From Collinsella ihumii (GTDB lineage: Bacteria; Actinomycetota; Coriobacteriia; Coriobacteriales; Coriobacteriaceae), in NCBI RefSeq assembly GCF_900046475.1, contig NZ_FCOU01000008.1, forward strand, positions 1-64,000: a DNA stretch of 64,000 nt, written 5' to 3'. The translations under genes and the position numbers were made by a program. Positions 1-64,000 of the stretch are shown piece by piece (position 1 is the first letter of the stretch; every line of letters begins with the position of its first letter). The notes beneath the pieces were generated by a model. It had not been told where the DNA came from, made no database searches, and worked only from the letters and a program-made list of their open reading frames with translations.

Positions 1-136
1 GCACGTCGACGCCGGCCGCGGCGCCGTGGGGCGCGACGATGACCGTGCATCCGGTCGCGGCTTCGCGGTTTGTCCAGTGGCCGAAGGAGAACCCTTCGAC
101 ATCGGTTATGGAAATCGGCTCCAAAGAATCGCTCAT
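1..136 (-). CDS. P1-family (DmpA/S58) peptidase, N-terminal fragment
   Basis: Only the first 45 codons are present; the gene runs off the left edge. The protein begins MSDSLEPISITDVEGFSFGH and continues with an EAATGCTV segment and a GAAAGVDV stretch. This resembles the start of P1-family N-terminal nucleophile aminopeptidases (DmpA type), where an ITDVxGxxVGH segment is followed by TGCTVV and GAxAGVDVRG. The family hydrolyses N-terminal residues from peptides after self-cleavage, but the catalytic Ser lies outside the window. No strong ribosome binding site is visible before the ATG. It points the same way as maf but there is a gap of 66 bases between them. Confidence 0.7.
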   Translation of the reverse strand, partial: MSDSLEPISITDVEGFSFGHWTNREAATGCTVIVAPHGAAAGVDV

Positions 137-202
137 GGTCAACTCATTTCTCAACAGGCTCAGCGGGCGCGGAAGGACGGATGCAGAGAGGGCCGGATTG
201 CG

Positions 203-787
203 TCAGCTGCCGGTCGCCAAGGCGTAGCGGCGGATGGCTCGGACGGTCTTGGCGATGGGGAGGCCCACGACGTTGTAGAAGTCGCCATCGATGCCGCGGA
301 CGAGCAGGCGTCCGCCGACGCCCTGGATGCCGTAGGCTCCCGCCTTGTCGAGCGGCTCGCCGCTCGCGACGTAGGCGTCGATCTCCTCATCGGTCAGGTC
401 GTAGAAGGTCACGTCGGTGACGTCGACGAACGAATGGGGCGCGCGGGCGCTGTCGCCGGCGACGATCAGGCATACGCCGGTCGCCACCTGATGGGTGCGC
501 CCGGACAGCTCGCGCAGCATGCGGTGGGCGTCGGCGGCGTCCGCAGGCTTTCCCAGCAGCTCGCCGTCGATGGCGACGATGGTGTCTGCGGCGACGACCA
601 GCTCGCCGGGCTCGGCGACGGTGCCCGCGATGCACGCGGCCTTTGAGACGGCCAGGCGCTCGACCAGCTCGAAGGGCGTCTCGCCCTCACGCGGCGACTC
701 GTCGATATCCGCGGGGGCGACCCGGAAGTCAAAACCCGCCTCGCGCATGAGCTCGATGCGGCGCGGGGATTGCGATGCCAAGATCAT
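203..787 (-). CDS. maf: Maf-family nucleoside triphosphate pyrophosphatase
   Basis: 194 aa, the normal size for Maf proteins. They hydrolyse dTTP/UTP or modified nucleotides to the monophosphate and pyrophosphate, as cytosolic house-cleaning enzymes. Visible family features are the N-terminal SQSPRR phosphate-binding motif (residues 5-10), an ESPREGE segment, the AADT motif with the catalytic Asp near residue 68, and GKPAD following it. A conserved SGEPLDKAGAYGIQG stretch lies in the C-terminal third. It follows the DJ-1-like gene by 9 bases on the same strand and is probably co-transcribed with it. Which nucleotide it prefers (YhdE, YceF or YhdE-like class) cannot be decided by eye. Confidence 0.92.
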   Translation of the reverse strand: MILASQSPRRIELMREAGFDFRVAPADIDESPREGETPFELVERLAVSKAACIAGTVAEPGELVVAADTIVAIDGELLGKPADAADAHRMLRELSGRTHQVATGVCLIVAGDSARAPHSFVDVTDVTFYDLTDEEIDAYVASGEPLDKAGAYGIQGVGGRLLVRGIDGDFYNVVGLPIAKTVRAIRRYALATGS

Positions 788-796
788 GGGCGCGTC

Positions 797-1342
797 CTAG
801 AGCTGGATGCCCTGGCGGACCTTGTCCACCGCCACGTCGCCCGCGATGTCGCCGAGAACGGCCAGGGCGAAGGGGAGCGCCTGCCCCATGGCCGATGCCG
901 TGATGATGTTGCCGTCGACCACAACGGTCTTGGGACCTGCGAAGGTGCCCTCCGGGAAGGTCTTCTCGTAGCCGGGGAAGCACGTCGCGCGGCGCCCCTC
1001 GAGCAGGCCGAGCTCGCCCAAGATCGAGGGCGCGGCGCAGATGGCGGCGACGTGCTTGGTCGCGGCGAACTCGCGGACCAGGTCGCATACGCGCTCGTCG
1101 GCGCGCAGGTGGGCGGTGCCCGGCATGCCGCCCGGCAGCACGATGTAGTCGAACTCGGCGAAATCGATCTCGTCCAGGGTGCAGTCGCAGGTGACGGAGA
1201 TCTGCTGGGCGGTCACGACATCGCGCGTCGACATCACCGACACCAGGGCCACGCGCACCCCGCCCCTCCTCAGCACATCGACGATGGTCAGGCACTCGAT
1301 GGTCTCGAAGCCATCAGCGGCAAGAACGGCAACGGCGGACAT
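797..1342 (-). CDS. DJ-1/PfpI family protein
   Basis: 181 aa. Start chosen at the ATG at 1342, which has a GAAAGGA ribosome site 9 bases upstream; a longer in-frame reading from 1414 lacks one and adds 24 atypical residues. The protein has the flavodoxin-like DJ-1 fold signature: ADGFETIE near residue 10 contributes the conserved Glu, and AAICAAPSILGELG around residue 103 holds the nucleophilic-elbow Cys. Members act as glyoxalase/deglycase-like or redox-protective proteins; the exact reaction here is unknown. The Cys and Glu are both present, so it is probably active. Nine bases separate it from maf downstream. Confidence 0.88.
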   Translation of the reverse strand: MSAVAVLAADGFETIECLTIVDVLRRGGVRVALVSVMSTRDVVTAQQISVTCDCTLDEIDFAEFDYIVLPGGMPGTAHLRADERVCDLVREFAATKHVAAICAAPSILGELGLLEGRRATCFPGYEKTFPEGTFAGPKTVVVDGNIITASAMGQALPFALAVLGDIAGDVAVDKVRQGIQL

Positions 1343-1453
1343 GATGCATCCTTTCATCGGGGATATTGACTGTTTATACCCTGTTTCGCGCGGGCGAGTA
1401 TGGGGGTGCGGCAACGTTGGGGGAGCGTCCGGCCACCGGGGACCCGGGCGCCC

Positions 1454-2767
1454 CTAGGCGCGGGTGAGATGGGCGACCGTCTCGCAGTGGAACGTCTGCG
1501 GGAACAGGTCGACCGGCGTGGCGGAGACGACCTTGAAGGTGCCCTCGTCGAGGAAGCGCCGCAGGTCGCGCGCGAGCGTGGCGGGGTCGCACGAGACGTA
1601 GGCCACGTCGCGCACCGACGTGCCCGCGATCAGGTCGATGGCGGCGGGGTCGAGTCCCGCGCGCGGCGGGTCGACGACGAGCACGTCGGCGTCCTCGTCG
1701 GGGAACTCGCGCACCGCGTCGCCGCCGATGGGGTCGACGTTGTCCAGTCGTGCGATCTCGAGGTTACGGCGCAGGTCACGGATGGCGGGGCCGTAGGCCT
1801 CGACGGCCGCCACGTAGGCGCAGCGGCGGGCGAGCGGGAGGGTGAACGTGCCGGCTCCGCAGTACAGGTCGATGGCGACGTCGTCGGCACCGGGGTCGAG
1901 CGCGTCCATGACCAGCTCGATGAGGATCTCGGCAGCAGCGGTGTTCACCTGGAAGAACGAGGGAGCGGATAGGCGCATCTCGCCGTCGGCGATTTTCTCG
2001 GTCCACGAGCCCTCGCCTGCAAGCGCCTCTACGCCGGCGACCTTGCGAGCGCGCCGGTCGCCCTTGGACATGACGCGCACGACGCTCGTGGGGTGTACGG
2101 CGTCGGTGAGCACGCGCGAGACCTGGGCGCGCGGGAAAGCGCCGGTGGGGGTCCACAGCGCGATCTCGAGGGCCTTGGTCCTGCGGCTGGCGCGGATGCC
2201 GACGCGCTCGAGGCCCAAATCGCGGGAATTGCCGAGATAGGACAGGGCGCCGGCGACCGCCTTCACCGCGCGCGGGTACTTCTTCTCAAAAAGCGGGCAG
2301 CTGTCCACCTTGATGATCTGGTCGGGGTCGACCCCGTGCATGCCGAGGCGGAAGCGGTTGTTGTCCCACGAGGGCGCAAGCTCGACCTTGTTGCGGTAGC
2401 CCCAGGCGTCTTTCGCATGGCGGATGGGCCTGACGATCGCGTTGACCTCCTCGTCGGAGAAGCGGCCGATGCGCCGCAGCGTCGAGCGCAGGTTGCCCTC
2501 CTTGGCCGCGCGCTGGGCGTCCATCGAGAGGTTGCCCCATGGGCAGCCGCCGCAGATGCCCACAAAGGGGCAGGGCGCCTGCACGCGCTGGTTCGAGGGC
2601 TCGAGGATCTCGGAGACGACGGCGCGGTCGAACGAGGAGCCCGTGCTCACCACGTCGGCCTCCACGACGTCGCCCACGACACCTCCCGACACGAAGACGG
2701 CCTTGCCGTCCTCGGTGCGCGCGAGGCCGTCCGGGCCGTAGGTCATGCTGTCGACGGTGAGTTTCAT
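1454..2767 (-). CDS. rlmD: 23S rRNA (uracil-C5)-methyltransferase, RlmD/RumA-like
   Basis: 437 aa. The protein starts with a TRAM-like RNA-binding region (residues 1-55), then a cysteine cluster CPFVGICGGC with a fourth Cys in DSCPLF, which binds a 4Fe-4S cluster in this family. The C-terminal Rossmann domain has DLYCGAGTFTLPLA for AdoMet, VVDPPRAGL, and YVSCDPATLARDL carrying the catalytic Cys, followed by FPQTFHCE with the proton-abstracting Glu. It methylates a uracil in 23S rRNA (U1939 in E. coli; target here inferred). The ATG at 2767 has GGAAGG 8 bases upstream, so I prefer it to the ATG 15 bases earlier. It is transcribed alone. Confidence 0.9.
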   Translation of the reverse strand: MKLTVDSMTYGPDGLARTEDGKAVFVSGGVVGDVVEADVVSTGSSFDRAVVSEILEPSNQRVQAPCPFVGICGGCPWGNLSMDAQRAAKEGNLRSTLRRIGRFSDEEVNAIVRPIRHAKDAWGYRNKVELAPSWDNNRFRLGMHGVDPDQIIKVDSCPLFEKKYPRAVKAVAGALSYLGNSRDLGLERVGIRASRRTKALEIALWTPTGAFPRAQVSRVLTDAVHPTSVVRVMSKGDRRARKVAGVEALAGEGSWTEKIADGEMRLSAPSFFQVNTAAAEILIELVMDALDPGADDVAIDLYCGAGTFTLPLARRCAYVAAVEAYGPAIRDLRRNLEIARLDNVDPIGGDAVREFPDEDADVLVVDPPRAGLDPAAIDLIAGTSVRDVAYVSCDPATLARDLRRFLDEGTFKVVSATPVDLFPQTFHCETVAHLTRA

Positions 2768-2900
2768 GAGGGAACCTTCCATTACGTGATATGTGCTATG
2801 CGCAGCTTAGCGAAAGCGCTGGTAGATGTCGACGGATTCACGAGCCGACCACGGATTTGCCCGCCCTGTTCGCGTCATCGGCGCCTCCCCTCGGTCTCGA

Positions 2901-2936
2901 TGGGTTGAAGCGAACCCGTCCCCAACGAACCCATGG
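2901..2936. repeat. Palindromic intergenic repeat, family G (copy 1)
   Basis: A 36-base inverted repeat reading TGGGTTGAAGCGAACCCGTC and onward to GAACCCATGGG. Close relatives lie at 44884-44920, 55174-55208 (with a half copy at 55229-55250) and 57846-57914. All are between genes. The ends (ATGGGTT...AACCCAT) pair, as do GGTTCG/CGAACC segments, so each copy can form a hairpin. Confidence 0.75.
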
Positions 2937-2948
2937 GTGCCAAAACGA

Positions 2949-2980
2949 GGCCGCCCGCGCGGGGGAGCGCACGGGCGGCC
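2949..2980 (-). terminator. Hairpin terminator after the coiled-coil protein gene
   Basis: GGCCGCCCG (2949-2957) pairs with CGGGCGGCC (2972-2980). Read on the minus strand the hairpin is followed by TCGTTTTG. It sits 28 bases after the stop codon at 3008, so it probably ends that transcript. Confidence 0.6.
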
Positions 2981-3007
2981 GATGCGGTGCGGAAAGCGGG
3001 CTTATCG

Positions 3008-3461
3008 CTAGCGCATGTCGCGCTTCTTCTGCTTCAGCTCCTTTTTCTGCTGCTTGAGGGCCTTCTTCTGCTGGTCGAGCATCTGCTGGCGCTGCTTTTG
3101 CTGCTGCTTCTGCTGGCGCAGGGCCTGCTTGCGCTGCTTGTTCTCGATCCGCTGCGCCTTGAGCATCTGGTCCTGCTGGCGCTGCTGGATGCGCTGCAGC
3201 CTCTCGGCCTCGCGCTCATGCTCCTGCTTGCTGCCGAACAGCAAGGTCTTGAAGCCCATGCCGATGAGCGCGAAGCCCGTGGCGACGCGGCCGATGCGGC
3301 GGATGACGATGGTCTTCGTGCCGCCGTCCTTCTCGTCGAGATCCTCGTCGGCCTCGTCGGCATCCTCCTGCGGGTCGATGATCGTGGCCTTGACCGACGT
3401 TGCGCGCGGCTGCGCGGGCTCAGGTTCGGGCTCGGGCTCGAAGGCGGGCTCCGGCGTCGGC
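3008..3461 (-). CDS. Membrane-linked coiled-coil protein, N-terminus lost at adapter junction
   Basis: About 150 residues of a C-terminal portion; the true start is missing because the sequence is cut by a mate-pair adapter at 3462. The visible part opens with a Pro/Glu-rich repeat (PEPAFEPEPEPEP), then an acidic stretch DADEADEDLDEKDGG, a short hydrophobic segment GFALIGMGFKTLLFG that could be one membrane helix, and about 85 residues of Gln/Lys/Arg-rich heptads (QQKQQQKQRQQML) predicted to form a long coiled coil. Function unknown. The apparent MCIRDR start is adapter translation and not real. Confidence 0.7.
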
Positions 3462-3499
3462 CTGTCTCTTATACACATCTAGAGGTGTATAAGAGACAG
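3462..3499. other. Nextera mate-pair junction adapter (assembly artefact)
   Basis: CTGTCTCTTATACACATCT (3462-3480) is joined head-to-head to AGAGGTGTATAAGAGACAG (3481-3499), the 19-bp Tn5 mosaic end and its inverse with one mismatch. This 38-base unit is the Nextera mate-pair circularisation junction. Translated it gives the familiar SYTHL/VYKRQ residues. Sequence to left and right may not be adjacent in the genome. Confidence 0.95.
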
Positions 3500-3570
3500 G
3501 TTATGTCCGGCGTCATCGGAACCGCCAGACCGTCACGGTCACGACGGCGGTGCCCGCGGATATTCAATGC

Positions 3571-3594
3571 TCTTTTGCACAGTGTGGATAGATT
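3571..3594. repeat. Left terminal inverted repeat of the IS1595-like element
   Basis: 24 bases, perfect inverse of 4770-4793. It lies 18 bases beyond the transposase stop codon. Confidence 0.85.
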
Positions 3595-3612
3595 TGACTC
3601 CATATATGCCGC

Positions 3613-4632
3613 CTAGCTGCGGCCTCCTCCATAGAAGTCCCGGTACCTCAGCGTACCGGGGCACTCCATGGCGCGACCGAGCACCATCGCGGCCTTCTCC
3701 ATGGCGCCTGACGGCGGGTTGGCGATGACGCTGAACAGGTCGAGCCATCCCTTCAGGTCGGCGCGGTCGAAGCCCTTGTGGGCGTCCAGGAACGACTTCA
3801 GCAGGAAGTGCAGCCGGTTCACGTCCGCCAGCGGGTTCTCCCGGTCGGGCAGGCTCTTCAGCCGCCTCGAGTCGTACTCGACGCTGGCGAGCCCGAGCTC
3901 GCGGACCAGGGCGCGGTGGGACTTCTCCTTGTCGTGCAGGAGCGTCGAGCCCCGCGCGACGTGGCCCGAGTAGGCCGCGAGCGCCCTCCGCGCGCTCGGC
4001 TTGCCCCGTCCGCACGGCTCGAAGGCGGACCGGCCCCGGCCGTCGGTCGCGACCGCGATGCACAGCTTGTTGCGCGACAGGCCCCGCTTGAGGGAGCCGT
4101 CGGCGTTGCGCTCGGCCTCCGCCGCGGGGACCGGGTAGTACGTCTCGTCAATCTGGACGCGCCCGGAGAGGACGGTGCCGTCCTGGATCCCGTCGAGCAC
4201 GAGGAAGAGCTTGGCGAGCCACCAGGGCGGGGTGGTCGGCGACCTGCGGTTCGAGCGGGCTATCTCGCGGACGCTGTCGAAGGAGAGCAGCTGGATGACG
4301 AACTCGCACCAATCCGAGACCGGCACCTTGCGCCCCTCGAAGATGGTCCCCGTGGCGGGCGTGAACGTCCTGCCGCAGGACCGGCAGGCCCAGCGCCTGA
4401 CGCCGCGCGAGTCGAAACCGTCGCGCACGATGTCGGGCGACGCGCACCGCGGGCAGGATGCCCGCTCGTACCCGTTGAGGAACTCCGCGTCCCCGGCGGT
4501 CGGGGCGTGCCTGGCGGCGTAGGCCTCGCGGTGGGCCCGGGCGACGAGCGCCTGGGCGGGCGTGACGTCCGATTCGGGGACGCCGTCCCACGGCGTCGCG
4601 GACGCCGAGGGCATCTTCTTCCTTGCGCGCAT
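3613..4632 (-). CDS. IS1595/ISXO2-like transposase
   Basis: 339 aa from the ATG at 4632; a GTG at 4701 would add 23 residues encoded by hairpin DNA and is less likely. A zinc ribbon near residues 55-90 has CPRCASPDIV and CRSCGRTFT with the TGTIF that follows it in the family. The ISXO2-like catalytic domain has VQIDETYY (first Asp), TLLHDKEKSH (second Asp) and the C-terminal NRLHFLLKSFLDAHKGF helix. This arrangement is typical of IS1595-group elements, which move by cut-and-paste using an RNase H-fold acidic site. The frame is open and all recognised motifs are present, so it may be active. Subfamily assignment is by eye. Confidence 0.85.
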   Translation of the reverse strand: MRARKKMPSASATPWDGVPESDVTPAQALVARAHREAYAARHAPTAGDAEFLNGYERASCPRCASPDIVRDGFDSRGVRRWACRSCGRTFTPATGTIFEGRKVPVSDWCEFVIQLLSFDSVREIARSNRRSPTTPPWWLAKLFLVLDGIQDGTVLSGRVQIDETYYPVPAAEAERNADGSLKRGLSRNKLCIAVATDGRGRSAFEPCGRGKPSARRALAAYSGHVARGSTLLHDKEKSHRALVRELGLASVEYDSRRLKSLPDRENPLADVNRLHFLLKSFLDAHKGFDRADLKGWLDLFSVIANPPSGAMEKAAMVLGRAMECPGTLRYRDFYGGGRS

Positions 4633-4633
4633 G

Positions 4634-4720
4634 GTGGTGGTCCGATCCCGTCCCGCGGGATGCCGCGCGATCCGGACCACCACGTCGCGAGAGCGCGGCA
4701 CCCCGCGGGACGCTCTCGCG
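4634..4720 (-). promoter_or_regulatory. Two tandem hairpins upstream of the IS transposase start
   Basis: Stem one pairs 4634-4647 (GTGGTGGTCCGATC) with 4669-4683 (GATCCGGACCACCAC) with one bulged base and ends 2 bases before the ATG at 4632. Stem two is a perfect 10-bp pair CGCGAGAGCG (4686-4695) with CGCTCTCGCG (4711-4720). They could hide the transposase start in read-through transcripts or block transcription into the element; that role is inference. Confidence 0.55.
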
Positions 4721-4769
4721 GGCGTGCTATGTCATCTCGGATTATACGACCGAGGCAGTCGGGACGGCG

Positions 4770-4793
4770 AATCTATCCACACTGTGCAAAAGA
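4770..4793. repeat. Right terminal inverted repeat of the IS1595-like element
   Basis: 24 bases, perfect inverse of 3571-3594. Just outside it, 4799-4819 resembles part of repeat family A (TTTCTaTTTTGCTGTcAGCC), suggesting the element landed in or beside a copy. Confidence 0.8.
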
Positions 4794-4968
4794 TCATTTT
4801 TTCTATTTTGCTGTCAGCCAACCCGGATGAGGGCGCCCGCCTTGGCCGTCATGTCCGCATCGGCCGCCCATGACGCGGGCGCCAAGGTCCCAAACGCCTC
4901 GAATACGGCCTCAACAGGGTGAGCGGCGGCGGCGCGGCGGGCCTTCGGGCCCAATCGCGCGGCGCCGC

Positions 4969-5004
4969 TACAGCAAAACAGAAATTTCTAGCCACTTTCG
5001 CCGG
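4969..5004 (+). repeat. Dispersed 36-bp repeat, family A (copy 1)
   Basis: The 36-base core begins TACAGCAAAACAGAAATTTC and ends with CTTTCGCCGG. It is identical at 57604-57639 (reverse orientation) and 57794-57829. It contains the palindrome AGAAATTTCT. It lies about 50 bases downstream of the hydF stop codon. Confidence 0.85.
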
Positions 5005-5054
5005 AAGAGGGTGCAAACGGGGCGGCGCAGGAACCGCGGGCTCGGCATCGGACC

Positions 5055-6302
5055 CTACCCGAGGGCGGCGAGCGCCTCCGGGAACGGGGCCAGGCTTCGG
5101 CGCAGGATGCCGTGCATGTGTGCGATGGCCACGCCGTAGTTCGTCATGGGCACCCCCGCCTCGGCGGCCGCGGCCTGGCGGCTGCGCATCTCGCGCGCGT
5201 TCAGCATGCACCCGCCGCAGTGCACCACCGCGTCGAAGGCGGACAGGCCCTGCGCCTGCGGGAACTCGGTGCCGCTCGTGAATGCGAAGTCGAGCCTTGC
5301 GCCCGCATGCTCCTGCAGCCAGCGCGGCATCTTGACGGTCCCGATGTCCTCGCATTGGCGATGGTGGGTGCACCCCTCGCTGATGAGCACCCGGCTGCCC
5401 TCATGCAGCCGATCGAGCGCGGCGGCGCCGCGGACCGCCTCCACCAAATCCGCCTTGTAGCGCAGCATCAGGATGGAAAACGACGTGAGCGGCACCCGCT
5501 CGGGTACGGTACGGGCGACTTGGCCGAACACCTGCGAGTCGGTCACCACGAGCGCGGGCGGGCGAACGAGCGATCCGAGCGCGTCCTCGAGCTCCGTCTC
5601 GCGGCACACGACCGGCAGGCAGCCGTGGTCGAGTAGATCGCGAATCGTCAGCTGCTGGGGCATGATCAGGCGCCCCTTGGGTGCCGAGGCGTCGATGGGG
5701 CAGACGAGCACCACCGCAGAGCCCGTGTCCACGAGGTCCGCGACCACACAGCGCTCGCGCGCCGACGGCGTCGCCATATGCGCCAGGCGCTCCTTGAGCG
5801 CGTCCACCCCCGCGCCCGTCTGGGCGCTGACGGCGATCGCATGCTCCGCGAGGTCGGTATCGCTCGCGGCAAGCGATGCCAGGCCCTCGCGCGCCTGGGG
5901 CACGTCGCACTTGTTCCACGCGATGGCAAAAGGGACCTGCCGCGCCCGAAACTGGCCGATCAGCTCGCGGTCCGCCCTTGTGAGCCCGCGCCCGCCATCG
6001 ACCACGAGCACCGCGATATCGCAGCTCGCGAGCATGCGGCGCGCCCGCTCGACACGCTTTTGACCCAATTCGCCCTCGTCATCGATACCGGGTGTGTCGA
6101 TGATCACCACCGGCCCCAGCGGCAACAGCTCCATCGCCTTCTTGACCGGATCGGTCGTGGTGCCGCGCACGTCGGACACCACGCAGAGCTCCTGCCCGGT
6201 CACCGCGTTCACCACGCTCGACTTGCCGGCGTTGCGCACGCCGAAAAACCCGATATGCACGCGCTCCGCCGAAGCGGCGTCGTTCAGCCCCATGTCGCCC
6301 AC
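5055..6302 (-). CDS. hydF: [FeFe]-hydrogenase H-cluster maturation GTPase HydF
   Basis: 415 aa, normal for HydF, the scaffold that receives the 2Fe subcluster made by HydE and HydG and delivers it to apo-hydrogenase. The N-terminal GTPase domain has GVRNAGKSSVV (Walker A, about residue 22), GTTTDPV, DTPG and NKCD. The C-terminal cluster-binding part has CTHH and, about 50 residues later, HCGGCML, matching the CxH...HCxxC pattern. It is the last gene of a TM1266-hydE-hydG-hydF operon, 78 bases after hydG. The first ATG (MGDMGLND) is used; the second Met three codons on is an alternative. Confidence 0.95.
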   Translation of the reverse strand: MGDMGLNDAASAERVHIGFFGVRNAGKSSVVNAVTGQELCVVSDVRGTTTDPVKKAMELLPLGPVVIIDTPGIDDEGELGQKRVERARRMLASCDIAVLVVDGGRGLTRADRELIGQFRARQVPFAIAWNKCDVPQAREGLASLAASDTDLAEHAIAVSAQTGAGVDALKERLAHMATPSARERCVVADLVDTGSAVVLVCPIDASAPKGRLIMPQQLTIRDLLDHGCLPVVCRETELEDALGSLVRPPALVVTDSQVFGQVARTVPERVPLTSFSILMLRYKADLVEAVRGAAALDRLHEGSRVLISEGCTHHRQCEDIGTVKMPRWLQEHAGARLDFAFTSGTEFPQAQGLSAFDAVVHCGGCMLNAREMRSRQAAAAEAGVPMTNYGVAIAHMHGILRRSLAPFPEALAALG

Positions 6303-6380
6303 CTCTCTCGTCTTTCACCACGTCGTATACGGACGGGAACTCCGCCCCCCCGGCGACACCGCGACGCCGCCGGTGCCGCC

Positions 6381-7829
6381 CTAAAACCTGAAATCGCGAC
6401 GGTTGGAGTTGCGGATGTCCGCGATGTGCTCGGTTGCGATCGCGCGTGTCTTGTCCTTGGGGATGCGCCCCAGCTCTCGCTCGATCAGCGGCCAGCCGAC
6501 CGCGGCGGTCTCGGGAGACGCGTAGTCGACCAGATATTCGGCGAGCGTCATGAGCGCGTTGGGGTGGCAGCAGTTCAGGATCTGCCCGCTCTTGCACAGG
6601 CTCATGAAGCGGTCGCCGGTGCGGCCCTCGCGATAGCACGCCGTGCAGAAGCTCGGGATATGGTCGAGCTGCATGAGCCAGCGCACCACCTCGTCAAGCG
6701 AGCGCTGATCGGACACGTCGAACTGCTCCGAATCGTGCGGACGGACCTCCTCCTCGTATCCGCCCACGCTCGTGCGCGAGCCGCCCGAGATCTGCGAGAT
6801 GCCCAGCTCCAGCGCGCGGGCGCGCACGGCCTCGTTCTCGCGCGTGGAGATGATCATGCCCGTGTAGGGCACCGCGATGCGGATGCACGCGATGATCTTG
6901 GCGAAGATGTCGTCGTCGATGCCGTTGTCGAACTCGTCGGGATCGATATCGTCGGCGCGCTTCAGGCGCGGCACGCTGATGGTGTGCGGCCCGACCCCGT
7001 GCACCGCCTCGAGGTGCTCGGCGTGGCAGAGGAGCCCGGCGAACTCGTAGCGGTATTTCTCCAGGCCGAACAGCACGCCCAGCCCCACGTCGTCGATGCC
7101 GCCGTCCATGGCGCGATCCATCGCCTCGGTATGGTAGTCGTAGTCGTGCTTGGGTCCTGTCGGATGCAGCTCCAGGTAGCTCTTCTTGTCGTAGGTCTCC
7201 TGGAACAGGATGTAAGTGCCGATGCCCGCGTCTTTGAGCATGCGGTACTCCTCCACCGTCGTGGCCGCGATGTTCACGTTCACGCGGCGGATGGCCCCGT
7301 TTTTGTGCTTGATGGAGTAGATGGTGTCGATGCACTCCAGGATGTACTCGATGGGGTTCATCTTGGGATCCTCGCCCGCCTCGATGGCAAGGCGCTTGTG
7401 GCCCATGTCCTGCAGGGCGATGACCTCGCGACGGACCTCGTCCTGCGTGAGCTTCTTGCGCGCGATGTGCTTGTTCTTGGCGTGATACGGGCAGTACGTG
7501 CAGCCGTTCACGCAATAGTTCGACAGGTAGAGCGGCGCGAACATCACGATGCGGTTGCCGTAGTAGGCCAGCTTGATCTGACGCGCGAGCTCGAAGATGC
7601 GCTCGTTCAGCTCGGGGATGTCGCAGGCGAGCAGCACGCTGGCCTCGCGGTGGTTCAGCCCCGCGCACCGGTACCCGTTGCCGGATCGGCGCGGCTTCGC
7701 CTTCTCGAGCAGGCTCTCGATGAGCTCCCTGTTGTGCTTGTTGGCCTCCGCGTAGTCGAGCGTCTCGCGGATCTCACCATCGTTGATGAACTCCTCGGCA
7801 TACCGGGAGCCCAGATCGAACTTCGCCAT
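6381..7829 (-). CDS. hydG: [FeFe]-hydrogenase maturase HydG, radical SAM tyrosine lyase
   Basis: 482 aa. HydG cleaves tyrosine to give the CO and CN ligands of the H-cluster. The radical SAM site is YCVNGCTYCPYH (CX3CX2C, around residue 95). The HydG-specific C-terminal auxiliary cluster motif is CTACYREG followed 22 residues later by C in SLCKSG. This CX2CX22C motif distinguishes HydG from ThiH, which lacks it. The N-terminal MAKFDLGSRYAEEFINDGEI is typical. It lies 78 bases after hydE and 78 before hydF on the same strand. Confidence 0.96.
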   Translation of the reverse strand: MAKFDLGSRYAEEFINDGEIRETLDYAEANKHNRELIESLLEKAKPRRSGNGYRCAGLNHREASVLLACDIPELNERIFELARQIKLAYYGNRIVMFAPLYLSNYCVNGCTYCPYHAKNKHIARKKLTQDEVRREVIALQDMGHKRLAIEAGEDPKMNPIEYILECIDTIYSIKHKNGAIRRVNVNIAATTVEEYRMLKDAGIGTYILFQETYDKKSYLELHPTGPKHDYDYHTEAMDRAMDGGIDDVGLGVLFGLEKYRYEFAGLLCHAEHLEAVHGVGPHTISVPRLKRADDIDPDEFDNGIDDDIFAKIIACIRIAVPYTGMIISTRENEAVRARALELGISQISGGSRTSVGGYEEEVRPHDSEQFDVSDQRSLDEVVRWLMQLDHIPSFCTACYREGRTGDRFMSLCKSGQILNCCHPNALMTLAEYLVDYASPETAAVGWPLIERELGRIPKDKTRAIATEHIADIRNSNRRDFRF

Positions 7830-7880
7830 ATGTTCCTCCCCTTCGCGGTCAGGCGAAAAGCCTTCCCTCTCAGATTCGTG

Positions 7881-7900
7881 CGCGGCAGGCGATTGCCGCG
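7881..7900. terminator. Hairpin between hydE and hydG
   Basis: CGCGGCA pairs with TGCCGCG around a GGCGAT loop, directly after the hydE stop codon. There is no U-run, so it is more likely a processing or mRNA-stability hairpin than a full terminator. Confidence 0.4.
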
Positions 7901-7907
7901 AAAGCGG

Positions 7908-9002
7908 TTAGTCGGCGCTTCCCTCGCGCCCCGCTTCCATGCGACGCTTTGCGTCCCCGCGATCGACCACCACGCGATAGCCGATCGCCTCCATGCGCCG
8001 CGACAGGTCGGCCAGCCCCTCGGCAGCCTCGCTTCCGGCGCACGCCTTATTATCATACAGCTCGTACTTTTTTCGAACGTCGGTCGGCGAAAGGTTGGGC
8101 ATCACGACGTTCGCGCCCGCCTGCATCCCGCGCTCGCGGCCGTGCGGATCGATGGTGCCGAGGGCCGTCGTGGCGGGCAGGAGCAGCTCCGGACCGATCA
8201 GGCGCAGAAGGCTCAGCAGATAGCAGGTCATATCCGCCGTGCCCGCGGGTTCGTGCGCGAACGGCGTCGCATGATGCGGCACGAACGGCCCGATGCCGAC
8301 CATCGCCGGCTGGAACTCCTCGATGAACTTGAGATCCGCCGCGAGCGTGGCCGGCGTCTGGAAGGGAGACCCGACCATGAAGCCGCATCCCACCTGATAC
8401 CCGATGTCCTTGAGGTCGCGCAGGCACGCCATGCGGCGGTCCCATGAGAGGTCCGCCGGATGCAGGCGCGCATAGTGCGCGGGGTCCGCCGTCTCATGAC
8501 GCAGCAGGTAGCGGTCGGCCCCGGCATCGAAGAGCGCCTGGTAGCTGTCGCGATCCCGCTCACCGAGCGAAAGCGTGAGGGCGCAGTCGGGGTGTGCTTG
8601 CTTGATCGATGAGACGATGCCGCACGCGACCTCGTCGGTAAACGCCGCATCCTCCCCGCCCTGCAGCACGAACGTGCGGAACCCGAGCTCGTATCCGGCG
8701 TCACAGCAGGCAAGGATCTCCTCGGCATCCAGGCGGTACCGCTCCGCCATGCGATTCGAACGGCGCAGCCCGCAGTACAGGCAGTCGTTTTTGCAGTAGC
8801 TCGAGATCTCGATCAGCCCGCGGATGTAGACGTCTGTGCCGTAGACCTGGGTGCGCAGCTCCACGGCGCGCTCGGCGGCATAGGCGGCGATCTTTGGCGT
8901 GAACCCCTCGACTAGCTCCTCGTATTCCTTGAGATCCAAGCGATGCTCGACCGCAAGCCGGTCGATGAGCTCGCGGGTCCGCGCGGGAGCGCTATTCCGC
9001 AT
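7908..9002 (-). CDS. hydE: [FeFe]-hydrogenase maturase HydE, radical SAM
   Basis: 364 aa. HydE is the radical SAM enzyme that converts an Fe-cysteine synthon toward the bridging dithiolate and diiron unit of the H-cluster. The cluster-binding site is SSYCKNDCLYCG (CX3CX2C, around residue 69), followed by RRSN and a BATS-type C-terminal half. Its start overlaps the 3' end of the TM1266-like gene by 11 bases, so translation is likely coupled. The last codons (EGSAD, stop) and adjacent bases are identical over 25 nt to the 3' end of the LytTR regulator gene at 26170-26194. Confidence 0.95.
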   Translation of the reverse strand: MRNSAPARTRELIDRLAVEHRLDLKEYEELVEGFTPKIAAYAAERAVELRTQVYGTDVYIRGLIEISSYCKNDCLYCGLRRSNRMAERYRLDAEEILACCDAGYELGFRTFVLQGGEDAAFTDEVACGIVSSIKQAHPDCALTLSLGERDRDSYQALFDAGADRYLLRHETADPAHYARLHPADLSWDRRMACLRDLKDIGYQVGCGFMVGSPFQTPATLAADLKFIEEFQPAMVGIGPFVPHHATPFAHEPAGTADMTCYLLSLLRLIGPELLLPATTALGTIDPHGRERGMQAGANVVMPNLSPTDVRKKYELYDNKACAGSEAAEGLADLSRRMEAIGYRVVVDRGDAKRRMEAGREGSAD

Positions 9003-9270
9003 CGGCGCCGTCCCCCTCGGACACCACGTTGGAATACAGGGTCTTGACGCTGACGCCCGGCAGGGCGCCGATCTTGCCCGCCAACGCCGACGTCTTGTCC
9101 TGCGGGGCGTCGAGCGCCACCGACATGACGCTCACCTGACGCTGACGGTACGGCACGCCCATACGCCCGATCACATAGCGGCGGTACTCGTGCAGCAGCT
9201 CGTTGAGCTCCTCCACCGCGTCCATGTTCTCCACGATGATCCCCATGATGGCGACGCGTGTCTTCTCCAT
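8992..9270 (-). CDS. TM1266-family iron-only hydrogenase system regulator
   Basis: 92 aa, ACT/NikR-like small protein beginning MEKTRVAIMGIIVENMDAVE with VSVMSVALDAPQDKTSALAGKIG in the middle, the pattern of the TM1266 family that accompanies HydE/F/G. Its biochemical role is not firmly known; it is regarded as a regulatory or ligand-sensing protein. A GGAGGATCC ribosome site precedes the ATG. It is the first gene of the maturation operon, with a TATAAT -10 about 40 bases upstream. Confidence 0.85.
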   Translation of the reverse strand: MEKTRVAIMGIIVENMDAVEELNELLHEYRRYVIGRMGVPYRQRQVSVMSVALDAPQDKTSALAGKIGALPGVSVKTLYSNVVSEGDGADAE

Positions 9271-9311
9271 TGGATCCTCCGCTCATTTGCTTCGTGTTGT
9301 CTGACAGCGCG

Positions 9312-9317
9312 ATTATA
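9312..9317 (-). promoter_or_regulatory. -10 element of the hyd maturation operon
   Basis: On the minus strand the sequence reads GGGTATAATCG, a perfect TATAAT, 42 bases before the TM1266-family ATG. A good -35 box is not obvious. Confidence 0.5.
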
Positions 9318-9542
9318 CCCATGCCGCCCCCCTGCGGCGGGCTGTCGGCCATCGGACGTGGGAGTGCGGATGCCGGGAATGCCCGGCGCACCCGGCGCCA
9401 TGACCCCGACAATATGTATAACCGCAAGATGTACCCAAAAGTCCCTTTTTTGTTTCGTCACCGGTGCCTTGGCGATGCTTCTAGAGCAGAATGCCCGTCA
9501 TATGGGTATCAGCACCATAAGAATCGTGCGAGGGGAGGCGCC

Positions 9543-10948
9543 ATGAAACCCCGTCCACCGCAGCAACGTCGAAAAACCGCCGTTATCGCCATCATCGTCG
9601 CGGCCGTCGCGCTGGCCGTCGTCGGCATCGGGCTTACCCGGGGATTCCTCCTGCCGGGCGGCCCGCCTCGCCCCGCATTGAAGGCGACCGAGCTGACCCG
9701 CGCGAACAGCGGAGGCGCTCCCGCCGTGGACGGCCCCCATGACGACCAGGGCGCCCGCGCCCTCGCGGGGCTCGGGATCGCCTCCTGCAGCAAGAGGACG
9801 CCGTTCAGGCGGCGGACAACGCCCTCGTCTCCCCCATCTCGATCGCAAGCGCTCTCGGCATGACGGCGAACGGGGCGGAAGGCGCCACGAAGGAGCAGAT
9901 GGAGTCCGTGCTCGGCATCGAGACGGACGCGCTCAACGAATACCTTGCGGCCCTGCGGCTCGACTCCCCCAGCGAACCGGAACAAGAAGGCGACCCCGCG
10001 CTTCGCCTCTCAAACTCGATCTGGCTGCGCGATACGCCCGAGCTCGACGTCGAGCAGTCGTTTTTGGATGCCGCCTCGGCGTGGTACGCAGCATCGGTCT
10101 TCAGCGCCCCCTTTGACTCCTCGACCGCACACGACATCAACGAATGGGTCGGCTACGGGACCGACGGCATGATCGACCGGCTTCTCGACGAGGATAAGCC
10201 GCTTCCCGAAGACGCCATGCTCTACCTCATCAACGCGCTGGCCTTCGAGGGCGCATGGCAGGACCCCTACAGCGACGCATTCGTTGAGACGGCACCTTTT
10301 ACCTGCGAGGACGGATCCCAGCAGCGCGTCGACCTCATGTATAGCTACGAGGACACCTATCTCGAGGCGGACCTTGCAAACGGGACGGTCGCCACAGACG
10401 GACAGGCCTCCGCCGCGATTCCGGACGCATCGCGCATCACGGGCTTCATGAAGCGCTATCAGGGCGGGACCTATGCGTTCGCGGCGCTGCTGCCGCCCGA
10501 AGGGACCACGGTCGCCGACACGGTCTCGCGCCTGAGCGGCGAGGTGCTTGCCTCCATGCTCGAACAGCCCTGGTCGACACCGGTCGATGCCTACCTGCCC
10601 GCGTTCAGCTACGATTACAGCACCGATTTGGCCGAGTCGCTCAAATCCCTCGGCATGACCGACGCGTTCGACCGGTACGTCGCGGACTTCTCCGGTATGA
10701 CGGAGAGCATGCCGCTCCACATCTCGAAGGTGCTGCACAAGACCCATATCGACGTCGATCGCAAGGGAACGCGCGCCGCCGCCATCACCTCGGTGCAGAT
10801 GGAAGCGGGGGCGTCCGCCCCGGGAGAGCCGGTCGAGCCGAAGACGGTGCGCCTCGACCGCCCGTTCATCTACCTGATCGTCGACACGCGGACCAACACG
10901 CCGCTGTTCATCGGCACATACCTGCATGGCGATGAAGGCGCCGCCTGA
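9543..10948 (+). pseudogene. Membrane-anchored serpin with a one-base frameshift
   Basis: The gene starts at the ATG at 9543 after GGGGAGGCGCC and encodes a Lys/Arg N-terminus and one hydrophobic helix (AVIAIIVAAVALAVVGIGL), suggesting a lipid-free membrane anchor or uncleaved signal. Reading breaks near 9780: frame one gives LAGLGIA, and one base must be added to continue LLQQEDAVQAADNALVSPIS in the frame that runs to 10948. The rest is a full serpin, with NALVSPISIASALG, the hinge KGTRAAAIT and the C-terminal PFIYLIVDTRTNTPLFIG. Serpins trap serine or cysteine proteases irreversibly. The loss could be a true frameshift or a sequencing error; an ATG at 9860 would give a truncated 362-aa protein. 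Confidence 0.8.
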
Positions 10949-10989
10949 TTCGACCCGCACCCTTCGCCCCGCGGCCCTAGTGGGAACAT

Positions 10990-11025
10990 GGGCGAACACG
11001 GCCCCGTCCAACGCGTCCCAAAACG
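10990..11025. repeat. Short intergenic repeat, family H (copy 1)
   Basis: GGGCGAACACGGCCCCGTCC followed by CAAAACG; the same 20-mer lies at 47668-47687, where CCAAAACG follows directly. Both copies are next to gene ends. Function unknown. Confidence 0.6.
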
Positions 11026-11028
11026 TAT

Positions 11029-11062
11029 CAGCCCCCGTGTCTTGCATGGGACACGGGGGCTG
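11029..11062. terminator. Bidirectional terminator between serpin and glycosyltransferase genes
   Basis: CAGCCCCCGTGTC (11029-11041) pairs perfectly with GACACGGGGGCTG (11050-11062), followed by GTTTCC on the plus strand. It lies between the convergent serpin and glycosyltransferase stop codons. Confidence 0.75.
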
Positions 11063-11067
11063 GTTTC

Positions 11068-12114
11068 CTAGTTGAACTTGAAAATCTTGCTCGCAAGATG
11101 GTATGCACCGATGGTCAGCTTGTCGCCGGCGCGCGTGGGAAGGTTCGTCCCTACGCCCAAGACGCCGTATCGCGCGTGGCGATACATCCGCTCGTCATAG
11201 GCCTTGAGGTCATGCCACAGCTCGCGGATCCAAGTCTTGGCCTCGGGGTTGTCCGAAAGCTTGGAGAACACCGAGCAGATGGTCATCATCATGGTGAAGT
11301 AGTGCATCATGTACGAGCGCAGGCGCGCGGGCTCCACGTCGTCGTAGAGATGGTAGGCCTCCATCATGATGCGCGTGATGCGGAACTGCTGGTCCAGACG
11401 CCTGACCATCGTGGCCTCGTTGACGCTTTGGCCCTCGCGGCCGATGAAGTACCGGTACAGGTCGATATCGGCGTAGTAGAGCGTCTTGCAGCGCGGCAGG
11501 GGCACGTACGCATAGATGTTATCCACGTAGAACGTGTGCGCGGGAAGCGGGAGATCGGCCTCGCGCAGCACGTCGGTACGATAGCACAGGCTGTGCATGA
11601 GCAGGTTCTGGTCGGGGCGGAAGCGTCCCACCTCGTCCCACGAGAACACGCGCTTGCGCGGCAGCGCCGAACGGTAGCTGATCGCCGTATGCGTGCCCTC
11701 GTGCAGCTTCTCGTACACGTAGTTCGAGATGAACAGGTCGACGCGGTTGCCGCGCTCCTCGAAACCGCGCAGGATCGTGAGCATGGTCGACAGCGCGGAC
11801 GCATCGAGCCAGTCGTCGGAGTCGACCACCTTGTAATAGGTGCCCGTCGCCTCGCGCAGGCCGGAGAGGACGGCGATGCCGTGACCGCCGTTCTCCTGAT
11901 GCACCGCGCGGATGATGCCCGGGTAGCGGGCCTCCCACTCGTCGGCCTTGACGGGCGTCTCGTCGACGCTGCCGTCATCGACGATGATGATCTCGACGTC
12001 GGACGCATAGCTGGACCCCTCCAGGATGGAGGAGATGCAGCGATCCATATCTCCCGCCGCGTTGAACGACGGGATGCCGAACGTGATGACCTTGTGCGAA
12101 GCGCTCTTAGGCAT
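11068..12114 (-). CDS. Family 2 glycosyltransferase
   Basis: 348 aa from the ATG at 12114 (MPKSASHK), which overlaps the glf stop codon; an ATG at 12132 would add six residues. The GT-A nucleotide-binding region has GIPSFNAAGDMDRCI, VDDGSVDETP and later DSDDW, the DxD-like metal site. The C-terminal half has several Trp/Tyr-rich segments and no clear membrane helix. It should add a sugar to a cell-surface glycan; with UDP-galactopyranose mutase directly upstream, a galactofuranose-containing polymer is plausible. Donor and acceptor cannot be read from sequence. Confidence 0.82.
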   Translation of the reverse strand: MPKSASHKVITFGIPSFNAAGDMDRCISSILEGSSYASDVEIIIVDDGSVDETPVKADEWEARYPGIIRAVHQENGGHGIAVLSGLREATGTYYKVVDSDDWLDASALSTMLTILRGFEERGNRVDLFISNYVYEKLHEGTHTAISYRSALPRKRVFSWDEVGRFRPDQNLLMHSLCYRTDVLREADLPLPAHTFYVDNIYAYVPLPRCKTLYYADIDLYRYFIGREGQSVNEATMVRRLDQQFRITRIMMEAYHLYDDVEPARLRSYMMHYFTMMMTICSVFSKLSDNPEAKTWIRELWHDLKAYDERMYRHARYGVLGVGTNLPTRAGDKLTIGAYHLASKIFKFN

Positions 12115-13309
12115 GGCAGGCAATAATCTCATCCGACAGCGTGAGGGCGGAATCCGTCACGGCGTCCATGTCGTAGTAGCGGTACTCGGCCAGACGGCCC
12201 ACCGGGTGGAAGTTCGTGAGGTTCACCACGCGGTCGAGATAGCGCTCGTACAGGGCGCGGTTCTCGGGATCGAGGATCGCGTAGTACGGCGTCTGGCCGC
12301 TTCCGGGCTCGTAGGAGTGGCTGTACTCCTTCATGATGGTGGTCTTGCCGGGCACGACCTGGCCGGTCATGTTCTTGAACTCGGTGATGCGCGTGAAGTC
12401 CTCGCTCGTGGTGTAGTTCACGGTGCCTACGGGCTGGTACTGGTCCATGTCGAGGGTCTCGAACTTCATGTCGAGCGTGCGGTACGGCAGCGCGCCGAGG
12501 TCGAGGCCGAACAGCTCGTCGAGCGGGCCGGTGTAGACGATCTCGCCGCCGTAGACCTTGCCGCAAACCGACACGGTCGTCTCGCCGATCTCGAAGATGT
12601 CGCGGGCGTCGACGTCGCAGAACACGTCGATCAGGTCATGGTCGAGCATGTTCTCGAACATATGGGTGTAGCCCTTGGCAGGCATGCCCTGGAACGGGGC
12701 CTGCGGGAAGTAGCGATCGTCGTCGCCGATGAAGATGGGCACGCGACCGGTCACCGACGGGTCTATCTGGTCGGGCGTCTGGCCCCACTGCTTCATGGTG
12801 TAGTGCAGGAAAACGTTCTCGTACACGTAGTCGGCGACCTCGACGAGCTCGGGGTCGTTCTTGGCGCGCAGCTCCATGATGGGGACCTTCTTGTCCTCAC
12901 CGAAGGTCTCGACGAGCTTGCGGTACAGCTGCTCGCCGCGCTCCTCGCCAAACGCGAGCTTCAGGCTCTTGTGGTTGAACGGAACGGGCATGAGGGTGCC
13001 GTGGATGTTCGCAAGGACCTTGTGCTGATAGTCGGTCCACTCGGTGAAGCGCGACAGGAAGTTGTGGACGCGCTCGTTGAACGTGTGGTAGATGTGCGGA
13101 CCGTACTCATGGATGAGGATGCCCGCATCGTCCAGGCAATCGTATGCGTTGCCGGCGATATGGTTGCGCCTCTCGAGCACGGCGACGCGGAAACCAGAGG
13201 TCTCGGCCAGGCGGCGAGCGCACACCGCGCCTGCGTATCCGGCACCCACGACGATCATGTCGTACGAATCGGGATTGAACGTCTCAGGTAGACCAGACGT
13301 GATCTGCAT
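12107..13309 (-). CDS. glf: UDP-galactopyranose mutase
   Basis: 400 aa. Glf interconverts UDP-galactopyranose and UDP-galactofuranose with reduced FAD. The N-terminal Rossmann motif is VVGAGYAGAVCARRLAE, followed by ERRNHIAGNAYD and the GPHIYHTF segment characteristic of Glf. The C-terminal part has the YTGPLDELFG and EYRYYDMD stretches. The start at 13309 has GGAG 5 bases upstream; the upstream in-frame GTG at 13369 does not. Overlaps the downstream glycosyltransferase by 8 bases. Its presence implies galactofuranose in a surface polymer. Confidence 0.93.
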   Translation of the reverse strand: MQITSGLPETFNPDSYDMIVVGAGYAGAVCARRLAETSGFRVAVLERRNHIAGNAYDCLDDAGILIHEYGPHIYHTFNERVHNFLSRFTEWTDYQHKVLANIHGTLMPVPFNHKSLKLAFGEERGEQLYRKLVETFGEDKKVPIMELRAKNDPELVEVADYVYENVFLHYTMKQWGQTPDQIDPSVTGRVPIFIGDDDRYFPQAPFQGMPAKGYTHMFENMLDHDLIDVFCDVDARDIFEIGETTVSVCGKVYGGEIVYTGPLDELFGLDLGALPYRTLDMKFETLDMDQYQPVGTVNYTTSEDFTRITEFKNMTGQVVPGKTTIMKEYSHSYEPGSGQTPYYAILDPENRALYERYLDRVVNLTNFHPVGRLAEYRYYDMDAVTDSALTLSDEIIACHA

Positions 13310-13473
13310 CGAAGCTCCTTGCAAATAAGTCCCTATACCAAAAAACACTTGCAACGCATCTCGCGGCAAAATGTTTCAAGGATTATAGCGCTCAAATCCT
13401 ATAATGAACCTTGCCACACAAGGAAAGCTCAACACGCTAACAATCGTGCTGGGCGCTGTACATGAGGAGAATC

Positions 13474-14460
13474 ATGAGCGATTTCCTGAACCGTATGAAG
13501 GCCGCCGCCAAATCCGACCTCAAGACCATCGTGCTCCCCGAGGGTGAAGACCCCCGCACCATCGAGGCCGCCAAGAAGATCGTCGAGGAGGGCCTGGCGA
13601 AGCTCGTCATCCTCGGCAACCCCGAGGAGATCGACATCGAAGGCGTGACCGTCATCGATCCGACGAGCGCCGACGCCCCCAACCATGAGGCCTATGCGCA
13701 GAAGTTCGCCGAGCTCCGCGCCAAGAAGGGTGTCACCATCGAGCAGGCTCGCGCCCAGATCATGGACGCCACCTACTACGGCACCATGATGGTCAAGATG
13801 GGTGACGCCGACGGCCTGGTCTCGGGCGCCTGCCACTCCACCGCCAACACCCTGCGCCCGGCGCTGCAGATCCTGAAGACCGCCCCGGGCACCAAGCTCG
13901 TCTCCGCCTTCATGGTCATGTGCACCAAGACTCCCGAGTTCGGCGCCGACGGCACGCTCGTGTTCGCCGACTGCGGCCTGAACATCGACCCGACCTCCGA
14001 CGAGCTCTCCGAGATCGCCATCGCCTCCGCGAACTCCTTCAAGACCTTCATGGGCGACGTCGAGCCCAAGGTCGCCATGCTCTCCTACTCCACCATGGGC
14101 TCCGCCGGCGGCGACACCGCCAAGAAGGTCCAGGAGGCCACCGCGTTCGCCAAGGAGAAGGCGCCCGAGCTCGCCGTCGACGGCGACCTGCAGCTTGACG
14201 CCGCCATCGTGCCGAGCGTCGCCGCGCTCAAGGCTCCCGAGTCCACCGTCGCCGGCCACGCCAACGTGCTCGTGTTCCCGAACCTTGAGACCGGCAACAT
14301 CGGCTACAAGCTGGTCCAGCGCTTCGGTCAGGCCGAGGCGTACGGCCCCATCCTGCAGGGCATCGCCAAGCCGGTGAACGACCTGTCCCGCGGCTGCTCC
14401 GCCGACGACATCGTGGGCGTCGTCGCCATCACCGCTGTCCAGGCCCAGATGGCCGAGTAG
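13474..14460 (+). CDS. pta: Phosphate acetyltransferase
   Basis: 328 aa short-form Pta, which converts acetyl-CoA and phosphate to acetyl-phosphate in acetate fermentation. The start at 13474 has an AGGAGA ribosome site. Family features include KTIVLPEGEDPRTIEAA at the N-terminus, DGLVSGACHSTANTLRPALQI in the middle, MLSYSTMGSAGGD and the C-terminal GIAKPVNDLSRGCS. There is no N-terminal regulatory domain as in enterobacterial Pta. A strong terminator follows. Its usual partner ackA is 28.7 kb away at 43151 on the opposite strand. Confidence 0.96.
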   Translation: MSDFLNRMKAAAKSDLKTIVLPEGEDPRTIEAAKKIVEEGLAKLVILGNPEEIDIEGVTVIDPTSADAPNHEAYAQKFAELRAKKGVTIEQARAQIMDATYYGTMMVKMGDADGLVSGACHSTANTLRPALQILKTAPGTKLVSAFMVMCTKTPEFGADGTLVFADCGLNIDPTSDELSEIAIASANSFKTFMGDVEPKVAMLSYSTMGSAGGDTAKKVQEATAFAKEKAPELAVDGDLQLDAAIVPSVAALKAPESTVAGHANVLVFPNLETGNIGYKLVQRFGQAEAYGPILQGIAKPVNDLSRGCSADDIVGVVAITAVQAQMAE

Positions 14461-14484
14461 CGCACCGCACGACTCGCACTGACC

Positions 14485-14522
14485 AGCGCCCCGAGAGCTT
14501 GCTCTCGGGGCGCTTTTTCTTT
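14485..14522 (+). terminator. Rho-independent terminator of pta
   Basis: AGCGCCCCGAGAG pairs with CTCTCGGGGCGCT around a CTTG loop, followed by TTTTTCTTTT. A textbook intrinsic terminator 24 bases after the stop codon. Confidence 0.92.
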
Positions 14523-14698
14523 TGGGGACGCCGGCTTCGCTGCCGACAGCTCGATACGGGTATCGCCGCCCATTCGTTCATGAATGAGTGACGACTTGAG
14601 CCCGGGGTGTCGGTCGGCCTCCTGTCCGCGCCCGCCGACCGCCCTCAAGCAGGAAGCGGCCCCGACCGGACCCCCGCGAAGGAGTGAATACGAGTTTG

Positions 14699-14819
14699 TC
14701 ATTGTTTTTGAGTGCCATCTCGCCACACGCGCTGCACCCCTCGACATTTCCGCAGAATTCAACTGGGGAAATGTCGAGGGGTGCGGCGCATGTGCAGAAA
14801 GGGCACTCAAAAACAATGA
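14699..14819. repeat. 121-bp near-perfect palindrome upstream of the first RiPP operon
   Basis: Outer arms TCATTGTTTTTGAGTGCC (14699-14716) and their exact complement (14802-14819), and inner arms GCACCCCTCGACATTTCC (14734-14751) and their exact complement (14767-14784), share one centre at 14759. The 17 bases between outer and inner arms also pair partly (CACACGCGC with GCGCATGTG). Transcribed, this would be a hairpin of about 50 bp. It may be a MITE-like remnant or an attenuating structure. Confidence 0.8.
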
Positions 14820-15017
14820 AAAACTCAACCTATGACCCTTATGGGTTTTATTTTGAGCAGATTATAATGCATTATCGAGACGTATCGAGACGGAAATATG
14901 CAGTCTGCGCCACGAGAGCTCTTCAGTCGGCTTCCCGACCATCGGCCTTGGCGTTTTACGCACGTCGCAACAGGCTGAACACGCAATATCGAGTACGGTC
15001 ATCAAGCTGGATGAGCG

Positions 15018-15095
15018 CATTCGTTAGCGCACCGGTCGCCATTGGTGCACGGCATTCCGATCCTGCGGACCTGTCGGCATTCTGGCACGTAGAAT
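15018..15095 (+). promoter_or_regulatory. RiPP promoter A: paired boxes plus -10
   Basis: CATTCGTT (15018-15025) and CATTGGTG (15040-15047) are direct repeats with a 22-bp period, followed after 42 nt by TAGAAT (15090-15095). The same plan recurs before the second maturase, the export operon and the third peptide cluster. The spacing of the direct repeats suits a LytTR dimer. No -35 consensus is needed if the regulator is an activator. Confidence 0.65.
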
Positions 15096-15163
15096 CATCG
15101 ATAATGCTCGCGACGCGCCCGGTGCGCGTCCGCATCGTCCAATACGGAAACGAGGTCGATTTC

Positions 15164-15430
15164 ATGAAACTCAAAGACGGATTCGTGCTCCGCGAGGTCG
15201 CGGGTTCTTTCATGGTCGTCCCCGTGGGCAAGCGCACCGCCGAGATCCCCGGCGTCATCGCCCTGACCGAGACCGGCGCCGTGCTCTGGAAGCTCCTTGA
15301 ACAAGGAGCCACCGAGGACAAGCTCGTTTCCGCCCTGCTCGACGAGTACGAAGTCTCTGCTGACCAAGCCGCCGCCGATGTGCATTCCTTCATCGAGAAG
15401 GCGGGTGCCCAGGGTCTGCTCGAGGAGTAG
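15164..15430 (+). CDS. PqqD-like RiPP recognition protein (cluster A)
   Basis: 88 aa. Starts MKLKDGFVLREVAGSFMVVP, followed by IPGVIALTETGAVLWKLLEQGATEDKLVSALLDEYEV, the winged-helix PqqD/RRE pattern that binds precursor leaders and presents them to the radical SAM enzyme. Same length as, and clearly homologous to, the cluster C copy at 29973-30239 (GSYMVVPVG.RT.DIPGVIAL-type identity through the middle). The ATG at 15164 was chosen because the fold begins there; the frame is open far upstream but lacks similarity. Three bases separate it from the maturase gene, so they are one operon. Confidence 0.88.
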   Translation: MKLKDGFVLREVAGSFMVVPVGKRTAEIPGVIALTETGAVLWKLLEQGATEDKLVSALLDEYEVSADQAAADVHSFIEKAGAQGLLEE

Positions 15431-15433
15431 CGC

Positions 15434-16507
15434 ATGGACTCCATCGAGGAGCTCACTTGGCATGGGCTCAATGATGAGCTCTGGCTCAAAGCCCGTCGTG
15501 AATGCCTTCCCCTGTCGGGAACGTTCGAGCTGCTCCCTTTGTGCAATTTTCGGTGCCGCATGTGCTATGTGCGTCTTGACGCCGAGAAGGTCGAGCAATT
15601 CGGACGCATCCGCACAGGAAAAGAATGGCTCGACCTTGGACGTCAAGCTCAGCAGGCTGGCGTGCTCTCACTCACCCTATCTGGAGGAGAGCCGCTCTTG
15701 CACCCAGACTTTATGGAAATCTATACCGGCCTATCACAGATGGGATTCATGGTCTCAGTTCTCAGCAACGGCTCTCTTGTCACCGACGAGCACCTGAAAC
15801 TGTTCACCGAGTATCGACCCACCCGTATCCGATTCACCCTGTACGGTGCCTCGAATGAAACCTATGAGAGACTCTGCGGGGCACCCAACGGTTTCGACCG
15901 CGTCATGAGCTCCATAAGGAGGCTGCTCGATGCCGGCATGCCGTTATCGCTTTCGTTCACCGAGACGCAAGAGAATGTCGACGACTTCGACGATGTCATG
16001 GCCATCGCCAAACAGCTCGATATCCCTCTTATGGTCTGCACCGATCTCGACAACCCGGTACGCGGAGCCGTTAGCGATGCCGCAAATCTTCGCGTTCCCC
16101 CACAAAACCAGCGCCTACCTCAAGATGACGAGCGGCTTCAAACGGCACGAGCGAATCACCTGATCAAACAAGCGCAGAAAGAAGGCCTTCTTGACGGTCT
16201 TTTCAGCGATTGCAAGCCGTATCGAACGAGCTTCTTTGTCACATGGAACGGCCACATGGAAAACTGCGGATCTATGTCGTATTGCCGCAGCGCCCCTTTT
16301 GAAGATGGGTTCATGGCGGCATGGGCCGATATGCACGATAAGCTATCCCGCCTGCAGCTTCCTCAACCCTGCAGGACGTGCCCCTCTCTTCACTTCTGCA
16401 CCGCATGCCCGGCAAAACGGGATGCGGAGACCGGAAGACCCGATGGGATTCCCCGACGATACTGCGAGGAAGCCCATTGGTGGCAACAGCAATCATTCCA
16501 TACGTAA
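15434..16507 (+). CDS. Radical SAM/SPASM RiPP maturase (cluster A)
   Basis: 357 aa. The radical SAM cluster site is CNFRCRMC (CX3CX2C, around residues 37-44), followed by the AdoMet-binding GGEPL and a TIM-barrel core. The C-terminal SPASM-type region has Cys residues in SDCKPYRTSFF, MENCGSM, CRTCPSLHFCTACP and YCEEAH, enough for auxiliary 4Fe-4S clusters. Such enzymes install thioether, C-C or other crosslinks in a genetically linked peptide. The linked peptide starts 17 bases downstream. It is homologous to the maturases at 16934 and 28849 (shared ESFGTFEL.PLCNF-like and RFTLYGASNETYE segments). The actual modification is unknown. Confidence 0.9.
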   Translation: MDSIEELTWHGLNDELWLKARRECLPLSGTFELLPLCNFRCRMCYVRLDAEKVEQFGRIRTGKEWLDLGRQAQQAGVLSLTLSGGEPLLHPDFMEIYTGLSQMGFMVSVLSNGSLVTDEHLKLFTEYRPTRIRFTLYGASNETYERLCGAPNGFDRVMSSIRRLLDAGMPLSLSFTETQENVDDFDDVMAIAKQLDIPLMVCTDLDNPVRGAVSDAANLRVPPQNQRLPQDDERLQTARANHLIKQAQKEGLLDGLFSDCKPYRTSFFVTWNGHMENCGSMSYCRSAPFEDGFMAAWADMHDKLSRLQLPQPCRTCPSLHFCTACPAKRDAETGRPDGIPRRYCEEAHWWQQQSFHT

Positions 16508-16524
16508 CTAGGAGGTGAGCATAG

Positions 16525-16692
16525 ATGAAGAAAGACTACACCGCTCCCAACATGGCGGTCCTCGAGGTCCGCGCAGACGAGCGGTTCACCGCCGAATGCG
16601 GCCCTGTCAAGGAATTCGGCAACGTTGGCGATACGGTTAACCGCTGCACGATCACCCATGGTGGTCCCCAGTACATCCCGAATAACTCCTAG
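16525..16692 (+). CDS. Putative RiPP precursor peptide A
   Basis: 55 aa, beginning MKKDYTAPNMAVLEVRADER and then FTAEC; a perfect GGAGGTG ribosome site lies 7 bases before the ATG. Residues 1-25 align without gaps to the other two candidate precursors, with M1, K2, Y5, P8, D18, E19, A23 and C25 shared. The remaining 30 residues, the likely core, hold a second Cys (C41) and Gly/Asn/Pro-rich segments ending PQYIPNNS. A hairpin terminator follows. Too short for most gene callers. Assignment as precursor rests on position, size and the shared leader. Confidence 0.8.
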   Translation: MKKDYTAPNMAVLEVRADERFTAECGPVKEFGNVGDTVNRCTITHGGPQYIPNNS

Positions 16693-16710
16693 AAGCGTGT
16701 CCGGGAAATC

Positions 16711-16744
16711 AAAACCGTCCGCACATTCAACCTCAGACGGTTTT
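16711..16744 (+). terminator. Terminator after precursor A
   Basis: AAAACCGTC (16711-16719) pairs with GACGGTTTT (16736-16744), the 3' arm itself supplying the T-run. It ends the pqqD-maturase-precursor transcript 18 bases after the stop. Confidence 0.75.
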
Positions 16745-16807
16745 CAATTGAGGTCCGCAGGGTTTCTGGCATCCATCGCAATGCCTCCTGTGGACCTCTC
16801 CTGAGCA

Positions 16808-16885
16808 CACTGGTTTATTCCAGCACTATCCTTCGTTCACAACAGTATCGAGTTGTCCATTATTGCAATAGAAGCTTCATAAAAT
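16808..16885 (+). promoter_or_regulatory. RiPP promoter B: paired boxes plus -10
   Basis: CACTGGTT (16808-16815) and CCTTCGTT (16830-16837), 22-bp period, then 42 nt, then TAAAAT (16880-16885). Same geometry as promoter A. The maturase ATG at 16934 is 49 bases past the -10. Confidence 0.6.
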
Positions 16886-16933
16886 GAGAGCCTAGCATCC
16901 TGCTGGAACCAAAGATTACGCGGGAGGCGAGAC

Positions 16934-18064
16934 ATGGGACAACTCAAAGCGATGGGCTGGAAGGGCTTCAGCGGTGACATGTGGGCCAACGCCCGCAGGA
17001 ACTGCATACCGATTTCCGGCACGTTCGAGCTCACCCCGCTGTGCAACTTCCGTTGTCGCATGTGCTATGTGCGCTTGGATGCCAGCGAGGTCGCCCGGCA
17101 TGGTCGACTTTTGAATACCGAGGAATGGCTCGATATCGCCACCCAGGCGATGGAGCTTGGCACCTACCACCTCACCCTCACCGGCGGCGAGGTGCTCACA
17201 CGGCAGGACTTTCCGGAACTCTATCGCAAGCTTATCGAGAAGGGGCTGTTGACTTCCGTTCTGAGCAACGGCTCGCTGGTTGACGACGCGATGGTCGAGC
17301 TCTTCCGCACATACGCGCCGACCCACCTCCGCTTCACGCTCTACGGATCGTCCAACGAGACCTACGAGCGCCTCTGCGGCATCTCGGACGGATTCGACCG
17401 CGTCATGGCATCGCTGAAAGCGCTCAAACGCGCCAAGGTGGCGTTCTCCCTCGCCTTCACGGTGACCACGGAAAATGTCAACGATACGGAAGCCGTGCTG
17501 GATATTGCGGAATCCCTCGGGGTCAACATCGGGGTCACCGCAAACCTGCTCCCTGCCGTGCGCCACGCGAAAAGCGACGCCGAAACCCTACGTCTGTCTC
17601 GAAGCGAGGAGCCCCGGATCACGCGGCCCATAGACAACTATCGCCCCAATCCCCTCGGAACCCATCGGCATGAGCTGGCAGATGACCTGTTCAGATGCTG
17701 CAAATCATATAGAACGTCGTTTTTCGTTGACTGGAACGGTCGGATGGAAAGCTGCGCGTTCATGAGCGGTCACGGAGCGAACCTGCTGAACGAACCGTTT
17801 GAGCTCGCATGGAAACATCTTAACGACCGCCTTTCGTCCCTCATCGTCCCCGAAACGTGCCGCGCTTGCCCGGCATGGGAGCGATGCCCGATATGCCCGG
17901 GAATGCGCCAGGCAGAAACAGGGTCGGCGAATGGGATTCCTTCCAGCCGGTGCGAAGAGATTCGCGCCCAGCTGAGGAATAGCGAATGTACATGCGATCC
18001 CAAGGAGGTGAACTGCAATGAAGAAGACGTACGTGACACCGGAGCTGGAGCTGTTCTCGGTTAG
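16934..18064 (+). CDS. Radical SAM/SPASM RiPP maturase (cluster B)
   Basis: 376 aa with a GGGAGGCGAG ribosome site. The radical SAM motif CNFRCRMC is at about residues 38-45, GGEVL follows for AdoMet, and the C-terminal SPASM-type part has CCKSYRTSFFVDWNG, MESCAFM, CRACPAWERCPICPG and SRCEEI. It closely resembles the cluster A enzyme and the cluster C enzyme. It has its own promoter but no adjacent pqqD, so it probably uses the cluster A PqqD. Its last 15 codons overlap the start of precursor B by 47 bases, and the C-terminal tail CDPKEVNCNEEDV is simply the other reading of the precursor's ribosome site. Confidence 0.9.
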   Translation: MGQLKAMGWKGFSGDMWANARRNCIPISGTFELTPLCNFRCRMCYVRLDASEVARHGRLLNTEEWLDIATQAMELGTYHLTLTGGEVLTRQDFPELYRKLIEKGLLTSVLSNGSLVDDAMVELFRTYAPTHLRFTLYGSSNETYERLCGISDGFDRVMASLKALKRAKVAFSLAFTVTTENVNDTEAVLDIAESLGVNIGVTANLLPAVRHAKSDAETLRLSRSEEPRITRPIDNYRPNPLGTHRHELADDLFRCCKSYRTSFFVDWNGRMESCAFMSGHGANLLNEPFELAWKHLNDRLSSLIVPETCRACPAWERCPICPGMRQAETGSANGIPSSRCEEIRAQLRNSECTCDPKEVNCNEEDVRDTGAGAVLG

Positions 18065-18200
18065 GCCTGACGAGCAGATTGCCGCTACCTGCATGTGGGA
18101 GAACAACGGCTATGACCCAAGCGCCCCCGGAGGAGCAAGCGGCTACGACTGCTTTATGGGAAGCGATCCGGGTCTTAACTACGGAATGCAGGGCTCATGA
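18018..18200 (+). CDS. Putative RiPP precursor peptide B
   Basis: 60 aa, starting MKKTYVTPELELFSVRPDEQ then IAATC, with an AAGGAGGTG ribosome site inside the maturase gene. The 25-residue leader aligns gap-free with precursors A and C and ends at the invariant C25. The C-terminal 35 residues are rich in Gly, Tyr, Asp and Asn with a second Cys at 45 (SGYDCFMGSD). The 47-base overlap with the maturase means both must be made from one transcript, probably with coupled translation. A strong bidirectional hairpin follows the stop codon. Confidence 0.8.
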   Translation: MKKTYVTPELELFSVRPDEQIAATCMWENNGYDPSAPGGASGYDCFMGSDPGLNYGMQGS

Positions 18201-18208
18201 TCAGACGG

Positions 18209-18245
18209 ATCAGGCCGTCCGCAACACGCATGCGGACGGCCTGAT
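18209..18245. terminator. Hairpin between precursor B and the convergent NTF2-like gene
   Basis: ATCAGGCCGTCCGC (18209-18222) pairs perfectly with GCGGACGGCCTGAT (18232-18245). No long T-run on either side, but its position between convergent genes suggests a shared terminator. Confidence 0.65.
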
Positions 18246-18279
18246 GCATCCGCATAGGGGATGCCCAGACGATTGCCTG

Positions 18280-18690
18280 CTATTTCCGAAGCGGCTTCGA
18301 TATCGACGTGTGCAGGTGGACGAATTCGCGGCAGTCGTCCTCCCAGCGCAGCACCGCGGTGACATATTCCGTGTACCTGCAGGGCGCCTCGCCTTGATAG
18401 CCGTCTTCGAGCTCGATCTTTCCGGCGACGACGCGCAAAGGGCCGCTCGGGACCGTCTCCTCGAAGCACTCGTCGACGATCTTGAAGCCCCTAAACGAAT
18501 CGCGGCGCGCAATATAGACCTCTTGCGCTTGAGCGCGGTCGAGGCACGACTCCTCCTCCGCCAGAGCGATCCAAATGAAATCTTCCGCAGTCGCACCGAC
18601 AAGCCAGTCGAGCCCGTCGCCTTCCCACAATGCGTGAACGAACGCGCTCGTCATCTCGGTTGGAGACCGATGTGCCAGTGGTACCCGCAT
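18280..18690 (-). CDS. Stand-alone NTF2/SnoaL-like protein related to the LytTR regulators
   Basis: About 136 aa; start uncertain (ATG at 18690 chosen, with a weak GGGGCGGC upstream; GTG at 18777 and ATG at 18654 also possible). It contains AEDFIWIALAEEESCLDRAQ, VVAGKIELED, TAVLRWEDD and FVHLHTS, which align with the N-terminal domain of the LytTR proteins at 19077, 26176 and 27257 (A.DFVWIA..E.QY.LDR and VHLH.SNP). There is no LytTR domain: the frame stops right after the NTF2 part. It could be a ligand-binding decoy or partner of the regulators, or a remnant. It contains several Cys residues. Confidence 0.65.
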   Translation of the reverse strand: MRVPLAHRSPTEMTSAFVHALWEGDGLDWLVGATAEDFIWIALAEEESCLDRAQAQEVYIARRDSFRGFKIVDECFEETVPSGPLRVVAGKIELEDGYQGEAPCRYTEYVTAVLRWEDDCREFVHLHTSISKPLRK

Positions 18691-19021
18691 GCCGCCCCAA
18701 TAGTTCCATGCGCATGCGACGCGCACGCCCGTAGACAGGCGGCCGCAAGCGCCTCCCAACAAGACGGCCCGCCGCACAACGCAAGCACTGAGACTCTGCG
18801 GTACAAACGGGCCGCCCTCTTTCCATCACTTGGAGTCATTGTAACCTACGTTTTTCTTCCCATTGCAATGATTGGTATTAATTTGCGGCAAAAGGCACTA
18901 TTTTTAGCTTACTTCAGCCTTACAAAACCATGATGTTCGCGAAACAATGCGCCGCCCTGAAGCGGTCGATCATGCAAGCACGCCGCATCCATTTCAAGGT
19001 TTCCGCACGAATGCAACGCAA
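18691..19021. other. Intergenic region between NTF2-like gene and LytTR gene
   Basis: About 330 bases upstream of the NTF2-like gene. On the minus strand it holds GGTTACAATGA (TACAAT at 18843-18838), a possible -10 for that gene. I see no CATTCGTT box pair at the spacing found in the four RiPP promoters. No coding sequence is supported. Confidence 0.4.
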
Positions 19022-19055
19022 GACCCCTTGCTCGTCAATGCACGAGCAAGGGGTC
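19022..19055 (-). terminator. Hairpin terminator after the LytTR regulator gene
   Basis: GACCCCTTGCTCGT (19022-19035) pairs perfectly with ACGAGCAAGGGGTC (19042-19055). On the minus strand it is followed by TTGCGTT. It lies 22 bases past the regulator stop codon. Confidence 0.65.
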
Positions 19056-19076
19056 GGGATGCACATATCGAATCGC

Positions 19077-19982
19077 TCAGCCGGCAACCGGTTGATTACC
19101 GACCGTCCGTCTCACATGGGTCATCGAGCTGCCCCAAGTTCCGCTGGGAGACCCCCCCCCGCCTATCACTAATTGGCGAAGCTGCTCGATCTTCTCGCGC
19201 ACCTTCATCGACCTGCGGACTGGTATGGGGATCTCCACGCCGCCGGTCAGGCGGACCGAATCGGCATCCCACGAGATGACATGCAGGATGTTCGCGATGC
19301 TTCCGCGCCGCACCTCAAAGAACCGGTCGGCAGGGAACTTCTTCGACAGCTCGCCGATGCCCTGACGCGCGCGCAGGGTCTTGCTCAGGCAGTGGATCAT
19401 CGTGTATTGACGGTCCGCCTCGAGATACACGACGTCGAACGTGCGCAGCACATGGGTCGCGCCGCCGATCTCGCGCACCTCGATGCTCTCGCGATCGCTG
19501 TACTGGCTCGCGAGCATGCGCACGTAGCGATACGCCTCGCGTGAGAACCCTACCGGAAAGTACTCCCCTTTCCTCGAGATCGTCACCGGATTCGACATGT
19601 GCAGATGCACGATCTCGAACGGCTGGTCGCCGACGAGGTCGCGCAGGATCACCGTCAGGCGCTGGCGCGACCCGAACGCCGAGCCCATCTCGGGATTGTT
19701 AATGCCGTAGTACCATCCCGTCACGACCGTGACGCCGCCCTCCGAGGCAATCGCCTCATAGCTCTCATCGACGAGCACGACCTCGGGCGTGCTCTGGCAG
19801 ATGTTGCGGTACAGGTCGACCGACTCGTCCCGATCGAGCCGGTACTGGTCCTCCTGGGCCGCAATCCAGACGAAGTCCGCGGCGAGGACCTTCTCGAAAA
19901 ACGCGAAGTCGTTACTCCAGAACCTGTGCATGAATTCACGGACGAACGACTCCGCTGCGCGACAATGCTTTGCCGTATCCAT
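19077..19982 (-). CDS. NTF2/SnoaL-like sensor fused to LytTR DNA-binding domain (regulator 1)
   Basis: 301 aa from the ATG at 19982 (GGGAG 8 bases upstream). Residues 10-125 form an NTF2/SnoaL-like domain with ADFVWIAAQEDQYRLDRDES and IVHLHMSNPV. Residues 165-275 form a LytTR domain (THVLRTFDVVYLEADRQYTMIH, RFFEVRRGSIANILHV), the beta-rich DNA-binding module of AgrA/ComE-type regulators. There is no receiver domain, so input should come through the NTF2 pocket. Nine consecutive C (19152-19160) near the 3' end make the C-terminal tail prone to slippage. It follows the exporter gene by 122 bases on the same strand. It resembles regulator 3 more than regulator 2. Confidence 0.85.
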   Translation of the reverse strand: MDTAKHCRAAESFVREFMHRFWSNDFAFFEKVLAADFVWIAAQEDQYRLDRDESVDLYRNICQSTPEVVLVDESYEAIASEGGVTVVTGWYYGINNPEMGSAFGSRQRLTVILRDLVGDQPFEIVHLHMSNPVTISRKGEYFPVGFSREAYRYVRMLASQYSDRESIEVREIGGATHVLRTFDVVYLEADRQYTMIHCLSKTLRARQGIGELSKKFPADRFFEVRRGSIANILHVISWDADSVRLTGGVEIPIPVRRSMKVREKIEQLRQLVIGGGGSPSGTWGSSMTHVRRTVGNQPVAG

Positions 19983-20031
19983 CTTCATCACTCCCGACCT
20001 ATCGTGTCGACTACAGTTTCCCACCTTTACT

Positions 20032-20052
20032 CCCCTGTTCGCTGCACAGGGG
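20032..20052. other. Small hairpin between exporter and regulator 1
   Basis: CCCCTGT pairs with ACAGGGG around an 7-base loop, 50 bases before the regulator start. No T-run. Possibly a weak terminator or leader structure. Confidence 0.3.
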
Positions 20053-20104
20053 AATGAAGGGCGGGGAATTAGAAATAAAAGACGGCCCGAGGCGCGCCAG
20101 CCCC

Positions 20105-21856
20105 TCACGAGGTGGGGACGGACTCCTCCACCAGGCATCCCCCGCCATCCGGCCCCGAGCGCAGGGCGAGCACCCGGTCGCAGAAGGGAAGCACCTCCCG
20201 GCGATGCGTGATGAGCACGCAGGTGGGACGGGGCTTGCGCTCTCTCAGCGACCGCATGATCGAAAGCTCCGTCGCCTCGTCGAGCGCAGAAGTCGCCTCG
20301 TCGAGCAGCAGAAGCCCCGATCGCCGCAGCAGGGCGCGCGCGATGGAGATGCGCTGCGCCTGACCCTCGGACAGCCCGAGCGCCCGCTCGCCGATGCGCG
20401 TGCCGAGCCCCTCGGGCAGGCCGCGCACGAAGTCGAGGGCGGATACGTCCGCCAGCGCGCGCTCGATCTCCCCGTCACTCGCATCGGCGTTCCCCACCTG
20501 CAGGTTCTCGCGAATCGTCCCCGAGAACAACGTGTTGCCCTGCGGCACGTAGCCCACACGGGGACGCGCCTCGATGCAGGATTGCGGCACGCCGTCGCAC
20601 GTGAGGGTGAGCGTGCCCGACGTGGGCTCAAGCAGCCCGAGCAGGAGCCGAACGAGCGTCGTCTTGCCCGCACCCGACAGACCCATGAGGGCAACGATCT
20701 CACCAGGGGCGATTGAGCAGGAAAGGCCGCTGAGCACCGCTTGGCTCTGGCCTCCCGCGCCGCCTGCGCCATAGGAGAAGCCCATATCGCGCGCCTCGAT
20801 ACCCAACGCGGGCCAGGACGCACCGCTCGGGGCATCCGTGCGCACGGGGGCCTCCTGCTCAAAAGCAGCCACCTCGCGCACGCGCGCCACCGAGGCCATG
20901 ACCGACGCGGCGCGCGGAAGGATGCCGCCCAAGCTTGCAAGCGAGGACTGCACCTGCGACACGAGCGACAGGAACGCCACGAAGGTGCCGTAGGTGACCG
21001 TGCCCCCCATGATGCCCAAGATCCCGTGCAGGAAGGCGAAGAGATAGGCGCCCACGAAGGTGAACGACATGACGCCGTTGGCGACGGCAGACAAAAGGGC
21101 GCGCTGGGCGACGAGCCGCTCGTGCTCCCCCTGCAGCTTCGAGAGGGTCTCGGCCTCGTCCGACTCGGCTCCGAACGCCTTGACGACCTCGACGTGCGCG
21201 ATGGTCTCCTGGGCGCGCTGGCGGTAGTCCGCCTCGGCTTGCTGGACCTTCTGCTGCAGCATGCGCAAGCGGATGCTCAAGACGGCGCTCGTCAGCACGG
21301 CGACCGGCGTGAGCACCGCCACAAACAACGCGAGCGACGCGTCGTAGTGGATAAGGAGCGCGAAGGCGGCGACCGCCTGCACGACCATCGCCAGCAGACT
21401 CACGGCGGTGCCGGTGAGCCCCGACGAGATGGAAGACACGTCGCTGGTCAGCCGGCTCAGCAGCTGCTCGCTATGGTGGCCCGTCAGGGCATCCCACCGT
21501 CCGCCGAGCAGACGGCGGTAAAGCTCTTCGCGAAGATGGTTGGACAACCGCTCGCCGAGCATCGTGGAGAACCACGACAGGCCGATCGAGACCGCGCTCG
21601 TCGACACCTGGACGACGATGAACAGGCCGATGGCGAGCCAGATACCGTCAGCGTGAGACACCGCCGCATCGATGACGCCGCGGTTGACCGCCGCCGAGGC
21701 GACGCCCAGCAGCACCGTCAACGTGCGCAGGGCGCTCAGCAGACCCAAGCGGGCGCGGTAGCCGCCGAGCATGCCGAGCAGCCAGCGCGCGGCGCCAATC
21801 CAGTCATCGGGAAGCTGCCCGAGCTTCTGATCCAGCCAGCCCTTGAGTTCGCTCAT
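20105..21856 (-). CDS. ABC transporter, fused membrane and ATPase domains (RiPP exporter)
   Basis: 583 aa, a half-transporter of the peptide/multidrug export type. The first 330 residues carry about six membrane helices (for example TLTVLLGVASAAVNRGVID, IWLAIGLFIVVQVSTSAVSI, VSLLAMVVQAVAAFALLI). The ATPase domain has GLSGAGKTTLVRLLLG (Walker A), a Q-loop YVPQGNTLFSG, the signature LSEGQAQRISIARALL, and LLLDEATSALD (Walker B). No N-terminal C39 protease domain. Start at the ATG 21856, overlapping the peptidase gene by 4 bases (ATGA). Position with the peptidase and HPr-kinase-like gene suggests export of the matured peptides. Confidence 0.9.
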   Translation of the reverse strand: MSELKGWLDQKLGQLPDDWIGAARWLLGMLGGYRARLGLLSALRTLTVLLGVASAAVNRGVIDAAVSHADGIWLAIGLFIVVQVSTSAVSIGLSWFSTMLGERLSNHLREELYRRLLGGRWDALTGHHSEQLLSRLTSDVSSISSGLTGTAVSLLAMVVQAVAAFALLIHYDASLALFVAVLTPVAVLTSAVLSIRLRMLQQKVQQAEADYRQRAQETIAHVEVVKAFGAESDEAETLSKLQGEHERLVAQRALLSAVANGVMSFTFVGAYLFAFLHGILGIMGGTVTYGTFVAFLSLVSQVQSSLASLGGILPRAASVMASVARVREVAAFEQEAPVRTDAPSGASWPALGIEARDMGFSYGAGGAGGQSQAVLSGLSCSIAPGEIVALMGLSGAGKTTLVRLLLGLLEPTSGTLTLTCDGVPQSCIEARPRVGYVPQGNTLFSGTIRENLQVGNADASDGEIERALADVSALDFVRGLPEGLGTRIGERALGLSEGQAQRISIARALLRRSGLLLLDEATSALDEATELSIMRSLRERKPRPTCVLITHRREVLPFCDRVLALRSGPDGGGCLVEESVPTS

Positions 21857-22368
21857 GCGCCGCCACCGCCCCTCACCAGGCTTCCGACGCGGCGCACGGC
21901 GCGCTTGATCGGCGCCGGCAGCCTCCACAGCCGGCTGCGGATGGGCAGGCAGCGCAGCCAGAGCGCGCCCCAGACATACATGATGCCCGTCCGCATGGGC
22001 AGCACGCGGCGGCCGCGCTTGACGCGCTCGACGACGGCGAACACCCGGGCGCGCGGGACCTCTTCGCACCAGAGCTGGCCGTCGCCGTTGATGCGCAGGA
22101 TATCCGGCGCCGCCATGCCCACAATGCGATGGAGCACCACCTGGCTCCCGCGCCAGAAAAACACGACGTCGCCGATGTGCAGGGGCTCGTCGGCGTCGAC
22201 GGCGCGCAGGTAGACCGTATCGCGGCCTTCGCGGAGCGTCGGCACCATGCTGGTGCCCTTCACCACGAGCGGGCACAGCGCGCCATCCGCCCCGAGCGCC
22301 GCGACCAGCGCGGCGAGCTCGTCTGCGCGATATGCATGGCGCTCGATATGTCTGTCGCGGGCGCCCAT
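21853..22368 (-). CDS. S24/S26-family peptidase
   Basis: 171 aa. KGTSMVPTLREGRDTVYL carries the catalytic Ser in the S-M-P-T-L context of signal peptidase I/LexA-type serine-lysine proteases, followed by LHIGDVVFFWRGSQVVLHRIVG. A hydrophobic segment GIMYVWGALWLRCLP lies near the C-terminus. Such small S24/S26 proteins occur beside PqqD, HPr-kinase-like and ABC genes in RiPP loci and may remove leaders, although the usual general-base Lys is not evident to me. The ATG at 22368 starts 3 bases after the HPr-kinase-like stop; it overlaps the ABC gene by 4 bases. Confidence 0.78.
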   Translation of the reverse strand: MGARDRHIERHAYRADELAALVAALGADGALCPLVVKGTSMVPTLREGRDTVYLRAVDADEPLHIGDVVFFWRGSQVVLHRIVGMAAPDILRINGDGQLWCEEVPRARVFAVVERVKRGRRVLPMRTGIMYVWGALWLRCLPIRSRLWRLPAPIKRAVRRVGSLVRGGGGA

Positions 22369-22370
22369 CG

Positions 22371-23192
22371 CTACGCTCCGAACACCGCATCGCGCGTCAT
22401 GCGCGCCGCCTCCTCGTCGGGACGACATGACAGCAGGTAGATCGGGACCTCCTTCATCATGGCATCAAGCGTGGCGAGCGAGGCTTCCGTTGCCGCCTGA
22501 TCCCAGAACGGATAGCGGATGTTGTTGTAGAGGCGCGGCATCATCTCCAGGGCGCCCAGCGGACGAATCCGGTTGCGCGGCGCCTGCTCGAGCACGACCA
22601 CGGCCGCCAAAGGGGCCCACACGTTGCGCACATAGGGCGACGAGCCGGACCACGGTGAACCGTAGGCGTTCCATTGGCCGTCGATGCGGCGGATGAATGC
22701 GCGGTCGCCGTTCATGATCTGGGCCCCGAGGTGCTCGACCCACAGGTCGGCCTGCGTCGACTTTCCGGTTCCCGACGCCGCCGTGAACGCGACGGCGCGC
22801 CCGTCGTACTCAACCAGCGAGGCATGGACCAACAGGGTCTCGGCGCGCGACACGACCGGCAGCAGGGAGAGCATCACCATGTTGAGAACGGAGCACTCCC
22901 AGGTGCGCGGGCCTATGAGGACGGTGGCGCGGGCGCCGTCGAACTCGAGGGCGGCGGTGCGGTCGGACATGCCCTCGTAGGTGTTCCAGCCCACGAGGAC
23001 ATCGCCCCGATGCGCCATGGCCGTGACCCCCGTCACCACTTCCGGCTCCGGAACGTCGGGCAGGGCGTCTACGGAGCGGCCCTCGATGATTGAGTATTCG
23101 TCCGCAGAGAAGCCACTAAATATTGCCAACTGGAGCCGGGGGTATTGCGCGTGAGAGCCGGGCGCGGTGCCGCAGGGAGCCGCGCCCGGCAT
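22371..23192 (-). CDS. Chimeric ORF: IS21-encoded start fused in frame to the HPr-kinase-like domain
   Basis: An ATG at 23192, 7 bases after the istB stop, opens a frame that reads 34 codons through the IS end (starting MPGAAPCGTAPGSHAQYPRL) and crosses directly into the HPr-kinase-like gene at IIEGRSVD. It replaces the first 36 codons of the original with 34 new ones and keeps the P-loop domain intact. Expression could be coupled to istB. Whether it is made is unknown. Confidence 0.5.
   Translation of the reverse strand: MPGAAPCGTAPGSHAQYPRLQLAIFSGFSADEYSIIEGRSVDALPDVPEPEVVTGVTAMAHRGDVLVGWNTYEGMSDRTAALEFDGARATVLIGPRTWECSVLNMVMLSLLPVVSRAETLLVHASLVEYDGRAVAFTAASGTGKSTQADLWVEHLGAQIMNGDRAFIRRIDGQWNAYGSPWSGSSPYVRNVWAPLAAVVVLEQAPRNRIRPLGALEMMPRLYNNIRYPFWDQAATEASLATLDAMMKEVPIYLLSCRPDEEAARMTRDAVFGA
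23086..23090. repeat. Target duplication, left side of the IS21 element
   Basis: ATGAT, repeated at 25674-25678 directly after the other end of the element. Removing one copy plus the IS restores an open frame. Confidence 0.85.
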
Positions 23193-23199
23193 CAGCTCG

Positions 23200-23946
23200 T
23201 CAGCCGGATCCGCTGCCGAGCTTCCTCCTCATGTTGAGCTCGCCCATCTCGACCCACGCGGTGCCGTGCACGATGCGGTCCATGATCGCGTCGGCGTGCA
23301 CGCCGCCCCCGAGCCGCGCGTGCCAGTCCTTCTGCCTGAACTGGGTGCAGAGAACCGTCGAGCACGAGCCGTAGCGCGCCTCCATGAGCTCGAGCAGGAA
23401 GCCCCGGAACAGCTCGCCGGGGCGGTCGAGCAGCCACTCGTCCAGCACGAGCACCTGGAAGGCGGCGTACTTGCGGGTGAGCTTGCGCTCGCCGCCCGTT
23501 CGCTCGCGCGCCTCGCGCCACGCCTCCTCGAGGTCGGGGCAGCGTATGTAGCAGGCGCGCATCCGTCGCTGGCAGGCGGCCTTCGCGAGCGCGCAGGCCA
23601 GGTAGGTCTTCCCCGTGCCCGTCGGCCCCTGGAGCACGACGTTCTGGCCGCGCTCGGCGAACCCGCAGGTCGAAAGCTCGGTGACGAGCAGCCGGTCGAG
23701 CCCGCGCTCCTCCGAGAAGTCTATGGAGCGCACGTCCGCCTCGGGATAGCGCAGGCCCGCGCGCTTGGTGAGGTTGCGCACCTTGGACGTCAAGAAGGAC
23801 GAGTGGGCCTCGTCCACGGCCATCTGCACGCGCTCGGCGCAGGTCATGCCCATGCACATGCCCTCGTCCTGCGCCGCGAAGGCGTCGAGCAGGTCGGATG
23901 CGCCCATGTCGCGCAGCTTGCGCCTGGTCTCCACGGAGAGGTCCAT
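23200..23946 (-). CDS. istB: IS21 transposition helper ATPase IstB
   Basis: 248 aa from the ATG at 23946, with GGTGTAGGGAG upstream. It is a DnaC-like AAA+ ATPase: VVLQGPTGTGKTYLACALA (Walker A, around residue 104) and FQVLVLDEWL (Walker B). IstB assembles on target DNA and activates IstA. Sits 4 bases after istA. A longer frame to 24075 only reads the istA 3' end. Confidence 0.92.
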   Translation of the reverse strand: MDLSVETRRKLRDMGASDLLDAFAAQDEGMCMGMTCAERVQMAVDEAHSSFLTSKVRNLTKRAGLRYPEADVRSIDFSEERGLDRLLVTELSTCGFAERGQNVVLQGPTGTGKTYLACALAKAACQRRMRACYIRCPDLEEAWREARERTGGERKLTRKYAAFQVLVLDEWLLDRPGELFRGFLLELMEARYGSCSTVLCTQFRQKDWHARLGGGVHADAIMDRIVHGTAWVEMGELNMRRKLGSGSG

Positions 23947-23950
23947 CTCC

Positions 23951-25513
23951 CTACACCTCCCCGTAGAAGTCCGCGCCCCGGACGTATCCGGCCTCGTCCT
24001 CGCCCGGCCCGCCGTCGTCGCCCGCCCGGGCGTCGGCGAGCCTGTCCTGGTTGCTCCTGAGTATCGGCTCCACATCCCGGTAGCGCGGTGAGCGCCTCCC
24101 CGTCGCCAGCGCCATCTCGCACGCCCTCTCGAGCCGCGGGGCGGAGTACTTGTGCGAGAGCCTCAGCACCGCGAGCGCGGCGTTGAACCCCTGCTCCTCG
24201 AACTCCACGGACTGGAATATCCGCTCGACGACGCCGGCGCACGACGGGCCGACCCTCTCCGCCCAGCGCCGGATTCGCCCGGCGTCCCAGTCCGAGTACG
24301 ACCCCCCGTCCGGCAGGTCGGCCTCGTGCGTCGAGTACCTGTTGCGCGCGTATGCCGGGAACAGCGGGTGGGTCGCGAGCCGCTCTCCGCCCAGGAAGAC
24401 CTCGACGGTGGACTCAGTGACGCGCAGGTCGACCGTCCTGCCGACGGCGAGATGGGTCACCGAGTAGAAGTTGCGCTTGTACGACACGTGGCAGTTGCGC
24501 TGGACCTTGCGCCCGTACACCCACTCGCAGACCTCGTAGGGGACGGCCGGCAGCGGCCTCAGGAGCGGGCGTTCCTGCTCCTCGAAGACCTGCCTCCGCG
24601 TGCCCTCCCGTTTGGAGAAGGGGCGGGAGTTGTGCTCGTCGACCTTCTTCCTGACGGCCTCCTTGAGCGCGCCGAAGTCCGTGAAGACCGTTTCGCGCAG
24701 CGCCGCTATCACCTCGGTGGCCGCCTGCCACACCTCGTTCTCCACGCTGGGCTTGTCGCGCGGCCTCCTCACGCGCGCGGGCATCACCGCCGCCCCGTAA
24801 TGGGCTGCCATCTCCCGGTATGCGTCGTTGATGACGACCTCGCCCTCGCGGGGATGGCGCTTGACGCCCGTCTTGAGGTTGTCCGGCACGATGCAGGGAG
24901 CCGCGCCGCCGAAGTAGCCGAATGCGTGCACGTGGCAGCGAAGCCATGTATCCTGCTTCATGTCGAGCGTCGGCTCGACCCACGACATGCGGCTGAAGGG
25001 CAGGCAGGCCACGAACAGGTAGACCTTGGAGACCTCGCCCGTCGCCGGGTCGACGACCGCCATCGTCGGCCCGGCCCAGTCGACCTCCATGATCCTTCCC
25101 GCCTTGTGCCCGACGCGGCTCACGACGCTTTTCCTCACGGTGAACTCGCGGTAGCGCTTGCAGAAGCGGTCGTAACCCATCGACGCCTCGCCCCTCGCGG
25201 AGCACGCGTCCCGGTACTCGGCGTGCAGGCGCTTGAGCGTCACCCCGTCGCGGGCGAGCTCCCTGTGGATGCGCCCCCAGTCGGGATCGGGGTAGACGGT
25301 GGCCTCGTGCGCCCTCTCGGGGAAAAGGCGGTCGTAGACCTCGCGGTCCGAGAGCGGGCGGGCGTCCTCCCACCCGAAGCCCTCCCGCTTGGCCGCGGCG
25401 AGCACCGCGGTCACGCTGTTGCGCGACACGCCGAGGGACGCTGCGATGGTGCGCCCCGACAGCCCGGACCCGTCGAGCCTCAAGATGTCCTTGGCCCTGA
25501 TTCTATTCGCCAT
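23951..25513 (-). CDS. istA: IS21 transposase IstA
   Basis: 520 aa. An N-terminal helix-turn-helix (GLSGRTIAASLGVSRNSVTAVL) precedes an integrase-type catalytic core with MEVDWAGPTM (first Asp), CIVPDNLKTG (second Asp) and KPSVENEVW (Glu). A C-terminal beta-barrel-like region follows. It cuts and joins the IS ends together with IstB. Length and motif spacing match full-length IS21-family transposases. Confidence 0.94.
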   Translation of the reverse strand: MANRIRAKDILRLDGSGLSGRTIAASLGVSRNSVTAVLAAAKREGFGWEDARPLSDREVYDRLFPERAHEATVYPDPDWGRIHRELARDGVTLKRLHAEYRDACSARGEASMGYDRFCKRYREFTVRKSVVSRVGHKAGRIMEVDWAGPTMAVVDPATGEVSKVYLFVACLPFSRMSWVEPTLDMKQDTWLRCHVHAFGYFGGAAPCIVPDNLKTGVKRHPREGEVVINDAYREMAAHYGAAVMPARVRRPRDKPSVENEVWQAATEVIAALRETVFTDFGALKEAVRKKVDEHNSRPFSKREGTRRQVFEEQERPLLRPLPAVPYEVCEWVYGRKVQRNCHVSYKRNFYSVTHLAVGRTVDLRVTESTVEVFLGGERLATHPLFPAYARNRYSTHEADLPDGGSYSDWDAGRIRRWAERVGPSCAGVVERIFQSVEFEEQGFNAALAVLRLSHKYSAPRLERACEMALATGRRSPRYRDVEPILRSNQDRLADARAGDDGGPGEDEAGYVRGADFYGEV

Positions 25514-25864
25514 GCTGAAAACCTCCTTCGTCTTGACTCCGACATGGCAAGACGAAGGTAGCAGCAGGCGGCTCCCTTGCGAAATATCGATGGCTCTCTA
25601 TGCCAATATCTGACGTTGGCCACCAGCGGCTCCCATTCGCAATATCGCATGCTCTGAAGCGGGCGATTACTCAATGATCAACCGGGGACGGTCGTGCCCC
25701 GCATCGGCCCGGCCGAAGACCGCCAGATCACGCGGGCAGTCGGTGCCCCTCCATTCAATAGGTATGTCGCAAAGTGTCAAGTACATATGCAACCTCTTGC
25801 GTCATGTCCTCAACGATAACCGGTCAAAACTGACTCATAGCAGAACGACTTTCGTGTTTGAATC

Positions 25865-25941
25865 ATTGTATGTACGCAACCTTGAGCCGACCTTAAGACT
25901 GAAAAGGTGTTAACGAATGTGTGGCACGGCCGAAACGAATG
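25865..25941 (-). promoter_or_regulatory. RiPP promoter H (export operon): paired boxes plus -10
   Basis: On the minus strand CATTCGTT (25941-25934) and CATTCGTT (25919-25912) are perfect direct repeats with a 22-bp period. After 41 nt comes TACAAT (25870-25865). It points at the HPr-kinase-like start at 25786. Same plan as promoters A, B and C; the pair here is the best match and may show the consensus. Confidence 0.7.
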
Positions 25942-26135
25942 GGCGCCCCGAAACCCCACATGGGGCGGATTCAAAACCAGATGAGCCTCGTTCGTATCGT
26001 TTCGCCTGTACAAAGGGCCTGATGATGAACGGCGACGACTTGAATTTGAAATCTGCGCCGAACGAACGGTCAGCATCTCGAGAGACGAAGGGCATCTCGT
26101 TCGTTCACAATTGATAACGTTCGTTCCTGTAGGCA
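25942..26135. other. Intergenic region with extra AACGAACG/CGTTCGTT sites
   Basis: Additional half-site-like sequences occur at 26061-26068 (AACGAACG), 26098-26105 and 26118-26125 (both CGTTCGTT, period 20). They resemble the boxes of promoter H but are not at the 22-bp spacing. The region is visibly AT-richer than its surroundings. No coding sequence is supported. Confidence 0.45.
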
Positions 26136-26175
26136 AGAACGGGCCGCCGGTGCCCGGTGCCGGGCGAGGAAGCGG

Positions 26176-27039
26176 TTAGTCGGCGCTTCCCTCGGATGCA
26201 GCGGCCTCGCTTGCGCGCTCGATGAACGTCGCGCGCTTGAGGCGCAGCTCGCGGCGAATCTCCTCGGAACGGCGAGAGGGCAGCCTCACCGTCACGTCAC
26301 CGGTAAGCAGCACCTCATCGGCATTCCAACCTCGCACATGGGCGATGTTGGCCACGCACCCGCGCCTCAGAAGAACGAAGTCGTTTTGAGGAAGACTGCT
26401 CCCGACGGCACCGATGCCCATTCGGATGCAAAAGGACCCATCGATGCAATGAACGTATGTGCGCTGCCGGTCCGCCTCGAGCCGAACGATGTCAAACGGC
26501 CTCAGCACATGGGACCGCCCCGTCACGTCGCGCATTTCAATCGACTCGTCATCATGGTACTGCGCGGCCAGCAACGCGATATGCCAGTATGAATCCTTCG
26601 ATAGGTCTAAGGGCAGCTCCTTGCCCTTGTGCAGGAGCGCCGTCGGATTCGACGCATGCTGATGCACGAGCTCGTAACCGTCCTCGGTCTCGCGCAGCAC
26701 CGCCGTGGTGCGCTGGCGCACGCGATATGCATGCCCTTCCTTCGGATTGCTCGTTACGACAAATGTCCCGATCACCACATGCACGCCGTCTTCAGATGCG
26801 ATTTCACGAAAGTCCTCGTCGGAGATCACGACGGCCGGAAGCGTCTTTGAGATGCCCCCTTCGTACATAGCCTTCGTCTGCTCGCGATTGAGCAGGTACT
26901 GGCTCTCGAGAGACCCCACCCATGACAGGTCCCGTGCGGCCAGAAACGCATCATCCCAGTCGATCGCCCCGGTCCAGGATGCCCTGCAGAATGAACGCAC
27001 CAGCTCAACGGGCTTGCTGCTCCTATCGGATTCGCGCAT
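26176..27039 (-). CDS. NTF2/SnoaL-like sensor fused to LytTR domain (regulator 2)
   Basis: 287 aa with a GAGGTG ribosome site. The N-terminal NTF2-like domain has ARDLSWVGSLESQYLLNREQ and LVHQHASNPT; the C-terminal LytTR domain has SHVLRPFDIVRLEADRQRTYVH and FVLLRRGCVANIAHVRGWNADEVLLTGDV. It is the most divergent of the three full-length paralogs and lacks the WI/HLH forms seen in the others. It ends EGSAD, and its last 25 bases around the stop codon are identical to those of hydE. It is oriented toward the export-operon promoter and could regulate it. Confidence 0.85.
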   Translation of the reverse strand: MRESDRSSKPVELVRSFCRASWTGAIDWDDAFLAARDLSWVGSLESQYLLNREQTKAMYEGGISKTLPAVVISDEDFREIASEDGVHVVIGTFVVTSNPKEGHAYRVRQRTTAVLRETEDGYELVHQHASNPTALLHKGKELPLDLSKDSYWHIALLAAQYHDDESIEMRDVTGRSHVLRPFDIVRLEADRQRTYVHCIDGSFCIRMGIGAVGSSLPQNDFVLLRRGCVANIAHVRGWNADEVLLTGDVTVRLPSRRSEEIRRELRLKRATFIERASEAAASEGSAD

Positions 27040-27203
27040 ACACCTCGCCTCTCATGCAGGCATGCCTGCACACCGCATCGTTTTCCTATGCATACCAAAA
27101 GATGGCTCGCGCGCCTCGCGTTATGTCAGCCATTCTAGAAGAATCCTATACGCAACCGCATAAAAGCGATATGCACGACACGGGAATGAAACCGTTTGCC
27201 GCT

Positions 27204-27236
27204 CCAAGGGGGGCGCGAAGATGCGCACCCTTTGGG
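27204..27236 (-). terminator. Imperfect hairpin after regulator 3
   Basis: CCAAGGGGGGCGC pairs imperfectly with GCGCACCCTTTGG around a short loop, 20 bases beyond the stop codon. Weak support as a terminator. Confidence 0.4.
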
Positions 27237-27256
27237 CGCCTCTCACGTTTCGGGGG

Positions 27257-28138
27257 TCATGCGCTCGTCAAATCCCGATGGTCCCCATCAAAGCCCTGCA
27301 GATCCCAAGAGCTTCCCGACACCGATTTTCGAAGGTCCTCGATTCGCTCGCGAACCTCGGAGGACCGGCGAATCGGAATGGGGATCTCGATATCGCCGGT
27401 GAGAACGACTTTGGCGGCATCCCACGACAGCACGTGCAAGATGTTCACGATGCAGCCGCGACGCACCTCGAAGAAGCGATTCGCCGGAAAGCGCTTGGAC
27501 AGCGCGCCGATTCCCTGGCGGGAGCGCAGGGTCTTCGAAAGGCAGTGGATCATGGTGTACTGACGGTCCGCCTCAAGGAACACGACGTCAAAGATGCGCA
27601 GCACATGCATGGCGCCCCCGATCTCGCGTACCTCGATGCTCGCGCGGTCGCTGTGCTGGCTCGACAGCATGCGCACGTAGCGATATGCCTCGTGCGAGAA
27701 ATTCACGGGATAGTACTCCCCTTTGCGCGAGATCGACAGAGGATTCGAGATATGGAGGTGAACGACCTGAAACGTATCGCCGGGGGCGTCGCGCAGCACG
27801 GCGGTCACGCGCTGGCGCGCGCTGAAGGCGACGCCGGAATCCGGATTGCTGACGCCGTAAAACGAGCCCGACACGACCGTGACCTCGCCTTTCGTCATCA
27901 CGGTGGTATAGTCCTCGTCGATGATGGCGATATCCGACACCGAGCGCATCAGGTCTCGATACAACGCAAGCGCCTGGTCGCGGTCGAGACAGTATTGATC
28001 ATCCTGCGCCGCGATCATCACGAAATCGCTCGCCGCGACGCGCTCGATGTACGCCTCGTCGTTTTCCCAAAATCGACGAAAGAAGTCGCGTACGAACGCC
28101 TCCGCCATCTGGCGCTTGTCCACCATCTCAGAGCGCAT
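27257..28138 (-). CDS. NTF2/SnoaL-like sensor fused to LytTR domain (regulator 3)
   Basis: 293 aa from the ATG at 28138. NTF2-like part: ASDFVMIAAQDDQYCLDRDQ and VVHLHISNPL. LytTR part: MHVLRIFDVVFLEADRQYTMIH and RFFEVRRGCIVNILHVLSWDA. Long blocks are nearly identical to regulator 1 (for example SRKGEY.PV.FS.EAYRYVRML), so the two arose by a fairly recent duplication. The C-terminal tails differ. No receiver domain or membrane segment. I expect a cytosolic, ligand-responsive transcription factor; the ligand is unknown. Confidence 0.85.
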   Translation of the reverse strand: MRSEMVDKRQMAEAFVRDFFRRFWENDEAYIERVAASDFVMIAAQDDQYCLDRDQALALYRDLMRSVSDIAIIDEDYTTVMTKGEVTVVSGSFYGVSNPDSGVAFSARQRVTAVLRDAPGDTFQVVHLHISNPLSISRKGEYYPVNFSHEAYRYVRMLSSQHSDRASIEVREIGGAMHVLRIFDVVFLEADRQYTMIHCLSKTLRSRQGIGALSKRFPANRFFEVRRGCIVNILHVLSWDAAKVVLTGDIEIPIPIRRSSEVRERIEDLRKSVSGSSWDLQGFDGDHRDLTSA

Positions 28139-28468
28139 ACCTTCACACCACCTTTTATTTCGACCAGATGTACGTTGCAACGCGAGCGGCATCGAGCTGC
28201 CCGCCGGCACCGACGGCGGACTTATGCAGATGGTCCGCCCTGCGTAAAGATCGAATCTCGTCAAGGCACGTTTGATTACCTCATGTTCTTACCCACCGGC
28301 GCGCGTTCTGGTTCAGCAAAACGCCCGACAACACAAGTCGGCCCATCGCGACGCATGGACTCCAACCTGGCGCAGACCCGCGCATCGAGCCTCGGAATTG
28401 GTACGCGTGCTATGACGTGTGCCGCATGTTTGCGCCCCGGACCGCTTCCAACCATGTTGACCGTGCGT
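28139..28468. other. Intergenic region upstream of regulator 3
   Basis: 330 bases between the regulator start and the palindrome at 28469. It must hold the regulator promoter. I see no box pair plus -10 at the RiPP spacing and no supported coding sequence. Confidence 0.35.
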
Positions 28469-28501
28469 AAGGGCGCTTGGACGGCCCGTCCAAGCGCCCT
28501 T
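28469..28501. terminator. 33-bp perfect palindrome (terminator-like)
   Basis: AAGGGCGCTTGGACGG (28469-28484) is the exact complement of 28486-28501 around one central base, followed by TTGCTG. It could end the peptide C transcript or shield regulator 3 from read-through. Confidence 0.6.
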
Positions 28502-28709
28502 TGCTGTAATTTGGTATCAACAGTCTTCCGGTTTTCGGCCGTTGGCCGGAACCAGGCGTCCTTTAGCCCATGGTCGTTTTGCGTTACCGCAGGTCATACG
28601 GTATGACACATCGATGTGCCCCGTACCAAGGCGGGAGATTTGATACCAGATTTCCCCAGATGTTAAAACCATCACCGCACGAAACGGCAAAAGGGCTTTT
28701 TACGCCGTG
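28502..28709. other. Non-coding stretch after precursor C with nested inverted repeats
   Basis: GGTATCAA near 28514 and TTGATACC near 28638 are inverted copies about 120 bases apart, enclosing TTCCGG...CCGGAA at about 28527-28552. This could fold as a structured 3' UTR on the minus strand, or be a small mobile remnant. No ORF is supported. Confidence 0.3.
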
Positions 28710-28895
28710 CTATGCAGACCCTTGGTTCATCGTTCCGAACGTGCAAGAACAGTCGCTCGCGCCACCAACCAGAATCTCCGAACAGCCGTCGACGATCTGC
28801 GTATAGCAGGATCCTCCGTAACACGCCGCCGTAACGCGTTCGTCCGCGTCAATCACATAGATTTTCATGATAGGATCCGTGTATTCCCTCTTCAT
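28710..28895 (-). CDS. Putative RiPP precursor peptide C
   Basis: 61 aa, starting MKREYTDPIMKIYVIDADER then VTAAC; AAAGGAG lies 9 bases upstream, inside the maturase gene. The leader aligns gap-free to precursors A and B over 25 residues, including C25. The 36-residue core differs by having four further Cys (30, 38, 49, 51), with CYGGSC and SDCSC segments, so several crosslinks are possible. Its start overlaps the maturase by 47 bases, exactly the overlap seen for precursor B. Confidence 0.8.
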   Translation of the reverse strand: MKREYTDPIMKIYVIDADERVTAACYGGSCYTQIVDGCSEILVGGASDCSCTFGTMNQGSA

Positions 28896-29970
28896 GCTCT
28901 TCAACTCCTTTCTTGAGGCGTCCAACCTCTTGTGCCAATGTTCGAGCCGCGCTGCACATCCGATCGCACACGCACTCAGGTGAGCCAGTTTCTGCCTCCA
29001 AAACGCCCGGACACGCAGCACACAGATATCGATGATTGCAGTCCGCGCATTCGCTGGGAGACCGGATGCCGTCTAGGTACTCGAGAAGCTGCCGCCATGC
29101 AAGCGCAAACCCATCTTCAAAGGGCTTGGCTTTACATGAGGACATGAAGCTGCACATCTCCATATCCCCATTCCAGTCAATCCAAAACGAGTTGCGATAC
29201 GAACGGCACCGCGCGAACGGATGCATAGCAGGTAGCCTATCCTTACAATCGCCCCCAGTCCGATTCGTTCCAAACGAAACGTTGGATCGAAGTACCTTCG
29301 GCTTCTCAACCCGCAGGTTATCGACTGAATTCGCCGCGCCCCGCACACCGGGAACAAGTCCTGTGCCAAAAACAATCGGAACATCAAAATCTTGCGCTAT
29401 GGCGCACACGCCATCGAAATCCTGAATATTGATGGACGTCTCGGTAAACGCAAGAGAAAACCTGATGCCGGCATCCTGCAACATGCGCAAAGCGCTCATC
29501 ACTCGGTCAAATCCGTTATCGACCCCGCAAAGCAGCTCATACGTCTCGTTCGAAGCGCCGTACAGCGTGAAGCGCAGATGCGCTGGAGGACGCGTGGAGA
29601 ACAGCCTGACGATGCTCCCATCGACCAGGGACCCGTTGCTCAAAACCGACACCAGGGCACCCTGATCGACGATTCCCTCGTAAATCTCAGCGAAATCCGG
29701 ACGGGTCAACACCTCGCCGCCGGTCAGCGTGATTCCGATCGCTCCGGCGCTCAAGACCTGCCGCGCCATATCGATCCACTCGTCCGCCGTGCGCAGGCGA
29801 CCGAGCTCACGCATGCGCCCCGGATCGAGCCGAACGTAGCACATCTTGCAGACGAAGTTACACAACGGCGTCAGCTCGAACGTTCCGAACGCCGGCGTAC
29901 CGAGCTCGCGTGCCTGGCTGCGCACGTAATCCTGGAACTCGACCCATCCCTTGTCCGAGAAGTCGAACAT
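28849..29970 (-). CDS. Radical SAM/SPASM RiPP maturase (cluster C)
   Basis: 373 aa. Radical SAM motif CNFVCKMC around residues 37-44, GGEVL for AdoMet, and C-terminal auxiliary-cluster Cys residues in ARCRSYRNSFWIDWNG, MEMCSFM, CADCNHRYLCAACPG and CVCDRMC. It shares RFTLYGASNETYE and other blocks with the cluster A and B enzymes. It follows the PqqD gene by 2 bases and overlaps precursor C by 47 bases, giving the order pqqD-maturase-precursor. The mirror-image arrangement to cluster A (opposite strand) suggests an inverted duplication of the unit. Confidence 0.9.
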   Translation of the reverse strand: MFDFSDKGWVEFQDYVRSQARELGTPAFGTFELTPLCNFVCKMCYVRLDPGRMRELGRLRTADEWIDMARQVLSAGAIGITLTGGEVLTRPDFAEIYEGIVDQGALVSVLSNGSLVDGSIVRLFSTRPPAHLRFTLYGASNETYELLCGVDNGFDRVMSALRMLQDAGIRFSLAFTETSINIQDFDGVCAIAQDFDVPIVFGTGLVPGVRGAANSVDNLRVEKPKVLRSNVSFGTNRTGGDCKDRLPAMHPFARCRSYRNSFWIDWNGDMEMCSFMSSCKAKPFEDGFALAWRQLLEYLDGIRSPSECADCNHRYLCAACPGVLEAETGSPECVCDRMCSAARTLAQEVGRLKKGVEEHEEGIHGSYHENLCD

Positions 29971-29972
29971 CG

Positions 29973-30239
29973 CTAGTCCTCCAGCCAGCCCTTGTCGGCG
30001 AGCTCTGCCACAAAGCCGCGAACCCCCGCTTCGGCACGCTGCCTATCCACGTCATACTCTGCGAGCAACGCATCGACAAGCTCTTCCTCGGTGGCACCGT
30101 TCTCCAGTTTCCGCCAAATGAAGTCTCCCGTTTCTGAAAGCGCTATCACACCGGGGATGTCTTGTGTCCGCATGCCGACCGGCACAACCATGTACGAATC
30201 GCCGACCGCCCGACGAACGAATCCTTTGGCAATTTTCAT
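29973..30239 (-). CDS. PqqD-like RiPP recognition protein (cluster C)
   Basis: 88 aa, starting MKIAKGFVRRAVGDSYMVVP with a perfect GGAGGTG ribosome site 4 bases upstream. IPGVIALSETGDFIWRKLENGATEEELVDALLAEYDV matches the cluster A protein at most positions and the PqqD/RRE winged-helix family. It should bind the conserved leader of precursor C. Same length as the cluster A copy. Confidence 0.9.
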   Translation of the reverse strand: MKIAKGFVRRAVGDSYMVVPVGMRTQDIPGVIALSETGDFIWRKLENGATEEELVDALLAEYDVDRQRAEAGVRGFVAELADKGWLED

Positions 30240-30270
30240 AGGCACCTCCTTCCGAGGAGCTGGTGAATTC

Positions 30271-30348
30271 ATTGTATGGATGGTCGAAGTCGACATCGTG
30301 TCACATTATTCGACGTGACACGGATGGTGAGCAATTGCGAAACGAACG
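30271..30348 (-). promoter_or_regulatory. RiPP promoter C: paired boxes plus -10
   Basis: Minus strand: CGTTCGTT (30348-30341), CATCCGTG (30326-30319) with a 22-bp period, then 42 nt, then TACAAT (30276-30271). A separate 7-bp inverted repeat GTGTCAC...GTGACAC (about 30299-30322) overlaps the proximal box. Same layout as promoters A, B and H. Confidence 0.65.
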
Positions 30349-30407
30349 GCAGCCTGTCCCTAAAAACATAGGAACCCGTGTGGACAGCTGAGCTGCAGAT
30401 GCCCACG

Positions 30408-31862
30408 TCATCTTCCGCAAACATACTCCTCAAGTCGCAGTTCCCAGTCGGGCGCGCAGAATCCCGTCGCCTCGATCTTCGACAGGCTGAGCGTCGAATG
30501 CGTGGGACGAGGCGAATACGGCCCCGCAATGCCCGAGCGATAGCGCTCGGTATTCACGGGAACCACCCTTTCCTCATTCTTGTGCTTCAAGGCAAATACA
30601 CACCGCGCGATATCCGCCCACGATGCAACCCTGCCGGTATTGGTCATGTTGTAGATGCCATAAGGGGCGGATGTGTCCAGAAGATGCATGATTGCCCGAG
30701 CCAAATCCGATGCAAACGTCAGGCGCCCAAGCTGGTCGTCAACAACCTGCACCTCATCCAGCCCATCATCTTCGTCCGCGCAGCGATCAGAGAGAGATTC
30801 CATGGTCCTTACGAAATTATGCCCCTCACCGACCACCCATCCCGTGCGAACGATGTAATGATGCGGGCAGACCGAAACCGCAGCGTCTCCCGCGGCCTTG
30901 CTCTGCCCATACGCGCCGAGCGGCGCAGGCGGCTCACGTTCGTCATGGAGGTCTCTCACGCCATCGAACACGTAGTCGCTCGAGATGTGCACCAAGATGG
31001 CACCGCTTTCTGAGCACGCGCGGGCAAGCAGGGCAGGCCCGGTCGCATTGGCTCTCCAACAGGATGCACGGCCCTCTTCCGTCTCGGCACGGTCGACGGC
31101 CGTCCAAGCCGCGCAATTGATAACCGCGCCGTACCTACTCCAGACAATGCGGTCGTAGGCCGATGGATCAGCGATATCGAACGTATCGATATCGACGAAA
31201 TCGCAGCGCCCCGCCTCTCCCCGCAATTCGATCTCGCGTCGCAACGCACGGCCAACCTGCCCAGAGCATCCCGTAACAAGCATGCGACGAGGAGCCATGG
31301 GCGCCACCTCGCACAAAGGCGGATGATGCCGGTCCGCCGCGGACAACGAGCAACGGTCAAGCGGAATGGGCCATGGGATCTTGAGCGTCGGGTCGGCAAG
31401 ATTGACATATGTATACAGGCCCCTGCTGTCTGCAGACCAGTGGTCGTTGACCAGATACGAGTAGATCGTCTCGTCCTCGAGCGCTTGGAATGAGTTCCCG
31501 ACGCCGCGCGGGACGAACGCCGCGCGACTCGGATCGAGAACGCACGTGTACACCCGCCCAAAGCACGGGCTATCCTCCCGCAGGTCGACCCACGCGCAAA
31601 AGGCAGAACCACGTGCCAGCGAGATAAACTTGTCCCACGGCTCCGCATGGATGCCGCGCGTCACTCCCCGTCGGAAGTTGAAGCTGACATTGTTCTGCAC
31701 CGGCCTGAAGTCCGGAACACCAAGCGCCACCATCTTCTCCCGCTGCCAATTCTCCTTAAACCATCCGCGCTCATCACCATGAACGGGGAGCTCAAGAATC
31801 ATGAGCCCGGGGATGTCCGTTTGCTCAGCGCTCAGGCGCTTTTCAAATTCCCATGACGTCAT
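30408..31862 (-). CDS. Bifunctional dTDP-4-dehydrorhamnose 3,5-epimerase/reductase (RmlC-RmlD fusion)
   Basis: 484 aa from the ATG at 31862; upstream in-frame codons have no similarity. Residues 1-195 are RmlC-like (GVTRGIHAEPWDKF with the catalytic His, GDERGWFKENW). Residues 200-484 are RmlD-like with the NADPH motif GCSGQVGRAL and YGQSKAAGD (Tyr-x3-Lys). Together they perform the last two steps of dTDP-L-rhamnose synthesis. Such fusions are known in some actinobacteria. It is the last gene of the polysaccharide operon. No rmlB is present in the window, so the 4,6-dehydratase must be elsewhere. Confidence 0.9.
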   Translation of the reverse strand: MTSWEFEKRLSAEQTDIPGLMILELPVHGDERGWFKENWQREKMVALGVPDFRPVQNNVSFNFRRGVTRGIHAEPWDKFISLARGSAFCAWVDLREDSPCFGRVYTCVLDPSRAAFVPRGVGNSFQALEDETIYSYLVNDHWSADSRGLYTYVNLADPTLKIPWPIPLDRCSLSAADRHHPPLCEVAPMAPRRMLVTGCSGQVGRALRREIELRGEAGRCDFVDIDTFDIADPSAYDRIVWSRYGAVINCAAWTAVDRAETEEGRASCWRANATGPALLARACSESGAILVHISSDYVFDGVRDLHDEREPPAPLGAYGQSKAAGDAAVSVCPHHYIVRTGWVVGEGHNFVRTMESLSDRCADEDDGLDEVQVVDDQLGRLTFASDLARAIMHLLDTSAPYGIYNMTNTGRVASWADIARCVFALKHKNEERVVPVNTERYRSGIAGPYSPRPTHSTLSLSKIEATGFCAPDWELRLEEYVCGR

Positions 31863-31891
31863 CCGTGCCACCTGATCTCTATTACCGCTGT

Positions 31892-32776
31892 TCACCGAAT
31901 GATCTCCCCTGCTGCAACGCGTTCGAGATGCCTGCCGTACACGCTTTTTCCGTACGCGTGCGCCGCATTCAGCAAATCCTCGGTAGAAATCCACCCGTTT
32001 TCCCAAGCGATTTCCTCCGGAACGCTCACCGGAAGCCCTTGACTTCGCTCGACGGACCGAACGAACTCGGAAGCCTCGTGAAGGCTCTCCATCGTCCCCG
32101 TATCCAACCATGCGAATCCACGCCCGAGTGTCTCGACGGAAAGAGCCCCTGCCTTGAGATATAGTTGGTTCAGATCTGTAATCTCAAGCTCCCCGCGCGC
32201 TGAAGGCTTCACGCGACGCGCGTAGTCGCACACGCGCTCATCGTAGAAATACAAGCCGGTCACCGCATAATGGGATTTAGGCTGCTCCGGCTTCTCCTCG
32301 ATGGACACCGCCTGCCCGCGCTCGTTGAACTCCACGACGCCAAAACGCTGCGGATCGTCGACGTGGTAGCCGAAAATCGTAGCGACACCCTGCTGCGCCC
32401 GCGCCACGGCGCTGCGCAGCCTTGCCGACAGCCCGCCTCCATAAAAAATGTTGTCTCCGAGCACGAGGGCGCACGGTCCTCCACCGGCAAACTCCTCACC
32501 GATGATGAACGCTTGGGCAAGGCCGTCCGGCGAAGGCTGCTCGGCGTAGCTCAATGAAAGACCGAACCGAGCGCCGTCGCCGAGCAGCCTCTGGAAATTC
32601 GGAACGTCCCATGGCGTCGAGATAATCAGAATGTCTCGAATGCCCGCAAGCATGAGCGTTGAGAGCGGGTAGTAGATCATGGGCTTATCGTAGACGGGCA
32701 GAAGTTGCTTCGACGTCACAAGCGTGAGCGGATACAGCCTCGTACCCGTTCCGCCCGCTAGAATGATTCCCCTCAT
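31892..32776 (-). CDS. rfbA: Glucose-1-phosphate thymidylyltransferase
   Basis: 294 aa RmlA/RfbA. Makes dTDP-glucose, the first step to dTDP-rhamnose. Visible: [16 protein letters not shown] (nucleotide binding), [34 protein letters not shown] and [30 protein letters not shown] precedes the ATG. Lies 29 bases upstream of the RmlC-RmlD fusion in the same operon, supplying rhamnose for the exported polymer. Confidence 0.95.
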
Positions 32777-32899
32777 GAGACCTCCCTGCTGATGGGGTAG
32801 ACAAGAGAATCCGACGGCCTGCCATGCGCCCGTCCGCCCGCTCTGCGCGCACGACGTTTCCTGCGTCCACGTGCGCAGCCGTTTTCGAGGTAGGACCGG

Positions 32900-34438
32900 C
32901 TATCGATGTGTGAACAGGCGCACAACGTAGGAGCGCTCTCCTTCGTTGGAAGAAACTGTCCAGAACACGGCAACAAACGCAACGACGTACATCGCGCCGA
33001 AAAGAAGGAAGGCGAGCCAACCAAGGTGCTCGCATGGCACAACGGCACGCAGGACAATGAAGGAAGCGACCGTTGCGACAAGCGGAGCTCCCACCGAAAA
33101 GATCTCCCGCCAGAACAATCCGATATCGACACCGAGCTTGACTGCGTAATACCAGTTCATAACGATGCCATTGCCGACAATCATGCAGAGCGCAGTCACC
33201 ACCACAACGCCGATGATGCCCGAAGTCGGAGCGACAACCAAACAGGCGACGATGTTGATGACTGATAGCGAGAAATACACGACGCCGCGGAATCGGTATC
33301 TATCGAGAACCTGCATAATCGTAATGCCCATGTTTTGGACGACCTCGATGGTCATCGCACCCATGAGTATCAGCGCAATCCAAAATGCGTCCTCATACCC
33401 AGGGCCCGCCCAAAGATGGACAAAATCTCTTCCGAGCACCGCGAAGCCGCCAAGAATAAGCATGCAGACAACAAAAGCAACGCGCCCAACCCGAGCGAAC
33501 AGCGAAGAAACCGCCTTCATATCGTGATTATCATGAATCAGCTCGGTTACACGTTGAAAGAACACGCCGCTGACCGTGAGACCGGCAGATTGGTAAGCGG
33601 TATAAATCTGAGAGCCCACACCATAAACCGCAACAGCGCCTGCTCCCAAATAGTAGCCTATGATTAATTTTCCCGAATTCCAGAACAGCTGATCGGCGGC
33701 ACTCACCAGCACCACAGCAGACGAAAAGCCGAGGATGCATTTTACGAGCTGGCGATCCCATCCGTGGAACGTGAACCGGGCCTGCAAAACATGACACACA
33801 TACAAGCGCTGAACAGCCGACCAGATGGCATTCGTCGCAAACGCGACAAGAGCGATGGTCAACGCGTGCGGATACCATTGCGTGAGGACCAAGATCAACA
33901 ACGGCTGGGAAATAAGCCCCACGAGCTGCGTGACTTTGGGAAACGTGAAGCATTCATGAGCGGTGGCCACGGCAAGGCTGATGGAATTATGAAACGTCAC
34001 GACCATGTTGGCAGCCAAAACGGCAAGCATGGCCACGCATTCGTTAATCTGAGACTCGGTAAAGGACGAGGAGTAGACGAATCGCACTGCCGGAATCAAC
34101 GCCGCGATGATCGCAACGGCGACAAAGGAGACGCCCCAGAACAGACGCCTCGCGATTGCAAGCGTATTCTCCATCATGCGGGTGTCGCCGTCGGCAGTAT
34201 AGATACTGTAGAACCGCCCGACGCTCGCAGACAGCACGCCGTTGACCGAAACGAGATACGCCATGATAGACCCGACGAACTGGTAGAGTCCGTACTCTTC
34301 CTGCCCGATCGTCGAAAGCAAAAGCGGCACATAAGCGAGATTGACGACGATCTGGACCACCATATTGACATACGAGGCAATGACGCCCCGTTGACGCCGC
34401 ACGGACGCATCGGGCAAGGCGCCGCCACGAACCGTCAT
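32900..34438 (-). CDS. Wzx-type polysaccharide flippase
   Basis: 512 aa integral membrane protein of the MATE/oligosaccharidyl-lipid flippase superfamily, with about 12-14 hydrophobic helices, starting with IASYVNMVVQIVVNLAYVPLLL and an EEYGLYQFVGS motif typical of Wzx/RfbX. It would flip the undecaprenyl-linked repeat unit across the membrane. Starts with an ATGA overlap with the upstream nucleotidyltransferase-like gene. The DNA is less GC-rich than the flanking housekeeping genes. Confidence 0.85.
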   Translation of the reverse strand: MTVRGGALPDASVRRQRGVIASYVNMVVQIVVNLAYVPLLLSTIGQEEYGLYQFVGSIMAYLVSVNGVLSASVGRFYSIYTADGDTRMMENTLAIARRLFWGVSFVAVAIIAALIPAVRFVYSSSFTESQINECVAMLAVLAANMVVTFHNSISLAVATAHECFTFPKVTQLVGLISQPLLILVLTQWYPHALTIALVAFATNAIWSAVQRLYVCHVLQARFTFHGWDRQLVKCILGFSSAVVLVSAADQLFWNSGKLIIGYYLGAGAVAVYGVGSQIYTAYQSAGLTVSGVFFQRVTELIHDNHDMKAVSSLFARVGRVAFVVCMLILGGFAVLGRDFVHLWAGPGYEDAFWIALILMGAMTIEVVQNMGITIMQVLDRYRFRGVVYFSLSVINIVACLVVAPTSGIIGVVVVTALCMIVGNGIVMNWYYAVKLGVDIGLFWREIFSVGAPLVATVASFIVLRAVVPCEHLGWLAFLLFGAMYVVAFVAVFWTVSSNEGERSYVVRLFTHR

Positions 34439-35691
34439 CTTTCACCCTGCCCGAACAGCAGATAACGGATCTTGCGCAATTGCTCGTGAGGATGCGCAAT
34501 CGCTTTCGACAGGAACATCGCTATGCGCGCAAAGGGGAAGAGGGGGCGCAGCAATCCTCGTTGCGCAAAAGGACGCAACGAGCGAGGGCACGCCTCTTCA
34601 GGTGAAAAGAATCGTCGGATCTCGGAAAAGAGCATGTTGCCAGATTTGGCTTCATCGGATTTCCGCAGGAGACGCAAACGAAACTGTTCGTCCTCCGTGC
34701 CGTACGTGCCGCAGGCAATCATGTAATGCAGCGCACGCTCCGCATCTTCATCGAATGGCCCGTCCGCCACTACCGCACATGCCAGACTCCATAATTCGCG
34801 CTCAAAATCGAGCAGGCCGAGCACCGCGAGCTCGCGATGGACATATTCCATGTCGAGCTCATGTGTATATGCCCGGCGATAGGCGATTACATCTGCCAGT
34901 ATCCGAATCCCCGCCCCGCTTCTCCTGAAATGCTTTGCCGCATGGGTGACGAGGTAGACGTAATGATCCTCAAGAGAGAAATGGAATTCTCCGGATACGT
35001 CCCCCGGCGTCCCGTCTGTTTTGCGGGCGCGTCTCCATGGGTTGGCATAATAGGAATAGAAGGGGGAATCGATCTCCATCAACGCATGATGCAGCTCAAA
35101 GGACAAAAACGGCGGCTTGGCAAAATGAATGTCGCATGCATCGGGAAGCTGCTCAACAACTGTATACCCCAGTTCTCCCATTATCTTTTGCACAGTGACC
35201 TGGGAACGTTCGATCGTGCAACGTCGATCGCGCTCGGTCATTCCTGCAACGCGATACTCCCCCGACGATGGATCTGCTTCAATGATGCCATACAGGATAT
35301 CGTTATCCGCCATGGAACGCTGCTCCATGGCGTCGTATGCCCCAGCAACAACCGGCCCCTTGATGACGACGTATCCGAAACCGGCACGCGCAAGCGATTC
35401 GCAGACGACAGCCCGTTCCGCCTCGAATTGCACCGCGCGGAGCATGGTCATGTTCGCGGATGCGGCCCATGCGGACGCGACATCGTCCGGGATCGACGAT
35501 ACGTGTTTTATGGATGAATAGAGAAGACCTGGGATGCTGTTCTGGCAAGCGAGGTCGAATATGGAGCGCCATGTGCAGCTGTCAGGCAGATCACGCGCCG
35601 TCGCCCCCGAAAACGCGCACGATACCAGGTGGATCAGATACCGTTCCGCAGGATTCAGACCTCCTCTGATTGGACTGCTAGACACGGGCAT
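34435..35691 (-). CDS. Nucleotidyltransferase-family protein (NTP_transf_5-like)
   Basis: 418 aa. A central YVVIKGPVVAGAYDAMEQRSMADNDIL segment matches the KG...R...D.D pattern of the uncharacterised nucleotidyltransferase family PF14907, often found in capsule and exopolysaccharide loci. Later HALMEI, DHYVYLVTHAAKHF and ADVIAYRR also fit that family. Substrate unknown. The ATG at 35691 has GGGGA 8 bases upstream and overlaps the end of the chain-length gene. Confidence 0.75.
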   Translation of the reverse strand: MPVSSSPIRGGLNPAERYLIHLVSCAFSGATARDLPDSCTWRSIFDLACQNSIPGLLYSSIKHVSSIPDDVASAWAASANMTMLRAVQFEAERAVVCESLARAGFGYVVIKGPVVAGAYDAMEQRSMADNDILYGIIEADPSSGEYRVAGMTERDRRCTIERSQVTVQKIMGELGYTVVEQLPDACDIHFAKPPFLSFELHHALMEIDSPFYSYYANPWRRARKTDGTPGDVSGEFHFSLEDHYVYLVTHAAKHFRRSGAGIRILADVIAYRRAYTHELDMEYVHRELAVLGLLDFERELWSLACAVVADGPFDEDAERALHYMIACGTYGTEDEQFRLRLLRKSDEAKSGNMLFSEIRRFFSPEEACPRSLRPFAQRGLLRPLFPFARIAMFLSKAIAHPHEQLRKIRYLLFGQGER

Positions 35692-37087
35692 CCTCTCTGT
35701 CCCCATGCAACGAGAGACTCACGACCGACTGTTCCCGCTCAGCTTGCTTTGCATCGACGCTGGAGAATTGCGTAACCCCCGGAAGCGGGGATGCGCAATT
35801 GAGCACGATGCCGACATGCTCAACGTGAGCGCGGCGCAGTTGCTTGGTCGCTGCGCGCAGATCCGCTTTCGTCGAGTGGCCCTCGCGAACCACCAGCAGC
35901 ACAGCATCCGCTTGGAAGGCAAGCAGGGACGCGTCTGCATACGCGTTGAGCGGAGCGGTGTCGATGACGACATAATCGAATCTCTTTTCGAGCGCATTCA
36001 TCATGTCGGCAAAGGCCGTCGAGGCGATGAACTCGGTGGGGTTCGTGATGCGAAGCTCAGCATCCAACAGATACAGGTTCTTCTGTCTCGTCTTCGATAC
36101 GGAATCGAGCACGACTGTCTCACCCGTCGTGAGCCCGATCATGCCTTTCCGCGCATGAACATCGAGAAGGTCTGCAAGGGCGGGGTCACGCAGGTTGCAT
36201 TCGACGAGCAACGTATTGCTCCCGCCACGTGCCATGGCCTGAGCCAGCAAAAACGCGACGGTCGATTTTCCCTCGTCTGCCGCAGGTGAACAGACGACAA
36301 CGCTGCACGGTCTACTCCCCTCTTTGAAGAACAGCAGGTTTGCCAGCAATCGCCTCGCCGCGTCTTGAATGTCTCCTATTGTGGCCACATGTTTATTCGT
36401 CTTCTTTTTTGCGTGGCCATCCGTTACCGCAAGACGAGGGATCAAGCCGAGCAGGGGGAAACCGCTTATGTTCTCCACCGTACGACCATCGCGAACCTTT
36501 TTGTCCAGCGCACCCGCAAGACAAATGCCCACCACAGAGAGTCCCAAACCACCGATTGCGCCAAGAACTACATAGCGAATTCTGTTCGGTCCACTCGGAG
36601 ACCGAGGCTCGGTCGCCAAATCGATGACATTTATGCTTCGAACACCCATGATATCGCGGGCAAGTTCAGAAGACACCTCTCCGATGGCGTTTGCGACATC
36701 GGCAACGCCAACGGAATCATAGCCCGTTACGTACACGCGCAGGATGCGTGAGTCCTCGTCGCCGGACATAACAGAGATGCTATAACCAGATAGAGATGAT
36801 CTACCAAGCAGCTCAGCCGCCTGGCTTCTTACCCGATCGCTTGAAATCAGCTGTGAAACATCATTTGAAATCTGTGCGCTCACGCTGAAATTGTTCGACA
36901 GAAGATTGTACGCTGCTTCCTCGGAATAGTCTTGAGATATAAGGACATACAGTGTCGTTGATGCTCTATAGGTATCACGCAGCATGGTATATGCATAGGC
37001 TCCAGCTGCCAGAGCACCAAGCATCGTTACGATAACCACGAACGCCACGTGCTTTCTGAGCAAGCGCAGATAATCAAGAACGGTCAT
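35678..37087 (-). CDS. Wzz-like chain-length regulator fused to BY-kinase-like ATPase
   Basis: 469 aa. Two membrane helices (VAFVVIVTMLGALAAGAYAY and YVVLGAIGGLGLSVVGICLAG) bracket an external Wzz-like domain. The cytoplasmic part resembles CapB/CpsD tyrosine kinases: SPAADEGKSTVAFLLA (Walker A) and YVVIDTAPL (Walker B). Oddities: the Walker A' motif, normally DxDxR, reads LLVECNLRDP, and the C-terminus (VVSLSLHGDREDARV) lacks the Tyr cluster used for autophosphorylation. So it may regulate chain length without tyrosine kinase activity. GGGGAG precedes the start. Confidence 0.87.
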   Translation of the reverse strand: MTVLDYLRLLRKHVAFVVIVTMLGALAAGAYAYTMLRDTYRASTTLYVLISQDYSEEAAYNLLSNNFSVSAQISNDVSQLISSDRVRSQAAELLGRSSLSGYSISVMSGDEDSRILRVYVTGYDSVGVADVANAIGEVSSELARDIMGVRSINVIDLATEPRSPSGPNRIRYVVLGAIGGLGLSVVGICLAGALDKKVRDGRTVENISGFPLLGLIPRLAVTDGHAKKKTNKHVATIGDIQDAARRLLANLLFFKEGSRPCSVVVCSPAADEGKSTVAFLLAQAMARGGSNTLLVECNLRDPALADLLDVHARKGMIGLTTGETVVLDSVSKTRQKNLYLLDAELRITNPTEFIASTAFADMMNALEKRFDYVVIDTAPLNAYADASLLAFQADAVLLVVREGHSTKADLRAATKQLRRAHVEHVGIVLNCASPLPGVTQFSSVDAKQAEREQSVVSLSLHGDREDARV

Positions 37088-37183
37088 ATCGACTCCCCAA
37101 AGTCATTATTTGGTCATCCTCCACGCTGCAATCGCACCATACGGAAACGAGCAGACCGTCTAGCATCAAATCGTTAGGGAGCT

Positions 37184-38233
37184 TCAGCATCTCCCACTCC
37201 CCCCGATGCGACGGGCCGCATGTTTCATGCAAACCAAGGCATCCGTCACGCCCAATCTCCCCGCAAGTAGCGCACGAACTGCCATCACCTTATCTGCGCG
37301 CAGCCCGCTGACTCGACGAATCGCGCGAGCGCGGCCCATTCCGTCAAGCGAGGCGATCTGCCGATACAGCTCCAAACGCTCCCCGCGATCAGGTACGGTC
37401 TCTCCAATAGCATGCAAACCCGCATATACGATGTCATACAGCAGCGTATCGCGTTCCCCGCTATCGACTCCGAGACTACGGGCATACGGTTCAACTAGAT
37501 CCTCGACATACAGCTGATCGATCAGATTGTTGATTGAGAACCGTTTTCTGGTTATCGACTGGTCACTAGGTCGATAGAAGTAGAACAGCTCGTCGATAAG
37601 GGCAACGGATGAACTGCTACGTAGCAAATCGAGCGTCTGGAATCGGTCTTCAACCATCTGAAGGCGCGGAGGATCGTCCAACACGGTCGCCACGGCGCGT
37701 CTGTACGCTTTGAACGCGACGCTGTTGATATCGTAATGCGTGCAGAAAAACCTTGCGACGGTTCTTTTATCCATAAGGCCCTGTCGAGTCCCGGATATTC
37801 GTCGGTAATCGATATAGGGGGTCCGATCGACAAGCGACCTGGTCCCGTTGAACATCACGATGTCGCAGCCCAGGCGATTAAACGTTTCGTGAATAATCTC
37901 CAACGCCCGGTCGTCCATGAAGAAATCATCGGCATCAAGAGGGCAGATCGCAACGCCGCGTGCGCATTTCAGCAACCTCATGCGCGTCGACAACAGCCCT
38001 TCATGAGGACCGCGAATAAAGCGGTAGCGTTCAGGGGGCAGAATTCGTTGCGTTTCGCATATGAGTGACGTATCGTCAGTCGATCCGTCATCGTACACGA
38101 CGACTTCCCAGTCATTGAACGACTGCTTCGCGACGGATTCAAGCGCCTCGAGCACAACGGCGCCGCAGTTATACACAGGAATGCAGATAGAAAAAAACGG
38201 CTCATGAGCAGCAACGGTTGAGAGCTCCTTCAT
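37184..38233 (-). CDS. Family 2 glycosyltransferase
   Basis: 349 aa from the ATG at 38233, which overlaps the polymerase stop codon as ATGA. GT-A fold signs: FSICIPVYNCGAVVLEALES, VYDDGSTDDTS and CPLDADDFF (DxD). The C-terminal half has no membrane helix. One of three GT2 enzymes in the operon that build the repeat unit. Acceptor and donor unknown. Confidence 0.87.
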   Translation of the reverse strand: MKELSTVAAHEPFFSICIPVYNCGAVVLEALESVAKQSFNDWEVVVYDDGSTDDTSLICETQRILPPERYRFIRGPHEGLLSTRMRLLKCARGVAICPLDADDFFMDDRALEIIHETFNRLGCDIVMFNGTRSLVDRTPYIDYRRISGTRQGLMDKRTVARFFCTHYDINSVAFKAYRRAVATVLDDPPRLQMVEDRFQTLDLLRSSSSVALIDELFYFYRPSDQSITRKRFSINNLIDQLYVEDLVEPYARSLGVDSGERDTLLYDIVYAGLHAIGETVPDRGERLELYRQIASLDGMGRARAIRRVSGLRADKVMAVRALLAGRLGVTDALVCMKHAARRIGGSGRC

Positions 38234-39390
38234 TGCCAGACCCCCAATATGTCGGAAACATACGGCAGCGTATCGTGGTTGCCCCACACGACGATCTGGA
38301 GGTACCACAGGCCAAGCACGATGAAGACGATCGCCGCAATAGCCATGAACTCGCGATCGACGACACGCAGCAGGTACCCCGCGCGCGACCGCTCCGCTGG
38401 CGCAAGGCCGACAACACCCAAGATCAATGGATACATGAAGTAGGTTCCAAATCGCCACAGATGCTCGGAGTAACTCACGAGTAGATACATGACAATTCCG
38501 TAGAGAAAGGCGAGTGCGGTGAATCTGCCCTCGATGACTCTATCCCGTTCAATCCATTGAATTCCAAGAATGACCAAGTAGGCAACGATCAACGATTGAG
38601 GCAATGCGGTACCCCCGCCGGTGAGGTAGATCGTGAACCGCTCCGGAACGATGCCCAACGACTCGGCAAACGACATGACAGACGCGAAAGATACGGAAAA
38701 CACGACCGGCAACGCCACCATACCCGTAAGCATCAAAGCACGCGCGGGCCTCATGTGAACGATATGCTTTCTGTCGAAGGTGAGCATTTCGATCAAATAA
38801 AGGATTGGCGGGTACATCAGTCCAATCACCGCGCTCAGGTGAAACCCGATTCCGCACAGCAGGCAGGCGGCATATAGCGCGAACCGACGTTGATACAGAA
38901 ACGCCAGAGCAAGTAGAAGGAAGCCCATGGCAAGCGACTGGCGCATCATGTTAAGCGACTCATTGAAATGGAGAAGCAGGTAGAGAAGATACCCAAGGGA
39001 CATACCGCGCCCCTTGCCCGTGACGTAAAGCGCGGCGACCACGGTCACGCAGTTAAGCAGCTCCATGAAGAACAGGGGCGCTTCAATCGAGCCGAACATG
39101 TTGACGCTGCAGTAGACCAGCAGAAGGAAGAGGGGTTCGAAGCGTGCGAGCTGATCGGCGAAAAATGCCGGCAGCGAGGACGCGGAGCCCGCAGCGTCAT
39201 ACAGCTCGACCACATACCCGCTGGTATCGGTCCCCACTGACGTGCTGCGCAGACCCGCCACAAGCGAGGGGATGAGGACGGCGCAGCCAAGCAGCACGAA
39301 ACCCCAGGCGCGCTGTTCACACCGCTGCAGCGCCGTCGCGATGGAGGCGCATATTGCAGCGAGGGCAAATGTCGACAGATACAGAATCAT
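38230..39390 (-). CDS. EpsG-family polysaccharide polymerase (Wzy-like)
   Basis: 386 aa, about ten hydrophobic helices. The segment GLRSTSVGTDTSGYV near residue 48 and FEPLFLLLVY match the EpsG/Wzy family signature (RSxxVGxDxxxY...EP.F). It should polymerise flipped repeat units on the outer face of the membrane. Located between glycosyltransferase genes in the same operon. Confidence 0.85.
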   Translation of the reverse strand: MILYLSTFALAAICASIATALQRCEQRAWGFVLLGCAVLIPSLVAGLRSTSVGTDTSGYVVELYDAAGSASSLPAFFADQLARFEPLFLLLVYCSVNMFGSIEAPLFFMELLNCVTVVAALYVTGKGRGMSLGYLLYLLLHFNESLNMMRQSLAMGFLLLALAFLYQRRFALYAACLLCGIGFHLSAVIGLMYPPILYLIEMLTFDRKHIVHMRPARALMLTGMVALPVVFSVSFASVMSFAESLGIVPERFTIYLTGGGTALPQSLIVAYLVILGIQWIERDRVIEGRFTALAFLYGIVMYLLVSYSEHLWRFGTYFMYPLILGVVGLAPAERSRAGYLLRVVDREFMAIAAIVFIVLGLWYLQIVVWGNHDTLPYVSDILGVWQ

Positions 39391-39459
39391 CGGGTCACGC
39401 GCGGCCTTCGCACCAAGAGTGCCGTCATATGGATCGTGCTCCCATACGCACGCTCTCGA

Positions 39460-40422
39460 CTACACCGAAACGAATGTCTTCATGTTCGCTTTCAATCGCA
39501 GCAGCACTGCAGCCTGGAATAGCGCGCTCGGCAAGCCACGTTTCCAGAAGCCATACTTGCATGCAACCGATATCCTGCGGAGGACCCCACACTGGGGCAA
39601 TCTTGCGTAAGCGGAAACGACCTCACGCGCATCGTTCGGCATATCATTTCCGTATATCTCTAAAAACGATACGGCCTGCCGAACGGAAGACACCGCAAGA
39701 CGTCGCGAGAATGCAAGGTTGCCAAGCTTGCTGAGCAAACGGTCTTCCACGGCACCGGCCTCGTTCGCACCATGCTGCCTGTACTGAACCAGCTGATCGT
39801 CGATTCCAACCAGCTTTCCAAATGATGCGGCGAGCAGCGCGAGCCACCAGTCATGCATGACCATATAGGACTTCGCGGGAGTCGCACGGGCAAGCTTGAC
39901 GAGCGCAGCATTCATCATAGAGGCGCATCCGGTGACAGGGTTTCTCACCAAAAGGTCGGAAACTGCCGTACGCTTCGAATCGAGACCGGTAAAGCTCCAA
40001 AAGGATGGGGAAATCCTTCTCAACTTGTCATCGACGACTTCAAGATCGCAAAACACCAGTACGGGAACTTCAGGGTCCTGGGATTCGGCTTTTCGCATGC
40101 AATCGAGCATTGCCTCGATTTTATGCGGAAGCCAGACATCATCCTGATCGCATAGCATGACATAGGGAGCATCTGACAACGTAAGCAAATGCATGAAATG
40201 CGCGCGAGCAGAACCGAACGGCTTGTGCTGGGGAAGCACCCGGATGCGCGTATCATCGTCCCCCGCTGTGCGCGCCACATCAAGCGTGCCATCGCTCGAC
40301 CCGTCGTCAGAAATCAATAATCTCCAATTCCTATATGTCTGAGCTCTGATCGAAGCGATTTGCTCGGCAAGGAACGGTGAGCCGTTGAATGCCGCCAGCA
40401 GAATGTCCACACGATCAGCCAT
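39460..40422 (-). CDS. Family 2 glycosyltransferase, rhamnosyltransferase-like
   Basis: 320 aa from the ATG at 40422, overlapping the upstream gene by 8 bases. VDILLAAFNGSPFLAEQIASI, SDDGSSDGTLD and MLCDQDDVWLPHKIE are typical of the GT2 group that includes dTDP-rhamnosyltransferases (RfbF/RgpF-like). With rmlA and rmlCD in the operon, rhamnose transfer is a reasonable guess, not proven. Confidence 0.85.
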   Translation of the reverse strand: MADRVDILLAAFNGSPFLAEQIASIRAQTYRNWRLLISDDGSSDGTLDVARTAGDDDTRIRVLPQHKPFGSARAHFMHLLTLSDAPYVMLCDQDDVWLPHKIEAMLDCMRKAESQDPEVPVLVFCDLEVVDDKLRRISPSFWSFTGLDSKRTAVSDLLVRNPVTGCASMMNAALVKLARATPAKSYMVMHDWWLALLAASFGKLVGIDDQLVQYRQHGANEAGAVEDRLLSKLGNLAFSRRLAVSSVRQAVSFLEIYGNDMPNDAREVVSAYARLPQCGVLRRISVACKYGFWKRGLPSALFQAAVLLRLKANMKTFVSV

Positions 40423-41383
40423 GCTGCGCCCCTTCAAAAGCCGGAACACGTTCCGCGCACCGGGGGATATAGGGATCAACAGCGGTCGCCCTGCCGTCAC
40501 GAATGCCCCTCATGAACTGCTTGAGCTTCGCCCTCTTGTCGCTCTCGAACAACAGTGTCAGGATGATCTGGACGGCGATTTGCCTTGTCCCCTCAAAGCC
40601 CTTGTTGCCTCCGCACAACCGGTATTTCTTGGTGAACAGCACTCTGTTTCGAGCTTTGTAATAGCAGCGGAACGCCTCATGTCCGAACGTGCAGAAACGT
40701 TCAAGACACCAGCGCCCGTCCTGCCCCCTGCGAGGAACGATAAGAAACGTCGGCACCGCTTTGCCGCATTCGTGAAGGAGATAGGTCTCCCCTGTCCTGA
40801 TGAGGCTAAACCCCTCAAGGAGCAACCGCTTATTCAAGTCATAATCCACGTAGTCGATGAAAAAGCGTTCGTCATAACCGCCAACGAGGAAAAAAGCCCT
40901 CAGGTCAACCAAGGCCCCCGATGTGATGATGCCCTTACGCGCAGCCGATGCCACCTTGTACGTCTTGCGATCGAGGCAGGCGGCGGGGTCGGAAGCACCC
41001 TCTTTATTCCGATCGACAATCTGGGGAGCCACAATTGCGATACCAGGGCCTTGGTATCGCGCAAGCACCCGAACCATTCCGGGGGCGGAGACGCTGTCCT
41101 GATCAAGATAGAGCATTGAGCGGGACCCGTCTCGCACGGCCTGCCGCGACGCCACGTTCATCGCGGCAGCCAGGCCTCGATTCTCATCGAGCTTTATCAG
41201 CGCGGCATTTTCATACCCTTTTACGAGCAAGGCGATCTCATCGGCGTTTTTCGATCCGTTGTCAACGAGGTACACAGCATGCACCTGCGGCGATATGGCA
41301 TCGAGATTCTCTTTGAGACGATCGATGCCAGGGTTGAACGTTACGATGCTTGCACTGATACGAGTCACGGTAAGCACGCTCAT
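40415..41383 (-). CDS. Family 2 glycosyltransferase, probable rhamnosyltransferase
   Basis: 322 aa. SIVTFNPGIDRLKENLDAI, VDNGSKN, MLYLDQDSV and FFIDYVDYDLNKRLL follow the pattern of WbbL/RfbF-type rhamnosyltransferases. Starts with an ATGA overlap on the sugar-transferase gene. The C-terminus is basic with one hydrophobic patch (AVQIILTLLF), suggesting membrane association. Confidence 0.87.
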   Translation of the reverse strand: MSVLTVTRISASIVTFNPGIDRLKENLDAISPQVHAVYLVDNGSKNADEIALLVKGYENAALIKLDENRGLAAAMNVASRQAVRDGSRSMLYLDQDSVSAPGMVRVLARYQGPGIAIVAPQIVDRNKEGASDPAACLDRKTYKVASAARKGIITSGALVDLRAFFLVGGYDERFFIDYVDYDLNKRLLLEGFSLIRTGETYLLHECGKAVPTFLIVPRRGQDGRWCLERFCTFGHEAFRCYYKARNRVLFTKKYRLCGGNKGFEGTRQIAVQIILTLLFESDKRAKLKQFMRGIRDGRATAVDPYIPRCAERVPAFEGAQHG

Positions 41384-42228
41384 CGACCGCTCGGTTTATA
41401 GAACATGACGGAAAACGTCTTGAAGAAGATCCGGACATCTCGACCGATTGAGGGGCAGGCGCAATACGAAAGCTCAAGCTTCTGCCGCTCTCCGCTTTCA
41501 AATGACGCATCAGTCCGAACGCCGACCTGCCATTCGCCCGTGATTCCACAAGGACAGGAAAGCAGCAGGCTCGCGTCGTCGCCGAACCAGGAGAGCTCTT
41601 CGCGCGTGATGGGACGCGGACCGATAACGCTCATATCTCCTTTGAGGACATTGATGAATTGCGGGAGCTCATCGAGACTCATGCGCCTCATGACAGCACC
41701 CCAGCGTGTTATCCGTGGGTCGCCGTCGACCTTGCGTTCGCTTTTCCACTGAGCCATCTGCTCGGCATCCAGGTATTTTTCAACGTTATCAGCATCGCTC
41801 ACCATCGTTCGTAGCTTGTAGATGGAAAACGACCGCCCGTATTGTCCGATACGTTCTTGGGAGTACACCGGAAACGCTTTTGAGGATATCGCTGTGATGG
41901 CTAAAACTAAGACGGTTATGGGAAGCAGAATCACGCACAACGCGACGAACACCATGCTGAACGCGATATCGAACCCGCGTTTCACCACACGGTAGCCACG
42001 CGTCCTTCTGTCTCGCGATCTACTTACCCGAGCGAAACCATCGCTTCCGATTGCGAATTGAGAGCGCGTGCCTCCTGCATGCGCAGCATGAGTCCCTCGA
42101 TATTCCACGTGCAATCGTTCGGAAGGCGAACAGCCCTTAACGAATGCAGCCTCTCCGGCAAACATGATGGCTGGCAATCCGGAATCGAACGGCGCCGCTT
42201 CCGCGACGTTAGAGCGTTTTTTTGACAA
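41380..42228 (-). CDS. Undecaprenyl-phosphate sugar phosphotransferase (initiating transferase)
   Basis: 282 aa; the frame opens at a TTG at 42228, overlapping loaP by 20 bases, and an ATG at 42165 is an alternative start. One membrane helix (FDIAFSMVFVALCVILLPITVLVL) precedes the catalytic domain with VYSQERIGQYGRSFSIYKLRTM, RMSLDELPQFINVLKGDMSVIGPRP and GITGEWQVG, all hallmarks of bacterial sugar transferases (WbaP/EpsL type). It loads the first sugar-1-phosphate onto undecaprenyl phosphate. The first 75 residues are unlike the family and may not be translated. Confidence 0.9.
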   Translation of the reverse strand: MSKKRSNVAEAAPFDSGLPAIMFAGEAAFVKGCSPSERLHVEYRGTHAAHAGGTRSQFAIGSDGFARVSRSRDRRTRGYRVVKRGFDIAFSMVFVALCVILLPITVLVLAITAISSKAFPVYSQERIGQYGRSFSIYKLRTMVSDADNVEKYLDAEQMAQWKSERKVDGDPRITRWGAVMRRMSLDELPQFINVLKGDMSVIGPRPITREELSWFGDDASLLLSCPCGITGEWQVGVRTDASFESGERQKLELSYCACPSIGRDVRIFFKTFSVMFYKPSGR

Positions 42229-42724
42229 TTTCCAATCCGACTCTGATCGATTTAGTTCTGCCCAAGATGTGAATCTCGAGCGTCGCCAAACGCTTATGGC
42301 GATCTATCTTGCGAATCATGCCTTCGAGGCCCGCCAGCGGGCCGCTTTGCACGATCACCTTGTCGTGCTCGATAATCCCCTGCGAGATATCGATGACCCG
42401 GTGACCGACCTTCGTCAGAGCATCGATCCAAGCAACTTCGTCCATATTGAGAGGAACGAACGATCCGTTTGTGCCGAGCAGGCGCGTGAACGCCGGAACC
42501 TCGTGCAGCGCATGCGCAACATGCTCGATGTCCTGCGAGACGACGAACAGGTAGCCGGGCGTCAACTTCTTTTCGACCATGCGCCACTCGCGCTTATAGC
42601 TCTTTTTGACGACATAGGTCGGATAGAAGCACTCCTCGACCGAGGGTGCCCCCACCATGCGCTCGACAAGATGCTTCACGTGGCGTTCTTGACCGTTGAT
42701 GGTCTGAATGACGTACATCCCCAT
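42209..42724 (-). CDS. NusG-paralog transcription antiterminator (LoaP/RfaH-like)
   Basis: 171 aa from the ATG at 42724 (AAGGGG 7 bases upstream). NGN domain: MYVIQTINGQERHVKHLVERM, CFYPTYVVKKSYKREW, KLTPGYLFV; then a KOW-like part with DKVIVQSGPLAGLEGMIRKIDRHKRLA. It is the first gene of a 12-kb polysaccharide operon, the classic position of specialised NusG paralogs that let RNA polymerase read through terminators in long surface-polymer operons. In Gram-positive relatives these are called LoaP. Not the housekeeping NusG, which is normally next to secE. Confidence 0.88.
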   Translation of the reverse strand: MGMYVIQTINGQERHVKHLVERMVGAPSVEECFYPTYVVKKSYKREWRMVEKKLTPGYLFVVSQDIEHVAHALHEVPAFTRLLGTNGSFVPLNMDEVAWIDALTKVGHRVIDISQGIIEHDKVIVQSGPLAGLEGMIRKIDRHKRLATLEIHILGRTKSIRVGLEIVKKTL

Positions 42725-43087
42725 GAGGCACCCCTTGCTTCTCATGTCGCATAGGCACGCCTACGGCCACGACCTGGGGCCCTTGCGACAAACGGATATT
42801 CATCCTCTCTTGGACGATGTGCAACGTGCTCAAAGGCAGCGATTCCACGGTCCGCAAGATATGTAAAGCCGGTTGCCCGTCTATCGCAGCACTCGAACGC
42901 GCTGCAGGTATGGCAGGAAAACCAGCTCACAAGATATTATGCAGCAGCGGTAGCAGGCCCGCTTTGCTCGAAAACGAATGAGGGGTGAGGAGAAAACCAA
43001 TGTATTACGTACTGTCGTTCACACTCAAAACCGCCACTTCCATGCGCCGAAGCCGCGCGCGATTGCGGCCGCGCCTCCTCGGCGCAT
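42725..43087 (-). promoter_or_regulatory. Leader region of the polysaccharide operon
   Basis: About 360 bases between the ackA terminator and the antiterminator gene. A small hairpin GCAGC...GCTGC lies near 42890-42910 and a GGCCCCA/TGGCC stem near 42766-42784 on the minus strand; either could be part of a recruitment element for the NusG paralog. I found no ops element in the right orientation. No coding sequence is supported. Confidence 0.4.
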
Positions 43088-43122
43088 AAAAAACGAGCCC
43101 CTGCGTCATCGCAGAGGCTCGT
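43088..43122 (-). terminator. Terminator of ackA
   Basis: ACGAGCC (43093-43099) pairs with GGCTCGT (43116-43122), extended by CTGCG/CGCAG inside. On the minus strand it is followed by TTTTTT. 28 bases past the ackA stop. Confidence 0.88.
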
Positions 43123-43150
43123 ACGGTGAGCTTCAGATGCGGGCTGTACC

Positions 43151-44320
43151 CTACTTGCCCAGCAGCTCCTCGACGTCGAGGGCGATCATGAGCTCCTCGT
43201 TGGTGGGAACCACGAGGACGGTGATCGCGGAGTCCGGCGTGGAGATGACACGCGGCTCGTCGGAGCGGATCTTGTTGAGCTCGGGGTCGATCTCGACGCC
43301 CATCCACTTGAGGCGCTCGGCGACGCCGGCACGCATGGTGACGGAGTTCTCGCCGATGCCCGCGGTGAAGGCCATGGTGTCGACGCCCTCCATGGACGCG
43401 GCCATCTCGGCGAACAGCTGGGAGGTGCGATAGTAGAACATGTCCATGGCCATCTGGCAGTTGGCGTCGCCGCTGTTGGCACCCTCCTCGATGTCACGGG
43501 AGTCGGAGGACTTGGCGGAGACGGCCAGCAGACCGGACTGCTTGTTCATCATGGTGTCGATGTCGTCGATGCTCATGCCGGCGACGCGGTTGAGGTAGAA
43601 GACGGTGGCCGGGTCGACGGTGCCGCAGCGGGTGCCCATGATCAGGCCGTCGAGCGGGGTGAGGCCCATGGTGGTGTCCATGCACTTGCCGTCCTCGATG
43701 GCGCAGAGGCTGGCGCCGGAACCCAGGTGGCAGGAGACGAGCTTGTGGGTCTTGTCGCCCATCATCTCGTGCACGGTGCGCCAGATGAAGCGGTGGCTCG
43801 TGCCGTGGGCGCCGTACTTGCGCACGTGGTACTTGTCGACGACGTCACGCGGAATGGCGTAGCGCCAGGCCTTCTCGGGCATGTTGTAGTGGAACGCGGT
43901 ATCCGGGACGATGACGTTGCCCAGCTCGGGGAACATCTCGCGGCAGATCTCGATGACGTCGGCCTCGGCATAGTTGTGCAGCGGCGCGAGGGGCGCGACC
44001 TCGCGGACCCAGCCGAGCGTCTCGTCGGTCACGACGGCAGACTCGGGGAAATACCAACCACCCTGAACGACGCGGTGGCCGATGCCCTCGATGGGAGCGT
44101 CGACGGTCTTCAGGATGTCGAACACGTGCTTGATAGCGGTGCGGTGATCGGGCAGCTCGACCTCGAGCTTGTCCTTCACGCCGTTCTCCTCATGACCGAT
44201 GAAGGAACCGTCGATGCCGATACGCTCGCAGTTACCCTTGGCGAAAACCTCGCGCGTATCGGTGTTGAGCAGCTGGTACTTAAGGCTCGAGCTGCCTGCG
44301 TTGACAACGAGAACGTTCAT
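43151..44320 (-). CDS. ackA: Acetate kinase
   Basis: 389 aa. Converts acetyl-phosphate and ADP to acetate and ATP, the ATP-yielding step of acetate fermentation. Motifs: NVLVVNAGSSSLKYQL at the start, RKYGAHGTSHRF, KLVSCHLGSGASLCA, DTTMGLTPLDGL and MAFTAGIGENS. Monocistronic with its own terminator. Separated from pta, its partner, by the RiPP and polysaccharide region. Confidence 0.97.
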   Translation of the reverse strand: MNVLVVNAGSSSLKYQLLNTDTREVFAKGNCERIGIDGSFIGHEENGVKDKLEVELPDHRTAIKHVFDILKTVDAPIEGIGHRVVQGGWYFPESAVVTDETLGWVREVAPLAPLHNYAEADVIEICREMFPELGNVIVPDTAFHYNMPEKAWRYAIPRDVVDKYHVRKYGAHGTSHRFIWRTVHEMMGDKTHKLVSCHLGSGASLCAIEDGKCMDTTMGLTPLDGLIMGTRCGTVDPATVFYLNRVAGMSIDDIDTMMNKQSGLLAVSAKSSDSRDIEEGANSGDANCQMAMDMFYYRTSQLFAEMAASMEGVDTMAFTAGIGENSVTMRAGVAERLKWMGVEIDPELNKIRSDEPRVISTPDSAITVLVVPTNEELMIALDVEELLGK

Positions 44321-44503
44321 GGATCTCCCATCTCATCAATTCTGTTCCGCCATACATCCGACGGATAACACAACACCTTTTATCATACGCCCATTTGGGG
44401 CTTTGCGTCCAAAAAGAACCACGCCCGGGACAATTTGATTACCGAAACCGCGCTTCCCCCTTACCGAATGGTACAGAGCGCAGCACACGGTGCGCAGCGA
44501 GAG

Positions 44504-44839
44504 CTACAGCAGGTTCTCGCCCAGATCTTTGCCGCCCAGCACGTGCATGTGGAAGTGCATGACGGTCTGACCTGCCGCAGCGCCCGTGTTCGCGATGACG
44601 CGGAAGCCGTCGTCGAGGCCCTTCGCCTTCGCGACCTCCTGGATGGCATGCGTCATGGCCGCAAGCGTCTCGGCGGGAACGCCGTCGACGATGTTGGCGT
44701 AGTGCTGCTTGGGGATGACGAGCGTGTGCACCGGGGCCTGGGGATTCAGGTCATCGAACGCCATGACCAGGTCGTCCTCGTACACGACGGTCGAGGGGAC
44801 CTCGTGCGCCGCGATCTTGCAGAAGATGCAATCGTCCAT
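44504..44839 (-). CDS. HIT-family nucleotide hydrolase
   Basis: 111 aa from the ATG at 44839 (AAAGGACGA upstream). CIFCKIAAHEVPSTVVYED, VHTLVIPKQHY and the histidine triad GQTVMHFHMHVLGG identify an Hint-like HIT protein, a purine nucleoside phosphoramidase/AMP-lysine hydrolase. Slightly short at the C-terminus relative to Hint but the triad is complete. Confidence 0.93.
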   Translation of the reverse strand: MDDCIFCKIAAHEVPSTVVYEDDLVMAFDDLNPQAPVHTLVIPKQHYANIVDGVPAETLAAMTHAIQEVAKAKGLDDGFRVIANTGAAAGQTVMHFHMHVLGGKDLGENLL

Positions 44840-44883
44840 GATTCGTCCTTTCTGTCGAATGACGGCTCCATTGTATAAGAGCA

Positions 44884-44920
44884 GATGGGTTGAAACGAAC
44901 CCGTCCCCAACCAACCCATC
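44884..44920. repeat. Palindromic intergenic repeat, family G (copy 2)
   Basis: GATGGGTTG...CAACCCATC with GAACCCGTCCCCAACC inside; same family as 2901-2936 and 57846-57914. Lies between the HIT and xseB genes and may act as a hairpin terminator for neither or both. Confidence 0.75.
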
Positions 44921-44930
44921 TAGGGTTTCC

Positions 44931-45200
44931 CTAGAAACTCAGGCGATCGGAGGTGTCCGCCGCCTCGCCCGCCACGAGCTTATCCGTACCGTCGACATCC
45001 TTGAGCAGCACGCTCACCTTCTGCTCGGCGTCCTCCAGACGCGCGCGCAGGCTGCGGAGCAGCTCGACGCCGCGCGTATAGCTCTCGAGCGACTCCTCGA
45101 GCTCCATATCGCCGGACTCGAGGTTGCGGATGATGAGCTCGAGCTCCGTGGAAGCCTCCTTGTAGGTCAGCTCGTCGACGTTCTTCTTGCTGGTTGCCAT
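44931..45200 (-). CDS. xseB: Exodeoxyribonuclease VII small subunit
   Basis: 89 aa from the ATG at 45200, with GGAGATAG upstream. LTYKEASTELELIIRNLESGDMELEESLESYTRGVELLR is the XseB signature, a helical hairpin that binds several copies per XseA. Two bases separate it from the xseA stop, so the pair is one operon. Confidence 0.93.
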   Translation of the reverse strand: MATSKKNVDELTYKEASTELELIIRNLESGDMELEESLESYTRGVELLRSLRARLEDAEQKVSVLLKDVDGTDKLVAGEAADTSDRLSF

Positions 45201-45202
45201 AT

Positions 45203-46754
45203 CTATCTCCAATCTCGGGTCGCGCACGGGCGCGCGTCCCCGTTGTCCTTTTCCACCGAAAGGGCGCGAGCGCGCACATCTCCATCAGCGAGCCTGATGC
45301 GCAGCTCGTCATCGGGCTTGACGTCGGCGGCGCTCGTCACCACCCCGGACGGGCCGTAGGCGATGGAGTATCCGCGGGCGAGGACCTTGAGCGGCGAGAG
45401 CGCGTCGAGCGAAGCCGCCCGGGCCCCCAGCTGTCTCTTCTCCACACCTAGATGTGTATAAGAGGCCGCTCCCGTCGTCCTCCCCCCCGCCGTCTTCATC
45501 CCCCACATGCCGCCGCCACCTCCTCCCCCGCCCCCCCCACCACCACTCCGCCACCCCACCCACTTCCTCACCGTCCTCTACGGATAGCACCCACTCCACC
45601 ACACCCACCGCCGCACCGCCTCACGCGCCTCCACGCTCCACCCCACCTCGCGCCGCAGCGCCGCCCAGGCGGTCTGCGCTCTGCTCGAGGTCCGCGAGGC
45701 GACGGTCGACCATCCATGCCGGATCGCGCAGGCACGGCCGTGCGGCCGCCGCATCGAGCGCCATGGCGAGCCGGCTCATGTAGCCTCCGAATGCGCGGTC
45801 GGCGCGCTCGCGGAGCGCGGCGACATCGGAGGACGCGGCACGCACCGTGCCCGTGAGCGCCGTCACCATACGACGTTCACGCGCATCAAGCACATCGACC
45901 AGGTCGCTCATGGCAGGCGCCACCGACTCCGCCGCCGCTGTGGGCGTCGAGCAGCGCCGATCGCTCACCATGTCGCAGATCGACGTGTCGGGCTCGTGTC
46001 CGATACCGGTCACCACGGGCACCGGGCAGGATGCCACGGCGCGGGCGAGCGCCTCGTCGTTGAAGGTCATGAGATCCTCGAACGAACCGCCGCCGCGCAC
46101 GAGCAGGATGCAGTCGGGCGCGGGATCTATGGCCGCCGCGCGCGCAAGCCCCTCGATGAGCTCGGCGGGTGCCCCGTCGCCCTGCACCTTCGCGCCGACG
46201 CAGATGAGCTCCACGAGCGGGTTGCGGCGGCGCAGCGTGCGCTTCACGTCGTCGATAACCGCGCCCGACAGCGAGGTGACCACCGCCACACGCGTGCAGA
46301 ACACGGGGATGCGGAGCTTGCGGGCGTCGTCGCACAGGCCCTCGAGCCGCAGCTTCTCGGCAAGCGCCGCGACCTGCTGGCGCAGCAGCCCCTCCCCTGC
46401 CAACGTGAACGACTTGGCCACGAAGCTCATGCGGCCGGTCGCCTTGTACAGGTTGAAGTTGCCCGTGAACTGGACCTGCATACCGTCGCGCAGCTCGAAG
46501 CTCCGCTTGGCGTACGATCCGCGCCAGATGATGCAATCGACCGCGCAGGCATCGTCTTTGATCTGGAAATAGCAATGGCCGCTGCGGGCGTTCGGGCCGC
46601 GGAACCCCGTGACCTCGCCGATGACCGTGAGCAGCGGAAGCGCGTCGAGCGCCGATGCCGCCATCTCCACCGCCTGCGAGACGGACAGCGCCTCGTCGCC
46701 CTCGGACGCGCCCTGGGCGCGCGGGGCGGTGCCCGTTAGATTCCATCCCGGCAT
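45203..46754 (-). CDS. xseA: Exodeoxyribonuclease VII large subunit, broken by an assembly artefact
   Basis: The 5' part runs from 46754 (GGGGGA ribosome site) to about 45660: an OB-fold (LLTVIGEVTGFRGPNARSGHCYFQIKD) and the catalytic region with TSLSGAVIDDV, CILLVRGGGSFEDLM and TGIGHEPD. The 3' part, 45203-45430, ends with SLDALSPLKVLARGYSIAYGP, the usual XseA C-terminal motif. Between them lie an adapter junction (45431-45468) and about 180 bases of C-rich sequence that does not fit the protein. I expect the genomic gene to be intact. ExoVII degrades single-stranded DNA. Confidence 0.88.
45431..45468. other. Degraded Nextera mate-pair junction adapter inside xseA
   Basis: CTGTCTCTTcTccACAcCT (45431-45449) then AGATGTGTATAAGAGgCcg (45450-45468): the same inverted mosaic ends as at 3462 with several mismatches. 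Assembly artefact. Confidence 0.85.
45469..45655. other. Low-complexity, probably spurious sequence in xseA
   Basis: Strongly C-rich on the plus strand (many CCCCCC and CCACC runs). Its last part, about 45606-45648, matches 50150-50190 at roughly 95 percent (CCGCACCGC.TCACGCGCCTCC core), a region upstream of the ECF transporter. Likely low-quality or chimeric read sequence rather than genome. Confidence 0.65.
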
Positions 46755-46835
46755 GGTTCCCCCTTTCATCTGATCGATGGGTCCGCTCAACGATACCGCG
46801 TCGCGCGGACATGCTCCCCGCTCGACGCGCGCACG

Positions 46836-47555
46836 CTACTCGGAATCGTTATTCGTGCGTCCGAGCAGGTAGAGCAGCTGCAGGATGGAGGTGAGCGCCG
46901 CCGCGACGTACGTGAGGGCCGCCGCGGTCAGGACCTTGCGCGCCCCGCGAACGTTGATTTCGCTCATGCCCGATTCGCGGATATAGGCCACGGCCCTGCG
47001 GCTCGCGTCGATCTCGACGGGCAGCGTCACCACCTGGAACAGGACCGAGAAGGCGAACAGGATGATGGCGAGCGTGGTCAGGCCCGCGATGTTCATGGCG
47101 ACGCCCGCGATGAACACGATCATCCACATGCTCTGCGAGAAGTTGACCACCGGCACGAGGGCAGTGCGCACGCGCATCATGAGAAAACCGCGCTCCCGCT
47201 GCACGGCGTGGCCCGCCTCATGGCAGGCGACGGCGACGCTCGCCACCGAACCGCCCGACAGGTTATCGTTCGAGAGGTAGAGGTTGTTGTCGCGCGGATC
47301 GTAATGGTCGGTGAGATGGCCGGCGACGCGCCTGATCCCCACCGTCGAGCAGCCGCTCTCATCGAGCATGCGGCGCGCGACGTCGGCACCGGACTCGCCG
47401 TCGCTTCTCACCTTGGACCATGTCCGGTACGTGCTGTTGATGTAGCTCTGCGTGGCAAGTCCGAGCACGAGCGAGACCACCACGAGCACCAGGTAGGACG
47501 GGTCGATTCCAAAGCCGTACCCGAATCCATAGCCCATATACGGCATATTGAGCAC
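46836..47555 (-). CDS. Membrane zinc metallopeptidase, YugP-like
   Basis: 239 aa. An N-terminal helix (LVLVVVSLVLGLATQSYI), the zinc site VACHEAGHAVQRE (HExxH) around residue 114, and further helices (MWMIVFIAGVAMNIAGLTTLAIILFAF, TAAALTYVAAALTSILQLLYLLG). LPVEIDASRRA and the overall size match the YugP/DUF2227-type Zn-dependent membrane peptidases. Substrate unknown. Lies 81 bases upstream of xseA on the same strand. Confidence 0.85.
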   Translation of the reverse strand: MLNMPYMGYGFGYGFGIDPSYLVLVVVSLVLGLATQSYINSTYRTWSKVRSDGESGADVARRMLDESGCSTVGIRRVAGHLTDHYDPRDNNLYLSNDNLSGGSVASVAVACHEAGHAVQRERGFLMMRVRTALVPVVNFSQSMWMIVFIAGVAMNIAGLTTLAIILFAFSVLFQVVTLPVEIDASRRAVAYIRESGMSEINVRGARKVLTAAALTYVAAALTSILQLLYLLGRTNNDSE

Positions 47556-47667
47556 CTTTCATAGAGCGTTTCCTTGCACCCGTTGTACCCAAACGACGCG
47601 CCCGTCGGGACCGGCGTTGAAAAAAAAGGCACGGTTCGGCAGGGCGCCGGGCGCCTCATACCGGGGT

Positions 47668-47695
47668 GGGCGAACACGGCCCCGTCCCAAAACGA
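47668..47695. repeat. Short intergenic repeat, family H (copy 2)
   Basis: GGGCGAACACGGCCCCGTCC then CAAAACG, as at 10990. Located 7 bases past the rnd stop codon. Confidence 0.6.
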
Positions 47696-47701
47696 GCTGG
47701 C

Positions 47702-48835
47702 TTAGAGGATCTCGACGGCGCCGTCTTTCACGGTGAGGCCGATGTTGCCGGCGAGCAGGTCGTCGAGCAGCGATCCCACGAGCTCGAAGCGCCATCCCTC
47801 GCGCAGGCGGCTGCGCGCGGGCTGTTCGATGTAGTCGAGCAGCTCGTCGCGGCTCGCGATGAACGCGGTGGCGACGCCCGAACGGTCGGACACGAGGCGC
47901 AGCAGCGCGTAGAGCAGGTCGCATACGCTCTCGGCTTCGGGGCTCGGCGCGTGCCGCGCATGACCGGGCGTCGGCATGTTGGCGACCGGGCATCGGGCCC
48001 CGTTGGCGATCGCGGTGAGCGCCGCCTCGACATCGCGGTCGCTCAGCTGCTCGGTCCCGCGCACGCGACGGAAATCGCCCGCGTCGCGCGGGGCGCGCTT
48101 GACGAGCGCCACGAGCACCTCGTCCGAGATGATCCACTTGCGCGGCACGTCGTTTTGGATCGCGCGCCGCTCGCGCCAGGCGGCGAGCTCGCGCGCGATC
48201 GCCAGCTGGCGCCGCGTGCACGCGTTGATGCGCTTGACGCGCTTGTAGGCCTGACGGGGCTCGACGACGTAGTGCGCGGCGTTTTTCAGCGGTCGCATCT
48301 CGTCTTCGACCCAGCCCATGCGGCCGAGCTTGGAAAGCCGCTGCTCGATGACGGCGTACGCCTCGATGAGATAGCGGACGTCATCGAGGGCGTACTCGAT
48401 CTGGCGCTCGGTCAGAGGACGGCACGACCAGTCGGTCAAAGACTCGCTTTTGGGCAGCGTGACGCCGCAGAACGCGTGCACGAGCCCGTTGTAGGAGATC
48501 TGCACGCGCTCCCCCAGAAACGCCGCCGCGATCTGCGTATCGAAGATCGGCGTCGGCAGCACGCCCAGCGTATGGTAGAGCACCTCCATGTCCTGCGAGC
48601 ACGCGTGGAAGACCTTGACGGTCTCGGGACGCACCAGCAGGTCGGATAGCGGCGAGAGGTCCTCGATCGCCATCGGATCGATGACCGCGCACTCGTCGTG
48701 CGTCGCGACCTGCACGAGGCACAGCTTCGCATGGTAGGTCTTCTCGCGCAAAAACTCGGTATCGATGGCGACGGCGGGAACCTCCCCCGCGCGTCGGCAG
48801 AACGAATCCAGCTCCTCGTATGTGGAGATATACAT
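47702..48835 (-). CDS. rnd: Ribonuclease D
   Basis: 377 aa. DEDD exonuclease domain: VAIDTEFLREKTYHAKLCLVQ (D and E), KVFHACSQDMEVLYHTLG, FDTQIAAAFLG and YALDDVRYLIEAY (last D with the Y of DEDDy). An HRDC domain follows (TRRQLAIARELAAWRERRA). Acts in 3' trimming of tRNA and other stable RNAs. Divergent from the lipid kinase gene; about 90 bases between them hold both promoters. Confidence 0.93.
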   Translation of the reverse strand: MYISTYEELDSFCRRAGEVPAVAIDTEFLREKTYHAKLCLVQVATHDECAVIDPMAIEDLSPLSDLLVRPETVKVFHACSQDMEVLYHTLGVLPTPIFDTQIAAAFLGERVQISYNGLVHAFCGVTLPKSESLTDWSCRPLTERQIEYALDDVRYLIEAYAVIEQRLSKLGRMGWVEDEMRPLKNAAHYVVEPRQAYKRVKRINACTRRQLAIARELAAWRERRAIQNDVPRKWIISDEVLVALVKRAPRDAGDFRRVRGTEQLSDRDVEAALTAIANGARCPVANMPTPGHARHAPSPEAESVCDLLYALLRLVSDRSGVATAFIASRDELLDYIEQPARSRLREGWRFELVGSLLDDLLAGNIGLTVKDGAVEIL

Positions 48836-48925
48836 ACCTCACCCGTAGTTTGGCTCAACCTCCGCATGGAGGGTATAACGACATTCATCGACTACTATAC
48901 TCGGCTTCACAAGATCGGGAAACAC

Positions 48926-49855
48926 ATGCGCTGCCTCATCATCCATAACCCAGCATCCGGCCCCAGCTCCGACGAGATCTTCGCGTTTTCCCGCGCCCTC
49001 TCGAGGGCGGGCGACGAGATCTGCATGCGCTTCATCGGCGCGGGCATGGAGGCGAGCGACGCGACCGCCGACGCCACGTCGTTCGACCGCATCGTGGTCT
49101 CGGGCGGCGACGGCACCGTATCCAACGTGCTCGACTGCCTGCGCGGAACGCATATCCCGCTGCTGGTGTTCCCCTCGGGCACGGCGAACCTGTTCTTCAA
49201 CAACATCGGCAACGCGCCCGAGGCGGCCGCGCTCGCCGCCGCATGCCGGCGCGGGTGCACGGCGAGCGTCGACATGGGAGAGCTGTTCTGGAAAGACGAG
49301 GCGGGAGACATCCAGCGCCACGGCTTCATCATCATCGCCGGCTCGGGCTTCGACGCCGCGATCATGGAGAAGGCCGCGCCGAGCAAAAACGACATCGGCG
49401 AGATAGCCTATGCGTTCGCGGCGCTCGCCACGCCCGAACCGCAGGTCGCCCACTTCACCATCGAGCACGACGGCCAGATTGACGAGCTCGACGGCATCGG
49501 CTGCATGGTGGGCAACACCGCCGTCATCCAAAACGACATCAACCTGTTCCCCGACTGCCGCATGGACGACGGCCTCATCGACATCACGGTCATCGAGCCG
49601 GCGAAGACCGTCGAGCTGCTGCCGACGCTGCTCGCCGCGGCGCTCGACCCCGTGGGCAAGGGTCTCGGCAGGCCCCAGTTCAAGATGTTCCAGGCCAAGG
49701 AGGCGCGCATCACCTGCAAGCCATCGCTCGGTATGCAGTTCGACGGCGAGCTCATTCCCAACAACTCCGGCGTCTTCGGGGCGCGCGTGCTCCCCCGCTG
49801 CCTGGACATCATCATCGACGACTTCTCGAAACTCAACGCGCGAAACGCCGGGTGA
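48926..49855 (+). CDS. Diacylglycerol/lipid kinase-family protein (YegS/DgkB-like)
   Basis: 309 aa from the ATG at 48926. CLIIHNPASGPSSDEIF at the start, RIVVSGGDGTVSNVLDCL (the GGDGT nucleotide-binding motif, near residue 60), VFPSGTANLFFNNIG (GTxND-like) and HGFIIIAGSGFDA match the DAGK catalytic-domain family. It probably phosphorylates a membrane diacylglycerol or related lipid. The third family segment has GTANLF where many have GTANDF. Confidence 0.87.
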   Translation: MRCLIIHNPASGPSSDEIFAFSRALSRAGDEICMRFIGAGMEASDATADATSFDRIVVSGGDGTVSNVLDCLRGTHIPLLVFPSGTANLFFNNIGNAPEAAALAAACRRGCTASVDMGELFWKDEAGDIQRHGFIIIAGSGFDAAIMEKAAPSKNDIGEIAYAFAALATPEPQVAHFTIEHDGQIDELDGIGCMVGNTAVIQNDINLFPDCRMDDGLIDITVIEPAKTVELLPTLLAAALDPVGKGLGRPQFKMFQAKEARITCKPSLGMQFDGELIPNNSGVFGARVLPRCLDIIIDDFSKLNARNAG

Positions 49856-50004
49856 CGCCCGGAAAGACGCCGCCGAGCAGGCGCACCGTAACATCGCGGA
49901 AATAATCCCCTGACCGGCCTTCCTTGAGGCGCTCCACTGTGCTATAGTGCAGCGCAACACAAACTACCTCGTGATTTCCCGAGTTACCGAAAGGAGCCAC
50001 CAGA

Positions 50005-50073
50005 ATGAAGACCATGAACCTCGCTCTCAACAACTGGTGGTGGCGTGATGCGATGTCGGCTGGTCGACGGTGA
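50005..50073 (+). CDS. Tryptophan-type leader peptide
   Basis: 22 aa, MKTMNLALNNWWWRDAMSAG followed by RR and a stop, with an AAAGGAG ribosome site 9 bases upstream. Three consecutive Trp codons (50035-50043) are the signature of a trp attenuator leader. Ribosome stalling at these codons when charged tRNA-Trp is scarce should decide whether the downstream terminator forms. The genes controlled are an ECF transporter, not trp biosynthesis. Confidence 0.85.
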   Translation: MKTMNLALNNWWWRDAMSAGRR

Positions 50074-50137
50074 GTCCCTCACGCCTCCTTTGTATGTAGC
50101 GCGCAGAAGGCCTCCGGTTTGACCGGGGGCCTTTTTT
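50043..50137 (+). promoter_or_regulatory. Trp attenuator: competing hairpin and intrinsic terminator
   Basis: GGCGTGA at the last Trp codon (50043-50049) can pair with TCACGCC (50079-50085). The terminator is AAGGCCTCCGG (50107-50117) with CCGGGGGCCTT (50123-50133) followed by TTTTTT. This is the layout of ribosome-mediated attenuation. I could not identify the antiterminator pairing with certainty. Confidence 0.75.
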
Positions 50138-50214
50138 CGTTCGCGCCCGCGCCGCCGCACCGCATCACGCGCCTCCACGTTCCACCCCACCTCGCACAGA
50201 ACAGGATGATCACC

Positions 50215-50787
50215 ATGGCACAGTCCCCCAAGTCCTCCCAGGCCCGCTCCGTCAACACCACCGACCACGGCAAGCTCGACATCAAGGCCCTCGTTCTTCT
50301 CGCCGTCCTGCTCGCAGCCGGCTTCATCCTCAACATGACGCTCGGCAAGGCGATCGGCGCCATGTCCGCCGGCATGATCAACCCCGAGTTCATCATCTCG
50401 GCGTTCTGCATCACCATCCTCGTCGTGCGCCCCGGCGTGCTGCAGGCCCTCGTCATCGGTCTGGTCTCCGCCGCCGTCATCCAGCTCACCACGAGCCTCC
50501 CCGGCGCGGACTTCGTGGCCGAGGGCGTGGCCGCCATGCTCATGGCGCTCATCGTCAACGCGGGCATGAAGACCGGCGCCAAGGCGATCATCCCCACCGT
50601 GGGCACCTTCGTCACCACCTTCGTCTCGGGCTTCATCTTCATGCTCATCCGCATGGCCCTCATGCAGTTCGACATGAGCATCGCCGCCGCCATGCTGCCC
50701 GTCGTCGCCCTCACGGCCGTGTTCAACGCCATCCTCGTCGGCGCCCTGTACGTGCCCATCAAGAAGGCCCTGAAGCTCAACGACTAG
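50215..50787 (+). CDS. ECF transporter S component, predicted tryptophan-specific (copy 1)
   Basis: 190 aa from the ATG at 50215 (AGGA 8 bases upstream). Five to six hydrophobic helices, starting ALVLLAVLLAAGFILNMTLG with the AxxxA pattern that contacts EcfT in S components. It binds the substrate in the membrane. Substrate tryptophan is inferred from the WWW leader peptide and attenuator 78 bases before the gene. The second S component at 50986 shares LLAVLLAAG.ILNMTLG.A and VPI-type C-terminal segments, so they are duplicates. Confidence 0.78.
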   Translation: MAQSPKSSQARSVNTTDHGKLDIKALVLLAVLLAAGFILNMTLGKAIGAMSAGMINPEFIISAFCITILVVRPGVLQALVIGLVSAAVIQLTTSLPGADFVAEGVAAMLMALIVNAGMKTGAKAIIPTVGTFVTTFVSGFIFMLIRMALMQFDMSIAAAMLPVVALTAVFNAILVGALYVPIKKALKLND

Positions 50788-50823
50788 GACCGGCCGGCGC
50801 GCATCGCGCGTCCGACCCGGCGG

Positions 50824-50859
50824 CCGATCGCCCCGGGTGCTGCGGCACCCGGGCATCGG
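50824..50859. other. Intercistronic hairpin between the two S components
   Basis: CCGATcgCCCCGGGTGC pairs with GCACCCGGGcATCGG around TGCG. There is no T-run, so it may set relative expression of the two genes by attenuation or mRNA processing. Confidence 0.5.
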
Positions 50860-50985
50860 AAGAAGCATCAGCTCGAACATCAATCAATCGCACCACACGC
50901 TCGCGAACGCGGAACGTGAACGACTCGCACGTCTTCCGGCTCGCTCCCTGACGCATACCCATTTCCCTTGAGAAAGGATTCCATC

Positions 50986-51519
50986 ATGACCCAGCGCACC
51001 GTCACCGCTCGCTCCGGCGCCCTCGACATCTCCGCCCTCATCCTGCTCGCCGTGCTGCTCGCGGCAGGCCTCATCCTCAACATGACCCTCGGCAACGCGC
51101 TCGCCATGACCGGCATCAAGCCCCAGTTCATCATCGCCGCCTACGCGCTGGCGATCCTGCTCACGCGCGGCGGGTTCGCGCAGGCCGCCGTCTTCGGCCT
51201 CATCTCCGCCGCCGTCATCCAGATCAACACGTCCATTCCCGGCCTCAACTTCGCGACCGAGGTCGCCGGCGCCCTCACCATGGCGGCGCTCGTGCGCAGC
51301 GACATCCGCATCGCCGGGCGCTCCGTCACGCCGCTGGTCGCCGCCTTCGCGGCCACCCTCGTCAGCGGCGCGCTGTTCGCGGTGGCGGGCACCGTGCTTT
51401 CGGGCTTCGCCATCGAGGCCGCCCTCGTCAAGGTGCCGATCGTCGCGGGCACCGCGGTCTTCAACGCCATCGTGGTCCAGGCGCTGTATCTGCCCCTGCG
51501 CGCGGCCCGCAGGCAGTAA
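50986..51519 (+). CDS. ECF transporter S component (copy 2)
   Basis: 177 aa from the ATG at 50986, with GAAAGGA upstream. ALILLAVLLAAGLILNMTLG near residue 20 mirrors copy 1, followed by IKPQFIIAAYALAILL and several more helices, ending LVKVPIVAGTAVFNAIVVQALYLPL. Substrate may be tryptophan or a related indole; the two copies may have diverged in specificity. Followed 87 bases later by the ATPase gene. Confidence 0.75.
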   Translation: MTQRTVTARSGALDISALILLAVLLAAGLILNMTLGNALAMTGIKPQFIIAAYALAILLTRGGFAQAAVFGLISAAVIQINTSIPGLNFATEVAGALTMAALVRSDIRIAGRSVTPLVAAFAATLVSGALFAVAGTVLSGFAIEAALVKVPIVAGTAVFNAIVVQALYLPLRAARRQ

Positions 51520-51606
51520 CACTCGGGTATGATGGAGCGGGCGCCCCGTGCGCCCGCGTTTCCACGCGCCGCGCCGGCAGGCGCACATATCGACGGAAAG
51601 GCACTC

Positions 51607-53364
51607 ATGTCAGCAATCATCGAGATGGAAGGCGTCTCGTTCAGTTACGGTTCGGATGCCGCCCACGCCCTCGACAACGTCTCGCTCACGGTCAACGAGG
51701 GGGACTTCATCGGCATCATCGGCCCCTCGGGCGCCGGCAAGTCGACCCTTGCCGCCTGCCTGTCAGGGGCCATCCCGCACCACTACACCGGCGAGCTGTT
51801 CGGCACCACGGTCGTCGACGGCGCGGACACCTGCGACATCACGCTGACCGACATCTCGCGCATCGTGGGATCGGTCAACCAGGACATCGACGCGCAGATG
51901 GTCGCCTCGGTCGTCGAGGACGAGCTGCTCTTCGGCCTCGAGAACTTCGGCGTGCCCCATGACGAGATCGAGGGCCGCATCGAGCGCACGCTTGCCACCG
52001 TCGGTATCTCCGAGCTGCGCCATCGCGAGATCGCCACGCTGTCGGGCGGCCAGAAGCAGAAGGTCGCCATCGCCGCGATCCTGGCCCTCGAGCCCCGCGT
52101 GCTCGTGCTCGACGAGCCCACGGCGGCGCTCGACCCGGTCAGCTCGCGCATCGTCTTCGAGACGCTCGCCGACATCAACCGCCGCCTCGGCGTCACGGTC
52201 ATCGTCATCGAGCAGAAGGTCGCCCTGCTCTCCACCTACTGCAGCCGCATCCTCGTCATGGACCACGGCTCCATCGCGCTCACGGGCACGCCGCACGAGG
52301 TCTTCGGACACAGCGGCAACCTGCGCGCCATCGGCGTCGACAGCCCGCGCACCGTCCGCATCTCCAACAGCCTCGTCCGCGACGGCCTGACCGACCGAAG
52401 CGAGCCGTGCCTGAACGTGGACGAGGCCTATGGGCTCATCCGCGACATCCTGGCCGGCGTCGAGGGCATCGCGGACACCGCGGCCGACGCTCCCGAGCCC
52501 TCGCCCCACACGCCCGCGCGACCGCATGCGGACGGTACCGCCCCCATCCTCACCCTCGAGCACGTCGGGTTCACCTATCCCGGCGGCGGCGCCAGCGTGG
52601 AAGACCTCTCCATGACGGTCTATCCCGGGGAGCTCGTGGGCATCGTCGGCCAGAACGGCGCCGGCAAGACCACGCTCACCAAGCTGCTGAACGGCCTGCT
52701 CAAGCCGAGCGCCGGCACCGTGCGCGTCGCCGGCCTCGATACGCGCGAGACCCCGGTGTCGACCATCGCCGCCCACGTCGCCACGCTGTTCCAGAACCCC
52801 GACCGGCAGATCTGCAAGAACACGGTCATCGACGAGGTCGCCTTCGGACTCGAGCTCACCGGCGTCGACGGCGCCGAGGCGCGCGAGCGGGCCCGCGCGG
52901 TCATCAAGCGCTTCGGCCTGCCCGCCACCGAGGCGCCCTTCTCGCTGTCGCGCGGTCAGCGCCAGATGGTGGCGCTCGCGGGCGTCGTGGTCATGGAACC
53001 CGAGATCGTGCTGCTCGACGAGCCCACGAGCGGCCTGGACTACCGCGAGTGCATGACCGTCATGGAGACCGTGAGCGACATGGCCGACCATGGCTGCGCC
53101 GTCATCATGGTCTGCCACGACATGGAGGTCGTCAGCGACTTCGCCGAGCGCATCGTCGTCATGGCGAACGGGCGCATCCTCGGCCGCGGCCCGGCGGCCC
53201 CCCTGTTCGCCGACCGCGCCCTCATGGACCAGGCGAGCGTCACGCCGCCGCAGGTCATCGACCTCTCCGAACGCCTGGCGCGCGACGTCTCGCCCGCGTT
53301 CGCCCACATCACCGAAGTCAGCGACATCGTGCGCACCGTAAAGGAGCTGATGGGCCGTGCTTAA
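51607..53364 (+). CDS. ECF transporter double ATPase (EcfA1-EcfA2 fusion)
   Basis: 585 aa with two ABC ATPase domains in one chain. Domain one: GPSGAGKSTLAACL, TLSGGQKQKVAIAAILAL, VLVLDEPTAALDPV. Domain two: GQNGAGKTTLTKLLNG, SLSRGQRQMVALAGV (signature LSRGQ instead of LSGGQ), IVLLDEPTSGLDY. A linker rich in Pro/Ala joins them. It powers the energy-coupling module with EcfT. Start at 51607 with GAAAGG upstream. Confidence 0.92.
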   Translation: MSAIIEMEGVSFSYGSDAAHALDNVSLTVNEGDFIGIIGPSGAGKSTLAACLSGAIPHHYTGELFGTTVVDGADTCDITLTDISRIVGSVNQDIDAQMVASVVEDELLFGLENFGVPHDEIEGRIERTLATVGISELRHREIATLSGGQKQKVAIAAILALEPRVLVLDEPTAALDPVSSRIVFETLADINRRLGVTVIVIEQKVALLSTYCSRILVMDHGSIALTGTPHEVFGHSGNLRAIGVDSPRTVRISNSLVRDGLTDRSEPCLNVDEAYGLIRDILAGVEGIADTAADAPEPSPHTPARPHADGTAPILTLEHVGFTYPGGGASVEDLSMTVYPGELVGIVGQNGAGKTTLTKLLNGLLKPSAGTVRVAGLDTRETPVSTIAAHVATLFQNPDRQICKNTVIDEVAFGLELTGVDGAEARERARAVIKRFGLPATEAPFSLSRGQRQMVALAGVVVMEPEIVLLDEPTSGLDYRECMTVMETVSDMADHGCAVIMVCHDMEVVSDFAERIVVMANGRILGRGPAAPLFADRALMDQASVTPPQVIDLSERLARDVSPAFAHITEVSDIVRTVKELMGRA

Positions 53365-54103
53365 CGTCATCGATTACGTCCCCGGCGACACCCTGCTGCA
53401 TCGCCTGAACCCCGTGACCAAGCTCGCGCTCGCCGCGGCCATCATCGCGGCGACGTTCTTGTCCGACGGCTATGCCGCGCTCGTGGGCCTGCTCGTGCTC
53501 ACGCTGGCGCTCGCCGCCTATGCGGGCGTGTTCGGGAGGCTCGCGCGCCTGCTCAAGCTGCTCGTGCCCGTCGCGCTCATCATGCTCGTGCTCCAGCTCG
53601 TGTTCGTGCGCTCCGGCACCGCGCTGCTCGCCTTCGTGACCGACGAGGGTCTCATCACCGGCGGCAAGGCCTGCCTGCGCCTGCTCGGCGTGGCGCTGCC
53701 GCTCGTGCTGATGCTCATGGTCACCAAGCTCACCGACCTCGCTAACGCGTGCGTCGAGAAGCTGCACATCCCCTACAAGTACGCGTTCACCTTCACGACG
53801 GCGCTGCGCTTCGTGCCGGTGTTCTCGCAGGAGATGAACGCCATCATGGAGGCCCAGACGGCGCGCGGCGTGGAATACGACACCAACAACCCCTTCAAGA
53901 AGATGCAGCTCATGCTTCCGCTGTGCATCCCGCTGCTCATCTCGAGCGTGAGCAAGACCGACGCGACGGCCCTTGCCGCCGAGCAGCGCGGCTTCTATCT
54001 GCGCACGCGCGAGAGCAGCTACCGGCGCTATCCGTTCTCCGCGGCGGACTTCGCGGCCTTCGCCCTGTGCATCGCTCTCATCGCCCTCGGCATCGTGCTG
54101 TAG
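53357..54103 (+). CDS. ecfT: ECF transporter transmembrane component EcfT
   Basis: 248 aa, GTG start overlapping the ATPase gene by 8 bases. About five membrane helices (LALAAAIIAATFL, LLKLLVPVALIMLVLQLVF and others). Two ARG-type coupling motifs, EAQTARGVEYD and AAEQRGFYLR, contact the ATPases. DYVPGDTLLHRLNPVTKL at the N-terminus is typical. It couples ATP hydrolysis to one or both S components. Confidence 0.93.
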   Translation: MLNVIDYVPGDTLLHRLNPVTKLALAAAIIAATFLSDGYAALVGLLVLTLALAAYAGVFGRLARLLKLLVPVALIMLVLQLVFVRSGTALLAFVTDEGLITGGKACLRLLGVALPLVLMLMVTKLTDLANACVEKLHIPYKYAFTFTTALRFVPVFSQEMNAIMEAQTARGVEYDTNNPFKKMQLMLPLCIPLLISSVSKTDATALAAEQRGFYLRTRESSYRRYPFSAADFAAFALCIALIALGIVL

Positions 54104-54142
54104 ACGGCCCGTCGGCACCCGCACGCACAACCCCGCACGCAC

Positions 54143-54175
54143 GAACAGCCCCGTTGTGTTTCAATGGGGCTGTTC
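54143..54175 (+). terminator. Terminator of the ECF operon
   Basis: GAACAGCCCC (54143-54152) pairs with GGGGCTGTTC (54166-54175), followed by CTATT. 40 bases after the ecfT stop. Confidence 0.7.
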
Positions 54176-54217
54176 CTATTGAGAGCACACGCTGCCACGA
54201 CCATCTGGAGATGCGAC

Positions 54218-55168
54218 ATGCCCGAACTTGAGATTCCCGCCTTTGTGCGCCAGCAGATTGCCGAGAGCTACGGAGCGGACAAGGCGTCGCTCGTGGAGCG
54301 CGGCTTCGACGAGGCGTGCACCCGCCCGGTGACGCTGCGGGCGAACACGCTCAAGGCGCAGCCGGACGATATCGCCGACGCGCTCGATGCGGCGCACATC
54401 GCATACCGCCGAGTCCCGTGGTACCGCGACGCGTTCGTGCTCGAGGACGTGCGCGAGAAGGCCGTCTGGAATCTGGACATCTACCGGGAGGGCCGAGTGT
54501 ACCTGCAGAGCCTCTCCTCCATGATGCCGCCACTCGTCCTGGAGCCCCGCCCGGGAGCCGACATCTTGGACATGTGTGCCGCACCGGGCGGCAAGACCAG
54601 CCAGGTCGTCGCGCTGTCCGACGGCGCCGCGCACATGACGGCCTGCGAGATGAACGGCCCGCGCGCCGAGAAGCTCCAGTACAACCTCGACAAGCTCGGC
54701 TGCCGCAACGTGCAGGTCATGCGCGTGGACGCCCGGCGCCTCGACAAGTTCTTCTCCTTCGACCAGATCCTTCTCGACGCCCCCTGCACCGGATCGGGCA
54801 CCATCTGCTCAGGCGACGAGCGCGCCGGCAGGCGCATCACCGAGGCGCTGCTGAGCAAGGTCACCCGCTCGCAGCGCGCGCTGCTCGACCGCGCGCTCGA
54901 CGTGCTCAAGCCCGGCGGCACCCTCGTCTACTCGACCTGCTCCATCTTCCCCGCGGAAAACGAGGAGCAGGTCGCAGCGGCACTCAAGCGCCATCGAGAC
55001 TGCGAGGTCGCGCCCGTGGAGCTCGCCGGCGCCGACGGCGAAACCGATGCCCCGATCATGCTCCCCGGCCGCATCGAGGGCACCTGCACCATCTGCCCCT
55101 CGCGCCTGTACGAGGGATTCTTCATCGCGCGCATCACCAAGAAGGACCCGAAGAAGCGCAAGCGGTAA
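54218..55168 (+). CDS. RsmB/NOP-family RNA (cytosine-C5) methyltransferase
   Basis: 316 aa from the ATG at 54218 (GGAG upstream). LDMCAAPGGKTSQ (AdoMet), LLDAPCTGSGTI and YSTCSIFPAENEEQV contain the two catalytic Cys positions (PC and TCS). Such enzymes methylate cytosine-C5 in rRNA; the C-terminal PUA-like tail of RsmF is missing, so it is a short form. Target base unknown. Confidence 0.9.
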   Translation: MPELEIPAFVRQQIAESYGADKASLVERGFDEACTRPVTLRANTLKAQPDDIADALDAAHIAYRRVPWYRDAFVLEDVREKAVWNLDIYREGRVYLQSLSSMMPPLVLEPRPGADILDMCAAPGGKTSQVVALSDGAAHMTACEMNGPRAEKLQYNLDKLGCRNVQVMRVDARRLDKFFSFDQILLDAPCTGSGTICSGDERAGRRITEALLSKVTRSQRALLDRALDVLKPGGTLVYSTCSIFPAENEEQVAAALKRHRDCEVAPVELAGADGETDAPIMLPGRIEGTCTICPSRLYEGFFIARITKKDPKKRKR

Positions 55169-55173
55169 CCGGG

Positions 55174-55250
55174 ATGGGTTGATTGGGGACGGGGTCGTTT
55201 CAACCCATGGCAGCGAAATGCTCAGCCGTGGGTTGAAACGACCCCGTCTT
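55174..55250. repeat. Palindromic intergenic repeat, family G (copy 3 plus half copy)
   Basis: 55174-55208 is a full unit (ATGGGTTG...CAACCCAT) and 55229-55250 (TGGGTTGAAACGACCCCGTC) a half unit. Same family as 2901, 44884 and 57846. Lies after the methyltransferase gene. Confidence 0.7.
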
Positions 55251-55268
55251 GCAAAGTACCAGTACGCG

Positions 55269-55496
55269 TTAGCGGCTGTGCTTGCCGCGATAGGCCGTGT
55301 CGGAACGCCTCGGCGCACGGTGGGCGCCCGGCGTCTGGGGGCGCGGCGAGCCCTGGCTCCTATAGGCGCGCCAGGCCTCCTCTTCCCGCCTCTGGTCTGC
55401 CCGCTCGCGCAGCTTCGTCACGATGGAATAGGCGATCGCGGCGACGATAATGGCCCCGATGCACAGCGCTATCGGCACAATAGCTCCGGCCTCCAC
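55269..55496 (-). CDS. Small single-helix membrane protein
   Basis: 75 aa, MEAGAIVPIALCIGAIIVAA then IAYSIVTKLRERADQRREEE and a basic, Pro-rich tail (SPRPQTPGAHRAPRRSD). One N-terminal membrane helix with a cytoplasmic charged tail is predicted. I do not recognise the family. Weak coding evidence beyond length, helix and codon usage similar to neighbours. Confidence 0.55.
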   Translation of the reverse strand: MEAGAIVPIALCIGAIIVAAIAYSIVTKLRERADQRREEEAWRAYRSQGSPRPQTPGAHRAPRRSDTAYRGKHSR

Positions 55497-55719
55497 GTGA
55501 TCACCGCCTTCCTTCCGCCTTCTTCGGTCCCGACAAGCTTACCAAATCGGCCCTGCCGCGCCCATGCGCTCGATAAAACAACAGGAACCGCAGGAGCGTC
55601 CCATGCGGGCCCAACGTAAGCAGCTTGTAAACCTGATTGGGAGGTGTGGCGCCCGGGTACAAGAGGGGCGCCGCCATACGGTCAAATCAATCGCTGACAT
55701 GAATCACGAGGTTGCCATC

Positions 55720-56700
55720 ATGAACCCGAACGATATGCATACGCCCGTGCCCGTCTCGGCCGACGTGCCCGAAAACGTCGAGGCGTCCGTGGACTTCTCC
55801 GAGATCGACATCGCGCCGGAGTTCGCCGAGCCGGCACACGCCGTCACCCCGGCCGGCGTGCTCCCCATGGAGCCGGCGCCCATCGAGGGACACCTGCGCA
55901 AGGCGGCCCTGCGCGTCCCCGAGGGCATCGAGGAGACCGGCGGCTTCACGCTGTTCGGCCGCCGCATCAAATCGATGCTCTACTCCACCGACGTCGCCGT
56001 GATACGAAACGCCAACGCCGACGCGGTCTTTGCCGTCTACCCGTTCACGGCGCAGCCCGCGATCACGCAGGCGCTGCTCACCGCCGCCGAATGCCCGGTG
56101 TTCGTGGGCGTGGGCGGCGGGACCACCCAGGGCAAGCGCTCCGTCCAGCTCGCTGCCGTCTCGGAGATGCAGGGGGCCGCCGGCGTCATCGTGAACTCGC
56201 CTGCCTCCGCTGACCTCGTCGCCCAGATCGCCTCCATCGTGGACATCCCCGTCATCGCCACGGTCGTGCGCGCGGACGACGACGCCCACGCCAAGGTGCA
56301 GGCGGGGGCGAAGATCCTGAACATCGCCGCGGGGCGCGACACGCCGCAGGTGCTGCGCGAGCTGCGCGCGACCTACCCCAACCTGCCGCTCATAGCCCCC
56401 GGGGGCAAGACGCCCGAGACCATCCTCGAGACCATCCAGGCCGGCGCGAACGCCATCATCTGGACGCCGCCGTCGGCCCAGATGCTCCAGGCGGACATGA
56501 TGCAGCGCTACCGCAAGCTCGAGGGAGAGGGCGCAAACCCCGTGCCCTCGATCGACCCGGTGTCCGCCGGCGAGGTCAACCCGCTCGAGGCGCGGCCGGA
56601 CATCCCCTTCCCCGACGAAGTCGTGGACCGCATGAGCGCGGAGCCGACCCGTCGCACGCCTTTCCCGCGATTCTTCTCACGCAACCGCACGCGCCGGTAG
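55720..56700 (+). CDS. Putative TIM-barrel protein of unknown function
   Basis: 326 aa from the ATG at 55720, which has GAGG 7 bases upstream. The central part looks like a (beta/alpha)8 barrel: AVFAVYPFTAQPAITQALL, PVFVGVGGGTTQGKRSVQLA, AAGVIVNSPASADLVAQIASIVDIPVIATVV, KILNIAAGRDTPQVLRELRA, LIAPGGKTPETILETIQAGANAIIW. The repeated short-beta, Gly-rich pattern resembles aldolase/thiazole-synthase-like barrels, but no catalytic motif was recognised. N-terminal 60 residues are acidic and Pro-rich, the C-terminus basic (PFPRFFSRNRTRR). Confidence 0.6.
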   Translation: MNPNDMHTPVPVSADVPENVEASVDFSEIDIAPEFAEPAHAVTPAGVLPMEPAPIEGHLRKAALRVPEGIEETGGFTLFGRRIKSMLYSTDVAVIRNANADAVFAVYPFTAQPAITQALLTAAECPVFVGVGGGTTQGKRSVQLAAVSEMQGAAGVIVNSPASADLVAQIASIVDIPVIATVVRADDDAHAKVQAGAKILNIAAGRDTPQVLRELRATYPNLPLIAPGGKTPETILETIQAGANAIIWTPPSAQMLQADMMQRYRKLEGEGANPVPSIDPVSAGEVNPLEARPDIPFPDEVVDRMSAEPTRRTPFPRFFSRNRTRR

Positions 56701-56840
56701 CGCCCCGTCCGCACGCGATGCCGCGCGAGACCGCGGCCGGATTCGCACGGCGTCGCGGCGAAGGCATGCCGTTGGGCTATCATTGGTGCTTGAATGATGA
56801 CCGTCCACGCTGCAACCGACCGCGTTTCCGGAGATGAACG

Positions 56841-57467
56841 ATGCCGAGGCTATCTCAAGAGAAATCTGATGCGCGCCGCGCCGAGATCATCGACGCCTGC
56901 GAGGCGCTCTACCAGTCAGAAAGCTACCATGACATCACGATGTCGCAGGTGGCAAGCGGCGTCACGTTCGGGCGCGCCAACATCTACAACTACTTCCAGT
57001 GCAAAGACGAGATCCTGCTCGCCCTCCTGCAGCGGGAGCACGACAAGTGGACGGCGAGGCTCGATGAGCTGGCGGACGATGCCGAGAACCTGGACGACGA
57101 GCGCGTCGCCGAAGGTCTCGCGCAAAGCCTCGCCGAGCGCAAGCAGATGCTGAAGCTGCTCGCCATGAATCTTTACGACATGGAGCAGAACAGCCGCCTC
57201 GAGAAGCTCGTGGAGTTCAAGCGCTCGTACGCGCGCGCCGTCGAGGCGCTGCAGCGCGTCATCACTCGCGCCAAGCCGTCGTGGGGCGAGGAGCGCCGCA
57301 TGCGCTTCCTGTGCAGCTTCCTGCCCTTCCTGCAGGGCATCTACTCGTATGCATTCCATTCCGAAAAGCAGCTCGATGCCATGCGCGAGGCGGGGGTCAC
57401 CCCCTACGACCTGGACATCCGCACGGCGACGCGCGATCTTGTCTTGAAGCTCCTCCAAGAGGACTGA
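56841..57467 (+). CDS. TetR-family transcriptional regulator
   Basis: 208 aa. N-terminal helix-turn-helix: RRAEIIDACEALYQSESYHDITMSQVASGVTFGRANIYNYFQCKDEIL, the TetR pattern (xVAxxxxxxxxxxYxYFxxKxxI). The C-terminal ligand-binding half has no recognised class. Transcribed alone; what it controls is not shown in the window. A possible target is the neighbouring unknown-function gene at 55720, which points the same way 140 bases upstream. Confidence 0.88.
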   Translation: MPRLSQEKSDARRAEIIDACEALYQSESYHDITMSQVASGVTFGRANIYNYFQCKDEILLALLQREHDKWTARLDELADDAENLDDERVAEGLAQSLAERKQMLKLLAMNLYDMEQNSRLEKLVEFKRSYARAVEALQRVITRAKPSWGEERRMRFLCSFLPFLQGIYSYAFHSEKQLDAMREAGVTPYDLDIRTATRDLVLKLLQED

Positions 57468-57603
57468 CGCCGCGCTTCGGGCGGAGCCCCTTGAAGCCGA
57501 AACGCTTACCTGGGAAGCACTGATCAATTGCTTCCGCGGCGGTCTGCCCTATGGCGGGTGCCCGCGGTTTTTCGCACCGCGCCGCCCCGGCCGCGCCCTC
57601 TTC

Positions 57604-57639
57604 CCGGCGAAAGTGGCTAGAAATTTCTGTTTTGCTGTA
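57604..57639 (-). repeat. Dispersed 36-bp repeat, family A (copy 2)
   Basis: Reverse complement of the family A core (TACAGCAAAACAGAAATTTC start), extended by CCGGCT on one side and GAAGAGGG on the other as in copy 1. Confidence 0.85.
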
Positions 57640-57793
57640 AGCCGGGCCGGGATGGAGGGGTCGGAAGCCCGCCGCCGGCACCGGTTTCCCCCGGACAGCG
57701 CCCGATTCGAGGGCTTGAGGGGCCTGAAACCGGCTTCGTAACCGGCCAACAAGGTCAAGACGGCTTATCTGGACATTTCCGCAGCGCCCGGCT

Positions 57794-57829
57794 TACAGCA
57801 AAACAGAAATTTCTAGCCACTTTCGCCGG
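57794..57829 (+). repeat. Dispersed 36-bp repeat, family A (copy 3)
   Basis: Identical 36-base core in forward orientation, preceded by CCCGGCT as in copy 2. Confidence 0.85.
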
Positions 57830-57845
57830 AAGGGATGCTCTCTGG

Positions 57846-57914
57846 AATGGGTTGGTTGGGGACGGGTTCGTTCCAACCCACGGGTTGGAACGAACCCGTC
57901 CCCAACCAACCCAT
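57846..57914. repeat. 69-bp palindrome, family G (inverted double copy)
   Basis: Two family G units back-to-back: AATGGGTTGGTTGGGGACGG onward and its perfect complement, 34-base arms around a single central base. It lies between tetR and degV, which converge, and could act as a bidirectional terminator. Confidence 0.8.
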
Positions 57915-57923
57915 TTGCACAGC

Positions 57924-57960
57924 AAAAAAGACCCGGCCGAGCTGAAAACTCGACCGGGTC
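57924..57960 (-). terminator. Terminator of degV
   Basis: GACCCGGcCGAG (57930-57941) pairs with CTCGaCCGGGTC (57949-57960). On the minus strand it is followed by TTTTTT. Directly after the degV stop. Confidence 0.88.
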
Positions 57961-57965
57961 GCAAG

Positions 57966-58853
57966 CTAGTCGACGCGCGTGTCGCCCATGAAGAACAGGG
58001 CGACGGTGCCGGGACCGGTATGGGCGCCGATGACCGTGCCGATGTCGCAGATCTCGACCTTGCCCTTGAGCGCCGGGATCTTCTCGCCGACCAGACGGGC
58101 GACCTCCTCGGCATCCTCCAGGCAATCGGAGTGAGAAATCGTGCAGCGGCCGGTGTAGGCGGAACCGTTCTCAACGTGATCCATCATGTCGTCCACCAGG
58201 CGGACGATCGCCTTCTTCTTGGTGCGGATCTTCTCGCGCGGGATGAGCTTGCCCTCGAAGTTCACGTTCATGACCGGGCAGATCTTGAGCGCCGTGGCGA
58301 TCAGCGCGCTCGTGGAGCTCACGCGGCCGCCGCGCTTCAGGCAGTCGAGATCGGACACGAAGAACCACTGGTTGACGTTCATCTTGTGGACCTCGGTCCA
58401 CTCGGCGAGCTCATCGAAACCCATGCCCTCGTCGCGCTTGTCGGCCATGACCTCGACGAGCAGGCCGAACCCCGCAGAGGCGCACAGCGAATCGATGACG
58501 CGGATCTTGCGCTCGGGGTATTGCGGCGCGAGCGTCTCGGCGGCAAGGCAGGCGGAGTTGTACGTCCCGGAGATGCCCGTGGACAGCGAGACGTGCAGGA
58601 TATCGAGCCCCTGCTTGAGATAGGGCTCCCAAAACGCGACGTACTCGCCCGTACCGACCTGGGAGGTCTTGGCCTGCGCACCACCTTTGAGCGTGCCGAA
58701 GAACTCCTGCGGCGTGGTGGACTGATAGATGTCGTCCGTGTAAGTCGCGCCGTTCATCTCGTAGTGGAAGCAGACGTAGCCCACGTTGCGCTCACGGTAG
58801 AACGAAAGCGGCATGTCGGCCGTCGACTCACAGGTGATCATGTAATCGCTCAT
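57966..58853 (-). CDS. DegV-family fatty-acid-binding protein
   Basis: 295 aa. MITCESTADMPLSFYRERNV (DSTxD-like), HVSLSTGISGTYNSACLAAE (the SxxxSGTYxSA lipid-headgroup motif), DSLCASAGFGLLVEV and SDLDCLKRGGRVSS are DegV hallmarks. Family members bind fatty acids and act with fatty-acid kinase FakA. No fakA is seen nearby. Length is normal. Confidence 0.92.
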   Translation of the reverse strand: MSDYMITCESTADMPLSFYRERNVGYVCFHYEMNGATYTDDIYQSTTPQEFFGTLKGGAQAKTSQVGTGEYVAFWEPYLKQGLDILHVSLSTGISGTYNSACLAAETLAPQYPERKIRVIDSLCASAGFGLLVEVMADKRDEGMGFDELAEWTEVHKMNVNQWFFVSDLDCLKRGGRVSSTSALIATALKICPVMNVNFEGKLIPREKIRTKKKAIVRLVDDMMDHVENGSAYTGRCTISHSDCLEDAEEVARLVGEKIPALKGKVEICDIGTVIGAHTGPGTVALFFMGDTRVD

Positions 58854-58983
58854 GCATTCTCCTTCGCAGACACGAATCGGATACCCGCCCTATAGCATTA
58901 TCGCACCTGACGCCCTTATCTCCTAGCTGGTATTGCACACGAGCTGGCGTAGTATCGAAAACATGCTGCAGGAGGGCGCAGAA

Positions 58984-59023
58984 GAAAAAGCCGCCGAAAG
59001 ACCACGTAGGCCTTTCGGCGGCT
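58984..59023 (-). terminator. Terminator of the Rrf2 regulator gene
   Basis: AGCCGCCGAAAG (58989-59000) pairs with CTTTCGGCGGCT (59012-59023). On the minus strand it is followed by TTTTTC. 66 bases past the regulator stop. Confidence 0.8.
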
Positions 59024-59089
59024 CGGTGCGAGGGCGATCGACGCCACCTGCGGGAAGACGCGCATTGCGGCAGGCGGGGCGATCGGGGC

Positions 59090-59536
59090 TCACGCCTCGA
59101 TGTGCGACAAGTCGACGTCGAGCTTCATCTCGGGCACATGTGCGAGTTCGGACAGCGTCACGCCGTCGACGTAGTCGTCGATGGCCGCCTCGAGCCCCTG
59201 CCAGAACCTCACCGTCGAGCACAGGTCGGAGCGCACGCAGGAGCCCTCGAGCCCGTCACAGGCGACGGGTGCCGTCGCGCCCTCCGCCGCGCGCAGGATG
59301 TCGCCGGCGCGGATCTCCTCGGCCGGCCGGGCGAGCATGTAGCCGCCGCCCTTGCCGCGCACGCTCTTGAGCAGGCCGGCGGCCATGAGCGGGCGCACGA
59401 GCTGCTCCAGATACTTGAGCGAGATGCTCTCGCGCTCGGCGACCTCGCGCAGGGCGATCTTGCCCTCCTCGTCACCGAAGGCGGCGATGTAGATCATGAG
59501 GCGCAGCGCGTAGCGGCCCTTGGACGATATGAGCAT
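59090..59536 (-). CDS. Rrf2-family, IscR-like Fe-S-sensing regulator
   Basis: 148 aa. SSKGRYALRLMIYIA and ISLKYLEQLVRPLMAAGLLKSVRGKGGGYMLARP form the Rrf2 winged helix. ACDGLEGSCVRSDLC supplies three Cys in the region where IscR holds its 2Fe-2S cluster (here spaced C-x6-C-x5-C). It lies divergent from sufCBDS with 178 bases between starts, so it most likely represses the Suf operon when clusters are plentiful. An IscR- or SufR-type name is inference. Confidence 0.88.
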   Translation of the reverse strand: MLISSKGRYALRLMIYIAAFGDEEGKIALREVAERESISLKYLEQLVRPLMAAGLLKSVRGKGGGYMLARPAEEIRAGDILRAAEGATAPVACDGLEGSCVRSDLCSTVRFWQGLEAAIDDYVDGVTLSELAHVPEMKLDVDLSHIEA

Positions 59537-59714
59537 GGAGTGCCTCCGTACCCCTCGATATGCAAAAAGACGACCAGCGTCCGGTCATAATCTTAGTGAA
59601 TTGCTCGGAATTAATCTTGACTCTTTTCCGGTACATCTTATCCTTATCCCGAGAGAATTCCTAGGGTTTATCCCGGGGACACACCGTCCCCTTGCATTCG
59701 AGGAAGGACACCCG
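59537..59714. promoter_or_regulatory. Divergent rrf2-sufC promoter region
   Basis: TTGACT (59617-59622) and TATCCT (59639-59644) with a 16-base spacer could be the suf promoter. Partial dyads GAATTGCTCGGAATT (about 59598-59612) and CCTAGGGTTTATCCCGGGG downstream are candidate regulator sites. A ribosome site GAGGAAGGA precedes sufC. Confidence 0.4.
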
Positions 59715-60491
59715 ATGCCACAAAGCGCACTCCTCAGCGTGAACAACCTGACCGCCTCGGTCGACGAGAAGACGATCCTGCACGCGGTCAACCTGTCTGT
59801 CAACGCGGGCGAGACCCATGTCCTCATGGGCCCCAACGGCGCCGGCAAGTCCACCATGGGCCATGTCATCATGGGCGACCCCGTCTACACCGTCAACGAC
59901 GGAAGCATCACCTTCGACGGCACCGACATCACCGAGCTCTCCTGCGACAAGCGCAGCCGCGCCGGGCTGTTCCTGTCGTTCCAGGCGCCCGTCGAGATCC
60001 CCGGCGTGCCGCTGTCGAGCTTTTTGCGCGCCACCATCGCCGGCCGTCCCGGCCTGGAGATGAAGGGCAAGGAGTTCCGCCGCCGCGTGAAGGAGCTCGC
60101 CGCCCAGCTCGACATGGACACCGCCTACCTCAACCGCGAGCTCGGCGTGGGCTTCTCCGGCGGCGAGAAGAAGAAGGTCGAGATGCTGCAGCTCCTGCTG
60201 CTCCAGCCCAAGCTCGCCATTCTCGACGAGACCGACTCGGGCCTCGACGTCGACGCGCTGTCCGTTGTCTCCCGCGGCATGGACGCCTATCGCGCGAGCT
60301 GCGACGGCTCGCTCGTCATCATCACCCACAACACGCGCATCCTCGAGCACCTCGAGGTCGACCGCGTGCACGTGATGGTGGGCGGGCGCATCGTGCGCGA
60401 GGACGATGCGAGCCTCATCCCATGGATCGACGAGCACGGCTTCGAGTCGTTCGAGCGCGAGGCCGCCGACGCGGCAGCCGACGCGCGCTAA
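59715..60491 (+). CDS. sufC: Fe-S cluster assembly ATPase SufC
   Basis: 258 aa from the ATG at 59715. ABC-type ATPase that powers the SufBCD scaffold: MGPNGAGKSTMGHVIMG (Walker A), GVGFSGGEKKKVEMLQLLLL (signature), LAILDETDSGLDVDAL (Walker B with SufC-specific DETDSGLD). Longer upstream frame lacks similarity. First gene of a sufC-B-D-S operon, 12 bases before sufB. Confidence 0.96.
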   Translation: MPQSALLSVNNLTASVDEKTILHAVNLSVNAGETHVLMGPNGAGKSTMGHVIMGDPVYTVNDGSITFDGTDITELSCDKRSRAGLFLSFQAPVEIPGVPLSSFLRATIAGRPGLEMKGKEFRRRVKELAAQLDMDTAYLNRELGVGFSGGEKKKVEMLQLLLLQPKLAILDETDSGLDVDALSVVSRGMDAYRASCDGSLVIITHNTRILEHLEVDRVHVMVGGRIVREDDASLIPWIDEHGFESFEREAADAAADAR

Positions 60492-60503
60492 GGAGGCCGG
60501 CTC

Positions 60504-61916
60504 ATGGCGAAAAAGCGTACCGAGGTCGCGGACATCGACCGCAGCCTCTACGATTTCAAGGACTCCGAGGAGGGCTTCGAGCGCCTCGACGCGGGCCTGA
60601 CGCCCGAGATCGTGACTGAGATCTCCCAGCGCAAGGACGAGCCGGACTGGATGCTCGACTTCCGCCTGAAGTCCCTTGAGATCTACAACTCCATGCCGAA
60701 CCCGACGTGGGGGCCCTCCATCGCGGGCCTCGACATGGACCATATCGTCACCTACGTGAAGCCCAACACCGACCAGAAGGCCGACTGGGAGTCCGTGCCC
60801 GACGACATCAAGAACACGTTCGAGCGCCTGGGCATCCCCGAGGCGGAGCGCAGCTATCTCGCCGGTGTCGGCGCCCAGTACGACTCGGAGCTCGTATACC
60901 ACAACATGCAGGACACGGCCTCCAAGATGGGCATCGTCTACTCCGGCATCGAGGAGGCGCTGCACGAGCCCCGCTGGGAGGAGATCATCCGGGACAAGTT
61001 CATGACGCTCATCCCGCCCACCGACCACAAGTTCGCGGCGCTGCACGGCGCGGTGTGGTCGGGAGGCTCGTTCGTCTACGTGCCGAAGGGCGTCAAGCTT
61101 GACTTCCCGCTGCAGAGCTACTTCCGCCTGAACGCCGCCGGCGCGGGCCAGTTCGAGCACACGCTCATCATCGTCGAGGACGATGCGGACCTGCACTTCA
61201 TCGAGGGCTGCTCGGCGCCCAAGTACAACGTGGCCAACCTCCACGCCGGCGCCGTCGAGCTGTTCGTGGGCAAGCGCGCGCACCTACGCTACTCCACGAT
61301 CGAGAACTGGTCCAAGAACATGTACAACCTGAACACCAAGCGCGCCCGGTGCGACGAGGAGGGCGAGATCGAGTGGATCTCGGGCTCCTTCGGCAGCCAC
61401 GTGGGCTACCTCTACCCCATGAGCGTGCTGGCGGGCCGCAGGTCCAAGTCGAGCTTCACCGGCATCACGTTCGCCGGCGCCGGCCAGAACCTCGACACCG
61501 GCTGCAAGGTCGTGCTCGGCGCCCCCGAGACCACGGCGACCGTCGAGACCAAGGGCATCTCCAAGGGCGGCGGCATCCAGACCTTCCGCAGCTCGATCGT
61601 CGCCACGCCCGCGGCCGAGGGCTCTGCCGCCACGGTCTCCTGCCAGTCGCTCATGCTCGACGACGAGAGCCGCTCCGACACCATCCCCGCCATGGACATC
61701 CGCGCCAAGAACGTCGACATCGGGCATGAGGCCACCATCGGCCGCATCGGCGACGACAAGATCTTCTACCTCATGAGCCGCGGCATCTCCGAGGAGGAGG
61801 CACGGACCATGATCGTGAACGGCTTTGCGAACCCGGTCTCCAAGGAGCTGCCGCTTGAGTACGCCGTCGAGATGAACAACCTGATCAAGCTCGAGATGGA
61901 AGGGGCGATCGGATAG
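60504..61916 (+). CDS. sufB: Fe-S cluster scaffold protein SufB
   Basis: 470 aa. Beta-helix scaffold protein on which 4Fe-4S clusters are built. Conserved segments: AALHGAVWSGGSFVYVPKGV, FEHTLIIVEDDADLHFIEGCSAPKY, IENWSKNMYNLNTKRA, and the C-terminal ISRGISEEEARTMIVNGF. GCSAP and other Cys/His positions needed for cluster formation are present. Starts 12 bases after sufC; stop overlaps the sufD start by one base. Confidence 0.96.
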   Translation: MAKKRTEVADIDRSLYDFKDSEEGFERLDAGLTPEIVTEISQRKDEPDWMLDFRLKSLEIYNSMPNPTWGPSIAGLDMDHIVTYVKPNTDQKADWESVPDDIKNTFERLGIPEAERSYLAGVGAQYDSELVYHNMQDTASKMGIVYSGIEEALHEPRWEEIIRDKFMTLIPPTDHKFAALHGAVWSGGSFVYVPKGVKLDFPLQSYFRLNAAGAGQFEHTLIIVEDDADLHFIEGCSAPKYNVANLHAGAVELFVGKRAHLRYSTIENWSKNMYNLNTKRARCDEEGEIEWISGSFGSHVGYLYPMSVLAGRRSKSSFTGITFAGAGQNLDTGCKVVLGAPETTATVETKGISKGGGIQTFRSSIVATPAAEGSAATVSCQSLMLDDESRSDTIPAMDIRAKNVDIGHEATIGRIGDDKIFYLMSRGISEEEARTMIVNGFANPVSKELPLEYAVEMNNLIKLEMEGAIG

Positions 61917-63229
61917 TGGAGGCCCTGAAGATCAAACATGCCAGCGCTATGCCCGCCCCCACCTGGGGCTGGCTGCGCATGAACGACGCCACGATCGAGA
62001 TCCCCGCCGACCTCGCGCGCGCCCGCGCCGTCACCGTGGAGGCCGACGAGGACCTCACCGAGAACCACGCGAGCTTCGAGGGCGCGGTGGCCGAGCTGCA
62101 GGAGCGCATCGACGCCGCACGCGGCGACGCCTGCGACACGTTTCCTTGGCTATGACGTCTGCAGCGGCCTCGCGTACGGCGCTGTATCTTATACACATCT
62201 AGATGTGTATAAGGGACAGGCGTCGACGACCTCGACACCCCGGCGCTGTCCGCCTACCAGAAGCGCGCCACCCGCGAGGAGATCGCGGGCGATGTCGCCG
62301 CCTCCTTCGAGACGGGCATCCATATCGACGCGCGCTCGTATCTGAACTTCCTCGCCGGCAGCACCGTCGTGCTCGCCACCGAGAAGGGAGAGACCGAAAG
62401 CGCCGTGGTCCGCGTCGACGGCGAGCCCGGCCACGCGGCGGGCGCCTCCGTCGACGTGGTGACTGCCCCCGACTCCACGCTCGACGTCACCATCTCGCTC
62501 GATGGCGACGCGTCCGGCAGCAGCAAGGCCGGCCTCATCGGCTCCGAGCTGCGCGTGTTCGCCGGAGCGCGCTCCCGTGTGAACGTCGTCGTCTACGTGA
62601 CCGCCGACGCGCCGTTCACCGTGATCGACGATTCCGGCTACGTGCTCGACGAGGGCGCGCGCGTGAACGTCCGCCACATCGTGCTCGGCGGCGGCCGCAC
62701 CTACACCGGCCTCGCCCCCGACCTTCGCCGCGACACCGCCCGAATCGACCTCGACACCCGCCATCTCCCCCCCGGCGAGGATGCGCGCGACTTCAACTAC
62801 ATCATCCGCCATCGCGGTCGCAAGACCTTCTCGAACATGGACGCCAACGGCGTGCTGACGGGCACCTCGCGCGACGTGCTGAGCTCCACGCACGGAATCG
62901 CGCTTGCCCACGGGTGCAAGGGCTCCGAGGGCTCCGAGCGCGAGACGGTGCTTCTGGCCAACCAGGGCGTGGACAACAAAACCGTCCCGACCATCCTGTG
63001 CGACGAGGACGACGTGGCGGGCAACCACGGCGCCACGATCGGGCACGTGCGTCCCGAGCAGCTGTTCTACCTCGGATGCCGCGGCCTTTCCCAGGAGCAG
63101 GCGGAGTCCCTGTTCGTGGCGGCGAAGCTCGAGGACGCCGCCCTTTCCGCACCGACTGACGACATCCGCGAGAACGTGGTGCGCCTCGGTTCCGCCCTCA
63201 TCGATGGTTTCGAGGAGGAGATCGCATGA
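61916..63229 (+). CDS. sufD: SufD scaffold protein, interrupted by adapter and frameshift (assembly)
   Basis: Starts with GTG at 61916 directly at the sufB stop. 61916-62155 encodes an N-terminus (MEALKIKHASAMPAPTWGWL) then hits a TGA near 62153; the adapter follows at 62182-62219. From about 62220 the frame runs to 63229: TPALSAYQKRATREEIAGDV, HIVLGGGRTYTG, KTFSNMDANGVLTGTSRDVLSSTHGIALAHG, DDVAGNHGATIGHVRPEQLFYLGCRGLSQEQAESLFVAA, all typical SufD C-terminal features. The break is adapter-associated, so the real gene is probably intact. Confidence 0.85.
62182..62219. other. Nextera mate-pair junction adapter inside sufD
   Basis: CTGTaTCTTATACACATCT (62182-62200) then AGATGTGTATAAGgGACAG (62201-62219), the inverted mosaic ends with one mismatch each. 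Assembly artefact. Confidence 0.93.
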
Positions 63230-64000
63230 TCGATATCGACGTGAATCCCTATAAGGCGGATTTCCCGCTGCTTGCGGGCAAGCCCGACATCGCGTTTCTG
63301 GACAGCGGCGCCACCGCCCAGCGCCCTGCCTGCGTGCTCGATGCGCAGCGCGCGTTCTACGAGACCATGAACGCCAACCCGCTGCGCGGCCTGTACTCGC
63401 TCTCCGTCGAGGCGACCGAGGCCATCGCCAAGGTCCGTTCGCAGATCGCCGCGCTCATCGGAGCGGTGGACGACCGCGGGCGGGCGCAGGCGAACGACAT
63501 CGTGTTCAGCCGCAATGCGAGCGAGTCTTTGAACCTAGTGGCCAAGTCCTTCGCCCCGCTTGTGCTCAAGCCCGGCGACGAGGTCGCCATCACCATCATG
63601 GAGCACCACTCCAACCTCATCCCCTGGCAGCAGGCGTGCGCCGCCGCCGGCGCCAAGCTCGTCTACCTCTACCCCACCCCCGAAGGCGTGCTCACCGACG
63701 AGGAGATCGCCGAGAAGATCGGCCCCGCGACCAAGATCGTCGCGGCCGTGCACGTGTCGAACGTCCTCGGCGTGGTGAACCCGATCGAGAAGCTTGCCAA
63801 GGCGGCCCACGACAACGGTGCGTACCTGGTCGTCGACGCCGCGCAGTCCATCCCGCACATGTCGATCGACGTGCGCGAGCTGGGCGCGGACTTCATCGCG
63901 TTTTCCGCCCACAAGGCGTTCGGCCCCATGGGCATCGGCGTGCTGTGGGGTCGCCACGAGCTGCTCGAGCAGATGCCTCCCATGCTCACCGGCGGCGAGA
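63226..64000 (+). CDS. sufS: Cysteine desulfurase SufS, C-terminus outside window
   Basis: The first 258 residues are present. PLP-dependent class V aminotransferase fold: FLDSGATAQRPACVLDA, VFSRNASESLNLVAKSF, EHHSNLIPWQ, VDAAQSIPHMSIDV and the Schiff-base lysine in FSAHKAFGPMGIG. It supplies sulfur from cysteine for SufBCD. ATG overlaps the sufD stop (ATGA). Continues beyond the right edge. Confidence 0.94.
   Translation, partial: MIDIDVNPYKADFPLLAGKPDIAFLDSGATAQRPACVLDAQRAFYETMNANPLRGLYSLSVEATEAIAKVRSQIAALIGAVDDRGRAQANDIVFSRNASESLNLVAKSFAPLVLKPGDEVAITIMEHHSNLIPWQQACAAAGAKLVYLYPTPEGVLTDEEIAEKIGPATKIVAAVHVSNVLGVVNPIEKLAKAAHDNGAYLVVDAAQSIPHMSIDVRELGADFIAFSAHKAFGPMGIGVLWGRHELLEQMPPMLTGGE

Follow-up and report, generated by a model that had tools for sequence, protein, structure and literature searches.

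Our analysis of a 64,000-nucleotide stretch of Collinsella ihumii DNA (hereafter the window) indicates that an ECF-type tryptophan importer is very probably controlled by a trpL-type ribosome-mediated transcription attenuator (Table 1). Tryptophan attenuation had been proposed in a sequence-only reading of this DNA, and that interpretation is supported by the sequence evidence presented below. The 22-residue leader with three Trp codons and a ribosome site, the operon of two S components, a fused EcfA1A2 and an EcfT behind it, and the strong intrinsic terminator 3' of the leader, which is plain in both sequence and fold, were all found where that reading had placed them. Its claims of a competing stem and of a dedicated energising module stood in part and are taken up with the features concerned.

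Table 1. Features of the putative attenuator and the ECF operon, with positions in the window.
Feature	Position	Strand	Details
Probable -10 element TATAGT, extended TGTGCTATAGT	49943..49948	+	Leader promoter, from motif enrichment
Leader ribosome site AAAGGAG	49990..49996	+	From sequence; comparable purine-rich sites before relatives' leaders
Leader ORF MKTMNLALNNWWWRDAMSAGRR	50005..50073	+	22 codons; three UGG (Trp) codons at 50035-50043
Stem 1, 5' arm GGCGUGA	50042..50048	+	Begins within third Trp codon
Antiterminator 5' strand R2 CUGGUCGACGG	50060..50070	+	Last codons of leader ORF, directly 5' of stop
Stem 1, 3' arm UCACGCC	50079..50085	+	From fold and covariation
Intrinsic terminator AAGGCCUCCGG UUUG ACCGGGGGCCUUUUUU	50107..50137	+	Hairpin and T-run in sequence and MFE
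Antiterminator 3' strand R3 CCGGUUUGACCGG	50114..50126	+	Terminator's apical 5' arm, loop and 3' arm
S1, TrpP-like ECF substrate-binding component	50215..50787	+	190 aa; PF17099 E 2.2e-5, 24.7 bits (cut-off 27.2)
S2, second TrpP-like S component	50986..51519	+	177 aa; PF17099 E 0.0011, 19.2 bits (cut-off 27.2)
Fused EcfA1-EcfA2 ATPase	51607..53364	+	585 aa; two ABC domains; TIGR04520 and TIGR04521 above cut-off
EcfT transmembrane component	53357..54103	+	248 aa; CbiQ PF02361 E 2.1e-27

Conservation of the leader

The sequence-only reading had made its case depend on the Trp run being kept in relatives that bear the operon, and the run is kept. The relatives compared were the best 80 of 101, and L015 and L059 were left out as their contigs end ahead of the leader. 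All 79 named loci with upstream sequence carry WW or WWW (78 WWW, one WW), as do all five further loci of the same genus (L043-L047). When chance occurrence was assessed, an ATG ORF with a ribosome site and WWW was recovered 5' of S1 at 78 of the 79 named loci, compared with none of 3950 mononucleotide shuffles of those regions and none of 4538 further 600-nt windows taken from both strands of the same loci. The sole locus missed must be that of Collinsella provencensis (L102), which has a WW leader. Throughout the named loci the Trp codons are conserved and the N-terminal half of the peptide is variable.

A model search gave exactly one strong match (E ≤ 4.8e-11) in each of the 43 genomes of the genus, the next match lying at 1.2e-5. 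One locus (L181) encodes WAW in place of WWW, and in two genomes with trpC (G204 and G210) the terminator is kept and a W-rich leader ORF was not seen. From these comparisons the predicted switch is retained by most relatives examined, and in some a different Trp sensor appears to occupy the same site.

The leader also seems to have a promoter of its own. For 53 of 86 leaders the pattern TGnTA[TC][AT][AG]T lies no more than 110 nt 5' of the start codon, compared with 8 of 2000 random windows from the same loci; a generic promoter scan found none ahead of the leader in the window.

The ECF operon and its S proteins

EcfA ATPases, an EcfT and a small membrane S protein are all present, as expected of an ECF transporter. 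Fusion of A1 and A2 into one open frame was observed in 77 of 78 complete loci (79 of 80 by script) among the best 80 of 101 relatives, the number of complete loci being 78 because L054 and L109 end ahead of A2. S2 is an optional duplicate, present in 19 of the same 80 loci and 47% identical to S1. The proposal that the system has its own energising module agrees with the linkage of these genes in one operon and rests on it, since the genome contains five CbiQ-family genes, this EcfT among them.

The predicted S1 model is helical (pLDDT 87.9, pTM 0.81) with an S-component-like fold, and the ten best of its weak Foldseek matches (E 0.043 to 1.6, TM about 0.5-0.6) include nine titled ECF S component or ECF transporter, as well as 4huq_S, titled transporter. 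Helix 1 of the S proteins carries the AxxxA motif of S components described in PMC11109136 (A30-x-x-x-A34), in which A34 is invariant and A30 is conserved in at least 90%. The TrpP profile PF17099 matched 17 of 22 S homologues at E up to 0.1, with a best value of 1.8e-11, and gave nothing for the remaining five; this profile could pick up a generic S fold. An NCBIfam search gave no named family for the S proteins, and searching the PDB with the S profile gave no sequence relatives at E 1.

Terminator, antiterminator and stem 1

The putative terminator, antiterminator and protective stem are conserved with covariation among the leaders compared. In the window, the segment 49990-50145 folds more stably than its shuffles (z = -2.95), and a hairpin with a T-rich tail follows every one of the 86 leaders; a simple terminator scanner did not flag the hairpin in the window. 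Rfam searches of the window leader gave only chance-level matches and no family, and the T-box model (RF00230) did not match it even at E 10.

The competing stem of the sequence-only reading survives as a conserved competing element in a refined form, in which an 11-nt segment that ends the leader ORF (R2) would pair with the top of the terminator (R3). Every one of the 86 leaders has GGUC among its final 15 nt, and GGU always serves as the Gly codon of R2 even though the following residue varies (R, Q or L), indicating that the constraint acts on the RNA. Cognate R2:R3 duplexes outperformed permuted ones (1e-4, 38 distinct duplexes) and their covariation score was reached by 0 of 500 shuffles, both comparisons using shuffles that ignore relatedness. 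The number of R2:R3 pairs changed on both sides is ordinary (reached by 93 of 500 shuffles), and the base 3' of GGUC lies opposite a non-pairing base in 18 of 86 leaders.

For stem 1, 86.6% of cells are paired and the covariation score was likewise reached by 0 of 500 shuffles that ignore relatedness, while 58 of 500 reached its number of pair types. Its cognate duplexes also outperformed permuted ones (5e-5, 60 distinct duplexes), and the stem is weak in L102, L123, L046 and L043. A further pairing in the window MFE, between the start region and the Trp codons, was set aside as its sequence is not kept in L017.

Proposed mechanism of the switch

When charged tRNA-Trp is scarce, a ribosome would stall at UGGUGGUGG and cover the 5' arm of stem 1, leaving R2 free to pair with R3 at the terminator top, so that RNA polymerase would read on into S1-S2-EcfA1A2-EcfT. 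With ample tryptophan, the ribosome would reach the stop codon directly 3' of R2 and mask R2, allowing the terminator to form. Without translation, stem 1 would close around R2 and termination would be the default. The S1 protein, and S2 likewise, would bind tryptophan, with uptake powered by the EcfAAT module.

Folding predictions for nascent RNA with its 3' end at 50124 or 50126 gave 5.8-7.9 expected pairs between the R2 region and R3 when a ribosome occupied Trp1 or Trp3, none with the ribosome at the stop, and at most 0.02 with no ribosome, in which case stem 1 was formed (6.7-6.9 pairs). The expected register was the MFE solely for a ribosome on Trp1 with RNA to 50124; with the ribosome on Trp3 a shifted register was the MFE at 50124, and the terminator top was already the MFE at 50126. 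For a ribosome at the stop, the prediction was instead that the incomplete RNA pairs with upstream leader sequence. R2:R3 pairing had dropped to 0.2 pairs or fewer in every state by 50128, and at equilibrium the terminator won in every state for RNA ending at 50131 or 50145. The three-state model is thus upheld by these predictions on nascent RNA, partly in a shifted register, and not at equilibrium, which implies that the switch has to operate kinetically and within a narrow interval, because R3 would emerge just shortly ahead of the U-tract.

Tryptophan as probable signal and cargo

Collinsella ihumii is apparently unable to make tryptophan, judging from its gene content: its genome lacks trpC, as do 33 of 34 congeners, trpB above cut-off is absent likewise, and the C. 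ihumii genome gave no IGPS match and only a weak TrpB match (29.7 bits). Homologous operons in other lineages have T-boxes in place of the leader, with the Trp specifier UGG in 18 of 18 aligned. These replacements argue for tryptophan as the signal. Similarity to TrpP, for which the window S1 and S2 score under the cut-off, and the lost synthesis argue for tryptophan as the cargo. The ECF operon is a probable tryptophan importer on this evidence.

Similar leaders also precede other genes. A trpB2 gene lies behind a WWW leader at three loci (L179, L184 and L185), an SNF-family (sodium) symporter at three more (L178, L283 and L284), and in one genome (G040) a trpB2-like gene is placed between the WWW leader and the S gene. 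The trpB2 family uses indole, and a Trp role is plausible for both trpB2 and the symporter.

Several other candidates were rejected. A broad SD-ATG-WWW pattern search gave many chance matches, as shown by a reversed control, and a recurring FWS[AG]WWW class of four members (L196, L201, L203 and L211) was the N-terminus of a membrane-like protein. Weak second model matches at L177, L180, L183 and L187 contain no W-rich ORF and resemble ordinary terminators, and two others (L285 and L286) gave no match to operon, trpB2 or symporter queries.

An unlikely but not negligible alternative is that Trp-tRNA is sensed while the cargo is a compound related to tryptophan (indole, an indole derivative or a Trp dipeptide), or that S1 and S2 differ in substrate. 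The trpB2 genes behind WWW leaders, alone or next to the S gene, the optional and rather divergent S2, and the low PF17099 scores of the window S proteins could all be read this way. Against it, B. subtilis TrpP is described in PMC13170310 as that organism's tryptophan transporter, and the lack of IGPS and of an above-cut-off TrpB in C. ihumii makes conversion of indole to tryptophan by these enzymes unlikely. We give far less credence to stalling on the Trp run for a cause other than Trp shortage, such as ribosome-targeting drugs or slow translation: attenuators with drug-responsive leader peptides are known (PMC4191407, PMC10314930), but here the Trp codons persist in leader peptides whose N-terminal halves differ, UGG T-boxes take the place of the leader, and the other genes behind such leaders plausibly serve tryptophan. 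That the hairpin merely terminates the upstream DAGK/YegS gene, which lies on the leader's strand and ends at 49855, with a leader ORF arising by chance, is scarcely credible given the conservation of leader and RNA elements across genera, the absence of such a leader ORF from all 4538 control windows and the probable promoter between that gene and the leader.

Comparison with known systems

The trp attenuator (trpL) is of the ribosome-mediated type, and a his-type attenuator of this kind is described in PMC9413887. The proposed attenuator resembles both in its short leader with consecutive cognate codons, its terminator and antiterminator alternatives and a protective stem that would form if the leader is untranslated. 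It differs in preceding genes for uptake, in an organism that lacks the corresponding biosynthetic pathway, and in the position of its antiterminator strand, which lies inside the leader ORF by the stop and would pair with the terminator loop and both inner arms. Another leader peptide ahead of a tryptophan transport gene is that of tnaC-tnaAB, where it controls a permease gene; the logic is opposite, as tnaC induces on excess tryptophan.

Tryptophan uptake under Trp-tRNA-dependent control is shared with Trp T-boxes on uptake genes, such as trpX of Streptococcus suis (PMC9382623) and apparently C. difficile CD1988, a putative tryptophan transport protein that appears in what seems to be a T-box table (PMC11477304). 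Those T-boxes bind tRNA directly, whereas the window system would use a translating ribosome. The S proteins are related to B. subtilis TrpP/YhaG (PF17099), a mutant of which was assayed among S-protein mutants in a study naming tryptophan as an ECF cargo (PMC11487621). TrpP is regulated by TRAP (PMC13170310), while the window S gene lies in an operon with its own EcfAAT.

In summary, Bacillus TrpP has already been counted among the ECF S proteins, and uptake genes under Trp T-boxes are known. What is new is the putative leader-peptide attenuator ahead of an ECF operon of tryptophan type, together with the apparent exchange of this attenuator with T-boxes. Our literature search, which covered openly licensed papers, found no description of this attenuator.

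Implications for gut Coriobacteriales

We consider it reasonably likely that a portable WWW-leader attenuator runs a Trp-acquisition regulon, comprising a TrpP-ECF importer that has its own module, indole salvage by trpB2 and a sodium symporter, in Trp-auxotrophic gut Coriobacteriales. Its antiterminator, lying in the last codons of the leader and masked by a terminating ribosome, would clamp the terminator apex, and attenuator and UGG T-box would have been swapped repeatedly on the same operon, giving two readouts of tRNA-Trp charging for one gene set. Homologous operons under attenuator versus T-box control would allow two sensors of tRNA charging to be compared cleanly in a natural setting, and the conserved ECF operon, with S proteins that bear no NCBIfam name, gains a proposed substrate.

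Tryptophan synthesis is mostly missing from the Collinsella genomes examined, and the operon provides a candidate tryptophan uptake system and sensor for the gut bacteria Collinsella, Olsenella and relatives. Among the loci that carry the leader is that of Tractidigestivibacter scatoligenes (L076), which we take to be the former Olsenella scatoligenes. Olsenella scatoligenes reportedly produces skatole (PMC12613830), so the switch may be relevant to the gut tryptophan draw of such bacteria.

Leader and operon organisation

The sequence-only reading had proposed a tryptophan leader attenuator ahead of an ECF transporter operon in the window, and our analysis found this arrangement to be real. 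The leader, the terminator and the genes that follow in the order S1, S2 (TrpP-like substrate-binding components), fused EcfA1A2 ATPase and EcfT all lie where that reading had placed them. The host genome (2.84 Mb, 98.4% complete) carries five CbiQ-family loci, the EcfT of the window among them.

Features of the leader region and the S1-S2 gap in the window
Feature	Position	Description
leader ORF	50005-50073	22 codons, MKTMNLALNNWWWRDAMSAGRR, AAAGGAG ahead of ORF
stem 1	50042-50048 + 50079-50085	protective hairpin
R2	50060-50070	antiterminator 5' strand
terminator	50107-50137	3' of leader ORF
R3	50114-50126	antiterminator 3' strand, in top of terminator
S1-S2 gap hairpin	50832-50853	perfect, GC-rich, no T-run
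upstream pairing	49996-50003 with 50034-50044	GCCACCAG, ahead of start codon, with Trp codons CUGGUGGUGGC

The hairpin in the S1-S2 gap, which is 198 nt long, may set the ratio of the two components. The upstream pairing belongs to the minimum free energy (MFE) fold of the window and could couple initiation to the leader; its upstream segment is not retained in one relative's locus (L017).

Conservation among relatives

Scanning of named genomes with the S1 alignment gave 101 relatives, and the best 80 of these span Collinsella, Enorma, Olsenella, Tractidigestivibacter, Thermophilibacter, Parafannyhessea, Slackia and other Coriobacteriaceae and Atopobiaceae, those closest to the window being mostly Collinsella. 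Leaders were counted at 79 of the 80 loci, as the contig of L059 ends short of the leader, and all 79 had a short ATG ORF with WW or WWW and a preceding purine-rich site (78 WWW, one WW), so the tryptophan run is kept among relatives bearing the operon. When WWW and a ribosome site were both required, 78 of 79 loci qualified in comparison to none of 3950 mononucleotide shuffles and none of 4538 other 600-nt windows from the same loci. Exceptions in the run were WW at L102 and, beyond these 79 loci, WAW at L181. The N-terminal half of the peptide was free to vary, unlike the tryptophan run and the RNA of the final codons.

Gene order S1-(S2)-A1A2-T was retained in every locus with enough contig, and a separate S2 gene was present in 19 of 80. 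At L128 ('bacterium OL-1', 7325-8298) the EcfA2 half was recovered as two tblastn pieces rather than a single frame, perhaps through a frameshift or sequencing error.

A leader covariance model, trained on relatives of the same operon and thus recovering their sites by construction, found exactly one strong site per genome in 43 of 43 genus genomes; in the class sample of 197 genomes, 68 had a site with E <= 3e-7. In G204 and G210 (loci L270 and L271), two genomes possessing IGPS (the trpC product), a terminator with an R3-like apex was retained upstream of the S gene, and a W-rich leader ORF was not seen upstream of that gene.

Covariation and folding of the leader RNA

Three RNA elements recurred in the leader region. 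Stem 1 is formed by sequence starting in the last Trp codon and a segment shortly past the stop codon, and R2, the final 11 nt of the leader ORF, pairs with R3, the apical half of the terminator. With kinship among sequences ignored in these statistics and in those for R2:R3, the stem 1 covariation score was matched by 0/500 shuffles and its number of pair types by 58/500, and cognate duplexes averaged -14.5 vs -13.6 kcal/mol when permuted (5e-5, 60 distinct). Stem 1 was paired in 86.6% of alignment cells and weak in a few leaders. For R2:R3, the 38 distinct combinations averaged -14.3 vs -13.7 kcal/mol when permuted (1e-4); the covariation score was matched by 0/500 shuffles, the share of paired cells by 1/500 and the number of pairs changed on both sides by 93/500. 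Several R2:R3 pairs are invariant and hence uninformative on covariation, and the base after GGUC lies opposite a non-pairing base in 18 of 86 leaders. The Gly codon of R2 is GGU in all 86 while the next residue is R, Q or L, indicating that the constraint acts on the RNA.

The window RNA was folded to 3' ends at 50124, 50126 and 50128 with a ribosome on the first or third Trp codon, at the stop, or absent. With the 3' end at 50124 or 50126, the R2 region and R3 shared 5.8-7.9 expected pairs if the ribosome stood on either Trp codon and none if it stood on the stop; in the ribosome-free RNA stem 1 formed and the figure was <= 0.02. The MFE structure at 50124 was the expected R2:R3 register with the ribosome on the first Trp codon and a shifted register with it on the third; at 50126 the top of the terminator had become the MFE structure instead. 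Extension to 50128 left R2:R3 pairs at <= 0.2 in all states, and since longer RNA favoured the terminator in every state, the switch must be kinetic. Kinetic switching is usual among attenuators.

T-boxes and other W-rich leaders

In other lineages the homologous operon has a T-box where the window has the leader. Among 29 additional upstream stretches, 21 had a T-box core, five a W-rich leader and three neither, one of the latter being shortened by a contig end. An Rfam scan of 18 of the 29 identified T-boxes in 16 (E 7.9e-17 to 4.1e-10, under the gathering score). Together with L041 and L042, all 18 T-boxes had UGG in the specifier column, which was picked on L042, and in the ten that cmscan aligned to the model UGG stood at the expected place or about one base off. 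A raiA RNA (L041 252-489, + strand, 169 bits) lies past the 3' end of the G043 ECF operon on the opposite strand.

A second leader class (AAWWWN[NK]...SD*) with a terminator precedes stand-alone trpB2 at L179, L184 and L185, and is probably an indole-salvage branch of the same regulon. In G040 a W-rich leader is followed by trpB2 and an S-A1 fusion. At L143 (138-1634, - strand) an S component-EcfA1 fusion forms a single 498-aa ORF directly 3' of trpB2. A WWW leader with terminator also lies directly 5' of SNF/NSS-family sodium symporter genes at L178 (two leaders), L283 and L284; an ECF S gene was not found in G199 and G228, genomes noted with these symporter-leader loci.

Relation to tryptophan supply

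Four lines of sequence evidence point to tryptophan: the T-boxes and the trpB2 and symporter leaders described above, the TrpP matches of the S proteins, and the absence of IGPS and TrpB. Both S1 and S2 matched Pfam TrpP under the cut-off, and 17 of 22 S homologues matched this family (best 1.8e-11). Among PDB entries, ECF S components came closest to the predicted S1 structure (pLDDT 87.9), at E-values that were weak. IGPS was missing from the host genome; of 34 other genomes in the genus, two of them < 90% complete, 33 lacked it as well, and TrpB above cut-off showed the same pattern. The sole congener with trpC and trpB, G001, has a WWW leader on its ECF operon (L036); it also carries a UGG T-box ahead of a trpE-like gene (L141 11327-11585, - strand). 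Across the 197-genome class sample the S family occurred in 92, IGPS in 68 and both in seven, a contrast confounded by phylogeny as the S family is confined there to the order of the window.

Published work names tryptophan as an ECF cargo, with a B. subtilis trpP mutant tested among S-protein mutants (PMC11487621), and places B. subtilis TrpP under TRAP regulation (PMC13170310). T-boxes on tryptophan uptake genes are already known (PMC9382623; PMC11477304) and leader-peptide attenuators are textbook, with his as an example (PMC9413887). Our search of the open-licence literature did not find a paper on this attenuator or on a Coriobacteriales ECF tryptophan operon.

In summary, a trpL-type attenuator on a probable tryptophan ECF importer is well supported by the sequence evidence, from which stalling, read-through and the substrate are inferred. 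In comparison to the known trpL type, this version would govern uptake rather than synthesis, has a compact antiterminator within the leader ORF, and is substituted by T-boxes in other lineages.
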